From the NCBI GenBank assembly GCA_919902045.1, contig CAKKSP010000041.1, positions 1 through 60,740 on the forward strand: a stretch of 60,740 bases of DNA. Reading direction: 5' to 3'. The translations under genes were made by a program, and so were the position numbers. Below the pieces are notes generated by a model. The model worked only from the letters and a program-made list of their open reading frames with translations, searched no databases and was not told the origin of the DNA. Positions 1 through 60,740 of the stretch are shown one piece after another (within the stretch, counting starts at the first letter, position 1; each line of letters opens with the position of its first letter). The DNA comes from Omnitrophica bacterium GWA2_41_15 (lineage in GTDB: Bacteria; Omnitrophota; Gorgyraeia; Gygaellales; Profunditerraquicolaceae).

Positions 1-2
1 AA

Positions 3-302
3 TTGTTTTCTTCTATAAAAGATTTGCCTTTTGATTCGCGGAAAACCGAATTGGTTGAGGGTAAGGGGTGCCAGGAATGCCGTTTTACCGGTTACCGCGG
101 CCGTACGGGAATTTATGAGATATTGCCATTAAGTGACCAGCTTCGGGAGTTGATTATTACCCGCGCTTCAAGCCAGCAGATTAAACAACTCGCGCTTTCG
201 CAAGGTATGCGCACGCTGCTTTATGACGGGTTACGTAAAGTCGGAATGGGACTTACTACGTTTGCAGAAGTCAAGCGCGTAACACAGCAGGATATAGTTT
301 GA
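3..302 (+). CDS. C-terminal part of GspE/PilB-type secretion ATPase (truncated by window start)
   Basis: GKGCQECRFTGYRGRTGIYEILPL zinc-binding C-terminal motif typical of GspE/PilB; next to a GspF/PilC gene. Confidence 0.85.
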   Translation: MFSSIKDLPFDSRKTELVEGKGCQECRFTGYRGRTGIYEILPLSDQLRELIITRASSQQIKQLALSQGMRTLLYDGLRKVGMGLTTFAEVKRVTQQDIV

Positions 303-1513
303 TGCCGCGATACCGCTATAGCGCAAAAAGCTCAAGCCAAGAAACAGTGCAAGGCTTAATTGACGCTGAAACTACCCAAGACGCAATCTTGCAACTTACG
401 CGCACAGGTTATTTTCCTTTAACTGTGGATGCGGCAGATTCTTCGCATTTAAATAATCGTCAAAGTATGCTTAAAACAAAAATAAGCAGGCGGGAACTGG
501 CGTTATTTACCCGTCAGCTTTCAAGCCTTACTGAATCCGGTATCAATATTATCAACGGGCTTATTATGGTTGCTAAGCAGATGCCGAATAAAGGAATGCA
601 GGCGCTGCTTGGCGAAATTATTGATAAGATCAAAGACGGTAGTTCCTTGGCAGAGAGCCTAAGTTTTTATCCTCAAGCTTTTCCGCGGCTTTATACGGCA
701 ATGATCCATTCCGGTGAATCAGGAGGAAAAATTGAACCTGTGCTCAGGGAGTTGTCGGATTATCTTGAAAAAGAGGAAGAGTTCAAGAATGCTGTCTGGG
801 CAGCGCTAACTTATCCGTTATTTGTGCTTATTGCCGGAATAGCAAGTGTTACGGTATTGATCGGTTTTGTAGTGCCGAGACTGGCCAGTATGTTTACGGA
901 TATGGGGGAAAGTTTGCCATTTCCTACCCGGGTAGTTATTTCATTTTCGCAAGGGATAGGAAAATTTGGTATAATTGTTGCGGCATTATTTGTAGTAGTA
1001 ATAATTTTATGGCAGAGGCTTCGCAGAACAAGCCGTGGAAGAGCTGTTATCGATACCCTGAAAATAAAAATTTTTCTGTCAGGGGAAGTTGTGCTAAAAA
1101 CTGAAATCAGCCGCCTAATGCGCACATTGTCGTTGTTACTTTCAAGCGGAATGCCGATTACTCCCAGCCTTGAAATTGCCTCTTTAGTTACAGATAACGC
1201 TGCCATAAGTTTACATATGCAAAAAGTAAGAGAGCAGATTTCAAAAGGCGCAAATTTATCCGGTTCTTTAAAAGAAACGAAATTTTTCCCGGATCTGGTA
1301 ATCAGTATTATTGCAGTAGGCGAAGAGACGGGCGCTCTTGATAAAGCGTTGCTTCGCGTGGCGTTAAATTATGAGCGGGATGTGGATGTTTTGCTAAAAA
1401 CTGTGGTGCGTTTACTTGAGCCTTCGATAATCCTGATAATGGGGTTGGTGGTGAGTTTTATCGTTTTTTCGATGCTGCTTCCGATTTTTCAAATTAATAT
1501 GCTGGTCAAATAA
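302..1513 (+). CDS. Type II secretion/type IV pilus inner membrane protein GspF/PilC
   Basis: Full-length GspF fold signatures (SRRELALFTRQLSSLTESGINI, FPRLYTAMIHSGESGGKIEPVL, duplicated domain). Confidence 0.9.
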   Translation: MPRYRYSAKSSSQETVQGLIDAETTQDAILQLTRTGYFPLTVDAADSSHLNNRQSMLKTKISRRELALFTRQLSSLTESGINIINGLIMVAKQMPNKGMQALLGEIIDKIKDGSSLAESLSFYPQAFPRLYTAMIHSGESGGKIEPVLRELSDYLEKEEEFKNAVWAALTYPLFVLIAGIASVTVLIGFVVPRLASMFTDMGESLPFPTRVVISFSQGIGKFGIIVAALFVVVIILWQRLRRTSRGRAVIDTLKIKIFLSGEVVLKTEISRLMRTLSLLLSSGMPITPSLEIASLVTDNAAISLHMQKVREQISKGANLSGSLKETKFFPDLVISIIAVGEETGALDKALLRVALNYERDVDVLLKTVVRLLEPSIILIMGLVVSFIVFSMLLPIFQINMLVK

Positions 1514-1517
1514 ATTT

Positions 1518-2897
1518 ATGAACAATCCTTATTTTATATTACAGTTCGCGCAGGATTCTTTAAAAGTGGTGCGAGTAAATAATAACGGCGATTTACAGGT
1601 AGAATCGCGCAGCTTGAATAAAGAGACTCTGAAGGAACAGCTGGCCGATTGTTTTAAAAAACTTAAATTTCATAATCATCCATGCGTAGTTGTGCTTGCG
1701 CGCAGTCAGGCAACATGCCGTTATCTTAAAATCCCCGGCACAAAAATTCAGGAAATAGAGCGCATGCTTACTATGCAGGCAGCGGTATTGTTGCCTTACC
1801 CACAGGATAAGCTGGTCTGTGGGTATCAAATTATCCAAACTGATAAAAGTAATTTCACGCATGCGGATTTAGTGATTGTGCATAAGGAACTGATTTTAAA
1901 AATTCTTGATCCGGTTTTAGAATTTAAACCGCGTAAGGTTTCAGTATTATTAAGCTCCTATGGTTTAGGTAATTTTGCGCGTTTTATAAAGCAAGAAAGC
2001 CAGAATCCTGTCATGCTTTCTGAATTTAACGATAATCAGGCTGAAGTAGCAATTGTGCAGAAAAATAAAATTCTTTTTGGCCGCTCTTTTCGGCTTGACC
2101 GCACGGCGCCTAGCTGGGAAAAGATTTTTTGCGAAGAGTTATTAAAAACAAAAGAAGCTTATCTTAAGGAAACTCAAGGCCTGCCTTTAGAAAAGCTCGT
2201 TCTTTTTTATCCGCAGGGGGCAGTTTTAGATAAAGAAAAATTTGCAAGCCTTTCGGGAATTTCCGTAGAAACTTTTGATTATACCGTCTCTTTAAAGTTG
2301 CCGGATGAATTTAAAAAAGATCCCGCATTTATTTTTAATGGATGGGCAGCGCTATTTGGTTTTAGCTTGGGCCTTCCTGAAAAATCTCTTAATTTGCTGC
2401 CTTTAGAGCTTAAAGAAAAACAAAAAAAACTAACCTCACTAAAAGATGCGGTTTTAATATTATCTTTTCTGTTCTTATCCTTTGTTTTGTGGGCGGTGAT
2501 TTTAAATCGCGGCGTTCAGGCTAAGGGAGATTATCTTAAGAAGATCCAGGCGCGTATTGCAGAAACCGCAAAAGAAGCCATGCCGCTTGAGGAGATGGAA
2601 AAGAGGTTTGAGAATCTTAATCGGTATACTGATAAAAAAAGTGTCAGCCTTGAAATATTAGGCGCATTGGGGGATTTAATTCCGCAGGAGGTTTTTCTTT
2701 CTAATTTTATTTATGCCCAGGAGGAGATAAGTTTACGCGGCCAAGCTAAAATAATCAGTCAGGTTTTGGAGTTTGTAAAAGCGCTTGAAAAATCTTCCGT
2801 GTTTAAGGGGTATGAGATAAAAATAAAATTTGCCACACAAAGAGGCGCAGCTAAAAATGAGGCAATTGATTTTGAGATTTCCTGCCTCAAATCATAA
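1518..2897 (+). CDS. PilM/GspL-like pilus assembly protein
   Basis: Actin-like N-terminus, single TM segment, PilN-like periplasmic part; position between GspF and PilO/GspM-like gene. Confidence 0.65.
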   Translation: MNNPYFILQFAQDSLKVVRVNNNGDLQVESRSLNKETLKEQLADCFKKLKFHNHPCVVVLARSQATCRYLKIPGTKIQEIERMLTMQAAVLLPYPQDKLVCGYQIIQTDKSNFTHADLVIVHKELILKILDPVLEFKPRKVSVLLSSYGLGNFARFIKQESQNPVMLSEFNDNQAEVAIVQKNKILFGRSFRLDRTAPSWEKIFCEELLKTKEAYLKETQGLPLEKLVLFYPQGAVLDKEKFASLSGISVETFDYTVSLKLPDEFKKDPAFIFNGWAALFGFSLGLPEKSLNLLPLELKEKQKKLTSLKDAVLILSFLFLSFVLWAVILNRGVQAKGDYLKKIQARIAETAKEAMPLEEMEKRFENLNRYTDKKSVSLEILGALGDLIPQEVFLSNFIYAQEEISLRGQAKIISQVLEFVKALEKSSVFKGYEIKIKFATQRGAAKNEAIDFEISCLKS

Positions 2898-2903
2898 AAA
2901 AAG

Positions 2904-3425
2904 ATGAAGATTCTAAGCCTAAGAGAAAAACGGATTCTTTGGGTGGTAGTAGGTTTATTGGCAGTCGGCCTTCCGGCGCAGATATTAGTTTTTCCGCTTC
3001 TTGAAAGCCACCGCGATCTTGATAAAAAAATCCTTGCTGCTCAAATTAAAGCGAATAAATATGAACGCCTGATACAGCGTAAAGATGCCTTGCAAAAGAA
3101 ATACCAGGCGATTTCCTTTGTTTTAAAAAATTCATCCGGAGCCCAGGAAACAATTGTTGAGGGCTTAAGTGAGCTTGAGTCATTGGCAAGAGAAAGCGGG
3201 ATTAGAATTTTAGATATCCGTCCGCAACTTTTAAAAAAAGACAGCTCTATTAAAGAGACGGGGATTGAGCTTAAGGCCGCAGCTAATATGGAAGGTTTTA
3301 TCCGTTTTATCTATAAAGTCGAGCGCTCGCTCACTTTATTTAAAATAAAGAAAATCCAACTTACCACCAAACCCGGCTCGCCCATGCTTGAAGGCTCCTT
3401 TAGTATCGCCCGCCTCGCGCTTTAA
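2904..3425 (+). CDS. PilO/GspM-like protein
   Basis: Single N-terminal TM plus coiled coil and ferredoxin-like C-terminus; gene order. Confidence 0.6.
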   Translation: MKILSLREKRILWVVVGLLAVGLPAQILVFPLLESHRDLDKKILAAQIKANKYERLIQRKDALQKKYQAISFVLKNSSGAQETIVEGLSELESLARESGIRILDIRPQLLKKDSSIKETGIELKAAANMEGFIRFIYKVERSLTLFKIKKIQLTTKPGSPMLEGSFSIARLAL

Positions 3426-3437
3426 ATAGATTAGAAT

Positions 3438-3522
3438 AAATTAGGGACAGACACCTATTTTTTTGAAAAGAACTCAAAAATAGAAAATTGTAAAATAGAA
3501 AATAGGTGTCTGTCCCTAATTT
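3438..3522. repeat. Non-autonomous REPIN-like element with 24-nt perfect inverted ends
   Basis: AAATTAGGGACAGACACCTATTTT (3438-3461) and its exact reverse complement (3499-3522); identical to the ends flanking the RAYT gene at 37699-38459. Confidence 0.9.
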
Positions 3523-3580
3523 AACATCACCATACCAAATACCAATCAGTAAGCGCTCACCAATTTTTTTAAAAAAAATC

Positions 3581-3608
3581 TTGACAAGTTTCGGGATTTG
3601 TTTATAAT
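3581..3608 (+). promoter_or_regulatory. sigma70-type promoter of groESL
   Basis: TTGACA (3581-3586), 16-nt spacer, TATAAT (3603-3608). Confidence 0.8.
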
Positions 3609-3634
3609 TGGCACTCTGCGGGTGAGAGTGCTAA
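3608..3634 (+). promoter_or_regulatory. CIRCE operator (HrcA binding site)
   Basis: TTGGCACTC-N9-GAGTGCTAA, one mismatch to canonical TTAGCACTC-N9-GAGTGCTAA. Confidence 0.92.
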
Positions 3635-3663
3635 GATACAACCTATTTAAGGAGGTGTGGGGA

Positions 3664-3954
3664 ATGAAGATTCAACCATTAGGTGACAGAGTAGTAGTAA
3701 AACCCTTGGAACCAGAGAGCAAGACCAAGGGCGGGATTGTTTTACCTGATACGGTTAAAGAAAAGCCTCAAGAGGGTGAAGTCATTGCCGTAGGTAAAGG
3801 TAAGGTTCTTGATAGCGGCGCCATTCAAGCTCTTGAAGTTAAAGCAGGCGATCGCGTGCTTTACGGAAAATATTCCGGGTCAGAAATTACTACCAAAGAC
3901 GGCCAGGAACTGTTGATTATGCGCGAGGAAGATATTTTAGCGGTGATGAAATAA
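3664..3954 (+). CDS. groES: Co-chaperonin GroES
   Basis: [37 protein letters not shown] upstream of ATG 3664 (listed ORF start 3598 is too early). Confidence 0.97.
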
Positions 3955-5622
<1,668 letters not shown>

Positions 5623-5650
5623 AACAGAGTGAAGAGTTAAGAATTAATAG

Positions 5651-5708
5651 AAACTAGGGGACGCTTCTGGGGTTTTGAAGAAAAAACTACCGAAGCGTCC
5701 CCTAGTTT
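5651..5708. repeat. Inverted repeat AAACTAGGGGACGCTTC / GAAGCGTCCCCTAGTTT
   Basis: 17-bp perfect arms (5651-5667, 5692-5708); may also act as groESL terminator (T run follows). Confidence 0.85.
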
Positions 5709-5753
5709 TTTATCTTGCAAATATAAAATCTTTACGATAGAATAACAAACATT

Positions 5754-6680
5754 ATGAGCTCCACGTATACCATAGGGATAGATTTAGGTGGAACAAATCT
5801 CAAAATTGCTTTGGTTGAGGCGTCTAACCGTATTAAAGACAAGCAGGTATATGATACGCGTTCCTACCGAAATAAGGAAAGTTTAATCAACGCGATTACA
5901 ACTGCCTGTCAAAATATCATCGCCAAAAATAAACTTAATAAAAATCAAATTTCTGCCATAGGTCTGGGCCTTCCCGGCCCAATTAATTCAAAAAAAGGTT
6001 TAGTCCATTTTTTCCCGAATATTCCCGGATGGAAAGAAGTTTATTTAGGAAAGATTCTTAAAACGCGTTTAAAGAACGACATCTATTTAGATAATGATGC
6101 TAACCTTATGGCGCTTGCTGAACAGCGAGAAGGTGCTGCTAAGGGTTTTGCTAATGCTGTTTGCCTGACTTTGGGGACAGGAGTTGGCGGAGGACTGATT
6201 TTAGAGGGCAAACTTTTTAGAGGAACTGATTTTGCCGCAGGTGAAATTGGACATATTCCGTTAGGTATTAGTGGAGAGCAATGTAATTGTGGAGGCCGTG
6301 CCTGTCTTGAAAGATATATCGGCAATAACCGTCTTCTTGAAAAAGCAAAGAAATCTTTCGGCAAAAATATCAGCCTTGAAGAATTAAGCCAGTTATCTAT
6401 AAAAAGAAATAAAAAAGCAATTGCCTTTTGGCAGGAAACAGGTGTTTATTTAGGAGTAGTTTTATCCGGAGTTGTTAATCTTCTAAATCCTGGTATTATA
6501 GTGCTTGGCGGCGGAGTGGCAAATGCTGGGAAAATATTATTTGATTCAGTAAAAAATACTATTCGTCAACGCGCCATGCCTGTTCAATCAGAGAATCTGC
6601 GGGTTGTAAAAGCGAAATTAGGCAGAGACGCCGGAATGATTGGCGCAGGGATTTTAGCCAGAGAGAAAGGCAAGGTTTAG
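5754..6680 (+). CDS. ROK family sugar kinase (glucokinase-like)
   Basis: [47 protein letters not shown] zinc motif. Confidence 0.92.
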
Positions 6681-6681
6681 T

Positions 6682-7326
6682 ATGAAGATATTTATAGATA
6701 GCGCTAATATAAAAGAGATCAAAGAAGCGGTTAGCCTCGGGGTAGTAGACGGTGTAACTACTAATCCTACTCTTGTAGCCAAAGAATCGAGGCCGGCTAA
6801 ACAACTATTAGAAGAGATTTGCGCGCTCCTGCCAGGGCCGGTAAGCGCAGAAGTTATCAGTCTTGAGTCTAGTGGTATGGTAGCTGAAGCCAGAGAGCTT
6901 TCGCGTATTGCTAAGAATATTGTGGTCAAGGTTCCTTTGATCAAAGAAGGTTTAAAGGCTGCCGCGATATTAGCTAAAGAGAATATAAAAACAAATGTAA
7001 CTTTATGTTTTTCCGCAAACCAGGCTTTGCTTGCTGCTAAGGCAGGGGCAGATTATGTTTCTCCGTTTATCGGCAGGCTTGACGATATCAGTCAGGAAGG
7101 TATGGCATTAATTCGCGACATCCGTCAGATTTTTTTAAATTACAAATTTAAAACCCAGATCATCGTTGCTTCTATACGTAATCCCGTGCATGTCCTGGAA
7201 GCTGCTAAAATCGGAGCTGATATTGCCACTATTCCTTTTTCAGTTATCGAACAGTTAATCAAGCATCCGCTTACTGACATCGGAGTGCAGAGGTTTATAG
7301 AGGATTATAAAAAGATACCAAAGTAA
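6682..7326 (+). CDS. Transaldolase / fructose-6-phosphate aldolase family
   Basis: [61 protein letters not shown]. Confidence 0.93.
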
Positions 7327-7328
7327 AT

Positions 7329-9560
7329 ATGAAAGAGCTTCTTTTAACGCAGATTAACGCAAATCAAACGCAGATAAACGCAGATTTTCAAAGTAAATAT
7401 CTGCGACCATCTGCGTGCAATCTGCGGGAATCTGCGTTAAAATTTTTAATTTTTGTATTTGTTTTATATTCCTTTCCTTGCAACTGCGCAGCACAGGAGA
7501 AAATGGAAGCTCCGGTAACCGTAAACGGAGATACGGTTGAGTATGACGCAAGCGGCAAAGACGTCGTTGCGATAGGGAATGTCAGTGTCCAATATAAAGG
7601 CTCAAAGCTTACCTGTGACAAATTAACCGTTAATACTACTACTAAAGATAGCCAGGCAGAGGGGCATGTAAGGATAGAGGATGCTAAGGGTGTGATGGAA
7701 GGAGAGCGTGGGAAATATAATTTTAACGCTAAATCCGGATCAGTTGAAAATGCTGAATTTCGTTCATCTCCTTACTTTGGCAAAGCCAAAAACGTACAAA
7801 AAATAAGCGATGCTGAATTTATCGCAAATAGAGGTTATTTTACCAGTTGCGATTACCAGAAGCCTCATTATCGCATTAAGGCAAAAACTATTGATTTTTT
7901 CCAGGAAGATAAAGTTATAACAAAGAACGCTGTTTTTTATGTTCAGGACTTGCCGCTTGCTTATTTAAAAAAATATTCCCATAGTTTAAAAGAGCCGATG
8001 ATGCATGTGCAGTTTATGCCAGGAAAGAGCAAAGATTGGGGCGCATTTCTATTAAGTGCCTGGCGTTATCAAGTTACCGATCATGTGCAAGGCAGGATTT
8101 ATGCTGATTACCGTGAAAAACTAGGGTCAGCCGAAGGTTTTGGCGCAAATTATGATACGGATAATTTTGGCCGCGGTGATTTCAAATTTTATTATACCCA
8201 AGAGCGCCCGAAGAATTTTAATGAAGGAGATCCTGCGGAGTTTGAGCGTTACTTGGTGCGTTCGCGCCATAAGTGGGATATTGACGAGCGTACTAATTTA
8301 GTAAGTGAATATTATAAGATTACCGATTCAAAACGCGTTATTTACGGAGGCGAATACAGTATTCTAAAAGATTATTTTTATCGCGAATACGAAAAAGATA
8401 CCCAACCGTCTAGCTATGCTTTATATCATCACGCTTTTGATTATAGCGGGATAGATGTGATGGTACAAAAGCGAGTTAATAGGTGGTATTCCTCTTATAC
8501 CGAGAAATTGCCTGAAATAAAATACAATCTTTCTTCTGTACAAGTTGGAGAAACCCCGTTTTATTTTGAGCATAATTCTTCTCTTGCGAATTTAAATCAA
8601 AAAAATGCAGTGCATTCTTCTCCTGAAGGAGTAAATTTGACCCGATTTGATACCACGAATAAAATATCACTTCCTACTAAGGTGTCATTTCTGCAGTTTA
8701 GGCCTTTTGCCGGGACCCAAGAAACTTTTTATGATAAAGGTGCAGACGGAGAATCGATTGCGCCTCGGACAATGTTTTTAGCCGGAGCAGATGTGAGTAC
8801 GAAGTTTTACCGGGTATTTAATCTCAAGTCGGAATTTTTAAAGATGCAGTTTAATGGTTTACGCCATGTTATTACGCCTACAATCGGTTATACTTATCAG
8901 CATGATCCGACTGTTTCCTCAAACCATATCCGGCAAATTGATGGTATTGATTCTTTAAGCCGCTCAAATAGTGCCTCTTTGGGGCTTTCTAACAAATTAC
9001 AAACCAAGCGTGATAATAAGAGTGTTGATTTTGCGGATTTTAATATTACTAATGCCTATACTTTTAAGACAGAAGGTAATAACGGCGGCAATTTAGGAAA
9101 TTTCCTTTTTGACCTGACAGTTTTGCCATATTCATGGATGCGTTTTGATACCGATGCTACCTATGATCATCGCAACGATTATTTTACCAATGCCAATTAT
9201 GATGTTAACTTTAACTTAGCTTCTAACAAGACTATTGGATTAGGTCAGCGTTATCAGAGAAAAGGCGGTAATGAAATTACCAATAGTTTTGACTGGCGTT
9301 TTACTCCGAAATGGCGTTTGGCGCTTTATCAACGCAGAAATATCGGGCATGACCCTTCGGTAAAAAAAGGTTTACGCGAGCAGGAGTATACGATCTCCCG
9401 CGACTTACATTGCTGGCAGATGGATTTTAGTTATAATGTTAAGCGGGGAGAGGGAGAAACAATTTGGTTAATCTTTCGTTTAAAAGCGTTTCCGGAAATG
9501 GAATTTGTGCTTGATCAATCATACCATGGCCCAAAAGCAGGGTCGCAATCGAATTCGTAA
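7329..9560 (+). CDS. LptD/OstA-like outer membrane LPS assembly protein
   Basis: OstA-type N-domain (VNGDTVEYDASGKDVVAIGNVSVQYKGSKLTCDKLTV) followed by a long beta-strand-rich barrel. Confidence 0.8.
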   Translation: MKELLLTQINANQTQINADFQSKYLRPSACNLRESALKFLIFVFVLYSFPCNCAAQEKMEAPVTVNGDTVEYDASGKDVVAIGNVSVQYKGSKLTCDKLTVNTTTKDSQAEGHVRIEDAKGVMEGERGKYNFNAKSGSVENAEFRSSPYFGKAKNVQKISDAEFIANRGYFTSCDYQKPHYRIKAKTIDFFQEDKVITKNAVFYVQDLPLAYLKKYSHSLKEPMMHVQFMPGKSKDWGAFLLSAWRYQVTDHVQGRIYADYREKLGSAEGFGANYDTDNFGRGDFKFYYTQERPKNFNEGDPAEFERYLVRSRHKWDIDERTNLVSEYYKITDSKRVIYGGEYSILKDYFYREYEKDTQPSSYALYHHAFDYSGIDVMVQKRVNRWYSSYTEKLPEIKYNLSSVQVGETPFYFEHNSSLANLNQKNAVHSSPEGVNLTRFDTTNKISLPTKVSFLQFRPFAGTQETFYDKGADGESIAPRTMFLAGADVSTKFYRVFNLKSEFLKMQFNGLRHVITPTIGYTYQHDPTVSSNHIRQIDGIDSLSRSNSASLGLSNKLQTKRDNKSVDFADFNITNAYTFKTEGNNGGNLGNFLFDLTVLPYSWMRFDTDATYDHRNDYFTNANYDVNFNLASNKTIGLGQRYQRKGGNEITNSFDWRFTPKWRLALYQRRNIGHDPSVKKGLREQEYTISRDLHCWQMDFSYNVKRGEGETIWLIFRLKAFPEMEFVLDQSYHGPKAGSQSNS
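7346..7440. repeat. Palindromic repeat built of CGCAGAT / ATCTGCG units
   Basis: Three CGCAGAT units on the left (7348-7386), four ATCTGCG units on the right (7399-7437); read in frame in the upstream end of the lptD-like ORF. Confidence 0.85.
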
Positions 9561-9572
9561 AAGAGGAAATTA

Positions 9573-10880
9573 ATGAAAATTTCAATTGTCGGTTCAGGTT
9601 ATGTCGGCTTAGTTAGCGGCGCCTGTTTTGCGCAACTCGGAAATAAAGTTATTTGTGTAGATAATAATAAAAAAAAGGTAGCTGCGCTTAAAAAGGGGCA
9701 TATACCGATATATGAGCCAGGCCTTAGTGAACTGATAAAAAGCAATGTTTTAAAAAAACGGCTGCACTTTACTGACAGTATCCGCGAAGGTGTAGAAAAT
9801 TCCGAAATAATTTTTATCGCCGTAGGTACTCCGCCTTCTGAAAACGGCGAAGCAGACCTTACCGGAATTGAAAATGTAGCTGCTAATATCGCTAAAAATA
9901 TGAAGAGTTACCGTTTAATAGTAGAAAAATCTACTGTTCCTGTTGAGACCGGCGAGTGGGTAAAACATACGATCAAATCATATATAAAAAAAGATGTTAA
10001 ATTTGATGTGGCTTCAAACCCGGAATTTTTGCGCGAAGGCCAGGCAATTGACGATTTTATGCATCCGGATCGGATTGTTGTGGGGCTGGAGTCTCAAACC
10101 GCACGCCAGAAGATGGAGCTGTTGTATAAGCCGCTTAATGCCCCGATTGTTTTTACCGACATAAAATCCGCGGAATTAATTAAGCATGCCTCAAATTCTT
10201 TTCTCGCCACGAAGATTTCATTTATTAACGCGGTTTCCTGTATTTGCGATAAAGTCGGGGCTGATGTTACAGAAGTTGCAAGAGGGATGGGTTTAGATAA
10301 GAGGATCGGCCCGGGTTTTTTAAGCGCAGGGATCGGTTACGGAGGATCATGTTTTCCTAAAGATTTAGAGGCTTTTGTTAAAATCTCTGAAAAATTAGGT
10401 TATAATTTTAAATTGCTTAAAGCCGTAAAAGAAATAAATGAAAACCAAAAAGATGAGTTTGTGCAAAAAATAAAGAACTCGCTCTGGATAATCAAGGATA
10501 AAAATATCGGAGTCCTGGGTATTTCTTTTAAGCCTGATACCGATGATATCCGCAGTGCTCCTGCCATAGATATCATTAAATCGCTGGAGGCTGAAGGGGC
10601 AAAAGTAAAAGTCTACGACCCTCAAGCAATGGATAAAACTAAGGGTATATTTAAGACTGTTAATTATTGTAAGGATCCTTATGCTGTGTGTAAAGGGGCG
10701 GAGTGTTTGTTGATTCTTACAGAATGGGATGAATTTAAAGAGCTGGATTTTTTAAAGATAAAAAAATTAATGCGACGCCCGATAATTATTGATGGCCGTA
10801 ATATTTATGATTCAAGGCGGCTGGAAAAAATAGGTTTTACTTATATCAGTGTTGGAAGAGGCGGCCTTTTAAGGAAATAA
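9573..10880 (+). CDS. UDP-glucose 6-dehydrogenase
   Basis: MKISIVGSGYVGLVSGACFAQLGNKV, GFLSAGIGYGGSCFPKDLEAF. Confidence 0.93.
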   Translation: MKISIVGSGYVGLVSGACFAQLGNKVICVDNNKKKVAALKKGHIPIYEPGLSELIKSNVLKKRLHFTDSIREGVENSEIIFIAVGTPPSENGEADLTGIENVAANIAKNMKSYRLIVEKSTVPVETGEWVKHTIKSYIKKDVKFDVASNPEFLREGQAIDDFMHPDRIVVGLESQTARQKMELLYKPLNAPIVFTDIKSAELIKHASNSFLATKISFINAVSCICDKVGADVTEVARGMGLDKRIGPGFLSAGIGYGGSCFPKDLEAFVKISEKLGYNFKLLKAVKEINENQKDEFVQKIKNSLWIIKDKNIGVLGISFKPDTDDIRSAPAIDIIKSLEAEGAKVKVYDPQAMDKTKGIFKTVNYCKDPYAVCKGAECLLILTEWDEFKELDFLKIKKLMRRPIIIDGRNIYDSRRLEKIGFTYISVGRGGLLRK

Positions 10881-10882
10881 TT

Positions 10883-12193
10883 ATGAAATTTACTTTACAA
10901 GAATTTGAGAAAAAAATTAGAAATAAGGAGATTACGATTGCAGTTGTAGGTTTAGGCTATGTCGGCCTCCCGCTTGCGGTCGAGTTTGCCCGTAAAGGTA
11001 TTGATGTTTTAGGTATTGAAATAGATAAGGGCCGTATTGAAAAAATAAAGAAAGAAGAATCTTATATTACAGATATCAGCACTCAGGAGTTAAAAGAAGT
11101 AATCCGCAGTGGAAAATTTCATGCTGAATCCGATTTTATCGCGTTAAAAAAGGCTCAAGTTATAATCATCTGCGTGCCTACCCCGTTAAAGAAAAAATAT
11201 ACCCCGGATATTTCATTTATTAAAAGCGCTGTAAAAGAGATTTCAAAGCATATGGCTAAGGGGGCTCTTGTAATCTTAGAAAGTACCACTTTTCCGGGCA
11301 CGACCAATGAAGTTATCCTGCCGCTTTTAGAAACTAAAGGTAGAATTCACGGAGAGGATTTTTATTTAAGTTTTTCACCTGAACGTATTGATCCAGGTAA
11401 TGCAGCGTTTCCGGTAAATAAAATTCCTAAAGTTGTCGGCGGGATAAACGCAGATGCAACAGAGCGCTCGCGGTTAGTTTATAGTATAATTATTGATAAA
11501 GTAATTCCTGTTTCTTCTTCAAGAGTAGCTGAAACCGTCAAGCTTCTTGAGAATACCTTTCGCATCGTAAATATCGGCCTGATCGATGAGATTGCGATGA
11601 TGGCGCATAAGATGAAAGTGGATATCTGGGAGATTGTGGAAGCTGCTAAAACTAAACCTTTTGGTTTTATGCCATTTTACCCGGGGCCTGGAGTAGGCGG
11701 GCATTGTATACCTAAAGATCCGTTATATTTATTTTGGAAAGCCAAGAAATTCGGTTTTCATTCCCGCTTTATTAAGTTAGCCTCTGATATCATTACGCAT
11801 ATGCCAGGATATGTGGTAGATCGCGTCAAAGAGCTTTTAGCCGAAAGAAAAACTGATCTGGTAAAATCTAGAGTTCTTGTAATGGGGGTAACTTATAAAA
11901 AAGATATTATGGATTTGCGCCAATCTCCACCGTTAGATATAATAAAAATATTACAGGATAAAAAAGTCAACGTTTCCTATTATGACCCGATTATACCGTA
12001 TTTAAAATTTAGCGGTATAAATTTAAAATCTGTTTCTTTGAACGCGGAAACTTTAAAAAAATTTGATTGTGTAGTTATTGCCACGGATCATAGTTCGGTT
12101 GATTATGAGCTTTTACGCAAACATTCTAAGCTTATTTTTGATACGCGTAATGTGTATAAGAATGTTAAGGATTCTAAAGTAACCAAGTTATAA
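10883..12193 (+). CDS. Nucleotide sugar dehydrogenase (WecC/VipA type)
   Basis: VVGLGYVGLPLAVEFARKGIDVLGIEID, PGPGVGGHCIPKDPLYL. Confidence 0.92.
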   Translation: MKFTLQEFEKKIRNKEITIAVVGLGYVGLPLAVEFARKGIDVLGIEIDKGRIEKIKKEESYITDISTQELKEVIRSGKFHAESDFIALKKAQVIIICVPTPLKKKYTPDISFIKSAVKEISKHMAKGALVILESTTFPGTTNEVILPLLETKGRIHGEDFYLSFSPERIDPGNAAFPVNKIPKVVGGINADATERSRLVYSIIIDKVIPVSSSRVAETVKLLENTFRIVNIGLIDEIAMMAHKMKVDIWEIVEAAKTKPFGFMPFYPGPGVGGHCIPKDPLYLFWKAKKFGFHSRFIKLASDIITHMPGYVVDRVKELLAERKTDLVKSRVLVMGVTYKKDIMDLRQSPPLDIIKILQDKKVNVSYYDPIIPYLKFSGINLKSVSLNAETLKKFDCVVIATDHSSVDYELLRKHSKLIFDTRNVYKNVKDSKVTKL

Positions 12194-12194
12194 A

Positions 12195-12279
12195 TTAGTG
12201 ACATTTTTTAACGTTAGGGACATCTCTTAACAAGTAATTTGCCTGTCAAGAGATGTCCCTAAAGTAAAAGTGTCCCTAA
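12195..12279. repeat. Nested inverted repeat of the TAGGGACA family
   Basis: Inner arms TTAGGGACATCTCTT (12214-12228) / AAGAGATGTCCCTAA (12248-12262); imperfect outer arms TTAGTGACATTTTT / AAAAGTGTCCCTAA. Confidence 0.8.
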
Positions 12280-12294
12280 AAAGAGAGGGAAAAT

Positions 12295-12450
12295 ATGATC
12301 GACAAAGAATTGCTTGAAATTTTGGCCTGTCCTGCCTGTAAAGGCGATGTTGAGCTTAAAAATGATTTAATAGCCTGCAAAAAATGCGGGAAGAAATACC
12401 CTGTTCGTGATGGAATCCCGGTAATGCTAATTGATGAAGCAAAGGATTAG
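12295..12450 (+). CDS. Trm112-like small zinc-ribbon protein (51 aa)
   Basis: Own translation (below ORF-track threshold): MIDKELLEILACPACKGDVELKNDLIACKKCGKKYPVRDGIPVMLIDEAKD. Confidence 0.88.
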   Translation: MIDKELLEILACPACKGDVELKNDLIACKKCGKKYPVRDGIPVMLIDEAKD

Positions 12451-12454
12451 AAGC

Positions 12455-12895
12455 GTGAGCACAAGAATTTTAGTTATTCATGGCCCAAATCTGAATTTGT
12501 TAGGTACGAGAGAGCCGGGTATTTATGGGAAAACCACTCTTAAGCAGATAAATTTGGAATTAAAAAAAATCGCCAAAAATCGCAAGGTGATTTTGGTTAT
12601 AAAGCAATCAAACCATGAAGGAGAGATTGTTGATTTTATCACTAAAACAAAGCTAAAATATCAAGGTTTACTGATTAATCCTGCTGCCTATACCCATACA
12701 AGTGTAGCTATACGGGATGCTATTTCTGCTAGTAATATTCCTGCAGTGGAAGTACACCTTTCAAACATCTATAGCCGTGAAGATTTCCGGCATACTTCTC
12801 TAATAAGCCCGGTAGCAAAAGGAACAGTCCTTGGCTTTGGAGTAAAAAGTTATTTTTTAGGCCTTGAAGCGCTTATAGATCTAATTTCTAAATGA
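12455..12895 (+). CDS. aroQ: Type II 3-dehydroquinate dehydratase
   Basis: ILVIHGPNLNLLGTREPGIYG, INPAAYTHTSVAIRDAI, VEVHLSNIYSREDFRHTS; GTG start proposed. Confidence 0.93.
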   Translation: MSTRILVIHGPNLNLLGTREPGIYGKTTLKQINLELKKIAKNRKVILVIKQSNHEGEIVDFITKTKLKYQGLLINPAAYTHTSVAIRDAISASNIPAVEVHLSNIYSREDFRHTSLISPVAKGTVLGFGVKSYFLGLEALIDLISK

Positions 12896-13950
12896 ACCGG
12901 TTATCCGGGCTTTATAAATTACTTGATAACTCCTGCCTTGACGGACTGCTTTTAAGTAATCCTGCCAATATCAGCTATCTTTGTTGTTTTAGAAGCCGTG
13001 ATGCGTATTTATTGGTTTCAAGAAAAGGTAATATTTATATCTCTGATTTTCGCTACCGACAGGAAGCCAAAGAATTTTTAGCCAAAGATTTTAGTTTTCG
13101 TGAAGTAAATGGCTCGGTATTTAAAATCATAGCTCAGGAAATATCCGCTTTGAAGTTAGACAAAGTTGGTTTTGAGGAGCGAAATTTGCCTTTTGCAGAA
13201 CATAAGAAAATCTGCGAGGATTTAGGCAGAAGTGCTGAGTTAATTCCAACGCATAACTTGGTAGAAAGCCTTAGGCAGATTAAAGATAAGGATGAGCTGG
13301 CTAAAATTCGTAAAGCAACGCAGATAGCTTCCGATACTTTGAGGTACCTGCCTAAAATACTTAAGCCAGGGATACGAGAGCTTGAGGTGGCTGCGGAAAT
13401 TGAGCGTTTTATTCGTTATAAAGGAGCGTATGCGGCATCTTTTGACACTATTGTTGCTTCTGGAGCGAATTCCGCATTTCCCCATTATTTAAGCGGTAAG
13501 CGTAAGCTGGTGGAGGATGAACCTGTTCTGATAGATATGGGAGTGGATTACCAGGGTTATAAATCCGACTTGACAAGGGTATTCTTTTTAGGTAAAATAC
13601 CGGTTCTTGCGCGTAAGATTTATAATATAGTCAAGCAGGCGCAGGAGATGGCGATAAAAATGATTAAGCCCGGAGTTGAGATTCGCCGGGTAGACGAAGC
13701 TAGCCGCCAATATATAAGTAAAAGAGGATTTGGCTCTTTTTTTGGCCATAGTCTTGGTCATGGTTTAGGCCTTGAGGTGCACGAAGGCCCTAGTGTTTCA
13801 GGTAATGTTAAGGAAAAGTTAAAATCAGGGATGGTTTTTACCATTGAACCGGCAATTTACATCCCCAATAAATTTGGGATTAGATTAGAGGATATGGTGT
13901 TAGTTACCCCTAAAGGAGCGGAGGTTTTAAGTGGCACTCTCAATAAATGA
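12892..13950 (+). CDS. pepP: Xaa-Pro aminopeptidase (M24)
   Basis: M24 signatures VLIDMGVDYQGYKSDLTRVFF, GHSLGHGLGLEVHEGP, FTIEPAIYIP. Confidence 0.92.
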   Translation: MNRLSGLYKLLDNSCLDGLLLSNPANISYLCCFRSRDAYLLVSRKGNIYISDFRYRQEAKEFLAKDFSFREVNGSVFKIIAQEISALKLDKVGFEERNLPFAEHKKICEDLGRSAELIPTHNLVESLRQIKDKDELAKIRKATQIASDTLRYLPKILKPGIRELEVAAEIERFIRYKGAYAASFDTIVASGANSAFPHYLSGKRKLVEDEPVLIDMGVDYQGYKSDLTRVFFLGKIPVLARKIYNIVKQAQEMAIKMIKPGVEIRRVDEASRQYISKRGFGSFFGHSLGHGLGLEVHEGPSVSGNVKEKLKSGMVFTIEPAIYIPNKFGIRLEDMVLVTPKGAEVLSGTLNK

Positions 13951-14497
13951 AATAAAAAACGGGGTTACGATCTATGTTGAAGGTATAGTTTGGCAGTGTA
14001 CTGACGCCCAGCATGTCAAGCCCGGTAAGGGAGCGGCATTTGTCAGGGCAAAATTACGCAACATGAAGACTAATAATATTCAGGAAATGACCTTTCGCGG
14101 TGAAGAAAAGATAGAAGAAGCTTATGTCGAAGAAAAAAAGATGCAATATCAGTATAATTCCGGAAATATGTATCATTTTATGGATCAGGAAAATTACGAT
14201 GAGGTAGCTATTCCGGAAGAAGTTCTTTCGGACAAGAAAAAATTTCTTAAGGATAATGCTGAGGTAGCTGCTTATTTTTATAAAGAAGATGTATTGAGCG
14301 TTAGTTTACCTAATTTTATTGAATTTGAAATTACGCATACCGAGCCGGGGATTAAGGGAGATACCGCTAAAAGCGGCACAAAACCAGCGGAGATAGAAAC
14401 CGGAGCATCAATACAAGTCCCGTTATTCATCAATGTGGGGGACAGGATTAAAATAGATACTCGTAGCGGTACTTATGTGGAGAGAGTGGCGAAGTAA
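13931..14497 (+). CDS. efp: Elongation factor P
   Basis: HVKPGKGAAFVRAKLRNM; C-terminal VGDRIKIDTRSGTYVERV; GTG start overlapping pepP. Confidence 0.96.
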   Translation: MALSINEIKNGVTIYVEGIVWQCTDAQHVKPGKGAAFVRAKLRNMKTNNIQEMTFRGEEKIEEAYVEEKKMQYQYNSGNMYHFMDQENYDEVAIPEEVLSDKKKFLKDNAEVAAYFYKEDVLSVSLPNFIEFEITHTEPGIKGDTAKSGTKPAEIETGASIQVPLFINVGDRIKIDTRSGTYVERVAK

Positions 14498-14566
14498 AGT
14501 TATCTATTTGAGCACCCGGCGCAAGCGGAATGTGCGCCGGTGTTGTCTAACTGACAAAGGAAAATT

Positions 14567-15022
14567 ATGAATCTTAAAGAAATCAAGGAAATGATCAATC
14601 TGATGAATGAGAATAGCCTTGTTGAGCTTGAGATTGAAAAAGATGGCAGTACCATCCGCTTGAAGAAGGCTAATTCTGAACAGGCAACTCCGATAATTTA
14701 TGAACACAAGCAGCAGGTAATGCCTAATTCACCTATGCCTCTGGATGCAGGGCAAACTTCGGCAGCTAAACCTATACCCAAAGGGATTGAAATTAAGGCG
14801 CCGATGGTTGGAACTTTTTATCGTGCTCCATCACCGGATTCTCCTCCGTATATAGATGTAGGCCAGATTGTTGAGCCCGGCCAGGTGATTTGTATTATTG
14901 AAGCAATGAAACTGATGAATGAAATAAAATCAGAGATAAAAGGTAAGGTACTTGAGGTGTTATCAGAAAACACCGAGCCTGTTGAATTTGGACAGTCGTT
15001 ATTTTTAATCGAACCGCTGTAA
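14567..15022 (+). CDS. accB: Acetyl-CoA carboxylase biotin carboxyl carrier protein
   Basis: EAMKLMNEI biotinylation motif. Confidence 0.96.
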   Translation: MNLKEIKEMINLMNENSLVELEIEKDGSTIRLKKANSEQATPIIYEHKQQVMPNSPMPLDAGQTSAAKPIPKGIEIKAPMVGTFYRAPSPDSPPYIDVGQIVEPGQVICIIEAMKLMNEIKSEIKGKVLEVLSENTEPVEFGQSLFLIEPL

Positions 15023-15040
15023 ATTATAAATTATCCGCAC

Positions 15041-16396
15041 ATGTTCTCGAAGATCCTGATCGCTAACCGCGGGGAAATAGCCCTGCGAATAATTCGTGCC
15101 TGCAAAGATATGAATATTCGCACAGTTGCGGTATATTCAGAGGCTGATCGAAATAGCCTGCATGTGCGTTTTGCCGATGAAGCGGTTTGTATTGGCCAGG
15201 CAAAAAGTAGCTTAAGTTATTTAAATATTCCTGCCATTATCAGCGCAGCAGAAATTACCGATGTAGAAGCGATCCATCCCGGATATGGCTTTTTAGCAGA
15301 AAATCCTCATTTTGCCGAAATTTGTGAATCCTGTCATATTACTTTTATTGGGCCTACTGCAGATAATATGCGAATGATGGGCGATAAAATGGCTGCCCGC
15401 GCCAGTATGTTAAAGGCAGGCCTACCTATAGTTTCCGGAAGCACCGGTGCTATTAAAACCAAAGAAGAAGCAATTAAGATTGCCAAAAAGATCGGTTATC
15501 CTGTGATTATTAAAGCTGCAGCAGGTGGCGGCGGAAAAGGGATGCGTATCTCACATAATGATATAAGCCTGGCAAGTAATCTTATAGTAGCACAGCAGGA
15601 AGCAGAAGCTAATTTTGGTAATCCTGAAGTATATATTGAAAAATATATCGAGAAACCCCGCCATATTGAGATTCAGCTTCTTGGAGATAAATATGGGCAT
15701 ATTGTTTATCTTGGCGAGCGTGATTGTAGTATTCAGCGCCGCCATCAAAAATTACTTGAAGAATCTCCTTCTCCTGCCTTGGATGTAAAACTACGTAAAA
15801 AAATCGGTGAGCTTGCGGCAAAAGGGGCAAAATCAGTTAACTATGTTAATGCCGGAACAATGGAATTCCTCCTTGATTCAAAAAATAATTTTTACTTTAT
15901 GGAGATGAATACCCGCATTCAGGTAGAGCATCCGGTTACAGAGATGGTAACAGGTATTGACCTGATTAAAGAGCAGATCCGTATCGCAAGCGGTGAAAAA
16001 ATTAAATTTCAACAAGATCAAATTCAGGTTCGCGGAGCAGCTATTGAATGCCGGATCAATGCCGAAGATCCTGATAATAACTTTATGCCTTCACCCGGTA
16101 AAATTGAATCTTTGGCTCTTCCGGGCGGGCCTGGCGTGCGCCTTGATACGCATATTTATCAGGGGTATGAAATTCCTCCTTTTTATGATTCACTGATAGC
16201 TAAAGTCATTACTTTTGGCAAAACCCGCGAAGAGGCAATAAAAATTATGCGCAGGGCGCTAAGCGAGTTCTATATTTTCCCAATTAAGACTACGATACCA
16301 TTTCATCTGGCCTTGCTTGAGAATCCGTTATTTTTGAAAGGCGATATCTCTACGCACTTTGCAGAAGATATGCTTAAGAAACAAAAGGTAGAATGA
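15041..16396 (+). CDS. accC: Biotin carboxylase
   Basis: [53 protein letters not shown]. Confidence 0.97.
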
Positions 16397-16713
16397 TAAA
16401 GATACATAATAATGTTATTTCTTCGATTGCTTCCATAGCTGCGCAGGAAATTGAAGGCGTGCACAAAGTAGGAAGTAATTGTAAAGGAGATTATTTAGGC
16501 AGGATTATCGGCAGGACTTTCCCCTGTATCAAGGTGGAGATTGATAAAAACGAAGAAGTATTTGTCGAGATACCTTTAGTAATCAAATATGGATTTAATA
16601 TACCGGAAATTGCTGCTAAGGTTCAGGAAAATGTGCGCCAGGCGCTTGAGAAGATGACAAATTTAAACATAAAAGATATCAGCATAAACGTGCAGGGGAT
16701 AGAGAGGGGGTAG
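16393..16713 (+). CDS. Asp23/Gls24 (YqhY-like) family protein
   Basis: [20 protein letters not shown]...[32 protein letters not shown]. Confidence 0.88.
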
Positions 16714-16715
16714 AA

Positions 16716-17339
16716 ATGCGTATTTTTACTGTCTTAGGGATTGTTTTTTACGCAACAGTTTTGATACTTATTGGTATCGGCCTGATCACCCTTGCGATTA
16801 TTTTTTCTTTTGATACTACGGTTATTCAACCTGCGGATCTGGCAAACTCTCTTAATTATTTTCATACGAGTTTAAGCAGCCGTTTGATTTTAGGGCTTTC
16901 CGGGCTTCTCTTGATTTTAATTAGTTTTTCTTTTGCTCAATTGATCCTCGGCCGTTTTCAGAGAGAGAAAACTATTGCATTTAATACCCCGTCAGGGCCG
17001 GTTATGGTTGCTTTGACCGCTGTAGAAGATCTTATCCGGCGTTTAACCAACCTTCTTCCTGAAATAAAAGAACTGCGGCCGGATGTAAGGGCAACTAAGA
17101 AGGGAATTGAAGTAGATTTGCGTGTAGTTTTACGTTCCGAAGCTAATATCCCGGAGATCACTAGTAGATTACAGGAAATAACTAAATCTAAAATCCAGGA
17201 TGTTTTGGGTGTTGAGGGAGAAGTTTTAATTAATATCCATATCGTAAAGATCGTTACTACTGAAGAAAAGGATAAAAATAAGAAAACGCCGGATAAAGAA
17301 GAAACGGTTTTGCCGTTCGGCGGGTATACGAGAGTTTAA
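16716..17339 (+). CDS. AmaP-like alkaline shock membrane anchor protein
   Basis: Two TM helices then Asp23-like domain (KKGIEVDLRVVLRSEANIPEITSRLQ); directly after Asp23 gene. Confidence 0.75.
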   Translation: MRIFTVLGIVFYATVLILIGIGLITLAIIFSFDTTVIQPADLANSLNYFHTSLSSRLILGLSGLLLILISFSFAQLILGRFQREKTIAFNTPSGPVMVALTAVEDLIRRLTNLLPEIKELRPDVRATKKGIEVDLRVVLRSEANIPEITSRLQEITKSKIQDVLGVEGEVLINIHIVKIVTTEEKDKNKKTPDKEETVLPFGGYTRV

Positions 17340-17359
17340 ATTAAAAGGGAGAATAAAAA

Positions 17360-18400
17360 ATGTCAGAAGCAAAAAAAATTGGATTATTAACTGGTGGAGG
17401 GGATTGTCCGGGTTTAAATCCGGTAATTCGCGCGGTAGTACGTAAAGGTATAAATTCCGGATTTGAAATTATCGGTTTTAAAAATGGCTGGAAAGGCCTG
17501 ATTGAGGGGAATGCCTCAGCTTTAAATTTTGAAAGTATCGCCGGAATACTCCCTAAGGGAGGAACGATTCTAGGTACAAGCCGCACCAATCCTTACAAGA
17601 AAGAAGGCGGATTAGAAAGCGTAAAGGCAAATTTTAAAAAATTTGATTTGCATGCCCTTATTGCCGTTGGTGGTGAAGATACATTAGGGGTAGCTTCAAA
17701 GCTGATAAAAGACGGGATTACTAATGTTGTTGGTGTGCCTAAAACTATTGATAATGATCTTTCTTGCACTGATTATACTTTTGGCTTTGATACTACGATT
17801 AATATTGCTATGGAATGTATTGATCGTTTGCATACCACAGCCGAGAGCCATAATCGTATAATGGTAGTTGAAGTTATGGGCCGTCATGCCGGATGGATCG
17901 CGGTTGAGGCAGGTTTAGCTGGCGGAGCGGATGTGATCCTTATTCCGGAAGTTCCCATTGATATAGACGAAGTATGTGCTTTAATAAATCGCCGTCATAG
18001 TAGAGGTAAGACTTTTAGTATCGTAGTAGTTGCCGAAGGAGCTGAATTTAAAAAAGGAATGATGGTTACTCGGGAAGAAAAGCTTGATGAATTCGGGCAT
18101 GTGCGTTTAGGCGGAATCGGCGAAATCTTAGGTAAAGAAATTGAAAAGAGAACCGGGTATGAAACGCGGGTGAGTGTTTTGGGCCATATTCAGCGTGGAG
18201 GATCTCCTTCGGCATTTGACCGGGTGTTAGGGATTCGTTTCGGAGTAAAAGCAGTAGAATTAGTTATAGCTAAAAAGTTCGGGCGCATGGTTGCGCTTGC
18301 CGGAAATAAAATCGTAGACGTGTCTTTGGAAGATGCCGTTAAAGCTTTAAAAACTGTAGATATGGAACTTTATGGTATTGCCAAAGAATTCTTCGGGTAA
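17360..18400 (+). CDS. 6-phosphofructokinase, probably PPi-dependent type
   Basis: GLLTGGGDCPGLNPVIRAVV; VGGEDTLG and VPKTIDNDL. Confidence 0.92.
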   Translation: MSEAKKIGLLTGGGDCPGLNPVIRAVVRKGINSGFEIIGFKNGWKGLIEGNASALNFESIAGILPKGGTILGTSRTNPYKKEGGLESVKANFKKFDLHALIAVGGEDTLGVASKLIKDGITNVVGVPKTIDNDLSCTDYTFGFDTTINIAMECIDRLHTTAESHNRIMVVEVMGRHAGWIAVEAGLAGGADVILIPEVPIDIDEVCALINRRHSRGKTFSIVVVAEGAEFKKGMMVTREEKLDEFGHVRLGGIGEILGKEIEKRTGYETRVSVLGHIQRGGSPSAFDRVLGIRFGVKAVELVIAKKFGRMVALAGNKIVDVSLEDAVKALKTVDMELYGIAKEFFG

Positions 18401-18405
18401 ATCAT

Positions 18406-18975
18406 ATGCGTGAACGAGTAAAAGAAATAATTCTTGAGAGCATTCAGGTAAAAGAAGAGCTTCTGCGCAATAAAGGTGTGGATGTAATATTAGATATTAC
18501 CAATATGGCTATAGACTGCCTTAAAAAAGGCGGCAAGTTAATTGTTTTTGGTAATGGAGGGTCTGCAAGTGATAGCCAGCATATTGTGGCTGAACTTGTC
18601 GGCCGTTTTAAAAAAGAGCGCCCGGCATTACCTGCGATTGCGCTTACTACCAACAGTTCAATAATTACAGCGCTTGCAAACGATTATTCATATGAGATTG
18701 TTTTTTCCCGTCAGGTTGAAGCTTTAGGGCAGAAAAATGATCTAGTTTTAGGTATTTCAACCAGCGGAAAAGCAAAAAATGTGGTTAGTGCTTTTAAGCA
18801 GGCAAAAAAAATGGGGATTAAAACCGTGCTTTTTACCGGCGGTGACGGTGGCGAGGCTGCTAAAACCGCTGACCTGGTGTTTACTGCTCCGTCAACTATT
18901 ACAGCGCGTATCCAGGAAACACATATTACAGTCGCACATATTATATGCGAGCTCATCGAAGAAGCCTTTGTTTAG
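18406..18975 (+). CDS. gmhA: Phosphoheptose isomerase (SIS domain)
   Basis: GNGGSASDSQHIVAELVGRFKKERPALPAIALTT. Confidence 0.93.
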   Translation: MRERVKEIILESIQVKEELLRNKGVDVILDITNMAIDCLKKGGKLIVFGNGGSASDSQHIVAELVGRFKKERPALPAIALTTNSSIITALANDYSYEIVFSRQVEALGQKNDLVLGISTSGKAKNVVSAFKQAKKMGIKTVLFTGGDGGEAAKTADLVFTAPSTITARIQETHITVAHIICELIEEAFV

Positions 18976-19454
18976 ATAAAAAGATAAAAACGTCTGTTGT
19001 TTTACTTTCTATTTTAAGAAAATTGCGCGTAGAAGGTAAAAAGATAGTTTTTACTAACGGATGTTTTGATATCCTGCATTACGGCCATGTAAAATATCTT
19101 CAGGATGCCCGTAATAAAGGAGACATTTTGATTGTGGGCTTAAATCGCGATATATCAGTACGCCGGATTAAAGGTAAAGATAGGCCGATTAATAATGAAT
19201 TAGACCGGGCAGGAGTGTTAGCGGGGCTTGAAAGCGTAGATTTTATAGTTTTTTTCTCAGAAGATAATCCCCTCAAGCTTATCCGTTTGCTTAAGCCCGA
19301 CTTGTTAATAAAAGGCGCTGATTGGAAAGATAAAGAAATTATCGGCGCAAATGAAGTTTATGGATACGGAGGAAAAGTAGAAACTATTCCTCTTGCTTAC
19401 GGCCGATCTACCTCAAACCTGATTAAAAAAATTGTCCGCTTATACAAAAGATAA
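18945..19454 (+). CDS. rfaE2: D-glycero-beta-D-manno-heptose 1-phosphate adenylyltransferase (RfaE2/HldE C-terminal type)
   Basis: VFTNGCFDILHYGHVKYLQDARNKGD; overlaps gmhA by 31 nt if the listed start is right. Confidence 0.92.
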   Translation: MRAHRRSLCLDKKIKTSVVLLSILRKLRVEGKKIVFTNGCFDILHYGHVKYLQDARNKGDILIVGLNRDISVRRIKGKDRPINNELDRAGVLAGLESVDFIVFFSEDNPLKLIRLLKPDLLIKGADWKDKEIIGANEVYGYGGKVETIPLAYGRSTSNLIKKIVRLYKR

Positions 19455-19875
19455 GGCTATTTTGCGCATTATTGATGCAAATGCCAACCGCTTAAAAGAA
19501 GGTTTGCGCGTTTGCGAAGAAGTAATGCGTTTTTTTCTTGGTAACCAAAAGCTTACAGGCCAGCTAAAACGCATGCGTCATGAGGTAGATAGCACGGTTA
19601 TTTTATTAGCTAATGAAAATTTACGTTTAAAAGCAAGAGATAGCGTAAAAGATTTGGGCCGCAGTCAAGCTGAAACGGAATTTTTACGCAAGGATATCAA
19701 TGATATTTTTTTTGCTAATTTAAGCCGCGCCAAGGAGTCTCTTAGGGTTCTTGAAGAATTTAGTAAGTTGGATAAATCCAGCGCTTCTATAAAATTCAAA
19801 CAATTACGTTATACTGCTTATGAGATTGAAAAACAGGCAACTATTCTACTCAGGCCTTTACGTCATTCTAGATAA
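19432..19875 (+). CDS. ThiD2-like domain protein (usually fused N-terminal to ThiE)
   Basis: RIIDANANRLKEGLRVCEEVMRFFL...LRQLKRMRHEVD-type helical domain; adjacent to thiE. Confidence 0.75.
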   Translation: MSAYTKDKAILRIIDANANRLKEGLRVCEEVMRFFLGNQKLTGQLKRMRHEVDSTVILLANENLRLKARDSVKDLGRSQAETEFLRKDINDIFFANLSRAKESLRVLEEFSKLDKSSASIKFKQLRYTAYEIEKQATILLRPLRHSR

Positions 19876-20452
19876 GGGCATACTCGGGACTTTTGAAAAT
19901 ATCATCAGGGTTTTAAGGCTTATTAAGAAAGTAAAACCCGGGATTATCCAATACCGCAACAAAGACGGCTTGCCTTATGATATGTTAAAAGATTGCCTTT
20001 TAATAAAACGCCTTGCCCATGCACAAAAAGCGTTTTTTATCGTGAATGATTATCCTGAAATTGCCGTAATAACCGATGCTGATGGTCTGCATCTTGGACA
20101 AGATGATATTTCGATTAGTGTTGCGCGAAAGATTCTTTCTCCGGATAAGCTGATCGGTAAATCTTGCCATAGCTTAAAGCAAGCGCTATCTGCGCAAAAA
20201 GAAGGCGCAGATTATCTTGGTATAGGCCCTATTTTTTCTACTCCTACTAAGCCTGAATATCAACCGGTCGGTTTAGGTTTAATTAATAAAGTTAAAGAAA
20301 AAATTAACCTACCTATTTTTGCAATCGGGGGAATTAATGCGGATAATGTAAAATTAGTTATGGATGCCGGCGCGACAGGCGTGGCAGTATGCCGGGCTTC
20401 CTATCAAAATACAACTTTAAAAAAACTCAGCCAGGTTTTAGGGAAAGGATAA
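19820..20452 (+). CDS. thiE: Thiamine-phosphate synthase
   Basis: LYVILDKGIL, IQYRNKDG, FIVNDYPEIA, LHLGQDDI, YLGIGPIFSTPTKP, AIGGI. Confidence 0.93.
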   Translation: MRLKNRQLFYSGLYVILDKGILGTFENIIRVLRLIKKVKPGIIQYRNKDGLPYDMLKDCLLIKRLAHAQKAFFIVNDYPEIAVITDADGLHLGQDDISISVARKILSPDKLIGKSCHSLKQALSAQKEGADYLGIGPIFSTPTKPEYQPVGLGLINKVKEKINLPIFAIGGINADNVKLVMDAGATGVAVCRASYQNTTLKKLSQVLGKG

Positions 20453-21700
20453 ATGATTAATAAGATAGCAAAAGAAGAGATAAAAAAAGGTACTGTGGTG
20501 GTGCTTTGTAACCGTAAGCATAAACTTAAGAAGCCTTGTGCTGTAGGTAGCGGCCTAAGGACTAAAGTTAATGCCAATATCGGTACTTCAGCAGAAAAAA
20601 TAAGTATTAAAGATGAGCTTAAAAAATTGGATGCTGCCCAAAAAGCCGGAGCAGACGCGGTAATGGATTTAAGTACCGGGGGAGATATAGTCAAGGTGCG
20701 GCAGGAGATTATAAGCCATTCCACTGTTCCTGTAGGGACCGTGCCAATATATGAGATAGCAATTAATGCTAAAAAAAGAAGTAGAAATAAGGATTTCCTT
20801 TCTTTTACTGCTGAAGATATCTTTGAGGTTCTGGAGCGGCAGGCCAGAGAAGGGGTTGATTTTTTTACCATTCATGCCGGAGTTACCCGAAAGAGTATTT
20901 TGGCGTTAAAAAAGCATCCGCGGTTGATGGGGATAGTCTCGCGCGGAGGGGCAATTTTAGCGAGTTGGATGTTGCGCAATAAGAAAGAGAATCCATTTTA
21001 CGAGTATTTCGATAAAGTTTTGCATATTGCCAAAGATTATGATATAACTATAAGCTTGGGAGATGGTTTAAGGCCTGGCGCAATTGCAGATTCTACGGAT
21101 AAACCACAGCTCACGGAGTTAAAGATCCTTGGAGAGCTTGTAGATCAGGCGCGTAAAGCAGGTGTCCAGGTGATGGTTGAAGGGCCTGGGCATATTCCGC
21201 TTCCTCAGATTGAAAAAAACATTGCTCTTGAGAAAAAATGGTGTAAGGGCGCGCCTTTTTATGTGCTTGGGCCGCTGGTAACGGATATTGCCTCTGGTTA
21301 TGACCATATCAGTTGCGCAATCGGTGGAGCATTGGCAGCCTGGAAAGGGGCAGATTTCTTATGCTATGTTACAGCTTCTGAACATCTGCGGCTTCCTGAT
21401 TATAAAGATGTCTACGAAGGGGTAATTGCTTGCCGGATTGCTGCTCATGCCGCGGATATTGCTAAAAATGTACCCGGGGCAAGGCAGTGGGATAATAAAA
21501 TGTCGCATGCCAGGCGATTGCGTGATTGGAAAACTCAAATAAGCTTAAGCATAGATCCGGAAAAAGCAGCCCGGTATCATGGGCTTAAACACGCAAAAGC
21601 AGGAGATATCTGTACGATGTGCGGGGAGTTCTGTTCTATAAAAATCAACGAAGAATGTTTTGCAGGTAGCCAACAGGCAGTTCCTGCAATGCGGGTGTAA
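20453..21700 (+). CDS. thiC: Phosphomethylpyrimidine synthase
   Basis: VMDLSTGGD, SRGGAILASWM, GPGHIPL, C-terminal CTMCGEFCSIK. Confidence 0.97.
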   Translation: MINKIAKEEIKKGTVVVLCNRKHKLKKPCAVGSGLRTKVNANIGTSAEKISIKDELKKLDAAQKAGADAVMDLSTGGDIVKVRQEIISHSTVPVGTVPIYEIAINAKKRSRNKDFLSFTAEDIFEVLERQAREGVDFFTIHAGVTRKSILALKKHPRLMGIVSRGGAILASWMLRNKKENPFYEYFDKVLHIAKDYDITISLGDGLRPGAIADSTDKPQLTELKILGELVDQARKAGVQVMVEGPGHIPLPQIEKNIALEKKWCKGAPFYVLGPLVTDIASGYDHISCAIGGALAAWKGADFLCYVTASEHLRLPDYKDVYEGVIACRIAAHAADIAKNVPGARQWDNKMSHARRLRDWKTQISLSIDPEKAARYHGLKHAKAGDICTMCGEFCSIKINEECFAGSQQAVPAMRV

Positions 21701-21795
21701 TTTTCCGCCGTATAATTAAATACAAGGCGGAATCCCGACGCAGGAAAAAAGAAGAGGCGACGGGACAATGGTAGAATGGCAGCCTTTTGTGTTCT

Positions 21796-21866
21796 GCGAG
21801 AGTAGTTCAGTGGCAGAACACCAGCTTCCCAAGCTGGATATGGGGGTTCGATTCCCCTCTCTCGCT
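21796..21866 (+). tRNA. tRNA-Gly (anticodon CCC)
   Basis: Cloverleaf read by eye: acceptor GCGAGAG/CTCTCGC, anticodon stem CCAGC-TTCCCAA-GCTGG, T arm GGGGG-TTCGATT-CCCCT, discriminator T; no encoded CCA. Confidence 0.95.
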
Positions 21867-22508
21867 TTAGCTATTTGTTTATTTATTTTAGCGGGTTGCG
21901 CGACAGTACCCAAAACAGCGTCATTACCTAAACCGCCTAGCGGTTTGAATGGTTTTTATCATAGAGTAGAAAAGGGCCAGACCCTTTGGGGAATATCTAA
22001 ACAATATAATATTGATTTAGATCAGTTAGTAGAGATAAATCGTATTACTGATAAGACTGCGCTTGAAGTAGGGCAGATGGTTTTTATATCATCTGTATTG
22101 CAGGAAGAAGTTAAGAAAATTAATCTAAACCTTATAAAGGCAGAAGATAATTTTATTTGGCCGTTAAAGGGGAGGCAATTAGGTAATTTTGGAGAAGTAA
22201 TTAACGGCCGGGTTAATAAAGGGATCAATATTGTTTCATCCGGAGCAAACACAATTGTATTTGCTGCAAGAAGCGGAAAAGTAGTTTTTTGCGCTCCAAG
22301 TTTTAAGAGTTACGGTTCTACGGTAATAATTGATCATGGCGATGGTTTTTTGACTGTTTATGCGTTTAAAGCGGAATTGCTTGTTAAAGCAGGAGACTCT
22401 GTTTTGCAGGGTGCTTCTATTGCAAGGTTAGCGGGTCAAAGACAACTATATTTTGAACTCCGTAAAGGGCATATTCCGCAGAATCCAACTTTTTTTCTGC
22501 CGCGGTAA
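21840..22508 (+). CDS. LysM + M23 peptidase lipoprotein (NlpD-like)
   Basis: Lipobox ILAGC preceded by MGVRFPSLALAICLF; LysM YHRVEKGQTLWGISKQYNI; degenerate M23 domain. Start inside tRNA-Gly (the ORF-track start 21768 mostly translates the tRNA). Confidence 0.75.
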   Translation: MGVRFPSLALAICLFILAGCATVPKTASLPKPPSGLNGFYHRVEKGQTLWGISKQYNIDLDQLVEINRITDKTALEVGQMVFISSVLQEEVKKINLNLIKAEDNFIWPLKGRQLGNFGEVINGRVNKGINIVSSGANTIVFAARSGKVVFCAPSFKSYGSTVIIDHGDGFLTVYAFKAELLVKAGDSVLQGASIARLAGQRQLYFELRKGHIPQNPTFFLPR

Positions 22509-22513
22509 ACATT

Positions 22514-24106
22514 ATGGTAAAAGAGATATTCTTAGGCCGAAGCCTTCAGCGCGAGCTTATTGAAAAACGAATTATTGATTTAAAAAACGGTTATCGTCAG
22601 AATATCGCGATTATCGGCGATGAGCTGGTTGGTAAAACTTCGCTTATTTTTAATTTTATCCGCAACTTCTCCGATCCTCATATTTTACCCCTCTATCTTG
22701 AAGTTAGGCCCGAGCCGTTTAAAGATTTTAAGCGCCGCTTTATGGGCGTGCTTTTATATGCATTCTTAGATAACAGCAGTATAAGCCTCCAGGAAAATCT
22801 TGATTTTCTTATTGAAAAATCCCGTAATTTTATACCTAAAACCGCCGATAAAATAACCGACTTATTAAGAAATCCTGTTAGTAAGAAGAAAGCGGATAAT
22901 TTTTTTGAGCTGCTTGAAGTCTGCGACCTGATTTATCAGGAAAGTGGAAAGCGCTGTGTTGTCATCTGGGATGAATTCCACAATCTTGAATATATGGGTA
23001 TTAAAACTTTATACGCCGAATGGTCAAAGGCCCTTATTACCCATAAAAATACGATGTTTATCATCACCAGTTCCCTGCCATCTAAAGCAAAAAAGATTCT
23101 TGCGCATAACCTGTCGCTTTTATTCGGGAATTTTCAGTCGATCAGCTTAGAACCTTTTGATGTGCATACCAGCGAGGTGTATTTAGATATTAAATTTGAA
23201 GGTAATCATTTAGATAAGGGCCTGCGGAACTTTTTAGTACATTTTAGCGGAGGTTATCCATTTTATCTTAATCTGTTAAGCGAAGGGATGTTAAAGCATG
23301 AAAAAATGCCGCTTACGCAGGTACTTGTTGAGTTGTTGTTTAGTTCAACGGGAATTTTAAATCAGCGTTTTAATAATTATTTAAAACGTTTGGTTTCTTT
23401 GCCAAATAGCCAGGATTATTTGTCGCTCTTGTACTCTATTGCCAGCGGCCATAATCGCCTTAAAGATATTATGCACATAAGCCATAAAACCGCAAAAGAG
23501 ATAAACGTCCGGCTTAATTATTTATTGGAACTGGATGTAGTTACAAGAAGCGGTGATTTTTTTAAGATTAACGACCGTCTTTTTGGTTTTTGGCTAAAGT
23601 TTGTTTATCAAAAAAAGGCAAATGCCCTGACCTTTGATGCTAAAAATCAAAAACAGCATTTTACGTCTTATCTCGATGTTGTGATTAAAGAATTTATAGT
23701 GTCTTCTGCTAAGCCGATACCCGAGAGAATGATTGAACTTTTAAGGCTTTTTGAAGACGATATAATTCAAGTTGAAGAAAAGAAATTCAGGCTAAACCAT
23801 TTTAGGGAATTAAAACAGCTTGAGTTTAATAGCCGGGGATTAGGGGAAGGTGTGTTAGGCCGTTCCGAAGATAGCGTCTGGATCATGGCTTTTAAAAATA
23901 AGAAATTAACAGAAGAAGATGTTACAGAGTTTGCTAGGGAATGCAAAAAATACCGTAATAAACTTCAGCAGAAAATCATTATTTCTCTTGATGAGATAGA
24001 TATTAATGCCAGGTTGCGGGCTTTAGATGAAAAAATTTTAACTTGGGGATTAAGCCAGGTAAATGAACTAATGGATTTATACGCAAAGCCAAGGATAGTT
24101 ACATGA
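22514..24106 (+). CDS. P-loop ATPase of the archaeal-type ATPase/DUF234 class
   Basis: IAIIGDELVGKTSLIFNFIRNF Walker A, CVVIWDEFHNLE Walker B, winged-helix and nuclease-like C-terminus. Confidence 0.7.
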   Translation: MVKEIFLGRSLQRELIEKRIIDLKNGYRQNIAIIGDELVGKTSLIFNFIRNFSDPHILPLYLEVRPEPFKDFKRRFMGVLLYAFLDNSSISLQENLDFLIEKSRNFIPKTADKITDLLRNPVSKKKADNFFELLEVCDLIYQESGKRCVVIWDEFHNLEYMGIKTLYAEWSKALITHKNTMFIITSSLPSKAKKILAHNLSLLFGNFQSISLEPFDVHTSEVYLDIKFEGNHLDKGLRNFLVHFSGGYPFYLNLLSEGMLKHEKMPLTQVLVELLFSSTGILNQRFNNYLKRLVSLPNSQDYLSLLYSIASGHNRLKDIMHISHKTAKEINVRLNYLLELDVVTRSGDFFKINDRLFGFWLKFVYQKKANALTFDAKNQKQHFTSYLDVVIKEFIVSSAKPIPERMIELLRLFEDDIIQVEEKKFRLNHFRELKQLEFNSRGLGEGVLGRSEDSVWIMAFKNKKLTEEDVTEFARECKKYRNKLQQKIIISLDEIDINARLRALDEKILTWGLSQVNELMDLYAKPRIVT

Positions 24107-24591
24107 AAATCGGGGTAATATCTGATACGCATATTCCGGAACGCGCTGCAGGGATCCCGGATGAAATTTTATATGCCTTTAAAAAAGTTGATATGATCAT
24201 TCATGCAGGAGATTTGGTTGAGGTAGGCGTGCTTGATCAGCTTAAAGCGGTATGTCCTAATTTAAAGGCTGTCTGCGGCAATATGGATCCCGAGGATATA
24301 CGTAAGATCTTACCGGAAAAAGAAATTATAAAAGTCGGCAAATTCCGTATCGGCGTAATGCACGGCCAGGGGCATCCGGATAGGTTAATTCTTGCGGCAG
24401 AAAAATTATTTAAACAAGATAAAGTAGATATGGTTATTTTTGGGCATTCGCATTTGCCGGTCAATGAAGAAAGAAACGGGGTAATTTATTTTAATCCCGG
24501 CAGCCCAACAGATACGATTTTTGCTCCGTATAAATCGTACGGAATTATTGAGATTAATGATAAGATTGAAGCTAAGATTGTAAAGTTATGA
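24103..24591 (+). CDS. YfcE/MJ0936-type metallophosphoesterase
   Basis: MKIGVISDTHIPERA, IHAGDL, VCGNMD, GHSHLP. Confidence 0.92.
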   Translation: MKIGVISDTHIPERAAGIPDEILYAFKKVDMIIHAGDLVEVGVLDQLKAVCPNLKAVCGNMDPEDIRKILPEKEIIKVGKFRIGVMHGQGHPDRLILAAEKLFKQDKVDMVIFGHSHLPVNEERNGVIYFNPGSPTDTIFAPYKSYGIIEINDKIEAKIVKL

Positions 24592-25076
24592 ACCAGCTTT
24601 GGGCGCCCTGGAGGACAAAATATATCCAAGCTAAAACTAAACCGAAAGGATGTATTTTTTGCATTGCCGCGTGTAATAAAAAATCCAGTGATTCGTTAAT
24701 TTTTACAACCGCGCATTCACTTGTTATATTGAATAAGTTCCCTTATAATAATGGCCATCTGATGGTTTCGCCACTTCGCCATACAAGCGATATCGCTAGT
24801 TTAACTCAAGAAGAAATTACGGATCTTTGGAAAGCATTAAAATCAGCCAAAAGGATTCTAGATAAACTATTAAAACCGCAGGGTTATAATATCGGGATTA
24901 ATTTAGGAGATGTTGCAGGCGCCGGGATAACAGGGCATCTGCATATTCATATTGTGCCGCGATGGAAAGGCGATACAAATTTTATGCCGGTTTTAGCGGC
25001 AAATAAAGTGATTTCGCAATCACTTGAAGATTTAAAGAAAAAATTAAGATATGCTTACGCAAAATCAAATTCATAA
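24588..25076 (+). CDS. HIT family hydrolase
   Basis: WAPWRTKYIQ; GHLHIHIVPRW motif. Confidence 0.92.
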   Translation: MNQLWAPWRTKYIQAKTKPKGCIFCIAACNKKSSDSLIFTTAHSLVILNKFPYNNGHLMVSPLRHTSDIASLTQEEITDLWKALKSAKRILDKLLKPQGYNIGINLGDVAGAGITGHLHIHIVPRWKGDTNFMPVLAANKVISQSLEDLKKKLRYAYAKSNS

Positions 25077-26205
25077 ATTTGAGGAAAAATTTCTGGCTTC
25101 GTATGCAATGAAAAGCCAGGATACCGCAGGCAGGGCTCATAAAGAAGAAGAGCATCCGTATCGATCGGTGTATCAGCGCGACCGTGACCGGATAATCCAT
25201 AGTGCGGCATTTAGAAGGCTTGAATATAAGACCCAGGTTTTTGTAAATCACGAGGGAGATTATTACCGCACCCGGCTTACGCATACTCTCGAAGTTGCGC
25301 AAATTGCGCGTACTGTCGCAGCCGCCCTACGTTTAAATATTGATTTAACAGAGGCAGTATCTTTGGCGCATGACCTTGGCCATACGCCTTTTGGCCATGC
25401 CGGAGAAGATGCGCTTGATGAATTAATGCGCTCTGAAGGAGGGTTTAACCATAATCTCCAGGGATTAAGGGTGGTAGATTTGCTTGAAGAGCGATACCCG
25501 AACTTTCCGGGTTTAAATTTGAGTTGGGAGGTGCGGGAGGGGATAGTCAAACATTCTTCTGAGTTTGACCAGGCAGTAGTTCTTAAAAGTTTTAAGCCCG
25601 ATCAGATGCCGACGCTTGAGACCCAGCTTGTGGATATTGCCGATGAAATTGCTTATGATAATCATGACTTAGATGACGGTATCACATCCGGGTTATTAAA
25701 AGAAGAAGACTTGGCGCGGCTTCCTATCTGGGAAAAGTTGATTAAAAGGCTCAAAGCCAATTATTCATCTCTTGACCAGGAGAGAAAAAAATACCTGATT
25801 ATCCGCTCTTTGATCGATATGCAAGTTACGGATCTAATACAACACACGGAAAAAATTATCAGTTCTGCCAAGATAGATTCATCACTTAAGGTGCGTAAAC
25901 TAGGAAAAAAAATTATAAGTTTTAGTGAAGAAATGAAGGCATTGCGCCTGCCTCTAAGAGAATATCTTAAAGAAAAGCTTTACCGGCATTATCGCGTAGT
26001 CAGGATGAGCTATAAAGCCAAGAGGTTTATCAAAGAGCTTTTTGAAGTATATATAAAAATACCCAATGCGCTTCCGGCGCATGTGCAAAAGCGCATTCCA
26101 CAGGATGGAGTACGCCGGGCAGTATGTGATTATATTGCCGGAATGACAGATAGGTACGCCTTAGATGAATACAAAAAGTTATTTGACCCCTACGAAAAAG
26201 TATAA
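25051..26205 (+). CDS. Deoxyguanosinetriphosphate triphosphohydrolase-like HD protein
   Basis: RDRDRIIHSAAFRRLEYKTQVFVNHEGDYYRTRLTHTLEVAQIAR; LAHDLGHTPFGHAGE. Confidence 0.95.
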   Translation: MLTQNQIHKFEEKFLASYAMKSQDTAGRAHKEEEHPYRSVYQRDRDRIIHSAAFRRLEYKTQVFVNHEGDYYRTRLTHTLEVAQIARTVAAALRLNIDLTEAVSLAHDLGHTPFGHAGEDALDELMRSEGGFNHNLQGLRVVDLLEERYPNFPGLNLSWEVREGIVKHSSEFDQAVVLKSFKPDQMPTLETQLVDIADEIAYDNHDLDDGITSGLLKEEDLARLPIWEKLIKRLKANYSSLDQERKKYLIIRSLIDMQVTDLIQHTEKIISSAKIDSSLKVRKLGKKIISFSEEMKALRLPLREYLKEKLYRHYRVVRMSYKAKRFIKELFEVYIKIPNALPAHVQKRIPQDGVRRAVCDYIAGMTDRYALDEYKKLFDPYEKV

Positions 26206-27229
26206 AACGCTAGTTTCTGCGATACATAGTGTATATCGCCTGGTGAGCTCTACTTTTGAGTTGAAAGATTTAATTTCGCGTTTAAGCAGGCTGATGAATC
26301 AGGTCTTTGATGCGCAGTATTGCCAGATTATCCTGCTTGATCCCAGTAAAAAATATTCGATATTACGTTGCGTAACAAGCTCCCGTAAAAAATATCTCTC
26401 CGATAAAAAATTGAAATTACAAGGCAACCTTGAAAAAAGGATCGTGCAGAGGATTTCCGCGACGCGCAAAGATTATCTTATCGGAGTGCCGCTTGTTTGC
26501 GAAGATATTATTGGTTTAATTATATTAAAACGATTATCCGGTAAATTACCTTTTGACCGTTTTGACCAGGAGATAATAATGACCATGGTTGAACAGGTGA
26601 TTATCGGGATTAAAAATTTACAGCTTTATGAAGAACAAGGGCGCATTGTTTTAGGCAGCATTAAGTCGTTAGTCAAACTTCTTGATACTCGCGTTCCTCA
26701 GGAATATACACATTCTCCGTATTTTAGCCGTCTTGTAGTAAGTATCGCCCAGCAGATGCGGTTAGACGAAAAACAGGTTGAAAGTATTAAATACGCAAGC
26801 CTGCTTCATGATGCCGGAAAAATTGATATACCTATGGAGATTCTTACTAAGACTACGAAGCTTACGGCAAAGGAGTATACGATCATTAAGCGGCATCCTT
26901 TAAAAAGTGCGCAGATCTTGCAGCCCTTACTGATCCTTAAACCGGCAATTCCGATTATTATGTATCATCATGAAAAATACGACGGAACCGGCTATCCTTC
27001 AAGATTAAAGAAACGCCAGATTCCTCTCGGTGCCAGGATAATGGCAGTAGCCGATGCTTTTGAAGCCATGGTTTATGGCAGGCCATACCGAGAGCGCAAA
27101 GATATAGCTTCCGCAGTAAAAGAAATTCGTAAGAAAAGCGGCAGCCAATTTGATCCTAAGGTTGTAGAAGCCTTCCTTAAAATTTCCAAAAAGATCAATG
27201 CAAAAAATTACTTGAAAGTTTCAGAATAA
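26165..27229 (+). CDS. GAF + HD-GYP domain protein
   Basis: GAF-like N-terminus; HDAGKIDIP, HPLKSAQIL, HHEKYDGTGYPSRLK. Confidence 0.92.
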   Translation: MNTKSYLTPTKKYKTLVSAIHSVYRLVSSTFELKDLISRLSRLMNQVFDAQYCQIILLDPSKKYSILRCVTSSRKKYLSDKKLKLQGNLEKRIVQRISATRKDYLIGVPLVCEDIIGLIILKRLSGKLPFDRFDQEIIMTMVEQVIIGIKNLQLYEEQGRIVLGSIKSLVKLLDTRVPQEYTHSPYFSRLVVSIAQQMRLDEKQVESIKYASLLHDAGKIDIPMEILTKTTKLTAKEYTIIKRHPLKSAQILQPLLILKPAIPIIMYHHEKYDGTGYPSRLKKRQIPLGARIMAVADAFEAMVYGRPYRERKDIASAVKEIRKKSGSQFDPKVVEAFLKISKKINAKNYLKVSE

Positions 27230-27241
27230 GAGATATTATAG

Positions 27242-27661
27242 ATGGAAAAAGATAATTACGGGCAATTAGAACTTTTTACAGCCGACGGAGTAGCGGCTCA
27301 GGCTCCGGAGCGTTTTTCTAAGGTAGTTTTAAAGCGGATAAAGGCTTTTGAGAAAGCCATAATTCTAGTTTTGCTTTTAGGGATAACCGGTATTATTTGT
27401 TATGCGTTTGGTTTTGATAAAGGTAAAAGCTCAAACCAAGTTTCTTCAAAATTTTTGATTCAAGTTGCTGCTTATAGTGTGAAGGCTAACGCCGAAGAAG
27501 AAGCCAGATTTTTAAATAAATATGGTTATCAAACGGCAATGTTAAAACAAAAAGGTAAAACTATACTCTTAGTGGTTGGTTTCTCAAGCGAAGAAAAAGC
27601 GCGCGTAGCGCTTACTCGGTTACAGAAACGCTACAAAGGGTGCATTTTGAGGAGGTTGTAA
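27242..27661 (+). CDS. SPOR domain membrane protein
   Basis: Single TM, then FLIQVAAYSVKANAEEEARFLNKYGYQTAML. Confidence 0.8.
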   Translation: MEKDNYGQLELFTADGVAAQAPERFSKVVLKRIKAFEKAIILVLLLGITGIICYAFGFDKGKSSNQVSSKFLIQVAAYSVKANAEEEARFLNKYGYQTAMLKQKGKTILLVVGFSSEEKARVALTRLQKRYKGCILRRL

Positions 27662-27666
27662 AAGAT

Positions 27667-27957
27667 ATGTCTATTCATCCATCGTTAAGTTCTTCGGATA
27701 GTAATAAAAAGCAGCGTTCGGTTATGAAGCGTAATGAACGTTTACGTATGATGCTTGACAAAAACCAGTGGAAAGATGGAGATTCGGTTTTTGGTTTGCC
27801 TAAAATAAAAACAGTGCGGATTAGGATTAAGAAAGAAAAGACTGCCGAGAAACCAGCTGAAGGCGCTGCTGCTGAAGGCGCTGCTCCAGCTGCTGCTCCT
27901 GCTGCAAAGGCTGCTGCTGCGAAAGCACCGGCGGGGAAGGCTGCTGCGAAGAAATAG
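27667..27957 (+). CDS. PVC-type small basic protein with Ala/Lys-rich tail
   Basis: MSIHPSLSSSDSNKKQRSVMKRNERLRMMLDKNQWKDGDSVFGLPKIKT; start moved from 27640 to ATG 27667. Confidence 0.8.
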   Translation: MSIHPSLSSSDSNKKQRSVMKRNERLRMMLDKNQWKDGDSVFGLPKIKTVRIRIKKEKTAEKPAEGAAAEGAAPAAAPAAKAAAAKAPAGKAAAKK

Positions 27958-27961
27958 TCGA

Positions 27962-28777
27962 ATGAAAAAAATAATATTAGTAATAGGGATAATTATACTG
28001 ATAGCAGCTTCAAGAGTTTTTGCTGAAGATATACCGACTCTTTATGAAGCGAAGGTTTTATCTGATGATATTAATGTGCGCGCAGATTCTACTGTTACTG
28101 CTGATAAAATAACTACACTTCCCAAGGGAGAGGTTGTTGAGGTAGTAGTTGAAAAGTATGATTGGTGCCGCATACGCCTGCCTAAAGAGGCTCCTGCTTA
28201 TATACGTAAAGATCTGGTAGAGATTATTGATGACCAGACTGCAAAAGTAGTAAAAGATGTAATTAATGTCCGCCTAAGTTCTGATGAAAGTTCGATAATC
28301 TTAGGAAAAGCCGGGCGTGATGAGGTAGTAATTATTCTTAGTGAGAAACAGGGTTGGTATGCGATTGAACCAACAGCTAACAGTTTTGGCTGGGTTAATA
28401 AGAAGTTTATTGAACGTATTGCGGTCCGCGAAGCTTCTGCGGTTGTAGAAAAAGATAAAAAAGTTGAGCCTAAGAAAAAAGAAAAAAGAAAACCCGTAAA
28501 AACGATAGAAAATAAAACCACTGAAGAAGAGATTATTCTCCCCGCAAAAGAAGAAGTTATAATTGAAGGCATAATTCAGTCTTATGGAAGAGTTTTTAAG
28601 CGTGTTGCTACTCATAAACTGCTCACCTTAGATGAAAAAACCTACCTATTAAAAGGAAATAAGAAAAGCTTAGATGACCTTGTCTATCGCCATGTAAAAA
28701 TAAGCGGCACCATTATTAGCGCTCCCGATCAAAAACTCCCCATTATTGAAGTTTCTAAAATCGAGGCGCTGGATTGA
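27962..28777 (+). CDS. Secreted bacterial SH3 domain protein
   Basis: Signal peptide; two SH3b repeats (LSDDINVRADSTVTADKITTLPKGEVVEVV; VVKDVINVRLSSDESSIILGKAGRDEVVIIL). Confidence 0.8.
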   Translation: MKKIILVIGIIILIAASRVFAEDIPTLYEAKVLSDDINVRADSTVTADKITTLPKGEVVEVVVEKYDWCRIRLPKEAPAYIRKDLVEIIDDQTAKVVKDVINVRLSSDESSIILGKAGRDEVVIILSEKQGWYAIEPTANSFGWVNKKFIERIAVREASAVVEKDKKVEPKKKEKRKPVKTIENKTTEEEIILPAKEEVIIEGIIQSYGRVFKRVATHKLLTLDEKTYLLKGNKKSLDDLVYRHVKISGTIISAPDQKLPIIEVSKIEALD

Positions 28778-29379
28778 GCGCAATCGTTAATCTTTTAATT
28801 AATTTAGGAATTTTAGCAATATGTATGGCATTGCATGAGTTTGCTCATGGCTGGACTGCAAACCGCCTGGGTGATGATACTGCAAAAAGGATGGGCAGGC
28901 TCACACTTAACCCTTTGGCGCATATTGATCCTATTGGTACAGTAGCATTGCCGATTATTCTTTATTTTTTGACTTCCGGGCGGTTTGTTTTTGGCGCGGC
29001 AAAACCAGTGCCGATTAATTTCCTTGCTTTAAAAAATCCTCGTAGGGATATAATGTTGGTCGGCTTTAGCGGGCCGCTTGCTAATATTTTATCTGCAGTA
29101 TTAGCCGCTGTTTTATTCCATATTACAAAAGCTCCGGTACTGATTATATTCATAGGAATAAGCCTGTCTTTAGGGATTTTTAATCTTATCCCGCTTCCTC
29201 CGCTTGATGGATCGCGTATTGTAGCGGGAATTCTTCCTCCGCAGCTTGCCAGTAAGTATATGCGTATTGAACCTTTTGGTTTTATTATTCTTTTAATTCT
29301 TCTGCAGTTTGGGCCGGTGAACCGGGTTATCTGGTCGGTAGCTGATGCGGCGTTTAAACTTTTGGTCAGCCCATTTTAA
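28774..29379 (+). CDS. Site-2 protease family (M50) membrane peptidase
   Basis: ALHEFAHGWTANRLGD; NLIPLPPLDGSRI. Confidence 0.92.
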   Translation: MSAIVNLLINLGILAICMALHEFAHGWTANRLGDDTAKRMGRLTLNPLAHIDPIGTVALPIILYFLTSGRFVFGAAKPVPINFLALKNPRRDIMLVGFSGPLANILSAVLAAVLFHITKAPVLIIFIGISLSLGIFNLIPLPPLDGSRIVAGILPPQLASKYMRIEPFGFIILLILLQFGPVNRVIWSVADAAFKLLVSPF

Positions 29380-29381
29380 AT

Positions 29382-30467
29382 ATGAAATCAATAAAAGTAG
29401 ATCTAGGAAATCGTAGCTATGATATTAAGATCGGCTCTGGAATTTTATCTCAGGCAGATAAATTTATTTCCCCACTTGATTGCGGTAAAGATGCCGTTAT
29501 TATCACTAATTCATTAATAAAACAGAAGTATGGCAAAGTATTAAATAAAGCAATCAATAAATTAGGAGGGGAAAGCCGCTTTTTCTTAATTGCTGATACG
29601 GAAAAATCTAAATCCGTAGCATCTGTTATCGCCATACTTAAGCAATTAGCCGTTTTCGACCACAAAAAAGATATTTTTATTATTGCCTTAGGCGGCGGGG
29701 TAGTAGGAGATTTAGCCGGGTTTGTGGCTTCAATTTATAAACGAGGAATTAATTATGTACAAATTCCTACGACCTTACTTTCTCAGGTAGATTCTGCAAT
29801 CGGAGGAAAAACTGCAGTAGACCTTCCGGAAGGTAAAAATTTGGTTGGTACATTTTATCAGCCAAGAGTTGTTTTAAGCGATGTGGATACGCTTTCTACC
29901 CTTAGCTTGAGGCAGGTGCGTAATGGAGTAGCTGAAGTGATTAAATACGGTTTAATAAGGGATAAGGAACTCTTTGTTTTTCTTGAGAATAATTATCAGA
30001 AAATCCTGAAATTAAATCCACAGGCGCTGGAGTGCATTATTAACCGTTGCGCGGCTATAAAGGCATCCGTAGTAGCAAACGATGAGTTTGATAAGAAAGA
30101 TATCCGGGCTATGCTTAATTTCGGCCACACAATTGGCCATGCTATTGAGGTAGCTTTAGGGTATGCTTTATATCAACATGGTGAGGCTATTAGTTTAGGT
30201 ATGCTCGTAGCTTCTGGTATTAGCCAGAGAATCGGATGGCTAAATAGAGAAGAGCTCTTGCGGGTAGAAAATATTATTAAGTTATTTGGCCTGCCTTCGC
30301 GAATTGAAGGAGTATCTTTTGAAAAAGTTTTCAAGGCGCATTACCGTGATAAGAAGTTTCGCGCAGAATTAAACAAATTTGTGTTACTTAAGGGTATAGG
30401 TAGGGCTGAAGTAAAAGTAGGTATTGATAAGGCAATAATTTGTTCTGCGCTTAAAGAACGTTTTTAG
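29382..30467 (+). CDS. aroB: 3-dehydroquinate synthase
   Basis: ALGGGVVGDLAGFVASIYKRGINYVQIPTTLLSQVDSAIGGKTAVD. Confidence 0.96.
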   Translation: MKSIKVDLGNRSYDIKIGSGILSQADKFISPLDCGKDAVIITNSLIKQKYGKVLNKAINKLGGESRFFLIADTEKSKSVASVIAILKQLAVFDHKKDIFIIALGGGVVGDLAGFVASIYKRGINYVQIPTTLLSQVDSAIGGKTAVDLPEGKNLVGTFYQPRVVLSDVDTLSTLSLRQVRNGVAEVIKYGLIRDKELFVFLENNYQKILKLNPQALECIINRCAAIKASVVANDEFDKKDIRAMLNFGHTIGHAIEVALGYALYQHGEAISLGMLVASGISQRIGWLNREELLRVENIIKLFGLPSRIEGVSFEKVFKAHYRDKKFRAELNKFVLLKGIGRAEVKVGIDKAIICSALKERF

Positions 30468-30871
30468 CGGGGAATATTTAATGATAGACGTATGTTTTGG
30501 TCCTGCCAGGAAAGTTCTACTGTTTCGGGGGTAATCCTTTTAATTACTGCGCCGTCAATTTTATCACCTTCTTTTAATACGCGATTATTAATCAGGGCAA
30601 GGCCTTCATCATTAGAAAAGAAAATTCCGCTTAAAGTAAGAGAAGGCGGCGTAAGATTTTCTGGAGCAATAGGAGGAGCTTGAATAGGAATGTTCTGTTC
30701 TACGGGTAATTCCGGCGTTTCTTTCTTTAAAATATTATTTTGTTTGATTACCGGCGCAGGAGTTTTTAAATTAGATTTAACTCGGTTAAATCCCTGTTGA
30801 GCTAAAGCGAAGCCGCAGGCAGCTAATATTACAAAAAATAATGTCTGTCCAATTTTTGGAATGATTTTCAC
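30464..30871 (-). CDS. GspB/PilP-like type II secretion accessory protein
   Basis: N-terminal TM, Pro-rich linker, C-terminal LTLSGIFFSNDEGLALINNRVLKEGDKIDGAVIKRITPETVELSWQDQNIRLSL; GTG start. Confidence 0.65.
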   Translation of the reverse strand: MKIIPKIGQTLFFVILAACGFALAQQGFNRVKSNLKTPAPVIKQNNILKKETPELPVEQNIPIQAPPIAPENLTPPSLTLSGIFFSNDEGLALINNRVLKEGDKIDGAVIKRITPETVELSWQDQNIRLSLNIPR

Positions 30872-30883
30872 AAAACTTATTAT

Positions 30884-32719
30884 ATGGCAAATCTCTTGTT
30901 AAAACAACTTTTTTTATTTGACCCGCTATCAATATTTTTTCTTATTGTTATCGGGATCGTGTCTTTACCTTCTGCAATATACTCGATTGGTTATATGCGC
31001 GGGGAATATAAGAGAGGAAAATGCATATTAGCTGCCGCGCTGTTAATAGTTTTTGTTTTCTCTATGTGCATGGTGGTGACTGCGGGAAATATTTTTTCTT
31101 TTCTGGTGTTCTGGGAGATTATGTCTTTAGTTTCGTATTTTCTGGTTATATTTGATACAAAACATGTTAAATCTGTTCAAGCCGGCCTTATTTATATCGT
31201 AATGACCCATATTGGAACTGCATTTTTAATCGGCGGATTCATGATTTTATATAAACATGCAAATTGCCTTGATTTTTTCACAATAAAGAACATTTGCCAG
31301 ACTATCCCTTTCCAAACCAAAAACATTATATTTTTATTGTTGTTAGTCGGTTTTGGTACTAAAGCAGGCATTGTGCCGTTACATATTTGGCTTCCGTATG
31401 CTCATCCGCAGGCGCCCAGCCATATTTCAAGTATCATGTCAGGGGTAATGATCAAAACTGCCATATACGGTTTGATCCGGTTTGTGATATTTATTCTCGG
31501 GGTAAATCAAACCTGGTGGGGAAGCCTGGTGCTTGTTTTAGCAACCATTACTTGCTTAGCCGGGATCATCTATGCGCTTATGGAACGCGATCTTAAGCGT
31601 TTGCTTGCCTATTCTAGCGTGGAAAATATCGGGATAATTTTGCTAGGCGTTGGATTGTCTATGTTTTTTATTAGCATAAATAAACCTTATTTAGCCGTAT
31701 TTTCGTTAATTGCCGGATTATATCACCTTATAAACCACGCAGTTTTTAAAGGGTTATTGTTTTTATGCGCAGGAAGCGTTTATAAAGCTACAGGAACGCG
31801 TGATATTGAAAAATTAGGAGGTTTGATCAAAAAAATGCCACAGACTGCGGCCTATTTTTTATTAGGCGCAATGGCGATTTCTGCGCTGCCTCCGCTTAAT
31901 GGTTTTATAAGCGAATGGTTGACTTTGCAGGCATTTTTTTTAGGGGCGCTTGATGTTACAGGAGGAACTAAGCTTTTTTTAGGCCTTTGCGCAGCGATGC
32001 TTGCCTTAACAGGAGGATTAGCTGCTGCTTGTTTTGTTAAAGCTTTTGGAATAACATTCTTAGCCCAACCCAGAAGCCATTACGCTAAAGAGGCAAAAGA
32101 AGTTTCTTTTTCTATGAAAGCAGGTATGTTCTTTTTGTCAGCACTTGTGGTAATATTAGCTTTAAATGCTTTAAAAATCATAAAATTATTAGCGAAGGTT
32201 GCAAGCGTATCTACCGGAATTGACATCGGTAACATGAGTTTTTCTCTAAATAATTTTATTTTAACTCCGCAAATAGCAAATAATGTTTATCTTTCCGCGC
32301 CATTACTAGCGGCAATACTAATTATTTTTGCAATTGTGGCTTACGCTGTATATATGTCATTTGGCAGGCAAAAGGCAGTAGTTTATAAAACATGGGATTG
32401 CGGTTATTATAAATTAGACGCGCGTAATGAATATACCTCTACGGCATTTTCAAAACCTTTCAGGATTGCTTTTAGTTTCTTCTTACAGCCATATCGTAAG
32501 ACGCAAAAAATCAGGGAGTCGTTTTATCATGTCAAATCATTTACTTACGAAACGCATACTACCCAGGTATTTAAAAAATATATATACGACCCAGTACTTG
32601 CGTTAGTCTTAAAATCAGCTAAGGCTATGAGAAGAATGCAGCCGGGAAGTATTCATCTTTATTTAGGATATATTTTTATTACGTTGTTATTATTAATCGT
32701 ATTTATGCGGAAATTCTAA
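30884..32719 (+). CDS. HyfB-like antiporter-like subunit of hydrogenase-4-type complex
   Basis: Nuo/Mrp antiporter signature (GFGTKAGIVPLHIWLPYAHPQAPSHISSIMSGVMIKTAIY), HyfB-type C-terminus. Confidence 0.88.
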   Translation: MANLLLKQLFLFDPLSIFFLIVIGIVSLPSAIYSIGYMRGEYKRGKCILAAALLIVFVFSMCMVVTAGNIFSFLVFWEIMSLVSYFLVIFDTKHVKSVQAGLIYIVMTHIGTAFLIGGFMILYKHANCLDFFTIKNICQTIPFQTKNIIFLLLLVGFGTKAGIVPLHIWLPYAHPQAPSHISSIMSGVMIKTAIYGLIRFVIFILGVNQTWWGSLVLVLATITCLAGIIYALMERDLKRLLAYSSVENIGIILLGVGLSMFFISINKPYLAVFSLIAGLYHLINHAVFKGLLFLCAGSVYKATGTRDIEKLGGLIKKMPQTAAYFLLGAMAISALPPLNGFISEWLTLQAFFLGALDVTGGTKLFLGLCAAMLALTGGLAAACFVKAFGITFLAQPRSHYAKEAKEVSFSMKAGMFFLSALVVILALNALKIIKLLAKVASVSTGIDIGNMSFSLNNFILTPQIANNVYLSAPLLAAILIIFAIVAYAVYMSFGRQKAVVYKTWDCGYYKLDARNEYTSTAFSKPFRIAFSFFLQPYRKTQKIRESFYHVKSFTYETHTTQVFKKYIYDPVLALVLKSAKAMRRMQPGSIHLYLGYIFITLLLLIVFMRKF

Positions 32720-32723
32720 GATT

Positions 32724-33539
32724 ATGACAATTATTTTGAAAATAATTTTATTTATCGTTTTAGCTCCGTTTTTAAGCGGCCTGATTTCAAAAATTAAGAA
32801 TAATCTTAGGTTGCGTAAGGGTCAAAGCATTTTTCAGCCATATTATAATTTAGCTAAGCTGTTCTCAAAGGCAGAGGTGGTTTCAGAGCATGCTTCATGG
32901 ATATTCGGGGTTACTCCGTTTATCGTGATCTCTTCAGCGCTTACGGCAGCGTTGTTCATTAATAGTATAAGCGGCCTTTTACTGCTTATTTTTGTATTTG
33001 CTTTAGGCCGATTCTTTTTAGCGCTTGCTGCGCTTGATGCCGGGAGTTCTTTCGGAGGCATGGGTGCATCAAGAGAGATGTTTATTTCAAGCCTGGTTGA
33101 GCCGGCATTTTGTTTAGTGATATTTTCCTTATTCTTGCAATCTGGCTCAACGAATCTTACCGTCGCTTCTATAGTATCGGGAATTGCGTTGTTTCTTATT
33201 ACAGTTGCAGAAACTTCCCGTGTCCCGGTAGATAACCAGGAGACGCATCTTGAGCTGACTATGGTGCATGAAGCAATGGTGTTAGAATATTCGGGAAGAT
33301 CGCTTGCCTTACTTGAGTTGGCTTCTTATATTAAGCAGATGATTTTAGTAATTCTTGTTGCTCGGATTATTTTTCCTGTCACTATGCCGGTATTCGCTGG
33401 AATAATTATAGTAGCAGCAGTTGTTGCTTTGCTGGAAGTTTCGGTAGCAAAAATGCGCTTATTCAGGGTAGCGGATTTTTTGGGAGTGGCTTTCGTCTTG
33501 GGAATTATTGCGGTAGTTTGCGCTATATTAGGAGTTTAA
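32724..33539 (+). CDS. HyfC-like (NuoH-type) membrane subunit
   Basis: RLRKGQSIFQPYYNLAKLFSKAEVVSEHASWIF; AETSRVPVDNQETHLELTMVHEAMVLEYSGR. Confidence 0.92.
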   Translation: MTIILKIILFIVLAPFLSGLISKIKNNLRLRKGQSIFQPYYNLAKLFSKAEVVSEHASWIFGVTPFIVISSALTAALFINSISGLLLLIFVFALGRFFLALAALDAGSSFGGMGASREMFISSLVEPAFCLVIFSLFLQSGSTNLTVASIVSGIALFLITVAETSRVPVDNQETHLELTMVHEAMVLEYSGRSLALLELASYIKQMILVILVARIIFPVTMPVFAGIIIVAAVVALLEVSVAKMRLFRVADFLGVAFVLGIIAVVCAILGV

Positions 33540-33545
33540 TCTGTT

Positions 33546-34178
33546 ATGATAGAGTTAATTTTATTCGGGATTCTTGCTGCTACGTATCTGCTTGTTATTG
33601 TTAAAAGAATGCCCGCATTGATCCAGGGATTTCGATACCAATCTTTTTTTATTTTTTTGATCACTTTGATTGCAGGACTAACAGAAAATCAGCCTGGTTT
33701 ATTGATCGTTGCCTTACTTATCCTTGCGCTAAAAGTTTTTATCATACCGTTTGTTTTAAATTCGATCGCTAAAAAAATAAGCGTTGATGAGAATCTTGGC
33801 CTTCTTATTAATGCGCAACTTTCCCTCGTCGTAGCACTTTTGCTTACTTATTTTTCCTGGGTTTTTTCCGGGATGCTTGGATTTAATAATGGCCACATAT
33901 CAATAGCCATTACGGTGGCTTTCTCGGTTATTTTTATCGGAGGGTTCCTTATGATATCCCGCATGAAAGCCTTTACTCAGGTGTTGGGGCTTTTGATCAT
34001 GGAAAACGGGATCTTTCTTTTTGCTTCATTTTTATCAGGGGGAATGCCGTTTTTTGTGGAGATCGCCATATTTTTAGACGTGTTTGTCAGCGTAATTATT
34101 ATGGGGCTTTTTGTTTACAGGATCAATAAACTCTTTACGCATATTGATGTGAATAAGCTTTCGCGGTTAAGAGGATGA
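33546..34178 (+). CDS. HyfE-like membrane subunit (NuoK-like)
   Basis: Multi-TM protein with VLGLLIMENGIFLFASFLSGGMPFFVE; operon position. Confidence 0.85.
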   Translation: MIELILFGILAATYLLVIVKRMPALIQGFRYQSFFIFLITLIAGLTENQPGLLIVALLILALKVFIIPFVLNSIAKKISVDENLGLLINAQLSLVVALLLTYFSWVFSGMLGFNNGHISIAITVAFSVIFIGGFLMISRMKAFTQVLGLLIMENGIFLFASFLSGGMPFFVEIAIFLDVFVSVIIMGLFVYRINKLFTHIDVNKLSRLRG

Positions 34179-34188
34179 AACTTTACAA

Positions 34189-35643
34189 ATGATAAATATT
34201 ATTTTAGGTATTCCGGTTTTACTTGCAATATTAACTTTGTTAATTAAAAAGCAAAGGATTCTTGGAATACTTACTAGTATCGGATACCTGGCTGTGTTGT
34301 TTGATAGTATTTTGCTTTTTAGAAGGGTATTGATATCAGGGAACATTAAATTATACGCAGATTTTATATATATTGACGCGTTGAGCGCATTTTTTATTTT
34401 TGTAATAGCAATTGTAGCTTTTGCGTCTTCGTTTTATTCAGTGGGTTATATCGAGAGGGATATAGAGAAGGGGATAATTTCCGATAGAAAAGCCAAGATT
34501 TATTACCTGCTGTTTAACTTATTTTGTTGTTCTATGTTATTTGCTCCGGCAGTAAATAACTTAGGCATTCTTTGGGTTGCTATTGAAATGACTACGCTAA
34601 TTTCTGCGTTTCTTGTGGGATTCTATAATTCTAAAGAATCGGTTGAGGCTGCATGGAAATATATTATTATTTGTTCAGTAGGTATAATCTTTGCGCTATT
34701 AGGCACTATTCTTTTTTCTTATGCCTTTTCTTTACTTGGCGGGGCAAAGACGCTTAATTGGTCAGAAATAGTAGCCAATGCTGCAAATTTGGACAAGAAT
34801 ATCCTAAAAGTAGCGTTTATTTTTATATTAGTCGGATACGGAACTAAAGCAGGGCTTGCGCCGATGCATACATGGCTGCCAGATGCCCATAGCCAGGCAG
34901 TTGCTCCGATTAGCGCGTTACTCTCCGGAGTGCTGTTAAAGACGGCAATATATGCCATTTTAAGGTTTGGGATTATTATAATTAAGGCAGTAGGAATAGC
35001 TTATTTTTCTCACCTAATGATCCTCCTGGGTTTAGTTTCTTTGGGGATATCCTGCGCTTTTATTTTAGTGCAAAAAGATTTAAAACGCCTGCTTGCTTAT
35101 AGCAGTATCGAGCATGTCGGTATAATTGCTATTGGTTTTGGATTAGGTTCTCCATTAGCTATTGCCGGAGCAATATTCCATATTTTTAATCACGCTGTAA
35201 CTAAATCGTTTATGTTTTTTGGGGCAGGCAATATCGTCAGTGTTTATAAAAAGCATAATATTAACGCTATCAGAGGAGTGATTAAAGTGTTGCCTTTTAC
35301 GGGGATCATGGTTCTTATAGGTGTATTTGCGCTTACGGGGTTTCCGCCGTTTGCCATATTTTTAAGTGAGATTCTAATTATCGCCGCGGCGTTTACCAGT
35401 GATTCGTATTTAATTGCAGCCTTATTGTTATTATTCCTTTCGATTATTTTTGGCGCATTTATTTATCATTTTGGAAAAATGCTTTTTGGCAATCTTCCTA
35501 AAGGTATGACGCGGATAGGAGAGCCTTTAAGCGGGAAAATCGTATTTTTATTTTTACTACTCCCGATAACTATATTAGGAGTAGCAGTTCCGTTTATAAA
35601 AGAGGATTTATTGTGGATAGCACAGAGATTATTACAAGGATAA
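34189..35643 (+). CDS. HyfF-like antiporter-like subunit
   Basis: VGYGTKAGLAPMHTWLPDAHSQAVAPISALLSGVLLKTAIYAILRFG. Confidence 0.9.
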   Translation: MINIILGIPVLLAILTLLIKKQRILGILTSIGYLAVLFDSILLFRRVLISGNIKLYADFIYIDALSAFFIFVIAIVAFASSFYSVGYIERDIEKGIISDRKAKIYYLLFNLFCCSMLFAPAVNNLGILWVAIEMTTLISAFLVGFYNSKESVEAAWKYIIICSVGIIFALLGTILFSYAFSLLGGAKTLNWSEIVANAANLDKNILKVAFIFILVGYGTKAGLAPMHTWLPDAHSQAVAPISALLSGVLLKTAIYAILRFGIIIIKAVGIAYFSHLMILLGLVSLGISCAFILVQKDLKRLLAYSSIEHVGIIAIGFGLGSPLAIAGAIFHIFNHAVTKSFMFFGAGNIVSVYKKHNINAIRGVIKVLPFTGIMVLIGVFALTGFPPFAIFLSEILIIAAAFTSDSYLIAALLLLFLSIIFGAFIYHFGKMLFGNLPKGMTRIGEPLSGKIVFLFLLLPITILGVAVPFIKEDLLWIAQRLLQG

Positions 35644-37190
35644 AAAATAAATTACCGGGTTTTGATGCGTTATCAATTGCGCAAAATTATCCTGATGAGA
35701 TCTGTATTAAAATAAGCCCACAGATTTTTAAGGATACCTGCTATGTTTTACATAAAATACTTTTATCACCTGTGATGATGCTTTTTGCTTGCGATGAGCG
35801 TAAAACTGCCTCTAAATTCGTGATCAACTCTGTTTTTGTCAGTTTAAAAAGCGGGCAATGGGTTACTGTAAGTATGGACCTGCCGCAGGAAAATCCTTCT
35901 TTTGATTCATTAGCAAAAACTATACATTCTGCCGGTTTATTTGAAAGAGAAATTTATGAGATGTTTGGTATAGAGCCCAAAGGGCATCCTGATCTAAGAA
36001 GGTTAAGGCTTCATGATGAGGTTTGGCCTCAAGGAAATTATCCTTTGCGCAAGGATTTTAAGCAAGCCTGCGAAGGAAATTTAAATGAATATAAGTTTAA
36101 CAGAGTAGAAGGAGATGGAATATTTGAAGTTTCGGTTGGGCCGGTGCATGCCGGAATTATCGGGCCGGGGCATTTTAGATTTAGCGTTGCAGGGGAGCCG
36201 ATTGTAAATTTAGAAATCAGGCTGGGTTTTACCCATCGAGGAGTAGAAAAACTTTTTGAAGATAAAAACTGTTTTGTAGCTATGCGTTTGTCAGAATGTA
36301 TTTCAGGAGATTCGAGTTTTGCGCACAGTTTGTCTTTTGTTCAGGCAATAGAAAAGATTTGCGGCTCTGTAATTCCCGCACAAGCAGTTTATATAAGAGC
36401 TATCTTTTTAGAGCTTGAACGTTTATATAATCATGTAAACGATATCGGAGGAATGGCTGTTGATGTAGGTTTTAGCTTTCCTGCTGCCTATGCTTCGGTA
36501 TTAAAAGAAGCAATCCTGCAATTAAACTATAATCTTACCGGAAGCAGGTATCTTAAGAAGATTAATGTAGTTGGCGGGATTTTAATAGATATAGATGATG
36601 CAAAAAAACAGCTGTTGCTTAAATCTCTTGAGAATATAAAGCAGGATTTTAATGAACTGGTTAAAATGCTTTACTCAAGTGTTTCTTTTATGGATAGAGT
36701 TGATAGCACGGGAGTTTTGCGTAAAAAAACCGCGGAAGATTTAGGGGTAGTTGGTATCGCAGGCCGCGCTTCAGGAATCCCTCTCGATTTAAGAAAATAT
36801 TTTCCCAGTGTATATAAAGAAGCCAAATTTAAAATGGCAATACAGGAATCAGGTGATGTTTTGGCAAGGTTGCGCATCAGGATCTTTGAATTTACTGAAT
36901 CTTGCCGCTTGATTGATGAGTTTACGCAAAAGTTAAGCGAAGGCCAAAAAATCAGCGTTACTCCGGAACTTAAGGAAGGTGTTGCCTTAGGTTATCAAGA
37001 AGGGTGGAGAGGGCCTGTTTTATATTGGCTGAAAATTGATTCCGCAGGTTTGATCCAAAGATGTAAAATTGTAGATCCTTCTTTTAATAATTGGCAGGGG
37101 CTGTCTTATGCAGTATTAGGCAATATTATCCCTGATTTTCCGCTTTGTAATAAAAGTTTTGATTTATCCTATTCGGGGAACGATTTATGA
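35613..37190 (+). CDS. HyfG-like large subunit with N-terminal NuoC-like domain
   Basis: NuoC part FEREIYEMFGIEPKGHPDLRRLRLHDEVWPQGNYPLRKDF; large subunit VGPVHAGIIGPGHFRFSVAGEPIVNLEIRLGFTHRGVEKLFEDK. Confidence 0.9.
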   Translation: MDSTEIITRIKNKLPGFDALSIAQNYPDEICIKISPQIFKDTCYVLHKILLSPVMMLFACDERKTASKFVINSVFVSLKSGQWVTVSMDLPQENPSFDSLAKTIHSAGLFEREIYEMFGIEPKGHPDLRRLRLHDEVWPQGNYPLRKDFKQACEGNLNEYKFNRVEGDGIFEVSVGPVHAGIIGPGHFRFSVAGEPIVNLEIRLGFTHRGVEKLFEDKNCFVAMRLSECISGDSSFAHSLSFVQAIEKICGSVIPAQAVYIRAIFLELERLYNHVNDIGGMAVDVGFSFPAAYASVLKEAILQLNYNLTGSRYLKKINVVGGILIDIDDAKKQLLLKSLENIKQDFNELVKMLYSSVSFMDRVDSTGVLRKKTAEDLGVVGIAGRASGIPLDLRKYFPSVYKEAKFKMAIQESGDVLARLRIRIFEFTESCRLIDEFTQKLSEGQKISVTPELKEGVALGYQEGWRGPVLYWLKIDSAGLIQRCKIVDPSFNNWQGLSYAVLGNIIPDFPLCNKSFDLSYSGNDL

Positions 37191-37696
37191 TCCATATATT
37201 AAAAAACAGAATATTAAAAGGAATCGTAACCAGGCATATAGATCTGGGATTACCGATAGAAATAAATGCCGCAGGTTCTGAATTAAAAATTTTAATTCAG
37301 AAAAGATTTGGCAGGTCTTTAAATATCCGAGAAGTTGACACCGGATCATGCGGCGCTTGCGAATCGGAGATAATTTCGGCAAATAACCCGATATATGATT
37401 TGCAGCGGTTTGGGATAAATTTTGTCGCTTCACCCCGGCATGCCGATGCGCTTTTGGTCACTGGCCCGGTATCTAAAAATATGTTGATTGCTTTAAAGAA
37501 AACCTATGATGCAATGCCTGAGCCAAAATTTGTCATTACCTGCGGAGATTGCGCTTTAGACGGAGGCCCGTTCAAAGATTCTTATTATGTTGAGAAGAAA
37601 GTTAAAGATATAATCCCCGTAGTGCTTCATATCCCCGGTTGTCCCCCAAGCCCGACAAACATAATCCAATCCCTGCTCTCATTTCTAATAAATTAG
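37187..37696 (+). CDS. HyfI-like small subunit (NuoB-type [4Fe-4S] protein)
   Basis: DTGSCGACESEI, VTCGDCALDGGPF-type (ITCGDCALDGGPF), HIPGCPPSP. Confidence 0.92.
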   Translation: MIHILKNRILKGIVTRHIDLGLPIEINAAGSELKILIQKRFGRSLNIREVDTGSCGACESEIISANNPIYDLQRFGINFVASPRHADALLVTGPVSKNMLIALKKTYDAMPEPKFVITCGDCALDGGPFKDSYYVEKKVKDIIPVVLHIPGCPPSPTNIIQSLLSFLIN

Positions 37697-37698
37697 GT

Positions 37699-38459
37699 AA
37701 ATTAGGGACAGACACCTATTTTATTGACATGCTGCTTTCTTCATGATAGCATTGTTTCATGCCACGTATAGCCAGATTAGTTGTTCCAGGATATCCCCAC
37801 CATATTACTCAGCGAGGTAACTATCGTCAGAATATATTTAGTGATGATACCGATAGAAGGCGTTACCTCAATCTTGTAGCTGATTATAGCCAGAAATTCC
37901 GCCTCAAGCTGTTGGCCTATTGCCTCATGGATAACCACGTTCATTTTATTGTTATGCCGGATAGCGAAGAATCTATTGCAGATACATTTCATATTGTGCA
38001 TACCGTATATTCGCAGTACTTCAATAAGAAAAATAGCGTTACAGGCCATCTTTTGCAAGGTAGGTACTATTCTTGTGTGTTGGATGAGCGGCATCTCTTG
38101 GCAGCGGCCAGATACGTAGAGCGCAATCCTGTAAGGGTCAAGACGGTTAAAGATCCCACAGGTTATATATGGTCAAGTGCGAGAGGCCACGCTGCTGTTT
38201 CAAATCACGATATAATAAACACCGATTCTTTGTTTGACTATATCGAAATCAAACAAAACAAATGGAAAGATTTCATTAATCAAAGCGATGATCCGGATGA
38301 AGTATCGGTTATTCGTAAATGCACAGCAAGCGGTAGGCCATTAGGAAATAATATATTTGTACAAAAACTCGAGAAGATATCCGGTCAAATATTACATGCG
38401 TTGCCGGTTGGCAGGCCAAAGAAGCTAAGTAGTAAAAAATAGGTGTCTGTCCCTAATTT
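37699..38459 (+). mobile_element. RAYT element: Y1 transposase gene bounded by 24-nt perfect inverted repeats
   Basis: AAATTAGGGACAGACACCTATTTT (37699-37722) and exact reverse complement (38436-38459) around the transposase ORF. Confidence 0.92.
37759..38442 (+). CDS. REP-associated tyrosine transposase (RAYT, Y1_Tnp family)
   Basis: MPRIARLVVPGYPHHITQRGNYRQNIF; HUH-type NHVHFIVMP; AARYVERNPVRVKTV. Confidence 0.93.
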   Translation: MPRIARLVVPGYPHHITQRGNYRQNIFSDDTDRRRYLNLVADYSQKFRLKLLAYCLMDNHVHFIVMPDSEESIADTFHIVHTVYSQYFNKKNSVTGHLLQGRYYSCVLDERHLLAAARYVERNPVRVKTVKDPTGYIWSSARGHAAVSNHDIINTDSLFDYIEIKQNKWKDFINQSDDPDEVSVIRKCTASGRPLGNNIFVQKLEKISGQILHALPVGRPKKLSSKK

Positions 38460-38530
38460 AGTAATTTATGGGGCAAGCTGTATACTAAAGATATTGACAG
38501 GGTGGAATTACTGTGCTAGAATTCGTGTCG

Positions 38531-38869
38531 ATGAGAAATTTTGAGCCGGATCAGCGCAGGCAGACACGTTTTAAATTGGAAACACCGGTTAGTTTTCAAG
38601 TCCGGGGAAGGCCTGAGTTTGTAACGACCCTAACCTCGGATATCAGCAATAACGGCTTAGGTTTTGATTCCGACGCTTTTATCCCCAATAATACCCTCAT
38701 TATGCTTGAGGTTCCGGTATTGGCGAAAGTAATACATCCTGTAGGCAGGATTGCATGGTCAGCTTCGATGGTGCATTCTGATCGTTACAGGATAGGGGTT
38801 GAATTTATGGAAATGGATCCCGCAGAAAAGCATTATCTGAAAGATTATCTTTCATTAAAAGAGCAATAA
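38531..38869 (+). CDS. PilZ domain protein
   Basis: RRQTRFKLETPVSFQV...TSDISNNGLGFDSD...IGVEFMEMDPAEKHYL. Confidence 0.82.
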   Translation: MRNFEPDQRRQTRFKLETPVSFQVRGRPEFVTTLTSDISNNGLGFDSDAFIPNNTLIMLEVPVLAKVIHPVGRIAWSASMVHSDRYRIGVEFMEMDPAEKHYLKDYLSLKEQ

Positions 38870-38885
38870 GAAAGGAAAATAACAA

Positions 38886-39059
38886 ATGGCAGATGAAGTA
38901 AAAAAGGAAGAAGTGAAGGAAAAACAGACAAATTGTCCATCTTGTAATAAACTGTTAAAGAAAATTCGCCGTTATTATCGTAATGGTAAACTTTATTGCG
39001 CTAAGAGATGCTGGATCAAGGTTGCTAAAACCCCGAAAGAGGAGAAAGCCAAGGAATAG
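38886..39059 (+). CDS. Small Lys-rich zinc-ribbon-like protein (57 aa)
   Basis: Own translation: MADEVKKEEVKEKQTNCPSCNKLLKKIRRYYRNGKLYCAKRCWIKVAKTPKEEKAKE; AAGAAAGGA upstream. Confidence 0.75.
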   Translation: MADEVKKEEVKEKQTNCPSCNKLLKKIRRYYRNGKLYCAKRCWIKVAKTPKEEKAKE

Positions 39060-39061
39060 GC

Positions 39062-39442
39062 ATGAAAAAAACTTCATCAAGGGAACGCCGTTTACACCCG
39101 CGTCTTGAGCATAAGCTGCCGGTTAAGATCGTTGCTAATGGTTATGATTTTGTAACCAGTACCCATAATATCAGCTGTTTAGGGGCTTATTGTAACGTGA
39201 ATAAATATGTTCCGCCTTTTACGAAGATTTCCGTGCGCCTTGACTTACCTTTAGCTGCGAAAGAAACATCAAATCACATATCTATAGTTGAGTGTAAGGG
39301 TGTGATTGTGCGCACAGAAGATGATCCTGCCGGAGGTTTTAATGTCGCGGTATTTTTTAATGAAATCAAAGAGCCGGATCGTAATAAGATAAATCAATAT
39401 ATTAGCCAGTTCCTTCCTAAAGAAGCCGCAGTAAAAATTTAA
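39062..39442 (+). CDS. PilZ domain protein
   Basis: RERRLHPRLEHKLPVKIVANGYDFVTSTHNISCLGAYC...VAVFFNEIKEPDRNKINQYI. Confidence 0.8.
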   Translation: MKKTSSRERRLHPRLEHKLPVKIVANGYDFVTSTHNISCLGAYCNVNKYVPPFTKISVRLDLPLAAKETSNHISIVECKGVIVRTEDDPAGGFNVAVFFNEIKEPDRNKINQYISQFLPKEAAVKI

Positions 39443-39451
39443 ATTAATGCC

Positions 39452-39979
39452 GTGGGAAACGTTACTATTCCTAAACCGGTAAAATTAATCATAACCTTTA
39501 TTTTTAAGGAAGAGGATACTTTTCTTAAGATAAAACCTTTACTTATGCGCCGTTTCGGGAAGGTTGATTTTGAAAGCCCGTTTCTTGAATTTACCCATAC
39601 TGATTATTACGCCGAAGAATTTGGCGTTGGGCTCAAAAGAAAAATATTAAGTTTTAAAAAAAATATCCCTGCGCAAACTCTTGCCGATATAAAGTTATAT
39701 ACCAATAAATTAGAATTAAAGTTTTCCTCCGCAAACAAAAGAAAGATTAATATTGATCCGGGTTATTTAGATGAGGCTAAGCTTGTGCTTGCTTCTTCTA
39801 AAGATTTTTACCACCGTATTTATATTAATAAAGGGATATACGCGGAAATTACGCTTTTTTATAGAGGCAGGAATTTTCGCGGTTGGGAGTGGAGTTATCC
39901 TGATTATACGAGTAGCGAATATTTAGGATATTTTAACCATATTAGGGAGCTTTACCGTAAGCAAAAAAATGCCACCTAG
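39452..39979 (+). CDS. DUF4416 family protein
   Basis: Resembles DUF4416 (TDYYAEEFG, INIDPGYLDEAKLVLASSKDFYHRIYI, YPDY). Confidence 0.8.
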   Translation: MGNVTIPKPVKLIITFIFKEEDTFLKIKPLLMRRFGKVDFESPFLEFTHTDYYAEEFGVGLKRKILSFKKNIPAQTLADIKLYTNKLELKFSSANKRKINIDPGYLDEAKLVLASSKDFYHRIYINKGIYAEITLFYRGRNFRGWEWSYPDYTSSEYLGYFNHIRELYRKQKNAT

Positions 39980-40955
39980 ATATCTGACAGCTTTTAGTGA
40001 CGGCAGTTTACTTAAACTTTCCAGTGCCTTAAAAGACAGGCTTAATAATTGCGATATCTGTCCGCGTAAATGTAGGGTTAACCGGTTAAAAGAAGAGGTT
40101 GGATTTTGTAAGACAGGCTCACTTGCGCAAGTTTATAGCTATATGGCGCATCATGGCGAAGAGCCCCCGGTTTCAGGATCTCGCGGTTCAGGTACGATAT
40201 TTTTTTCACACTGTAATATGGGTTGTTTATATTGTCAAAATTATGAATTTAGTCAAAAAGGGGAAGGTAACGATGCAGCTCCCGGAGAACTTGCCAAGAT
40301 AATGCTCCGGTTACAGAAAATGGGTTGTCACAATATTAATTTTGTTACGCCAACCCATGTCCTTCCTCAAATTATTGAGAGTTTGCTTCTTGCAATTCCG
40401 GATGGATTAAAAATACCTTTAGTATACAATACCAGCGGTTACGATCTTTCTGAAGTTATCCGGTTACTTGATGGGGTTATAGATGTTTATCTTCCTGATA
40501 TGCGTTATTCAAACGAGGAGATGGCAAAAAAATACTCCTGCGCTCCGGGATATCCTGAGTTTAACCGGAAGGCGGTTTTAGAAATGCACCGGCAAGTAGG
40601 TATTGCGCAGATGGAGGAAGTTGACGGCGTTGAGGTGATAAAACAGGGGATGATCGTGAGGCACCTAGTTTTACCGAAGAATATTTCAGGTACCGATGAG
40701 GTTATGCGTTTTTTGGCAGAAGAAATTTCTTTGGATGCTTATATATCCTTGATGAGCCAATATTTTCCCTGCTATAAGGCAGATAATTTTTCGGAGATTG
40801 CGCGGCGCATCACCATAGAGGAGTATGAAAAAGCTCAACAATTTATGTCGCAAAGGCAATTGTATAATGGTTGGATTCAAGAGTCAGGAGGGTTAGCGCG
40901 TTTTGCCGGAACTAACATTAAACCAATAGTTATCCACAGGGTAGGGGACGTTTAA
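39969..40955 (+). CDS. Radical SAM protein (PflA-like, COG1313 type)
   Basis: CDICPRKCRVNR...GFCKTG; GTIFFSHCNMGCLYCQNYEFSQKGEG (CxxxCxxC-type cluster motif). Confidence 0.9.
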   Translation: MPPRYLTAFSDGSLLKLSSALKDRLNNCDICPRKCRVNRLKEEVGFCKTGSLAQVYSYMAHHGEEPPVSGSRGSGTIFFSHCNMGCLYCQNYEFSQKGEGNDAAPGELAKIMLRLQKMGCHNINFVTPTHVLPQIIESLLLAIPDGLKIPLVYNTSGYDLSEVIRLLDGVIDVYLPDMRYSNEEMAKKYSCAPGYPEFNRKAVLEMHRQVGIAQMEEVDGVEVIKQGMIVRHLVLPKNISGTDEVMRFLAEEISLDAYISLMSQYFPCYKADNFSEIARRITIEEYEKAQQFMSQRQLYNGWIQESGGLARFAGTNIKPIVIHRVGDV

Positions 40956-40966
40956 ACGTCCCCTAC
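40941..40966. repeat. 26-bp perfect palindrome GTAGGGGACGTTTAAACGTCCCCTAC
   Basis: Exact self-complementarity; contains the stop codon of the radical SAM gene. Confidence 0.95.
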
Positions 40967-40976
40967 AGGTAACATT

Positions 40977-42530
40977 ATGGAATTAAATAACTTAGGCGAA
41001 CTTTTAAATTTTAGCGCAAAGCGGTTTCCAAAAAAAACCGCTTTAATTTTTGGCAGTAAAAAAATAACTTATGCGCAGCTTGAAAGTGCAGCTCTTTATT
41101 TAGCGGCAGGGCTTAGAAAGATGGGGATAGATAAAGGGGATAGAGTAGCGTTATATCTTGATAATTGCCCGGAGTTTGTAATCGGATACTATGCAATTCT
41201 TAAAGCCGGGGCAGTAGTTGTTCCGATTAATTATATGTTTAAGTCTGAAGAGACAGAGCACATATTAAACGATAGTAGTGTAGTTGCGGTTTTAACAAGC
41301 CGGGCATATTTAGATTTCATCATTTCATTAAAAAAGAGGATTAAAACTTTAAAATTTATCGTCAGCGCGCAAAAAGTATACCAGGAGATCCCGGATTTTC
41401 TTTCTGTTTCCGGTGATTTGAGCCTGCCAGAACAAACTGTCGTCATGCAAAAAGAAGATTTAGCAGTAATACTTTATACTTCGGGCACAACCGGGAAACC
41501 AAAAGGCGCTATGCTGTCACATGAAAACCTGATTTCTAACGCCGTAGATTCTTCCCGCGCTATCCGGGTAGGCAGGAAAGATACATTTATTTGTATCCTT
41601 CCTTTGTTTCATTCATTTGCTGCTACTGTTTGTATGAATATCCCGCTTCTAATTGGAGCAAAGATTGTTTTGATGAAGTCAGTAAGGCCTTTCCGCAGGG
41701 TAATCCGCTTGATCCGCCGTCACCGAGTCAGTATATTTACGGCTATTCCGTCAGTTTATAGCATACTTAAAGATACAAAGCTGCCCTGGATCTTATCAAC
41801 TCCGTTTATCAAATTAGTTAATCCTGTGCGTGTGTGTATTTCAGGTGCTGCGGCATTACCAGCGCAAACTTTTCGCGATTTTGAAAATAAGTTTAAACTG
41901 CCGCTGCTTGAAGGTTATGGTTTAACTGAAGCTTCTCCGGTAGTAACGCTTAATCCTTTAAGAGGAATTAGAAAAGCTTCTTCAATAGGCCTTCCTGTCA
42001 GTTCGCGGATAAAAGTGCGTATAGTTGATGAAAACGGTAAAGATCTTCCGCCGGGGGATGTTGGTGAACTTATTGTCAGCGGCCCCAATGTTATGCGGGG
42101 GTATTATCTTCAGGAAGAAGCAAACAGGCAGACTTTACGCGATGGCTGGCTTTATACCGGCGATATGGCAAAGTTTGATAGCGAAGGTTATATTTATATC
42201 GTTGACCGTAAGAAAGACATGGTCAATGTGCGCGGCTTAAATGTTTATCCTCGCGAAATTGAAGAGGTGCTTTGCCGGCATCCGGAAATAAAAGAAGCAG
42301 CGGTTGTGGGGATTGCAGATGCACATAAAGGCGAAGTTCCTAAATGTTACCTGGTTTTAAAAGAAAAAAGCAAGCTGACAGAACGCGATGTTACCGCTTA
42401 CTTAAAAAATCACCTGGCTTCCTATAAAATCCCCAAATATGTGGAGTTCCGTCAGCTTTTGCCAAAAAGCGCAACCGGCAAGATCCTTAAGCGCGCTTTA
42501 TCCGGCGACGAGGAGGCAGTTAATGCGTAA
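40977..42530 (+). CDS. Acyl-CoA synthetase / AMP-dependent ligase
   Basis: ILYTSGTTGKPKGAMLSHENL; GWLYTGDMAKFDSEGYIYIVDRKKDM. Confidence 0.94.
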   Translation: MELNNLGELLNFSAKRFPKKTALIFGSKKITYAQLESAALYLAAGLRKMGIDKGDRVALYLDNCPEFVIGYYAILKAGAVVVPINYMFKSEETEHILNDSSVVAVLTSRAYLDFIISLKKRIKTLKFIVSAQKVYQEIPDFLSVSGDLSLPEQTVVMQKEDLAVILYTSGTTGKPKGAMLSHENLISNAVDSSRAIRVGRKDTFICILPLFHSFAATVCMNIPLLIGAKIVLMKSVRPFRRVIRLIRRHRVSIFTAIPSVYSILKDTKLPWILSTPFIKLVNPVRVCISGAAALPAQTFRDFENKFKLPLLEGYGLTEASPVVTLNPLRGIRKASSIGLPVSSRIKVRIVDENGKDLPPGDVGELIVSGPNVMRGYYLQEEANRQTLRDGWLYTGDMAKFDSEGYIYIVDRKKDMVNVRGLNVYPREIEEVLCRHPEIKEAAVVGIADAHKGEVPKCYLVLKEKSKLTERDVTAYLKNHLASYKIPKYVEFRQLLPKSATGKILKRALSGDEEAVNA

Positions 42531-43500
42531 GTTTTTTACTCCTTTTTATTTTCTTTACCGTAAACTTGTATTGGTCGATGATACGCCGCACCGGATTGCA
42601 TTGGGCGCAGGAATCGGGATTTTTACCGGAGTTCTTCCCGGAGTAGGCCCCCTGGCTGCCTTGGCTCTGGCATTTCTTCTGCGCGCAAATCGCGCTGCCG
42701 CATTAATGGTCAGCCTGTTTACTAATACTTGGTTTACCCTGATTACCTTGGTAGCTTCAATAAAAATCGGCGCGTTTGTTTTAGGCAATGACTGGAATCA
42801 AATTTATAGCGAGTGGAAATTTTTTTTGAAGCATTTTCAATTTTTTAAACTTTTTGAGAGCTCAATTTTAAAAATTTTACTTCCTGTTATTCTGGGATAT
42901 ATAATACTTGCGTTGATAGGTGCAGTAGTAGTATACTTACTAATAAGGGTGGTATTTTATATGCAAAAAAGAAAAAAAATATTATTAACGCTATTAATTG
43001 CTGTAGGCGTTATTTCTTTGGGCACGGCATTGCTGCCAGCAGCTGATGATAGCGAATTATATTCTCAGGCGCGCAGTTTTTTTTCTTCCGGAGAAGATGA
43101 TTTTGGTTATTTACAGCTAACTTTGTTGTTAGAGGAACATCCTGAATCGCGGTTTGCTGAACCGGTATTATTTGGGATTGGTGAGTATAATTTTAAAGTT
43201 AATAATCCCGGCGATGCCCGAAAGGCTTTTGAAGAATTTTTAAAAAAATATCCGTCTTCTCCGGCAAGGCCTTTTGCGTATGCATATCTGATTTCTCTTG
43301 CCCGAAAAAATAGCAATCTGGCTGTATCACAGGAACTTGAGAAAGAATTAGTTTCCAGCCAGCAGCTTAGTTTAATTTTCCGCGACCGAAAAGAGAAACG
43401 TTATCGCTCCGTAGCTTCTAAAAAGTACCGAGCGCTTTTGTATATTAATAAGGCCCAATTTTACGCAGATGGCGCGCTTTTGGTCGAAGTCTCCTACTAA
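42523..43500 (+). CDS. DUF2062 membrane protein with C-terminal TPR/BamD-like repeats
   Basis: TPHRIALGAGIGIFTGVLPGVGPLAALALAFLLRANRAAALMVSLFTNTW; then FEEFLKKYPSSPARPFAYAYL; start moved from 42439. Confidence 0.78.
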   Translation: MRKFFTPFYFLYRKLVLVDDTPHRIALGAGIGIFTGVLPGVGPLAALALAFLLRANRAAALMVSLFTNTWFTLITLVASIKIGAFVLGNDWNQIYSEWKFFLKHFQFFKLFESSILKILLPVILGYIILALIGAVVVYLLIRVVFYMQKRKKILLTLLIAVGVISLGTALLPAADDSELYSQARSFFSSGEDDFGYLQLTLLLEEHPESRFAEPVLFGIGEYNFKVNNPGDARKAFEEFLKKYPSSPARPFAYAYLISLARKNSNLAVSQELEKELVSSQQLSLIFRDRKEKRYRSVASKKYRALLYINKAQFYADGALLVEVSY

Positions 43501-45433
43501 ATTATTCCTCCAGTTTTTCTTAGTTTTATTACTCCTTGCTGTAATAGTAACGTTAGTTACTAATTTCATTCTGTTCTCTAATCGCGAGGAAATCCTTAAA
43601 CTTAATAATGAATCGGGGTCTGTTATCAATGCCAAAAACATTTGGTATATCCCGCCGTACTTTTTAAGCTTACAGGGGCTGATAGTAATAGAAAAAGACG
43701 GGCCATATCCGTTTCTTAAGGCCGGAATTATCACTGCCAGGTTTTCTTTAAAAGATCTTTTTATTAAGCGTAAATTGACTTTACTTAAAATCCGCGCTTC
43801 AGAGTTAAATCTGGATTTCCCGCGTTTGCGTAAATTCCTTAAGGATAATTACCGCCAATCACTGGATTTTATAAGCCTTTTACCTAAAGTGGAAAAGGCT
43901 ATTTTCGAATTTCCTAAGATACGATTTGATAAATTTTCAGGCAACAATAACCTGAACGCTAATTTTAAGTTTTGGATTGACGGAGATTTAGTCCGCGGGG
44001 AAGGTAAATTTCAGAGTGATGGCCTGCTGTTTATTAATCAGCCTACTGAGTTTATAGGGCAGGGGAGATTTATCCAATCGGGTATGGCTATCGAGAGTTT
44101 TGAGCTTTTTCAGGAAAATGCTTATCTTAAACTATGGGGAGATTGGAGCGCCCAGGAGCTCTCTTTACAGGGTTTTTCTTTTCTTAATGATTTCTTTGCT
44201 CCTTTAAAAAATACTCCCGAAAAAAAAGAGCCTCCGGCTAACTTATTCTCCCGGATCGGGCTGATGTGGCGGAGCAAACCCGTGTCTCCGTCGCTAATAG
44301 AGCTCTCTAAGGATGATTTGAATATATTTGATATCAACGCTAAAATCCGCTTAAGTTTCCCGGAAGTCAAAATAAGGCAGCTTAATTTTTCTTTGAATAA
44401 TATCCCGGTTCAATCAAACGGAAGCATTTGGTTAATTCCTCAGCCTTCAATGCAGCTTTATTTTTCCAGTAAAAATATCAATTCTTCCCTTGCTGGTACT
44501 ATCAAGGATTCAGCTTTTAATGGAGCACTTGAAGTGTTAATTGATAACGATGATTCTGAGGTTAAGTCCCAGGAGAAAGTAAAAATTACTACGGATAGGT
44601 TCTCTTTTTCACTTAAAGAGTGGCCTTATTTGAAATTCCGTTTTGATCAGGGTGATTTTTATTATAGCTCCGATAATAAAAATTACGAGATTGCATTAAA
44701 TGATCTCAAAAGTAGCTTATTTTTGGGTAACAGGCGATATAAAACTCTGCAATTCGAAGGTAATTGCGCCGGTGGAGAAATTAAGGGTGAGGGAAAAATT
44801 GATACTGCTTATTTTCCTTTTCGGTCTAATTTTGATGTTAAACTTGAAGGCCAGTCAGCGCAAGCGCTATCAAATGCGGTTGAGTATTTTAAAAAAGTTG
44901 AAGGCGGGGTTTCTACAACATTTACTTATTCTAATTATCCGGAGCATAATCTGGATGGGGCGCTTCAGTTGTCAAAAGGCGTGCTGAATAAACTTGATTT
45001 TTTTCAATGGTTAGGCGATCAGTTTGCTTTGCCTTCTTTAGAAAAGCTGAATTACGACACATTTTCTTTAGCTTATAAAATCACTCCGGAAGGGGTTTTT
45101 TTGAATGATATTGATTTAAAGGCGGATAAGGTAAAGCTTTCAGGTAAGTACGGATTAAGAAAAGATAATTTTGTTTCTAGTAGGGTGACATTAACCATGG
45201 ATAGGGAGTTACTAGAAGAATCAGATAAATTTACTAAGTTGCTTAATTTAGTAGGTCAAGATTTAAAAGTATTTGATTTTGATTTTCAGATTTCCGGGCC
45301 TCTTGAGACAATGAACTTTCAATGGAAAGAATCGGAGTTTAAAAATAAGCTTAAGCATTCAATTCCGGGGTTTATAGAGCGGCGGATTGAGAAAAATGTA
45401 GAAGAGGCAATTGCCTCGATTGTAGCAAAGTAA
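43469..45433 (+). CDS. AsmA-like inner-membrane-anchored protein
   Basis: N-terminal TM and long beta-rich AsmA/DUF748-like body; C-terminal DLKVFDFDFQISGPLETMNFQW. Confidence 0.6.
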   Translation: MARFWSKSPTKLFLQFFLVLLLLAVIVTLVTNFILFSNREEILKLNNESGSVINAKNIWYIPPYFLSLQGLIVIEKDGPYPFLKAGIITARFSLKDLFIKRKLTLLKIRASELNLDFPRLRKFLKDNYRQSLDFISLLPKVEKAIFEFPKIRFDKFSGNNNLNANFKFWIDGDLVRGEGKFQSDGLLFINQPTEFIGQGRFIQSGMAIESFELFQENAYLKLWGDWSAQELSLQGFSFLNDFFAPLKNTPEKKEPPANLFSRIGLMWRSKPVSPSLIELSKDDLNIFDINAKIRLSFPEVKIRQLNFSLNNIPVQSNGSIWLIPQPSMQLYFSSKNINSSLAGTIKDSAFNGALEVLIDNDDSEVKSQEKVKITTDRFSFSLKEWPYLKFRFDQGDFYYSSDNKNYEIALNDLKSSLFLGNRRYKTLQFEGNCAGGEIKGEGKIDTAYFPFRSNFDVKLEGQSAQALSNAVEYFKKVEGGVSTTFTYSNYPEHNLDGALQLSKGVLNKLDFFQWLGDQFALPSLEKLNYDTFSLAYKITPEGVFLNDIDLKADKVKLSGKYGLRKDNFVSSRVTLTMDRELLEESDKFTKLLNLVGQDLKVFDFDFQISGPLETMNFQWKESEFKNKLKHSIPGFIERRIEKNVEEAIASIVAK

Positions 45434-45486
45434 TATTCTTTGTAAAATGAATTGAAAGTTTTTACTATTAAAACACTGAGGGAAAA

Positions 45487-47721
45487 ATGAAAAGAATACT
45501 TATATTTATTCTGCCGATTCTGATAATTGTTACTTTGGGCTTTACTGTTTTTGGCGTTATTCAAGCCCGATTTACCGAAGACCGGCTTATGGATGATCTC
45601 AAGCGTAAAGCTAAGACCGTTGACGAAAGCCTAGAGTTATCTGCTAAGTTTATACTTTTAAATAATGATTTAAAGTCCGCTAACCGATTAGTCGAAAATT
45701 TCCAAAAAAGAGAACGGTTCCAAGGATGTGTTATATACGATAAAAACGGCCAAATCATTGCCATTACCGAGCGTTTTTCTGATTGGAAGAATAAAGAAAA
45801 AATGTATCTTGAAGACATCTTAACGGCTAAAATTCCGCGCGGTGCTTTAGAGAAATTTAAAGATTATTCGGTTTATAGCTATATTATCCCCGTGCTTGAT
45901 GACGACAATAACATATTGGGCCTGGTTGAGGTAATATATGATACTTCATATCTTTTTAATGCCCTGACAGAGCTTTGGCGCAGGATAAGCGTCACTTTGA
46001 TTACCCTTATTTTTCTTATAACTTTAGTTACTTTTTTAATTCAAAGGCAGATCTTTATCCTTCCTGTTCGCCGATTAACCAAATGGTTTGGGCATTTTCA
46101 GCGGGGAGAAACCGATAAATTACGCCCTTTTGAAGAAAAAGGGGAATTCGGAAAACTTGTTAGCGAGGTGGAGCAGGTTGCTTTGAGTTTAAGGGTTGCA
46201 AGGAAGGTGGTTTCTGATGAGGCACAGGTACGTATTAAGAAAGACGAATTATGGACTGAGTCAAAATTAAGAGATCTTGTGCATGCAAAACTGGGAGAAA
46301 ATGCGTTGGTCGTTGTTTCTAACAGAGAACCCTATATGCACATTATACAGGAATCAACCGGGAAGCCTAAATGTGTGCGGCCTGCAAGCGGGGTAGTTAC
46401 GGCAATAGATCCGATCTTGCGCGCTTGTGGAGGGACTTGGGTTGCGCACGGAAGCGCTGCCGCTGATAGAAGTTTTGTAAATTCAAAAGATAAACTTGGA
46501 GTGCCTCCGGAAGATAATCGCTATATACTAAAAAGAGTCTGGCTGTCAAAAGAAGAGGAGGAAGGTTATTATTACGGTTTTGCAAACGAAGGCTTGTGGC
46601 CATTGTGTCATGTAACTCATACTCGTCCAATATTTAGAGAATCTGACTGGCAGATGTATAAAAAAGTAAATCATAAATTTGCCCAGAGTGTTTTGGATGA
46701 GCTTCCCGTGAAGAATCCTTTTGTGTTTATTCAGGATTATCATTTTACCTTGCTTCCTAAAATAATTAAAGAAAAGCGGCCGGATGCGATAATCGCGCTT
46801 TTTTGGCATATCCCTTGGCCGAATCCAGAAGTATTTGCTATATGTCCGTATCATCTTGAGATTTTAGACGGGATGCTTGGATGCGACCTGATCGGGTTTC
46901 ATGTGCAGAATCACTGTAATAATTTTCTTGATACCGCTAATAGGTTGATCGAGTGCCGGGTAGATACGGAAAAATTCAGCGTGGTAAGCAAAAATAAAGA
47001 AACATTTATCAGGTCTTTTCCTATAAGTGTTAATACTCCTGCAGTAAGCGGAAAATCAAAATTAGCCGCGGAAGAAATAAACAAAATTAAAAATGAGTAT
47101 GATCTGCAAGATAAAATTATAGGAGTAGGTGTTGAAAGGATTGATTACACCAAAGGGATTATCGAACGCATTATGGCAATTGATAGATTTCTTGAGAAAT
47201 ATCCCGAATATAGAAAAAAGTTTGTATTTATACAGTTAGCCGCGCCCAGCAGAACTCATATAAAGCGTTATCATGAACTGATGGGGGAGATCGATGAATT
47301 AGTGGAAAAGAAGAACTGGAAATATTCTGAGGGAAGCTGGAAGCCGATTATATATCTAAAACGCCACTTTTCTCCGGAAGAGATTGAACCGTATTATGCG
47401 CTGGCAGATTTTTGTGTGGTTAGTTCGTTGCATGACGGCATGAATCTGGTAGCAAAAGAATATGTTGCATCAAAAACTGATGCCAGTGGCGCATTGATCC
47501 TAAGTAAATTTACCGGAGCAGCTAGAGAGTTAACAGACGCAGTATTGATAAATCCCTATTCCATTGAAGAATTTGCTGATGCGATAAAATTCACTGTCGA
47601 TATGCCTATTGATGAAAAAAGAAAGCGTATGGAAAATATGCGCAAGGCCGTTACCGAAAATAATGTCTATAAATGGGCAGGGAATATTATTACCGAACTT
47701 ACTGCGCTGAAAAAAACGTAA
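45487..47721 (+). CDS. Membrane sensor (Cache-like + HAMP) fused to GT20 trehalose-6-phosphate synthase
   Basis: Two TM helices bracketing an extracytoplasmic domain, HAMP-like segment LPVRRLTKWFGHFQRGETDKL, then GT20 signatures (VVSNREPY, QDYHFTLLP, WHIPWPNPEVF, GCDLIGFHVQNH, VERIDYTKGIIERI, LHDGMNLVAKEYVAS). Confidence 0.88.
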   Translation: MKRILIFILPILIIVTLGFTVFGVIQARFTEDRLMDDLKRKAKTVDESLELSAKFILLNNDLKSANRLVENFQKRERFQGCVIYDKNGQIIAITERFSDWKNKEKMYLEDILTAKIPRGALEKFKDYSVYSYIIPVLDDDNNILGLVEVIYDTSYLFNALTELWRRISVTLITLIFLITLVTFLIQRQIFILPVRRLTKWFGHFQRGETDKLRPFEEKGEFGKLVSEVEQVALSLRVARKVVSDEAQVRIKKDELWTESKLRDLVHAKLGENALVVVSNREPYMHIIQESTGKPKCVRPASGVVTAIDPILRACGGTWVAHGSAAADRSFVNSKDKLGVPPEDNRYILKRVWLSKEEEEGYYYGFANEGLWPLCHVTHTRPIFRESDWQMYKKVNHKFAQSVLDELPVKNPFVFIQDYHFTLLPKIIKEKRPDAIIALFWHIPWPNPEVFAICPYHLEILDGMLGCDLIGFHVQNHCNNFLDTANRLIECRVDTEKFSVVSKNKETFIRSFPISVNTPAVSGKSKLAAEEINKIKNEYDLQDKIIGVGVERIDYTKGIIERIMAIDRFLEKYPEYRKKFVFIQLAAPSRTHIKRYHELMGEIDELVEKKNWKYSEGSWKPIIYLKRHFSPEEIEPYYALADFCVVSSLHDGMNLVAKEYVASKTDASGALILSKFTGAARELTDAVLINPYSIEEFADAIKFTVDMPIDEKRKRMENMRKAVTENNVYKWAGNIITELTALKKT

Positions 47722-47734
47722 ACAGGATTAAGCT

Positions 47735-48538
47735 ATGGAACACATATTTAGGAATTGGGAAACGTTAAAAGAAAAACTTAGAGGGAAATATTTGTTTATT
47801 TTTCTTGATTACGATGGCACGCTTACCCCTATTGTAAAAACTCCAGAGCAAGCGGTATTATCAAAGGAAATCAGGGAAATACTAAAAATATTATCAGAAA
47901 ATCCTTACTGTAAAATAGCAATTATCAGCGGCCGGTCGTTAGAGGACGTAAAAAATAAATTTAACTTAAGAAATCTTGTCTATTCTGGCAACCATGGATT
48001 AGAAATCGAAGGCCCAAAAATCAAATACATAACTTCGGTTTCATCGGGATATAGAAAAATTATTAATCAGATAAAAGACGAGTTAAGTAAAAAAATTATT
48101 CCTTTTAAGGGTGCTTTTATAGAAGACAAAGGGTTATCTATTGCGCTGCATTTTCGGAATGTAGATCAGAAACAGGCCTCTATAATAAAAACTATTTTTC
48201 ATGAAGTTATAATTGTTTATTTGGTGAAAAATAAAATTAAAGTTAAGCCAGGAAAAAAAGTACTTGAAGTCAGGCCGCCTTTGGAATGGGATAAGGGTAA
48301 GGTTGTGTTGTGGCTCTTGGCAAGGCAGAAGTTTGCAAGGATAAAAAAGGAAATTTTATCGGTTTATATAGGAGATGATACCACTGACGAGGATGCTTTT
48401 AAAGCGATTCAGCGCATAGGTATCACTATTCTTGTGGGTAAAACAAAAGGCTCTCACGCGCGTTATTGCTTAAGAAATCATGATGAAGTTAAAGAGTTTC
48501 TTGAAAGGATCGTAAAGTTGCAAAAGGAGGCAATCTAA
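47735..48538 (+). CDS. otsB: Trehalose-6-phosphate phosphatase
   Basis: FIFLDYDGTLTPIVKTPEQA, IISGRSLEDVK, GNHGLEIEGP, YIGDDTTDEDAF. Confidence 0.95.
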   Translation: MEHIFRNWETLKEKLRGKYLFIFLDYDGTLTPIVKTPEQAVLSKEIREILKILSENPYCKIAIISGRSLEDVKNKFNLRNLVYSGNHGLEIEGPKIKYITSVSSGYRKIINQIKDELSKKIIPFKGAFIEDKGLSIALHFRNVDQKQASIIKTIFHEVIIVYLVKNKIKVKPGKKVLEVRPPLEWDKGKVVLWLLARQKFARIKKEILSVYIGDDTTDEDAFKAIQRIGITILVGKTKGSHARYCLRNHDEVKEFLERIVKLQKEAI

Positions 48539-49209
48539 TGGCGGAATTACGAGAAGCTAAAGAGCCGTTTAGATTTCATACCAGACTGCATTTGACAGAG
48601 CTAACCGGATTTAAGGCCGGAACGTTAGAACAACTTTTGTTCTTAATTAAGAAAGTGCCCGGTTCAAGCATTTATCATCATACTCATCGATTTCTGCAGC
48701 AGCATCAATACTTGTCTCCTGAGCCACCGAACGATTTTGCCTATTGGGTTACGGAAGTTATGGGGGAGGACGAATTGGGGGAGAAATTAGCAAGTATTGA
48801 TACTATCCAATATCATGCAATTCGGAACCTAAGAGAGAGAATAGTTTTTACTATCGACGATCATCTTAAAAAATCATCTTCCGCTAAACTGAAGTTTTCT
48901 AGGAAAGACGAAGAATTTTGTTTTATGAAGTCGGTCAGTTTTATTGTCCCTACGGCATATATTGCGGTTAATTTAAAACAATTTGCAGAAACGCTTGAAA
49001 AAGTAACATTCGATTCCATTTATTTTCACATTTTTGAATCTCGGCTTAGGTTGGAGCGCAGTAGCAATGATTTTTCAAATTGGATAGAAAATTCTTTAGG
49101 GGATAAAAAATTAGCAAATGATATAAGCAGGTTTGATCCGTATACTCAAACATTAGAAAATCTCAAGAAAATCCTGATAAGAATCGTTAAAAAAAGAATA
49201 GAGGAATAA
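48538..49209 (+). CDS. DUF5752-like protein, two tandem homologous halves
   Basis: FHTRLHLTELTGFKAGTLEQLL...SIYHHTHRFLQQH; second half repeats SIYFH, NDFSNWIENSLGDKKLA, TLENLKK. Confidence 0.75.
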   Translation: MAELREAKEPFRFHTRLHLTELTGFKAGTLEQLLFLIKKVPGSSIYHHTHRFLQQHQYLSPEPPNDFAYWVTEVMGEDELGEKLASIDTIQYHAIRNLRERIVFTIDDHLKKSSSAKLKFSRKDEEFCFMKSVSFIVPTAYIAVNLKQFAETLEKVTFDSIYFHIFESRLRLERSSNDFSNWIENSLGDKKLANDISRFDPYTQTLENLKKILIRIVKKRIEE

Positions 49210-49211
49210 AA

Positions 49212-50423
49212 ATGGCGCAAATAAGAGAATATATTCCTATCGTTGGCCAATCGGTTATTGAGGATTTGCAGCTTCTTGCCGATAGATTACGCGGTAAGAT
49301 AATACAGCATATTAATTCTACGGCTGTAGGCGGAGGAGTTGCTGAGATATTAAACCGCATGGTTCCTTTGTTAAAAGAGCTGGGTGTTGATACCCGATGG
49401 GATCTGATAAAAGGAGGCGAGCAGTTTTTTGAGGTTACTAAAAAATTCCATAACGCTTTACATGGCAGGAAAGAGAGCATAACTCAACGTGATTTTGATA
49501 TATTTATGGATGCAAGTTCTAAAAATATTGAGGAAGTAGTAATAACAGGTGATATTGTTTTTGTCCATGATCCGCAGCCAATAGTGTTGGTTAAAAAGAA
49601 ATCCGATAATAAATGGATCTGGCGTTGCCATATTGATGTGTCTAATCCCAATCAAAAAGTCTGGAATTTCTTAAAGGAGTTTATCGGTAAATATGATTCT
49701 GTTGTGTTTTCTGCGCCTAGTTTTTCGCAACCGCTACCAATAAGGCAATTTTTGATTTCTCCGTCCATTGATCCGTTAAGCGATAAAAATAAAGATCTTC
49801 CGCAAGAAACAATTGATGTGGTTTTGCGTAAATACGGAATATCTAAAGATAAGCCTATATTGACGCAGATCTCTCGTTTCGATCGCCTTAAGGATCCGGT
49901 TGGCGTTATTGAAGCTTATCAGCAGGTAAAACGTTATATTGATTGTCAGTTAATTTTAGCAGGAGGGGCTGCTGTTGATGATCCTGAGGGGATAGAAGTT
50001 CTGGAAGAAGTCAAGGAAAAAGCTAAAAAGGATCGGGATATACATATCTTGTTGTTATCTCAAAACGATATTGAAATAAATGCTTTACAGCGAGCCTCAA
50101 CGATTATAATTCAGAAGTCTCTCAAGGAAGGGTTTGGCCTTACGGTTTCGGAAGCGCTTTGGAAGGCTAAGCCGGTGGTGGCTTCGAACGTCGGGGGCAT
50201 TCCTTTACAAATAAAACATAAATATTCCGGCTTGCTTTGTCATTCGATTGACGGAGCTGCCTTTGCCATAAAGCAACTACTTAACAGCCCGGAATATGCC
50301 AAAAAATTAGGGGAAAACGGTAGAGAGCATATTAAAAATAATTTTCTGTTAACGCGCCATTTACGCGAATATATGCTGTTGTTTCTTTCATTGTATCATC
50401 AAGGGGATGTTGTTTATCTGTAA
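49212..50423 (+). CDS. Trehalose synthase, glycosyl-transferring (TreT-like, GT4)
   Basis: INSTAVGGGVAEILNRMVPLLKELGVDTRWDLIKGGEQFFEVTKKFHNALHG; SLKEGFGLTVSEALWKAKPVVASNVGG. Confidence 0.9.
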   Translation: MAQIREYIPIVGQSVIEDLQLLADRLRGKIIQHINSTAVGGGVAEILNRMVPLLKELGVDTRWDLIKGGEQFFEVTKKFHNALHGRKESITQRDFDIFMDASSKNIEEVVITGDIVFVHDPQPIVLVKKKSDNKWIWRCHIDVSNPNQKVWNFLKEFIGKYDSVVFSAPSFSQPLPIRQFLISPSIDPLSDKNKDLPQETIDVVLRKYGISKDKPILTQISRFDRLKDPVGVIEAYQQVKRYIDCQLILAGGAAVDDPEGIEVLEEVKEKAKKDRDIHILLLSQNDIEINALQRASTIIIQKSLKEGFGLTVSEALWKAKPVVASNVGGIPLQIKHKYSGLLCHSIDGAAFAIKQLLNSPEYAKKLGENGREHIKNNFLLTRHLREYMLLFLSLYHQGDVVYL

Positions 50424-50455
50424 AATTTTAACGGGGAGAAAGAAAAAAAACAAAG

Positions 50456-50484
50456 TTGACATCCACACAAATGTGTGGTATATA
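50456..50484 (+). promoter_or_regulatory. lexA promoter with candidate LexA operator between -35 and -10
   Basis: TTGACA (50456-50461), 17-nt spacer, TATATA (50479-50484); spacer contains CCACACA-AA-TGTGTGG (50463-50478). Confidence 0.75.
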
Positions 50485-50490
50485 GGAGGT

Positions 50491-51084
50491 ATGGTTGAGC
50501 TAACTCCTAAACAAAAACAAGTCCTCGATTTTATCCGCCAAAAGAGCGCGCAGGGTATTCCGCCGACTATTCGCGAAATTGCCGCTCAATTCAAGGTGTC
50601 TTCAACAGGCACAGTGCGTGATTATTTGACTGCGCTTCAGAAAAAAGGGTATCTTAAGATAAATCAGAAGATCTCCCGCGGTATTGAGCTGTTGCGGCAT
50701 CCGTTAAAAATTCCGATTTTAGGTAATATCCCTGCCGGTAATCCTCAGGATGCTTATGAAGATATTCAAGGATATGTTGATTTAGAGGGTATTTTCCCTG
50801 TTGAGAGAGCAGGGGAGGGAATCTTTGCTTTACGGGTGAAAGGTGAGAGCATGGTTGAGGCCGGGATTATGGATGGAGACCTGGCAGTGATCCGGCGCCA
50901 AAGCCTAGCAGCAGAAGGGGAGATTGTGGCAGCAATTTTAGAAGGAAATAATGAAGTAACTTTAAAGCGCTTGAGGCGAAAAGGGAGTCAGGTTTTTCTT
51001 GAGCCTGCCAATCCGCATTTTGCGCCGATTTATGCGGATTTTAATATTCTGGGGAAGTTGATTACAATTCTGAGGAAATACTAA
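50491..51084 (+). CDS. lexA: LexA repressor
   Basis: MVELTPKQKQVLDFIRQKSAQGIPPTIREIAAQFKVSS; VKGESMVEAGIMDGDLAVIRR; AGGAGGT SD; start moved from 50407. Confidence 0.95.
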   Translation: MVELTPKQKQVLDFIRQKSAQGIPPTIREIAAQFKVSSTGTVRDYLTALQKKGYLKINQKISRGIELLRHPLKIPILGNIPAGNPQDAYEDIQGYVDLEGIFPVERAGEGIFALRVKGESMVEAGIMDGDLAVIRRQSLAAEGEIVAAILEGNNEVTLKRLRRKGSQVFLEPANPHFAPIYADFNILGKLITILRKY

Positions 51085-51090
51085 CTTTAA

Positions 51091-51118
51091 TGTAGGGGAG
51101 GTTTAAACCTCCCCTACA
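51091..51118. repeat. 28-bp perfect palindrome TGTAGGGGAGGTTTAAACCTCCCCTACA
   Basis: Exact self-complementarity; second copy at 55323-55348. Confidence 0.95.
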
Positions 51119-51134
51119 CCTGTGGATAACTTTT

Positions 51135-51437
51135 ATGCTACTTTCCGGTTTCAACCCTAACGCGCGTTGGGATAGGAATATCGAAGGCGCCTACGATGAC
51201 CCTGATAAGCTTAAGGCAAAAATCCAGGTGCTTGCTTTTTTTAGCGGGGCTAAAGTATATCCGCGTATTTTTATGATGAGCGGAAAGCGCTACCGGATCA
51301 GGAAACTCAATTACACCTGGCAAAAGCGCCAAGGTAGCGAGCTCATCAGTTGTTTTTCAGTCAGCACTGCCTGCGATATATACCAACTTTCTTTCAATCA
51401 CTCTTCTTGTGCCTGGAAATTAGATAATATATTTTAG
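51135..51437 (+). CDS. Small DUF6504-like protein between lexA and dinB
   Basis: PRIFMMSGKRYRIRKLNYTWQKRQGSELISCFSVSTACDIYQLSFNHSSCAWKLDNIF resembles DUF6504 domains associated with Y-family polymerases. Confidence 0.5.
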   Translation: MLLSGFNPNARWDRNIEGAYDDPDKLKAKIQVLAFFSGAKVYPRIFMMSGKRYRIRKLNYTWQKRQGSELISCFSVSTACDIYQLSFNHSSCAWKLDNIF

Positions 51438-51481
51438 GGACACTTTTTGAAATTTAATTTTCATGTTAAAAAGTGTCCCTA
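51435..51481. repeat. Inverted repeat TAGGGACACTTTTT / AAAAAGTGTCCCTA
   Basis: 14-bp perfect arms (51435-51448, 51468-51481). Confidence 0.88.
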
Positions 51482-51526
51482 TTTGTCACTTGTAACTTGT
51501 CACGTGGTAACCAGTTAATTTTTTAT

Positions 51527-52684
51527 ATGATCCTCCACATCGACATGGACGCTTTTTTTGCCTCTATAGAGCAGGCAATTAATCCCCGGCTCAAAGGCAA
51601 ACCTTTGATTGTCGGCTCCCGCAATAGCCCGCGTTTTACCGTGGTTTGCGCAGCAAGCTATGAAGCTAAAGCTTTAGGAATTACTTCCGGCATGCGTTCC
51701 CAGGATGCCTTCAGAATATGCCCTAATTTATCTTTTGTACCTGCCCAACAAGACCGCTACATCTGGACATCCCGGCAAATTTTTACATTTTTAAAAGGCC
51801 TGGGGTATCCTATACAATATTGTTCTATTGATGAGTTTACACTGGATATTGGCGATACCCAAAATTGCCATAAATTAAGCAGTGGAATTCAGGAAAAAAT
51901 TACCCAGGATTTCGGGATTACTGCTTCAATAGGTATAGGAAAAAACTATCTTTTAGCAAAGCTTGCCTCTAAACTTAAAAAGCCTGCTGGATTCCTTGAA
52001 ATTAACGAAGAAAATCTGGAAGATATTCTTAAGGGAGTTCCTGCAAAAAAAATATGCGGGGTAGGGGAGGCAACTAATTTACTTCTTGAGAATTTAGGGA
52101 TAAATACTTGCCTTGATCTTTATCAGAAAGATGTTCTTTTTCTAAAAGAATATTTAGGCCAATATGGTATTAATCTTTATTTTGGTTTACATACAAAAGA
52201 AGAAATTTCTATTTCAGAGCATGAAGATTTGCCTAAGTCAATTGGGCATTCATATACATTAAGTAAGCCTAACCAAAACCCCGGGTTTATAAGCGCTTGG
52301 TTTAGGCTTTTATCTGAAAAAGTAGCCGAGCGTTTACGTGCGCAAGATTTACTGGCCAAAACAGTGCATCTTTGGCTTGAGCTGCCTGAATTTGGGCATT
52401 TTAGCCGCCAAAAAAGCTTTTCTAATGCTACTGATGATGGAGCTCTAATTGCCACTAGAGCAATGGAAATAATGGCTAAAAATGGCCTAATATGGCCTAA
52501 TATTAGGGCTATTGGGGTGACTTGTTCAGGGCTTATTTTGAAGGAGTATGAACCGTTATTTTTAGAGGATAAAAAAAGAAATAACCTGCTTAAGGCAGTT
52601 GATCGGATTAATCAGCGTTTTGGAGAAGAAGCAATTTTTCCTGCGGTGATTAAGCTAACTAATCCAACCACAGGGACACTTTAA
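51527..52684 (+). CDS. dinB: DNA polymerase IV (Y family)
   Basis: MILHIDMDAFFASIEQAINPRLKGKPLIVG; YCSIDEFTLDI; start moved from 51473. Confidence 0.94.
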   Translation: MILHIDMDAFFASIEQAINPRLKGKPLIVGSRNSPRFTVVCAASYEAKALGITSGMRSQDAFRICPNLSFVPAQQDRYIWTSRQIFTFLKGLGYPIQYCSIDEFTLDIGDTQNCHKLSSGIQEKITQDFGITASIGIGKNYLLAKLASKLKKPAGFLEINEENLEDILKGVPAKKICGVGEATNLLLENLGINTCLDLYQKDVLFLKEYLGQYGINLYFGLHTKEEISISEHEDLPKSIGHSYTLSKPNQNPGFISAWFRLLSEKVAERLRAQDLLAKTVHLWLELPEFGHFSRQKSFSNATDDGALIATRAMEIMAKNGLIWPNIRAIGVTCSGLILKEYEPLFLEDKKRNNLLKAVDRINQRFGEEAIFPAVIKLTNPTTGTL

Positions 52685-52843
52685 GTTAAACAAGCAAAAA
52701 ATACGATATGAACGTTAAAAAAATAATCATTGTAACACTATATTACAAAAAGAGATAAATCAAGTACTTCCTAGATTGGCAAGTTTACATAAGATATATT
52801 ATAGGCACTAGTGCGACATAAGAAGATAAAGAAAATAGGCTGT

Positions 52844-53050
52844 TTATAAGGAAGATTTTATGCTCGCTTGCTTTATATAGGCGTTTATTTGAGTCAACTG
52901 TTCTCTGCTTGGTTTATTCTTATCTTTGAACCATCTTTGGATTGTTCTGGGACTTATCTTTAAATAATCAGCTAATTCTTTTGTCTGAAAACTCCCCGCA
53001 TAAAAATGAAGTTTATGTAATTTATACCACTCTTCTAGTTCTCTTTCCAT
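52844..53050 (-). CDS. Small helix-turn-helix protein
   Basis: TKELADYLKISPRTIQRWFKDKNKPSREQLTQINAYI. Confidence 0.7.
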   Translation of the reverse strand: MERELEEWYKLHKLHFYAGSFQTKELADYLKISPRTIQRWFKDKNKPSREQLTQINAYIKQASIKSSL

Positions 53051-53064
53051 ATATCTAGCCTCCC

Positions 53065-53910
53065 TTAAGGTGTCTTACAGCCTTCTAAAAATCGCTTATA
53101 TTTTCGCTCTAAAAAAAGCCCATTTTGGGTATTTTTATATATAATATCAAAAAGTTTTAAGCTATCTGTATGTTCATATATAAACATGTAATTCCAGCCG
53201 TTCTTGGTTTTTTGTTTATAAATTGTCCTTTTTGGCATGCCAAGATTTGTTAAATTATTCTCCAAGCTGTTTATAAAATCTTCGGAACCGCTGACAAATT
53301 TTGCTCTTAAAGGGAAATTTATCCGGCATTTATTAAAGAATACACTGCCATCGCCATCAAAAACACCTCTTATAAAATCAGATAAATATTCTTGCGGAAC
53401 TTTCGGAAACTTGACTATAAGGCTTTTTTTGGGTATAACACACAAAGTTTCTAAGTCATGCGCTAGTTTTTCTCTTGCAAAGTGAAAATAATACAAGCCT
53501 TTTTGGTGCCTAGAAGCTGATATATTATGCGCAGAATTCAAAACCTTTTTAACTTTTTCAAGCAGCTCCAGATCGTTAATAGATAAAGAAACAGTGCCTG
53601 TTTTAGATACGCACCCATCCGTAATAATCAAACCTAAAACATATGCCATTTCAGATGACCAGGTGCTAAAAAAATTCTCGTTTATATCATAAAAATTTTG
53701 AGGAAGTTTATATTGTTTTTGTGCTTCAATTCGCGCTTCTGACTTAGTTCGCTGCGCTATGCCGTATTTTTTGAGTTTTTTATAAATTGCAACCCGTGAG
53801 ACTGAATATAGTCCGGCTATTATATCCTCTAAGGATTTTTTCTCATTTATGTATAAATTATATAGCTTCTCTTTTGTTAATTCGCTCAGTTTCTTCATCT
53901 TTATTAGCAT
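53065..53910 (-). CDS. LAGLIDADG homing endonuclease with N-terminal HTH
   Basis: Two LAGLIDADG-type motifs: AYVLGLIITDGCVSK and DFIRGVFDGDGSVF; HTH-like KSLEDIIAGLYSVSRVAIYKKLKKYGI. Confidence 0.87.
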   Translation of the reverse strand: MLIKMKKLSELTKEKLYNLYINEKKSLEDIIAGLYSVSRVAIYKKLKKYGIAQRTKSEARIEAQKQYKLPQNFYDINENFFSTWSSEMAYVLGLIITDGCVSKTGTVSLSINDLELLEKVKKVLNSAHNISASRHQKGLYYFHFAREKLAHDLETLCVIPKKSLIVKFPKVPQEYLSDFIRGVFDGDGSVFFNKCRINFPLRAKFVSGSEDFINSLENNLTNLGMPKRTIYKQKTKNGWNYMFIYEHTDSLKLFDIIYKNTQNGLFLERKYKRFLEGCKTP

Positions 53911-54023
53911 TTTGTATTTTGATTATTTTACCATTAATTAAGCCATCTGCTACTTTTTTATGCGCTTTTTTTTATGATTCGATTTAGAGCAGGTTCTTGC
54001 CAAAAATATGCTATACTTTAGCC

Positions 54024-55316
54024 ATGGATGTCAGGCAAAAATTACAACTTAGAAGATTACTAATCCCCCATTTGAGCCAATCTTTAAAGATACTTGCCCT
54101 GCCTTTAACGGAATTAAGAGGGCTTGTGGAAGCAGAATTAGAGCAAAATCCTTTTTTAGAAGAGGTTCGGCCTCCTCCCTCCTCCACTTTTTCAAATGTA
54201 ACCCAGGAAGAACAGGATTATCGTATTAGCCAGATAACCCGGCCCAAGACTCTTCAGGATAGCCTGCTTGAACAATTAGGAATTGCCGCAACTAATGATG
54301 AGGAATTACGAATAGGCCAGGAACTTATCGGGAATATTGATCAAAATGGATACCTAAAAGCAAGCCTTGAATATATTGCATCGACCTTACAGGTAAGTTT
54401 AGAAAAAGTCAAATCTACGCTTGAGATTATTCATGATTTTGAGCCCGTAGGCATTGGGGCCCTAAATCTTGAAGAATGCCTTTTGCTCCAGCTTGAAGCC
54501 GCAGGTTTTGATGACCCCAGGCTTATTGAAATAATAAGAAACCACCTGCCGGATATTGCTAAGAAAAATTATACCCATATTGCCAAAGCCCTTAAAATCA
54601 GCCTTGAAGAAGTAAAACCGCTTATCAGCCGGATTGCTTCTTTAGATCCTAAACCGGGGCTTATTTATTCCCAAGAAGAGTTACCCATAGTGGTTCCGGA
54701 TGTTACTATTGAGGAAAAAGATAAAGGTTTTGAAATCAGCATTTCTAACGGCCAGATGCCAATTTTTAGGATCAATGATGAATATCGTGATGCGATGCGG
54801 GAAAATCCGATGTCAGATGAGGAAAGAGCAATTTTAAAAAAACAGCTTGATGAGGCGTTGTTTTTAGTAAGAGCGGTTGCAAAACGTAAAGAAACATTAG
54901 TCCGGGTTGTTGAATCTTTGGTGGGAATACAATCACAGGCTTTGCGCCATGGCCTCACGCATCTTAAGCCGCTTACTTTTCGGGAATTAGCCCGTCAACT
55001 TGGGCTGCATGAAACTACTATTGGCCGGACAGTCGCCCATAAATACATAAAACTTAAAAATGGCACTGTAGCATTAAAAGATTTTTTTTCCGGGAAGCGC
55101 CAGGATAAAAATGGGCATACTTTGTCAGCTACCTATATTAATAGCCTTATCCGGTCTTTAATAGATGTTGAGGATAAAACAAAACCGCTTAGTGACCAGG
55201 ATATTGCTGGTATTATTAGCCATAAATATCAGGTAGATATTCCAAGGCGTACTATCGCGCAATATCGTAGGCAGCTTAGAATTGCATCTTCTTCTTACAG
55301 AAAAAACGTTAAATAA
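54024..55316 (+). CDS. rpoN: RNA polymerase sigma-54 factor
   Basis: RQKLQLRRLLIPHLSQSLKILALPLTELRGLVEAELEQNPFLEE; RRTIAQYRRQLRIASSS RpoN box; start moved from 53997. Confidence 0.95.
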   Translation: MDVRQKLQLRRLLIPHLSQSLKILALPLTELRGLVEAELEQNPFLEEVRPPPSSTFSNVTQEEQDYRISQITRPKTLQDSLLEQLGIAATNDEELRIGQELIGNIDQNGYLKASLEYIASTLQVSLEKVKSTLEIIHDFEPVGIGALNLEECLLLQLEAAGFDDPRLIEIIRNHLPDIAKKNYTHIAKALKISLEEVKPLISRIASLDPKPGLIYSQEELPIVVPDVTIEEKDKGFEISISNGQMPIFRINDEYRDAMRENPMSDEERAILKKQLDEALFLVRAVAKRKETLVRVVESLVGIQSQALRHGLTHLKPLTFRELARQLGLHETTIGRTVAHKYIKLKNGTVALKDFFSGKRQDKNGHTLSATYINSLIRSLIDVEDKTKPLSDQDIAGIISHKYQVDIPRRTIAQYRRQLRIASSSYRKNVK

Positions 55317-55322
55317 ATTTAT

Positions 55323-55348
55323 GTAGGGGAGGTTTAAACCTCCCCTAC
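55323..55348. repeat. 26-bp perfect palindrome GTAGGGGAGGTTTAAACCTCCCCTAC
   Basis: Exact self-complementarity; same core as 51091-51118. Confidence 0.95.
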
Positions 55349-55370
55349 GCCGTGCAAATTTTTTATTTGA

Positions 55371-56339
55371 TTAAGACTTTAAGGCGAGTGCGGTCAGGTT
55401 GATTAAGCGGTTGACGAGCTTTAGGTTTTCCAGAGTAAATTTCTTTTCAGAGCTTTTAAGCGTTCCCAGGTTCATTACTCCCTTTAGTTCATCCTGTAAG
55501 CTAAACGGTACTACCATAGAAGAGTTAAGATGAGGCCGGTTAAGATAAGGCAATATTCGGTTGTCAGAAGTCTTATCGTCAATAACAAACGACTCCCCTT
55601 CTTTTAACGCCAATCCCGAAATACCCTCTCCTATCCTGACTTTAGTCTTTTTTACCACATCTTCAGATAATCCGCGCGCTACCTTGATGGTGAGGTATTT
55701 TTCGTTTTTGTCGGCAAACATAATAGAGCCGATATCAGCGCGGCTGACTTCAAAAACTACCTCTAAAAGGGCTTCCAGTATCAAAATTTCTTCACTTTCC
55801 TTATGATGTTTAATGTTGTCGTAAGCAAGTGTCAGCGTATAACCAAGCATTTTCTTGAGTAATTCTACCAGGGAAAATGTATTTTTTAAAGAGATAGTTT
55901 TTATCTTTAACAATGCGCTCCAAAGTTCCTCTTCGTTGATATTGAAGCGTTGAGAAAGTTCGCGGCAGTATTCCCGGGAAGGCCGGTTTATGATCATCGG
56001 CCCGAGAATGATGTATCCTAAGGCAGGCGCGCCGTTAATCTGCAGCGGTACGGCACAATGCGTTAAACCCCATTTGCAAACGTAACTTAAATTTTTATCA
56101 ATTTTTCCTTCTCCACCAAGAAATGTAGGCAGGCAGGAATATTCAAAGCGCGGTGAGGCGCTGCGCATGATCTGGCAGAAACTGTGCTCTATGCTTGCGG
56201 CTGTAAGAAATTTACCTTCGGCATCAACAAGGCGGATATCAATTTCTGCGAATGATGCAAAATTATCCTGAATTTCTTTCCAAAGTTTAAGATCAAGCAG
56301 TTTTGATAAAGAGTAGTTTGTATTATTTTCTTTTTTCAT
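55371..56339 (-). CDS. PocR-like ligand-binding domain + GAF sensor protein
   Basis: LWKEIQDNFASFAEIDIRLVDAEGKFLT, CPTFLGG-like CLPTFLGGEG, then GAF (ISGLALKEGESFVIDDKTSDNRI); start moved to ATG 56339. Confidence 0.82.
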   Translation of the reverse strand: MKKENNTNYSLSKLLDLKLWKEIQDNFASFAEIDIRLVDAEGKFLTAASIEHSFCQIMRSASPRFEYSCLPTFLGGEGKIDKNLSYVCKWGLTHCAVPLQINGAPALGYIILGPMIINRPSREYCRELSQRFNINEEELWSALLKIKTISLKNTFSLVELLKKMLGYTLTLAYDNIKHHKESEEILILEALLEVVFEVSRADIGSIMFADKNEKYLTIKVARGLSEDVVKKTKVRIGEGISGLALKEGESFVIDDKTSDNRILPYLNRPHLNSSMVVPFSLQDELKGVMNLGTLKSSEKKFTLENLKLVNRLINLTALALKS

Positions 56340-57717
56340 TTTTAAGCAACCCGAATTTACACATCTTTTTATATAAAGTAGTCCGATTGATCCCCAAAAT
56401 TTTTGAAGCTTCTTTGCGGCTTCCTTGCACGGCTTCAAGCGCCTGGATGATTGCTTCTTTTTCAGGTGATTCAAGCGCGGTTTTAAGTTTAAAAGCTCCC
56501 TTATTTTCCTGGGATTTTATGCGCAGGAATTCCGGTAGATCCTCAACTTTTATTTCAGTGTTTTTACTTAATACTGTGGCTCTTTCAATAATATTCTCCA
56601 GTTCCCGGATGTTTCCCGGCCATTGGTAGTTTATCAAATGCATAAGCGCGTCTTCAGTTATCTTGTCAATTTTTTTACTGATATTTTTAGAATGTTTTTT
56701 GATGAAATGCCTTACAAGCAGCGGAATATCTTCTTTACGTTCTCTAAGAGGCGGTAGATTGATGGAAATTATATTTAGGCGGTAATAAAGGTCTTTACGG
56801 AATTTGCCTTGGATAATCAGGTCTTCAAGATGTTGATTAGTGGCAGAAATTATTCTGACATCTATCTGGCGGGTTTTGTTTTCGCCGACGCGTTCAAATT
56901 CTCCGTCTTGAAGTACGCGTAAAAGTTTTACCTGCAAAGTAAGAGAAAAGGCGTCGATTTCATCAAGGAATATCGTCCCGGTATTTGCTGCTTCAAAGCG
57001 GCCTTCTTTATCTTTTATTGCTCCGGTAAAAGAGCCTTTGGCGTGCCCAAAGAGTTCGCTTTCAAGCAGGGTATCTGTAAGTGCTCCGCAACTTACTTCT
57101 ACAAAAGGCTTGCCTTTTTCCTGCTCATTACATTTGTACAGGGCATGCGCAATCAGGCGTTTACCGGTACCGCTTTCACCTTGTATGAGTACGGTTGAGC
57201 GGCTTTTAGAAATCGCTTCAATCAGCGAGTATATTTTTTGCATCTTAAGAGATTTTCCGATTATCTGATGAAAATTTTCGCGATTGGTAGTAGATAGCGC
57301 TTCTTTAAGCTCAATATTTTCTTCTTTGAGCCTTTCCTGCTCAAGCAGGCGCGAGATGAGTATTTTTATTTCTTCATCCGCTATGGGCTTTGTGATGTAA
57401 TCATAGGCGCCTAATTTTATTGCCTTTACCGCGTTTTCTATGCTGGCATAGCTTGTCATTAAAATTACCGGTGTATTTTTATTGATTATTTTTATTTGTT
57501 TAAGCAGTTCGATACCGTCCATATGCGGCATTTTTATATCGGTAAGTATCAGGTGGGCGTGGTGCTGTTTTAAGGTATCAAGCGCTTCTTTACCGTCTGA
57601 ACAAGCAGTTACGGCGTAGCCGCAGTGGCTTAAGAGTTCGCGCAGGGAATGCCTGATAAGGGGCTCATCATCCACAACCAGGATGTGAGGTTTTCCGTTG
57701 AAATCGTTGTTATGCAT
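56323..57717 (-). CDS. NtrC-family sigma-54-dependent response regulator
   Basis: REC ILVVDDEPLIRHSLRELL; AAA+ GESGTGKRLIAHALY, GAFTGA motif as GSFTGAIKDKEGRFE; Fis-type HTH; start moved to 57717. Confidence 0.95.
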   Translation of the reverse strand: MHNNDFNGKPHILVVDDEPLIRHSLRELLSHCGYAVTACSDGKEALDTLKQHHAHLILTDIKMPHMDGIELLKQIKIINKNTPVILMTSYASIENAVKAIKLGAYDYITKPIADEEIKILISRLLEQERLKEENIELKEALSTTNRENFHQIIGKSLKMQKIYSLIEAISKSRSTVLIQGESGTGKRLIAHALYKCNEQEKGKPFVEVSCGALTDTLLESELFGHAKGSFTGAIKDKEGRFEAANTGTIFLDEIDAFSLTLQVKLLRVLQDGEFERVGENKTRQIDVRIISATNQHLEDLIIQGKFRKDLYYRLNIISINLPPLRERKEDIPLLVRHFIKKHSKNISKKIDKITEDALMHLINYQWPGNIRELENIIERATVLSKNTEIKVEDLPEFLRIKSQENKGAFKLKTALESPEKEAIIQALEAVQGSRKEASKILGINRTTLYKKMCKFGLLKNEKRK

Positions 57718-58912
57718 TTTCCAGGTATTTTTTAGGTATGAATACGGTAAAGGTAGTTCCGGTTCCTTCTTTGCTTTCAACCCGGATCTTTCCGTCGTAT
57801 TTATTGATTACCTCTTTACATATCGAAAGGCCTAAACCTGTGCCTTTATCTATACTTTTTGTAGTGAAAAATGGCTCGAAAATCTCTTCTTTAATGTCCG
57901 GGGGGATCCCAACGCCACTGTCTTTAAAACTAAAATTCAACCCTTCTTCTATGATTTTAGCTTCTATTTCTAGCCTACCACCATCAGGCATAGCGTCAAA
58001 TGCATTTTTTATTATATTTACCACTACATGCGATAGCCCAAAATCAAGCACGCGGGGAAGATTTTCCATAATTTTATTATCAATTTTAACTGCCGTGTGC
58101 ATACGATTGTGGAAAATATCCAGAGAATCATTGATCAGCTCGCGGATATCGGTATAGATTTTTGTTTTAGGAGCAGTTGAGTTAACCTGGCTGGAAAATT
58201 CTAAAAGCGATTTGGTGGTATTTGCAATGCGGTGCAGGCCTTTTTTGATTTCAAGCAGGTATTCACGCACTACTGATTCTTGAGTTACTTTTTCAAGCAG
58301 CATGTTGGTATAGCGGATTATGCCGTCAAGTGGATTATTGACTTCATGGACTATGCCTGCGGCTAATTTTCCTACCGAGGCGTATTTCTCAAGAAGTACT
58401 TTATGCTTGTCAAAGGCAGCCTTCTCTTCTTTTAGGTAATCTGATTGTAATAAGTGCTCTGCAGCAAGGCAGGCATATTGACAGATAGTTTCCGCGAAAT
58501 TTAAATCTTTTTCATCAAAAGGCAGCCCGCTTGATTTATCCGCGATATTCATAATTCCAAGAAGCTTGTTATCACTAACAAGTGGTATCGAGATAAAAGA
58601 ATCAGTGCGGTAATGCTTAAACCCATTTTTCTTAAAGCGGATATCAGATTTAAGGTCTTTTACAAGCACTGCTTTTTTGATGTCAGCTACTTTTCCGGTA
58701 ATTCCCTCTCCTATTTTTTGCGTAAAATGCGTAATCGGAAGAGCCCCGGAGTTATAAAAAGAATCAAGCACCAGCTCTTTTTTTTCGGCATTAAAAAGGA
58801 AAAGCGAGCCGCATTCGGCAGAAAGTATGTTCATTAGCTTGCGTAGGGTAATTTTTAGGAAATCGTTTATTGCTTGTTTATTATCTTGGGTAATGGTGTT
58901 AGGGCCTGTCAT
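57710..58912 (-). CDS. GAF-containing sensor histidine kinase
   Basis: AAGIVHEVNNPLDGIIRYTNML H-box; FKDSGVGIPPDIKEEIFEPFFTTKSIDKGTGLGLSI. Confidence 0.95.
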   Translation of the reverse strand: MTGPNTITQDNKQAINDFLKITLRKLMNILSAECGSLFLFNAEKKELVLDSFYNSGALPITHFTQKIGEGITGKVADIKKAVLVKDLKSDIRFKKNGFKHYRTDSFISIPLVSDNKLLGIMNIADKSSGLPFDEKDLNFAETICQYACLAAEHLLQSDYLKEEKAAFDKHKVLLEKYASVGKLAAGIVHEVNNPLDGIIRYTNMLLEKVTQESVVREYLLEIKKGLHRIANTTKSLLEFSSQVNSTAPKTKIYTDIRELINDSLDIFHNRMHTAVKIDNKIMENLPRVLDFGLSHVVVNIIKNAFDAMPDGGRLEIEAKIIEEGLNFSFKDSGVGIPPDIKEEIFEPFFTTKSIDKGTGLGLSICKEVINKYDGKIRVESKEGTGTTFTVFIPKKYLENA

Positions 58913-59766
58913 GGGGCATCTTTGGAGATCTTATCAAGAAAAGCTTCCGCTGTTTTCTTGAGTTTAGTCTTGGGGTATTCTTTAAGTAGTGCTTCTACGG
59001 TTTCTTTGGCTTTATCCTTATCTTTTAACTGGTGTAGGTATATTAGCGCTTTGTTAAGGTAAAGTTCTTCAAGGTTTATCTTTCCTTTATATTTTTCTAA
59101 AATCAGATCCATAATGGCCACGGTTTGCGGCCAGTCTTTGATCGCGCTGTAACATTGTACAGCTAGGATGTGCATATTAAAAGAAATCGGTGTATTTGGG
59201 TATTTATTTGCTAAGCCAAGGTAATGATTAGCAGCATCTTTAAAAGCTTCTATAGACTTATCAGGCTGAAATTTGCTGTAGTAATATTCTGCAATATAAG
59301 TAGGGATTGAAATTCCCCGCACAGTAGTGGGAAATTTTTCTATTATTGCCCGATATCCGTTTAGAGCCTCTCCCCACTTATTTTCTTTTTCAAATGTGTT
59401 CGCGCTAAAGAATGAGATTTCAGCAAGCAGGTTATCGTTATCTGTGTGGCGAGAAGCCATCTCCTTAAGGAATTTGCGGCAGTCGGAGTACTCCTTTTTT
59501 GCTAAATATAATTTCGCGATTTCAAATTCGGCGTCTATGCTTAAATTATTTTTTGCATGATCAGTATAAAATTTTTTGAAAAGCTCGACGGTGCGTTGAA
59601 GCTCATTTGGCGGCGATGCATCAGGATTTTGGTAGATTTTTTGAGCCTTCTGTTTTAAGTGCCAGAACTTTTTTTCTATTGCGTAGGTATCATTCCCGCA
59701 CCCAGAAAGCATGATCAAAGCAACAAGTAAAAAAACCGGAAGTTTAATTAGTTTATACTTATTCAT
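58909..59766 (-). CDS. TPR-repeat lipoprotein
   Basis: LIMLSGCGNDTYA lipobox; tetratricopeptide-like repeats. Confidence 0.8.
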   Translation of the reverse strand: MNKYKLIKLPVFLLVALIMLSGCGNDTYAIEKKFWHLKQKAQKIYQNPDASPPNELQRTVELFKKFYTDHAKNNLSIDAEFEIAKLYLAKKEYSDCRKFLKEMASRHTDNDNLLAEISFFSANTFEKENKWGEALNGYRAIIEKFPTTVRGISIPTYIAEYYYSKFQPDKSIEAFKDAANHYLGLANKYPNTPISFNMHILAVQCYSAIKDWPQTVAIMDLILEKYKGKINLEELYLNKALIYLHQLKDKDKAKETVEALLKEYPKTKLKKTAEAFLDKISKDAP

Positions 59767-60650
59767 TTTTGTGTGTTTTGTTCCCTGTTTTTTAAATAGA
59801 ATAAAGTTGTAGCGATAGTAACTACAGGGTCAACGATTAATGAGTTAACTATTATTGCAAATATCGTAAGTAAAACCGTGATCTCAGGAAAAAATTTGTT
59901 CATTAGCAGGCTTGTCTGGTAATTAAGCACTATTACCGGTATTAAAAGCATCATCGGAAGCCCTACAAGCATAACAGTAGGAAAAAATCTTTTTGCGCAA
60001 AATACAAAAGATTTCATTATTGCAGGCAAAAATTTTTCTTTTCCAATCAGAATGAACGGGAAAGCGTAAACAAAAAATGACTGGATCAATACAGCCATAA
60101 AAAAATTAATCACAATCGGTATCGGGCCGAACCAATATCTGGGGCCGGCGAAAAGCAGCTTCCGGTAACCATTACGAAAATAAAATTTAAGGAAATACTC
60201 AAGCAGGTTCCCGAATAGGACAAAGATTATAACGATAAGTGTTGCCAGTAAAAAAAGTGAAACGTAGTTTTTTGCGGAGTGTGCAAAAACGCTTTTAAAT
60301 TTAGAAGTTTTATTATGAAAGTAATCAGCGGTATAATTAATCGCTATCGCAGTCAGCAATGCCCCCGCAACAGTTGAAAGTACCATCCTTAAATTTGCGG
60401 AAAGTTTTGGTATTAAAATAAAATTAGCCGGATAATGCAAATAAATTTCTCCGAAAAAAGTGCGGATAAAAGGCGCGGTAATTACGTGTAAAGGCATGCG
60501 CGGGTAAAAATAAATGAATATTAACGCGATAGCTTCAATTCCGGCAAATACTAAGAAAGGGGCATAAATTTTAGGGTTTTTGAAGAAACTTTCTTTTGTT
60601 TCGGAGAAAGTTTCAAAAATTAAGGAGAAAATCGATTTTTTTTCAGGCAT
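59763..60650 (-). CDS. Multi-pass membrane protein of unknown function
   Basis: Six or so hydrophobic helices; overlaps next gene (operonic). Confidence 0.6.
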   Translation of the reverse strand: MPEKKSIFSLIFETFSETKESFFKNPKIYAPFLVFAGIEAIALIFIYFYPRMPLHVITAPFIRTFFGEIYLHYPANFILIPKLSANLRMVLSTVAGALLTAIAINYTADYFHNKTSKFKSVFAHSAKNYVSLFLLATLIVIIFVLFGNLLEYFLKFYFRNGYRKLLFAGPRYWFGPIPIVINFFMAVLIQSFFVYAFPFILIGKEKFLPAIMKSFVFCAKRFFPTVMLVGLPMMLLIPVIVLNYQTSLLMNKFFPEITVLLTIFAIIVNSLIVDPVVTIATTLFYLKNREQNTQK

Positions 60651-60740
60651 ATTGCTTAAAGGATGTTATGTTTATAATTTTAAACAAAAGTCTTTGAAGT
60701 ATAACATAATTTTTGCTCTTGTCAAGTGTATAACTAGTTT

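Follow-up and report, generated by a model that had tools for sequence, protein, structure and literature searches.

A tRNA-Gly(CCC) gene probably nested within the first codons of a lipoprotein gene in Omnitrophota

Organization of the locus

The window, that is, the whole stretch of 60,740 nucleotides that we analysed (contig CAKKSP010000041.1, forward strand), comes from a MAG of Candidatus Omnitrophota with a completeness of 82%. The features that bear on the tRNA and the lipoprotein are as follows.

20453-21700, + strand: thiC, upstream and co-directional (PF01964, E 3.1e-181)
21752-21757, + strand: AAGAGG, Shine-Dalgarno-like, 10 nt before ATG 21768 (duplex energy -5.8 kcal/mol)
21766-21783, + strand: CAATGGTAGAATGGCAGC, tRNA remnant (D arm and 5' anticodon stem, from the 5' half of another tRNA-Gly copy), which carries ATG 21768
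21768-22508, + strand: LysM/M23 lipoprotein ORF from its likeliest start, ATG 21768; 246 aa, containing the whole tRNA
21796-21866, + strand: tRNA-Gly(CCC), complete cloverleaf, no encoded CCA (ARAGORN and Infernal/Rfam RF00005, 71.0 bits)
21840-22508, + strand: shorter ORF from the start chosen in the initial annotation, an ATG in the variable loop/T arm; 222 aa, a less likely start
21897-21899, + strand: lipobox Cys codon (LAGC), expected residue 1 of the mature lipoprotein, conserved among homologues
21960-22088, + strand: LysM domain (PF01476, residues 65-107 of the 246-aa reading; E 3.8e-12)
22212-22487, + strand: Peptidase_M23 domain (PF01551, residues 149-240 of the 246-aa reading; E 2.2e-17)

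ARAGORN and Infernal agreed on the tRNA-Gly at 21796-21866, where the initial annotation had placed it, with all stems intact and a score of 71.0 bits. Further upstream lie a thiamine monophosphate synthase gene and thiC, and the downstream gene begins at 22514; as the neighbouring genes are all co-directional, the tRNA lies within an apparent operon. No sigma-70-like promoter was found near or in the tRNA within 21600-22000. Riboswitch control of the thi genes was considered and rejected, the tRNA being the sole Rfam match in the window. Direct repeats were absent within 21690-21900, and the upstream tRNA remnant became visible only against the tRNAs of relatives; it matches the D arm of their tRNA-Gly(CCC) exactly (for example, that of G031), a match for which the chance expectation is none. 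Several truncated tRNA-Gly 5' halves resembling this remnant also form a tandem array with a GGCGGGA-type repeat next to an intact tRNA-Gly(UCC) in G000:C45 (L002, 1585-1860).

The open frame of the lipoprotein extends from 21721 to its stop at 22508 and reads, as originally described, ATG(21840) GGG GTT CGA TTC CCC TCT CTC GCT TTA GCT ATT TGT TTA TTT ATT TTA GCG GGT TGC. Of its in-frame starts, ATG 21768 precedes the tRNA by 28 nt, GTG 21789 lies close to the tRNA on the same side, GTG 21810 falls in the D loop, and ATG 21840 follows; the first three of these, in the stretch open from 21721, were absent from the initial annotation. Its statement that the lipoprotein lacks an independent start after the tRNA was borne out: in the window, the in-frame codons from the end of the tRNA up to the lipobox Cys at 21897 include no ATG, GTG, or TTG. 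The ten codons wholly 3' of the tRNA encode LAICLFILAG, which is not a complete signal peptide because it contains no Lys or Arg. The LAGC motif and the hydrophobic core, with a mean Kyte-Doolittle value of 2.29, were judged by eye and script. LysM and M23 were the sole Pfam matches above the cut-off in the window protein, with no tyrosine recombinase, and the mature protein is an ordinary LysM/M23 lipoprotein of the NlpD-like class by virtue of these two domains. Pfam detected no tRNA-related domain in it, and thus nothing that would link its function to the tRNA.

Integrity of the tRNA

The 13 distinct tRNAs from overlap loci (defined below) had standard pairs at 100% of stem positions, and 10 of the 21 pairs were changed on both sides, that is, compensatorily, a signal far above that of shuffled and slid controls. 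These compensatory changes, together with the 71-bit score, ruled out a pseudo-tRNA. By pattern search, no second Gly(CCC) gene was found in 11 overlap assemblies, including that of the window, all of them MAGs and incomplete. GGG makes up 22% of the Gly codons in long ORFs of the window. The genome also carries a Gly(UCC) tRNA, so the CCC tRNA need not be strictly essential.

Conservation and recurrence of the overlap

The lipoprotein or a related protein was present in 57 of 58 close relatives, and tRNA-Gly(CCC) lay directly upstream of it in 148 of the 161 loci fetched first, many of the exceptions being contig ends. The pair also occurs outside Omnitrophota, on the Ratteibacteria contig L251 (JAQURI010000039.1), and is absent at homologues on Nitrospirae and deltaproteobacterial contigs; the Nitrospirae homologues instead have a tRNA-Pro(CGG) about 400 nt upstream. 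The tRNA-lipoprotein neighbourhood is therefore conserved across the phylum and old; the overlap is not old. Among 191 distinct homologous loci, 177 have their own lipoprotein start behind the tRNA, at a median of 27 nt past the discriminator, and 14 have none between the tRNA and the lipobox. These 14 overlap loci are G000 (the window), G013, G031, G055, G271, G307, G183, G299, G327, G347, G370, and G400, plus L233 (contig JADFXT010000001.1) and L242 (contig JACQQW010000163.1). Two later cases, G225 and G233, came from a search in the families of G183 and G271 and bring the number to at least 16 genomes. Overlap cases are spread over families f1, f9, f24, and f36 and two contigs without a family code, and a quick protein tree of about 200 residues required at least 11 changes of state between overlap and separate genes, an unrooted count in which gains and losses are indistinguishable. 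We concluded that the overlap is derived and confined to some lineages. The initial annotation had looked to related genomes for a conserved overlap, which occurs in several lineages, and had held that relatives with an independent start would speak against it; most relatives do have such a start, and the overlap itself stands.

A different reading is that the tRNA sequence is not translated at all, the lipoprotein having a non-standard start codon behind the tRNA, being a dying gene, or owing its junction to an assembly error. Every source is a MAG and the overlap is the minority state among relatives, both as this reading would allow; even so, we consider it highly improbable. Recurrence of the arrangement in 16 genomes from four families or more ruled out an assembly error, and the mature protein is still conserved, with 58% identity between the window and G013. 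The signal-peptide core and lipobox were retained in all overlap loci.

Several loci with separate genes had features of their own. Nine of them carry the 3' end of tRNA-Gly a second time, exact over 14 nt or more, at 69-160 nt past the intact tRNA and ahead of the lipoprotein: L131 (G198), L204 (G218), L154 (G187), G067, G141, G146, G131, G203, and G190; G389 (L299) has a longer repeat of the same kind. These second ends resemble the attL/attR sites of small integrated or decayed elements and might have arisen by integration at the tRNA 3' end. The second copies of G198 and G218 can still be read as VRFRSPA or TRFPPPA ahead of the hydrophobic core, a possible trace of a former overlap. In L120 (G392), a close relative of the overlap genomes, an insert resembling a miniature mobile element (about 100 nt, its long inverted arms being GCACCCCCTGATAGATTT...AAATCTAGGGGGTGC) separates the tRNA from the lipoprotein and supplied a new start codon. 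At 42 homologous loci the lipoprotein starts no more than 14 nt behind the tRNA, and a Shine-Dalgarno-like sequence (-5 kcal/mol or lower) precedes 2% of these starts, compared with 30% of long window ORFs; as the processed mRNA would be nearly leaderless, tRNA processing might even help translation there.

Reading frame through the tRNA

The frame of the lipoprotein relative to the tRNA was identical in all 14 overlap loci, whereas the other 177 loci were distributed at random (63, 59, and 55). This frame, nt-3, is shared by G225 and G233, and in the window it reads the tRNA at 21796-21866 as ESSSVAEHQLPKLDMGVRFPSLA. It was open through the tRNA in 14 of 14 overlap loci and through 118 of 152 non-overlap tRNAs, for which the other two frames gave 15 and 5, being closed nearly always by the conserved U8-A9-R10 and by UAG at 19-21; it is the only frame normally readable through a whole tRNA-Gly. 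The spacing from tRNA to lipobox in G183 and G400 exceeds that in G347 by 33 nt, an exact multiple of three. Behind the tRNA, most overlap loci encode 9-16 residues without Lys or Arg before the Cys, and G271 encodes a single Arg. Non-AUG starts do exist, as an untranslated tRNA could require; the fixed frame, however, is not something that an untranslated junction demands, and together with the uncharged n-region of most cases it ruled out a non-standard start directly behind the tRNA. From the frame and the spacing we consider the tRNA sequence very likely to be coding here.

Position of the translation start

Of the 14 overlap loci, 13 had an open in-frame start in the 40 nt preceding the tRNA, compared with 37 of 174 others (p 1e-7); for ATG alone the counts were 9 of 14 and 22 of 174 (p 3e-5). 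Where the upstream stop codon could be resolved (12 overlap and 119 other loci, the only ones counted), the upstream start fell on or next to the preceding stop codon in 6 of 12 compared with 7 of 119 (p 2e-4). These p values, and the one given below, treat related loci as independent, and several overlap cases belong to one family (f36). The contacts are ATGA in G013 and TTGA in G031 (both with thiC), TAATG in G299 and G327, adjacent codons in G183, and a distance of 2 nt in G370. The two cases outside the set that gave the idea fit the same pattern, G233 with GTGA and G225, where the upstream gene encodes a PfkB-family kinase, with codons 3 nt apart. In the 40 nt before the tRNA, G271 lacks any start, and the starts of G055, G031, and G307 are TTG or GTG only. 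At L233 and L242 the upstream long ORF itself enters the tRNA, by 9 and 20 nt, before its stop, and because of this the tRNA may overlap two protein genes there.

These upstream starts have to be weighed against a start inside the tRNA, at ATG 21840 or at GTG 21810 in the D loop, read from an unprocessed transcript or from an mRNA beginning within the tRNA gene, an explanation that we find rather unlikely. From ATG 21840 the product begins MGVRFPSLALAICLFILAGC, a textbook lipoprotein signal peptide; the combination of an in-frame ATG, an Arg-coding T arm, and an open frame occurs in 13 of 14 overlap loci compared with 70 of 177 others (p 1e-4); and the D-loop starts have moderate Shine-Dalgarno energies of -3.4 to -9.3. 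The T-arm ATG, however, was not enriched, being present at 6 of the 14 overlap loci and at 68 of the other 177, and ATG 21840 has no Shine-Dalgarno-like sequence (0.1 kcal/mol, compared with -5.8 kcal/mol for ATG 21768). Starts inside the tRNA would also be expected to produce overlaps in the nt-2 frame, which offers a usable ATG in 58 of 152 non-overlap tRNAs yet never occurred among overlap loci. They leave the enrichment of upstream starts unexplained, and a search of 21600-22000 gave no promoter-like site. Translation from ATG 21840, as proposed in the initial annotation, is therefore probably not what happens: the overlap loci share upstream starts instead.

The enrichment of upstream starts and the absence of the nt-2 frame indicate that the whole tRNA is probably nested in the ORF. 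The tRNA is intact, the ORF is open throughout on the same strand with a start outside the tRNA, and the arrangement recurs in a consistent frame, as a nested tRNA should. ATG 21768 is presumably the start used in the window. It lies 68 nt from the thiC stop and inside the tRNA remnant, and for these reasons its presence could be accidental. The resulting leader, at 43 residues, would be long for the signal peptide of a lipoprotein and counts against an upstream start, and starts in the D loop or T arm are possible.

Proposed expression of the nested genes

We propose, as the more probable reading of these sequences, that the lipoprotein is translated through the tRNA from just upstream of it (in the window, from ATG 21768), with tRNA-Gly(CCC) nested in its first codons, in at least 16 genomes. 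The sequences themselves show the overlap and its recurrence, the single frame, the intactness of the tRNA, and the enrichment of in-frame starts upstream; from them we infer translation itself, where exactly it starts, that the leader is removed, and that each RNA has an either-or fate. The tRNA would contribute about 23 codons, including the Arg of the signal-peptide n-region (...QLPKLDMGVRFPSLA...), and signal peptidase II would remove everything before the lipobox Cys. If the tRNA folded first, RNase P and a 3' tRNA nuclease would release it, severing the start codon and destroying the message; if ribosomes, whether from the upstream gene or from the site at 21752, were the first to arrive, they would read through and produce a pre-lipoprotein with the 43-residue leader. 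The overlap would be tolerated because the tRNA-encoded residues never reach the mature protein, and the signal peptide, from which they are cut away, would be a natural host for a tRNA.

That tRNA processing would cut the message had already been pointed out in the initial annotation, and the anatomy of the locus agrees with it; a coupling of tRNA maturation to lipoprotein expression would follow from the same anatomy. As most relatives keep the two genes apart, this coupling is not an essential control, or is at least dispensable. A working switch, in which competition between tRNA processing and ribosomes from the upstream gene sets the shares of tRNA-Gly(CCC) and lipoprotein, the translation status controls an envelope protein, and the overlap has originated repeatedly from that benefit, seems to us unlikely.

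Our results suggest that, in bacterial genomes of 1-2 Mb, a protein gene can come to enclose the gene of an ordinary elongator tRNA that is apparently present in single copy, and that this can happen repeatedly. Annotation programs that forbid overlap between a tRNA and a CDS will miss such genes or assign them the wrong start. The phylum presents a gradation, with separate genes at one end, full nesting at the other, and abutting starts between them, and thus a testbed for competition between tRNA processing and translation.

Comparison with known systems

In the thrU-tyrU-glyT-thrT-tufB operon of E. coli, a tRNA-mRNA operon, the start codon of the protein gene lies behind the tRNA. Most Omnitrophota relatives are in this state, in that a tRNA directly precedes a protein gene on the same strand and is probably on one transcript with it. 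Processing of the tRNA spares the protein start there, whereas the lipoprotein of the window has no start of its own.

Mitochondria provide cases of a tRNA fully inside a coding sequence on the same strand, such as the tRNA-Lys inside cox1 of Armadillidium vulgare, as cited in PMC8124441. Those are compact organelle genomes, whereas the genomes here are bacterial, 1-2 Mb in size, and the two genes are separate in most relatives. In the SSV-type "suicidal" archaeal integrases the gene holds a tRNA-derived att site that is translated as part of the protein (reviewed in PMC8371274), so that, as in Omnitrophota, coding sequence is identical to part of a tRNA gene. There, however, integration is what dictates the overlap, and the ORF encodes the recombinase of a mobile element, whereas the ORF here encodes a conserved cell-wall lipoprotein that lies beside the tRNA throughout the phylum.

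The closest precedent is selC (tRNA-Sec), nested in the 3' end of selB in Alphaproteobacteria and described in that paper as the first tRNA gene reported to be nested in a protein ORF of a bacterium (Mukai 2021; PMC8124441). Among reports of tRNA/CDS overlap in bacteria it was the sole direct precedent that we found in the open-access literature, in which the Omnitrophota case did not appear. In both systems a whole tRNA is read as protein within a bacterial ORF; the selB/selC arrangement is likewise recurrent, with relatives that have lost the overlap and relatives that keep tRNA remnants, and an either-or fate of the transcript was proposed there too, also as a hypothesis. The selB/selC overlap involves a specialised tRNA-Sec at the C-terminal end of a protein that is the factor binding that very tRNA; this functional relation is peculiar to selB/selC, and its lack at our locus restricts the analogy but leaves the anatomical parallel intact. 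In Omnitrophota, by contrast, an ordinary elongator tRNA would lie at the 5' end, within a removable signal peptide, in the gene of an unrelated lipoprotein.
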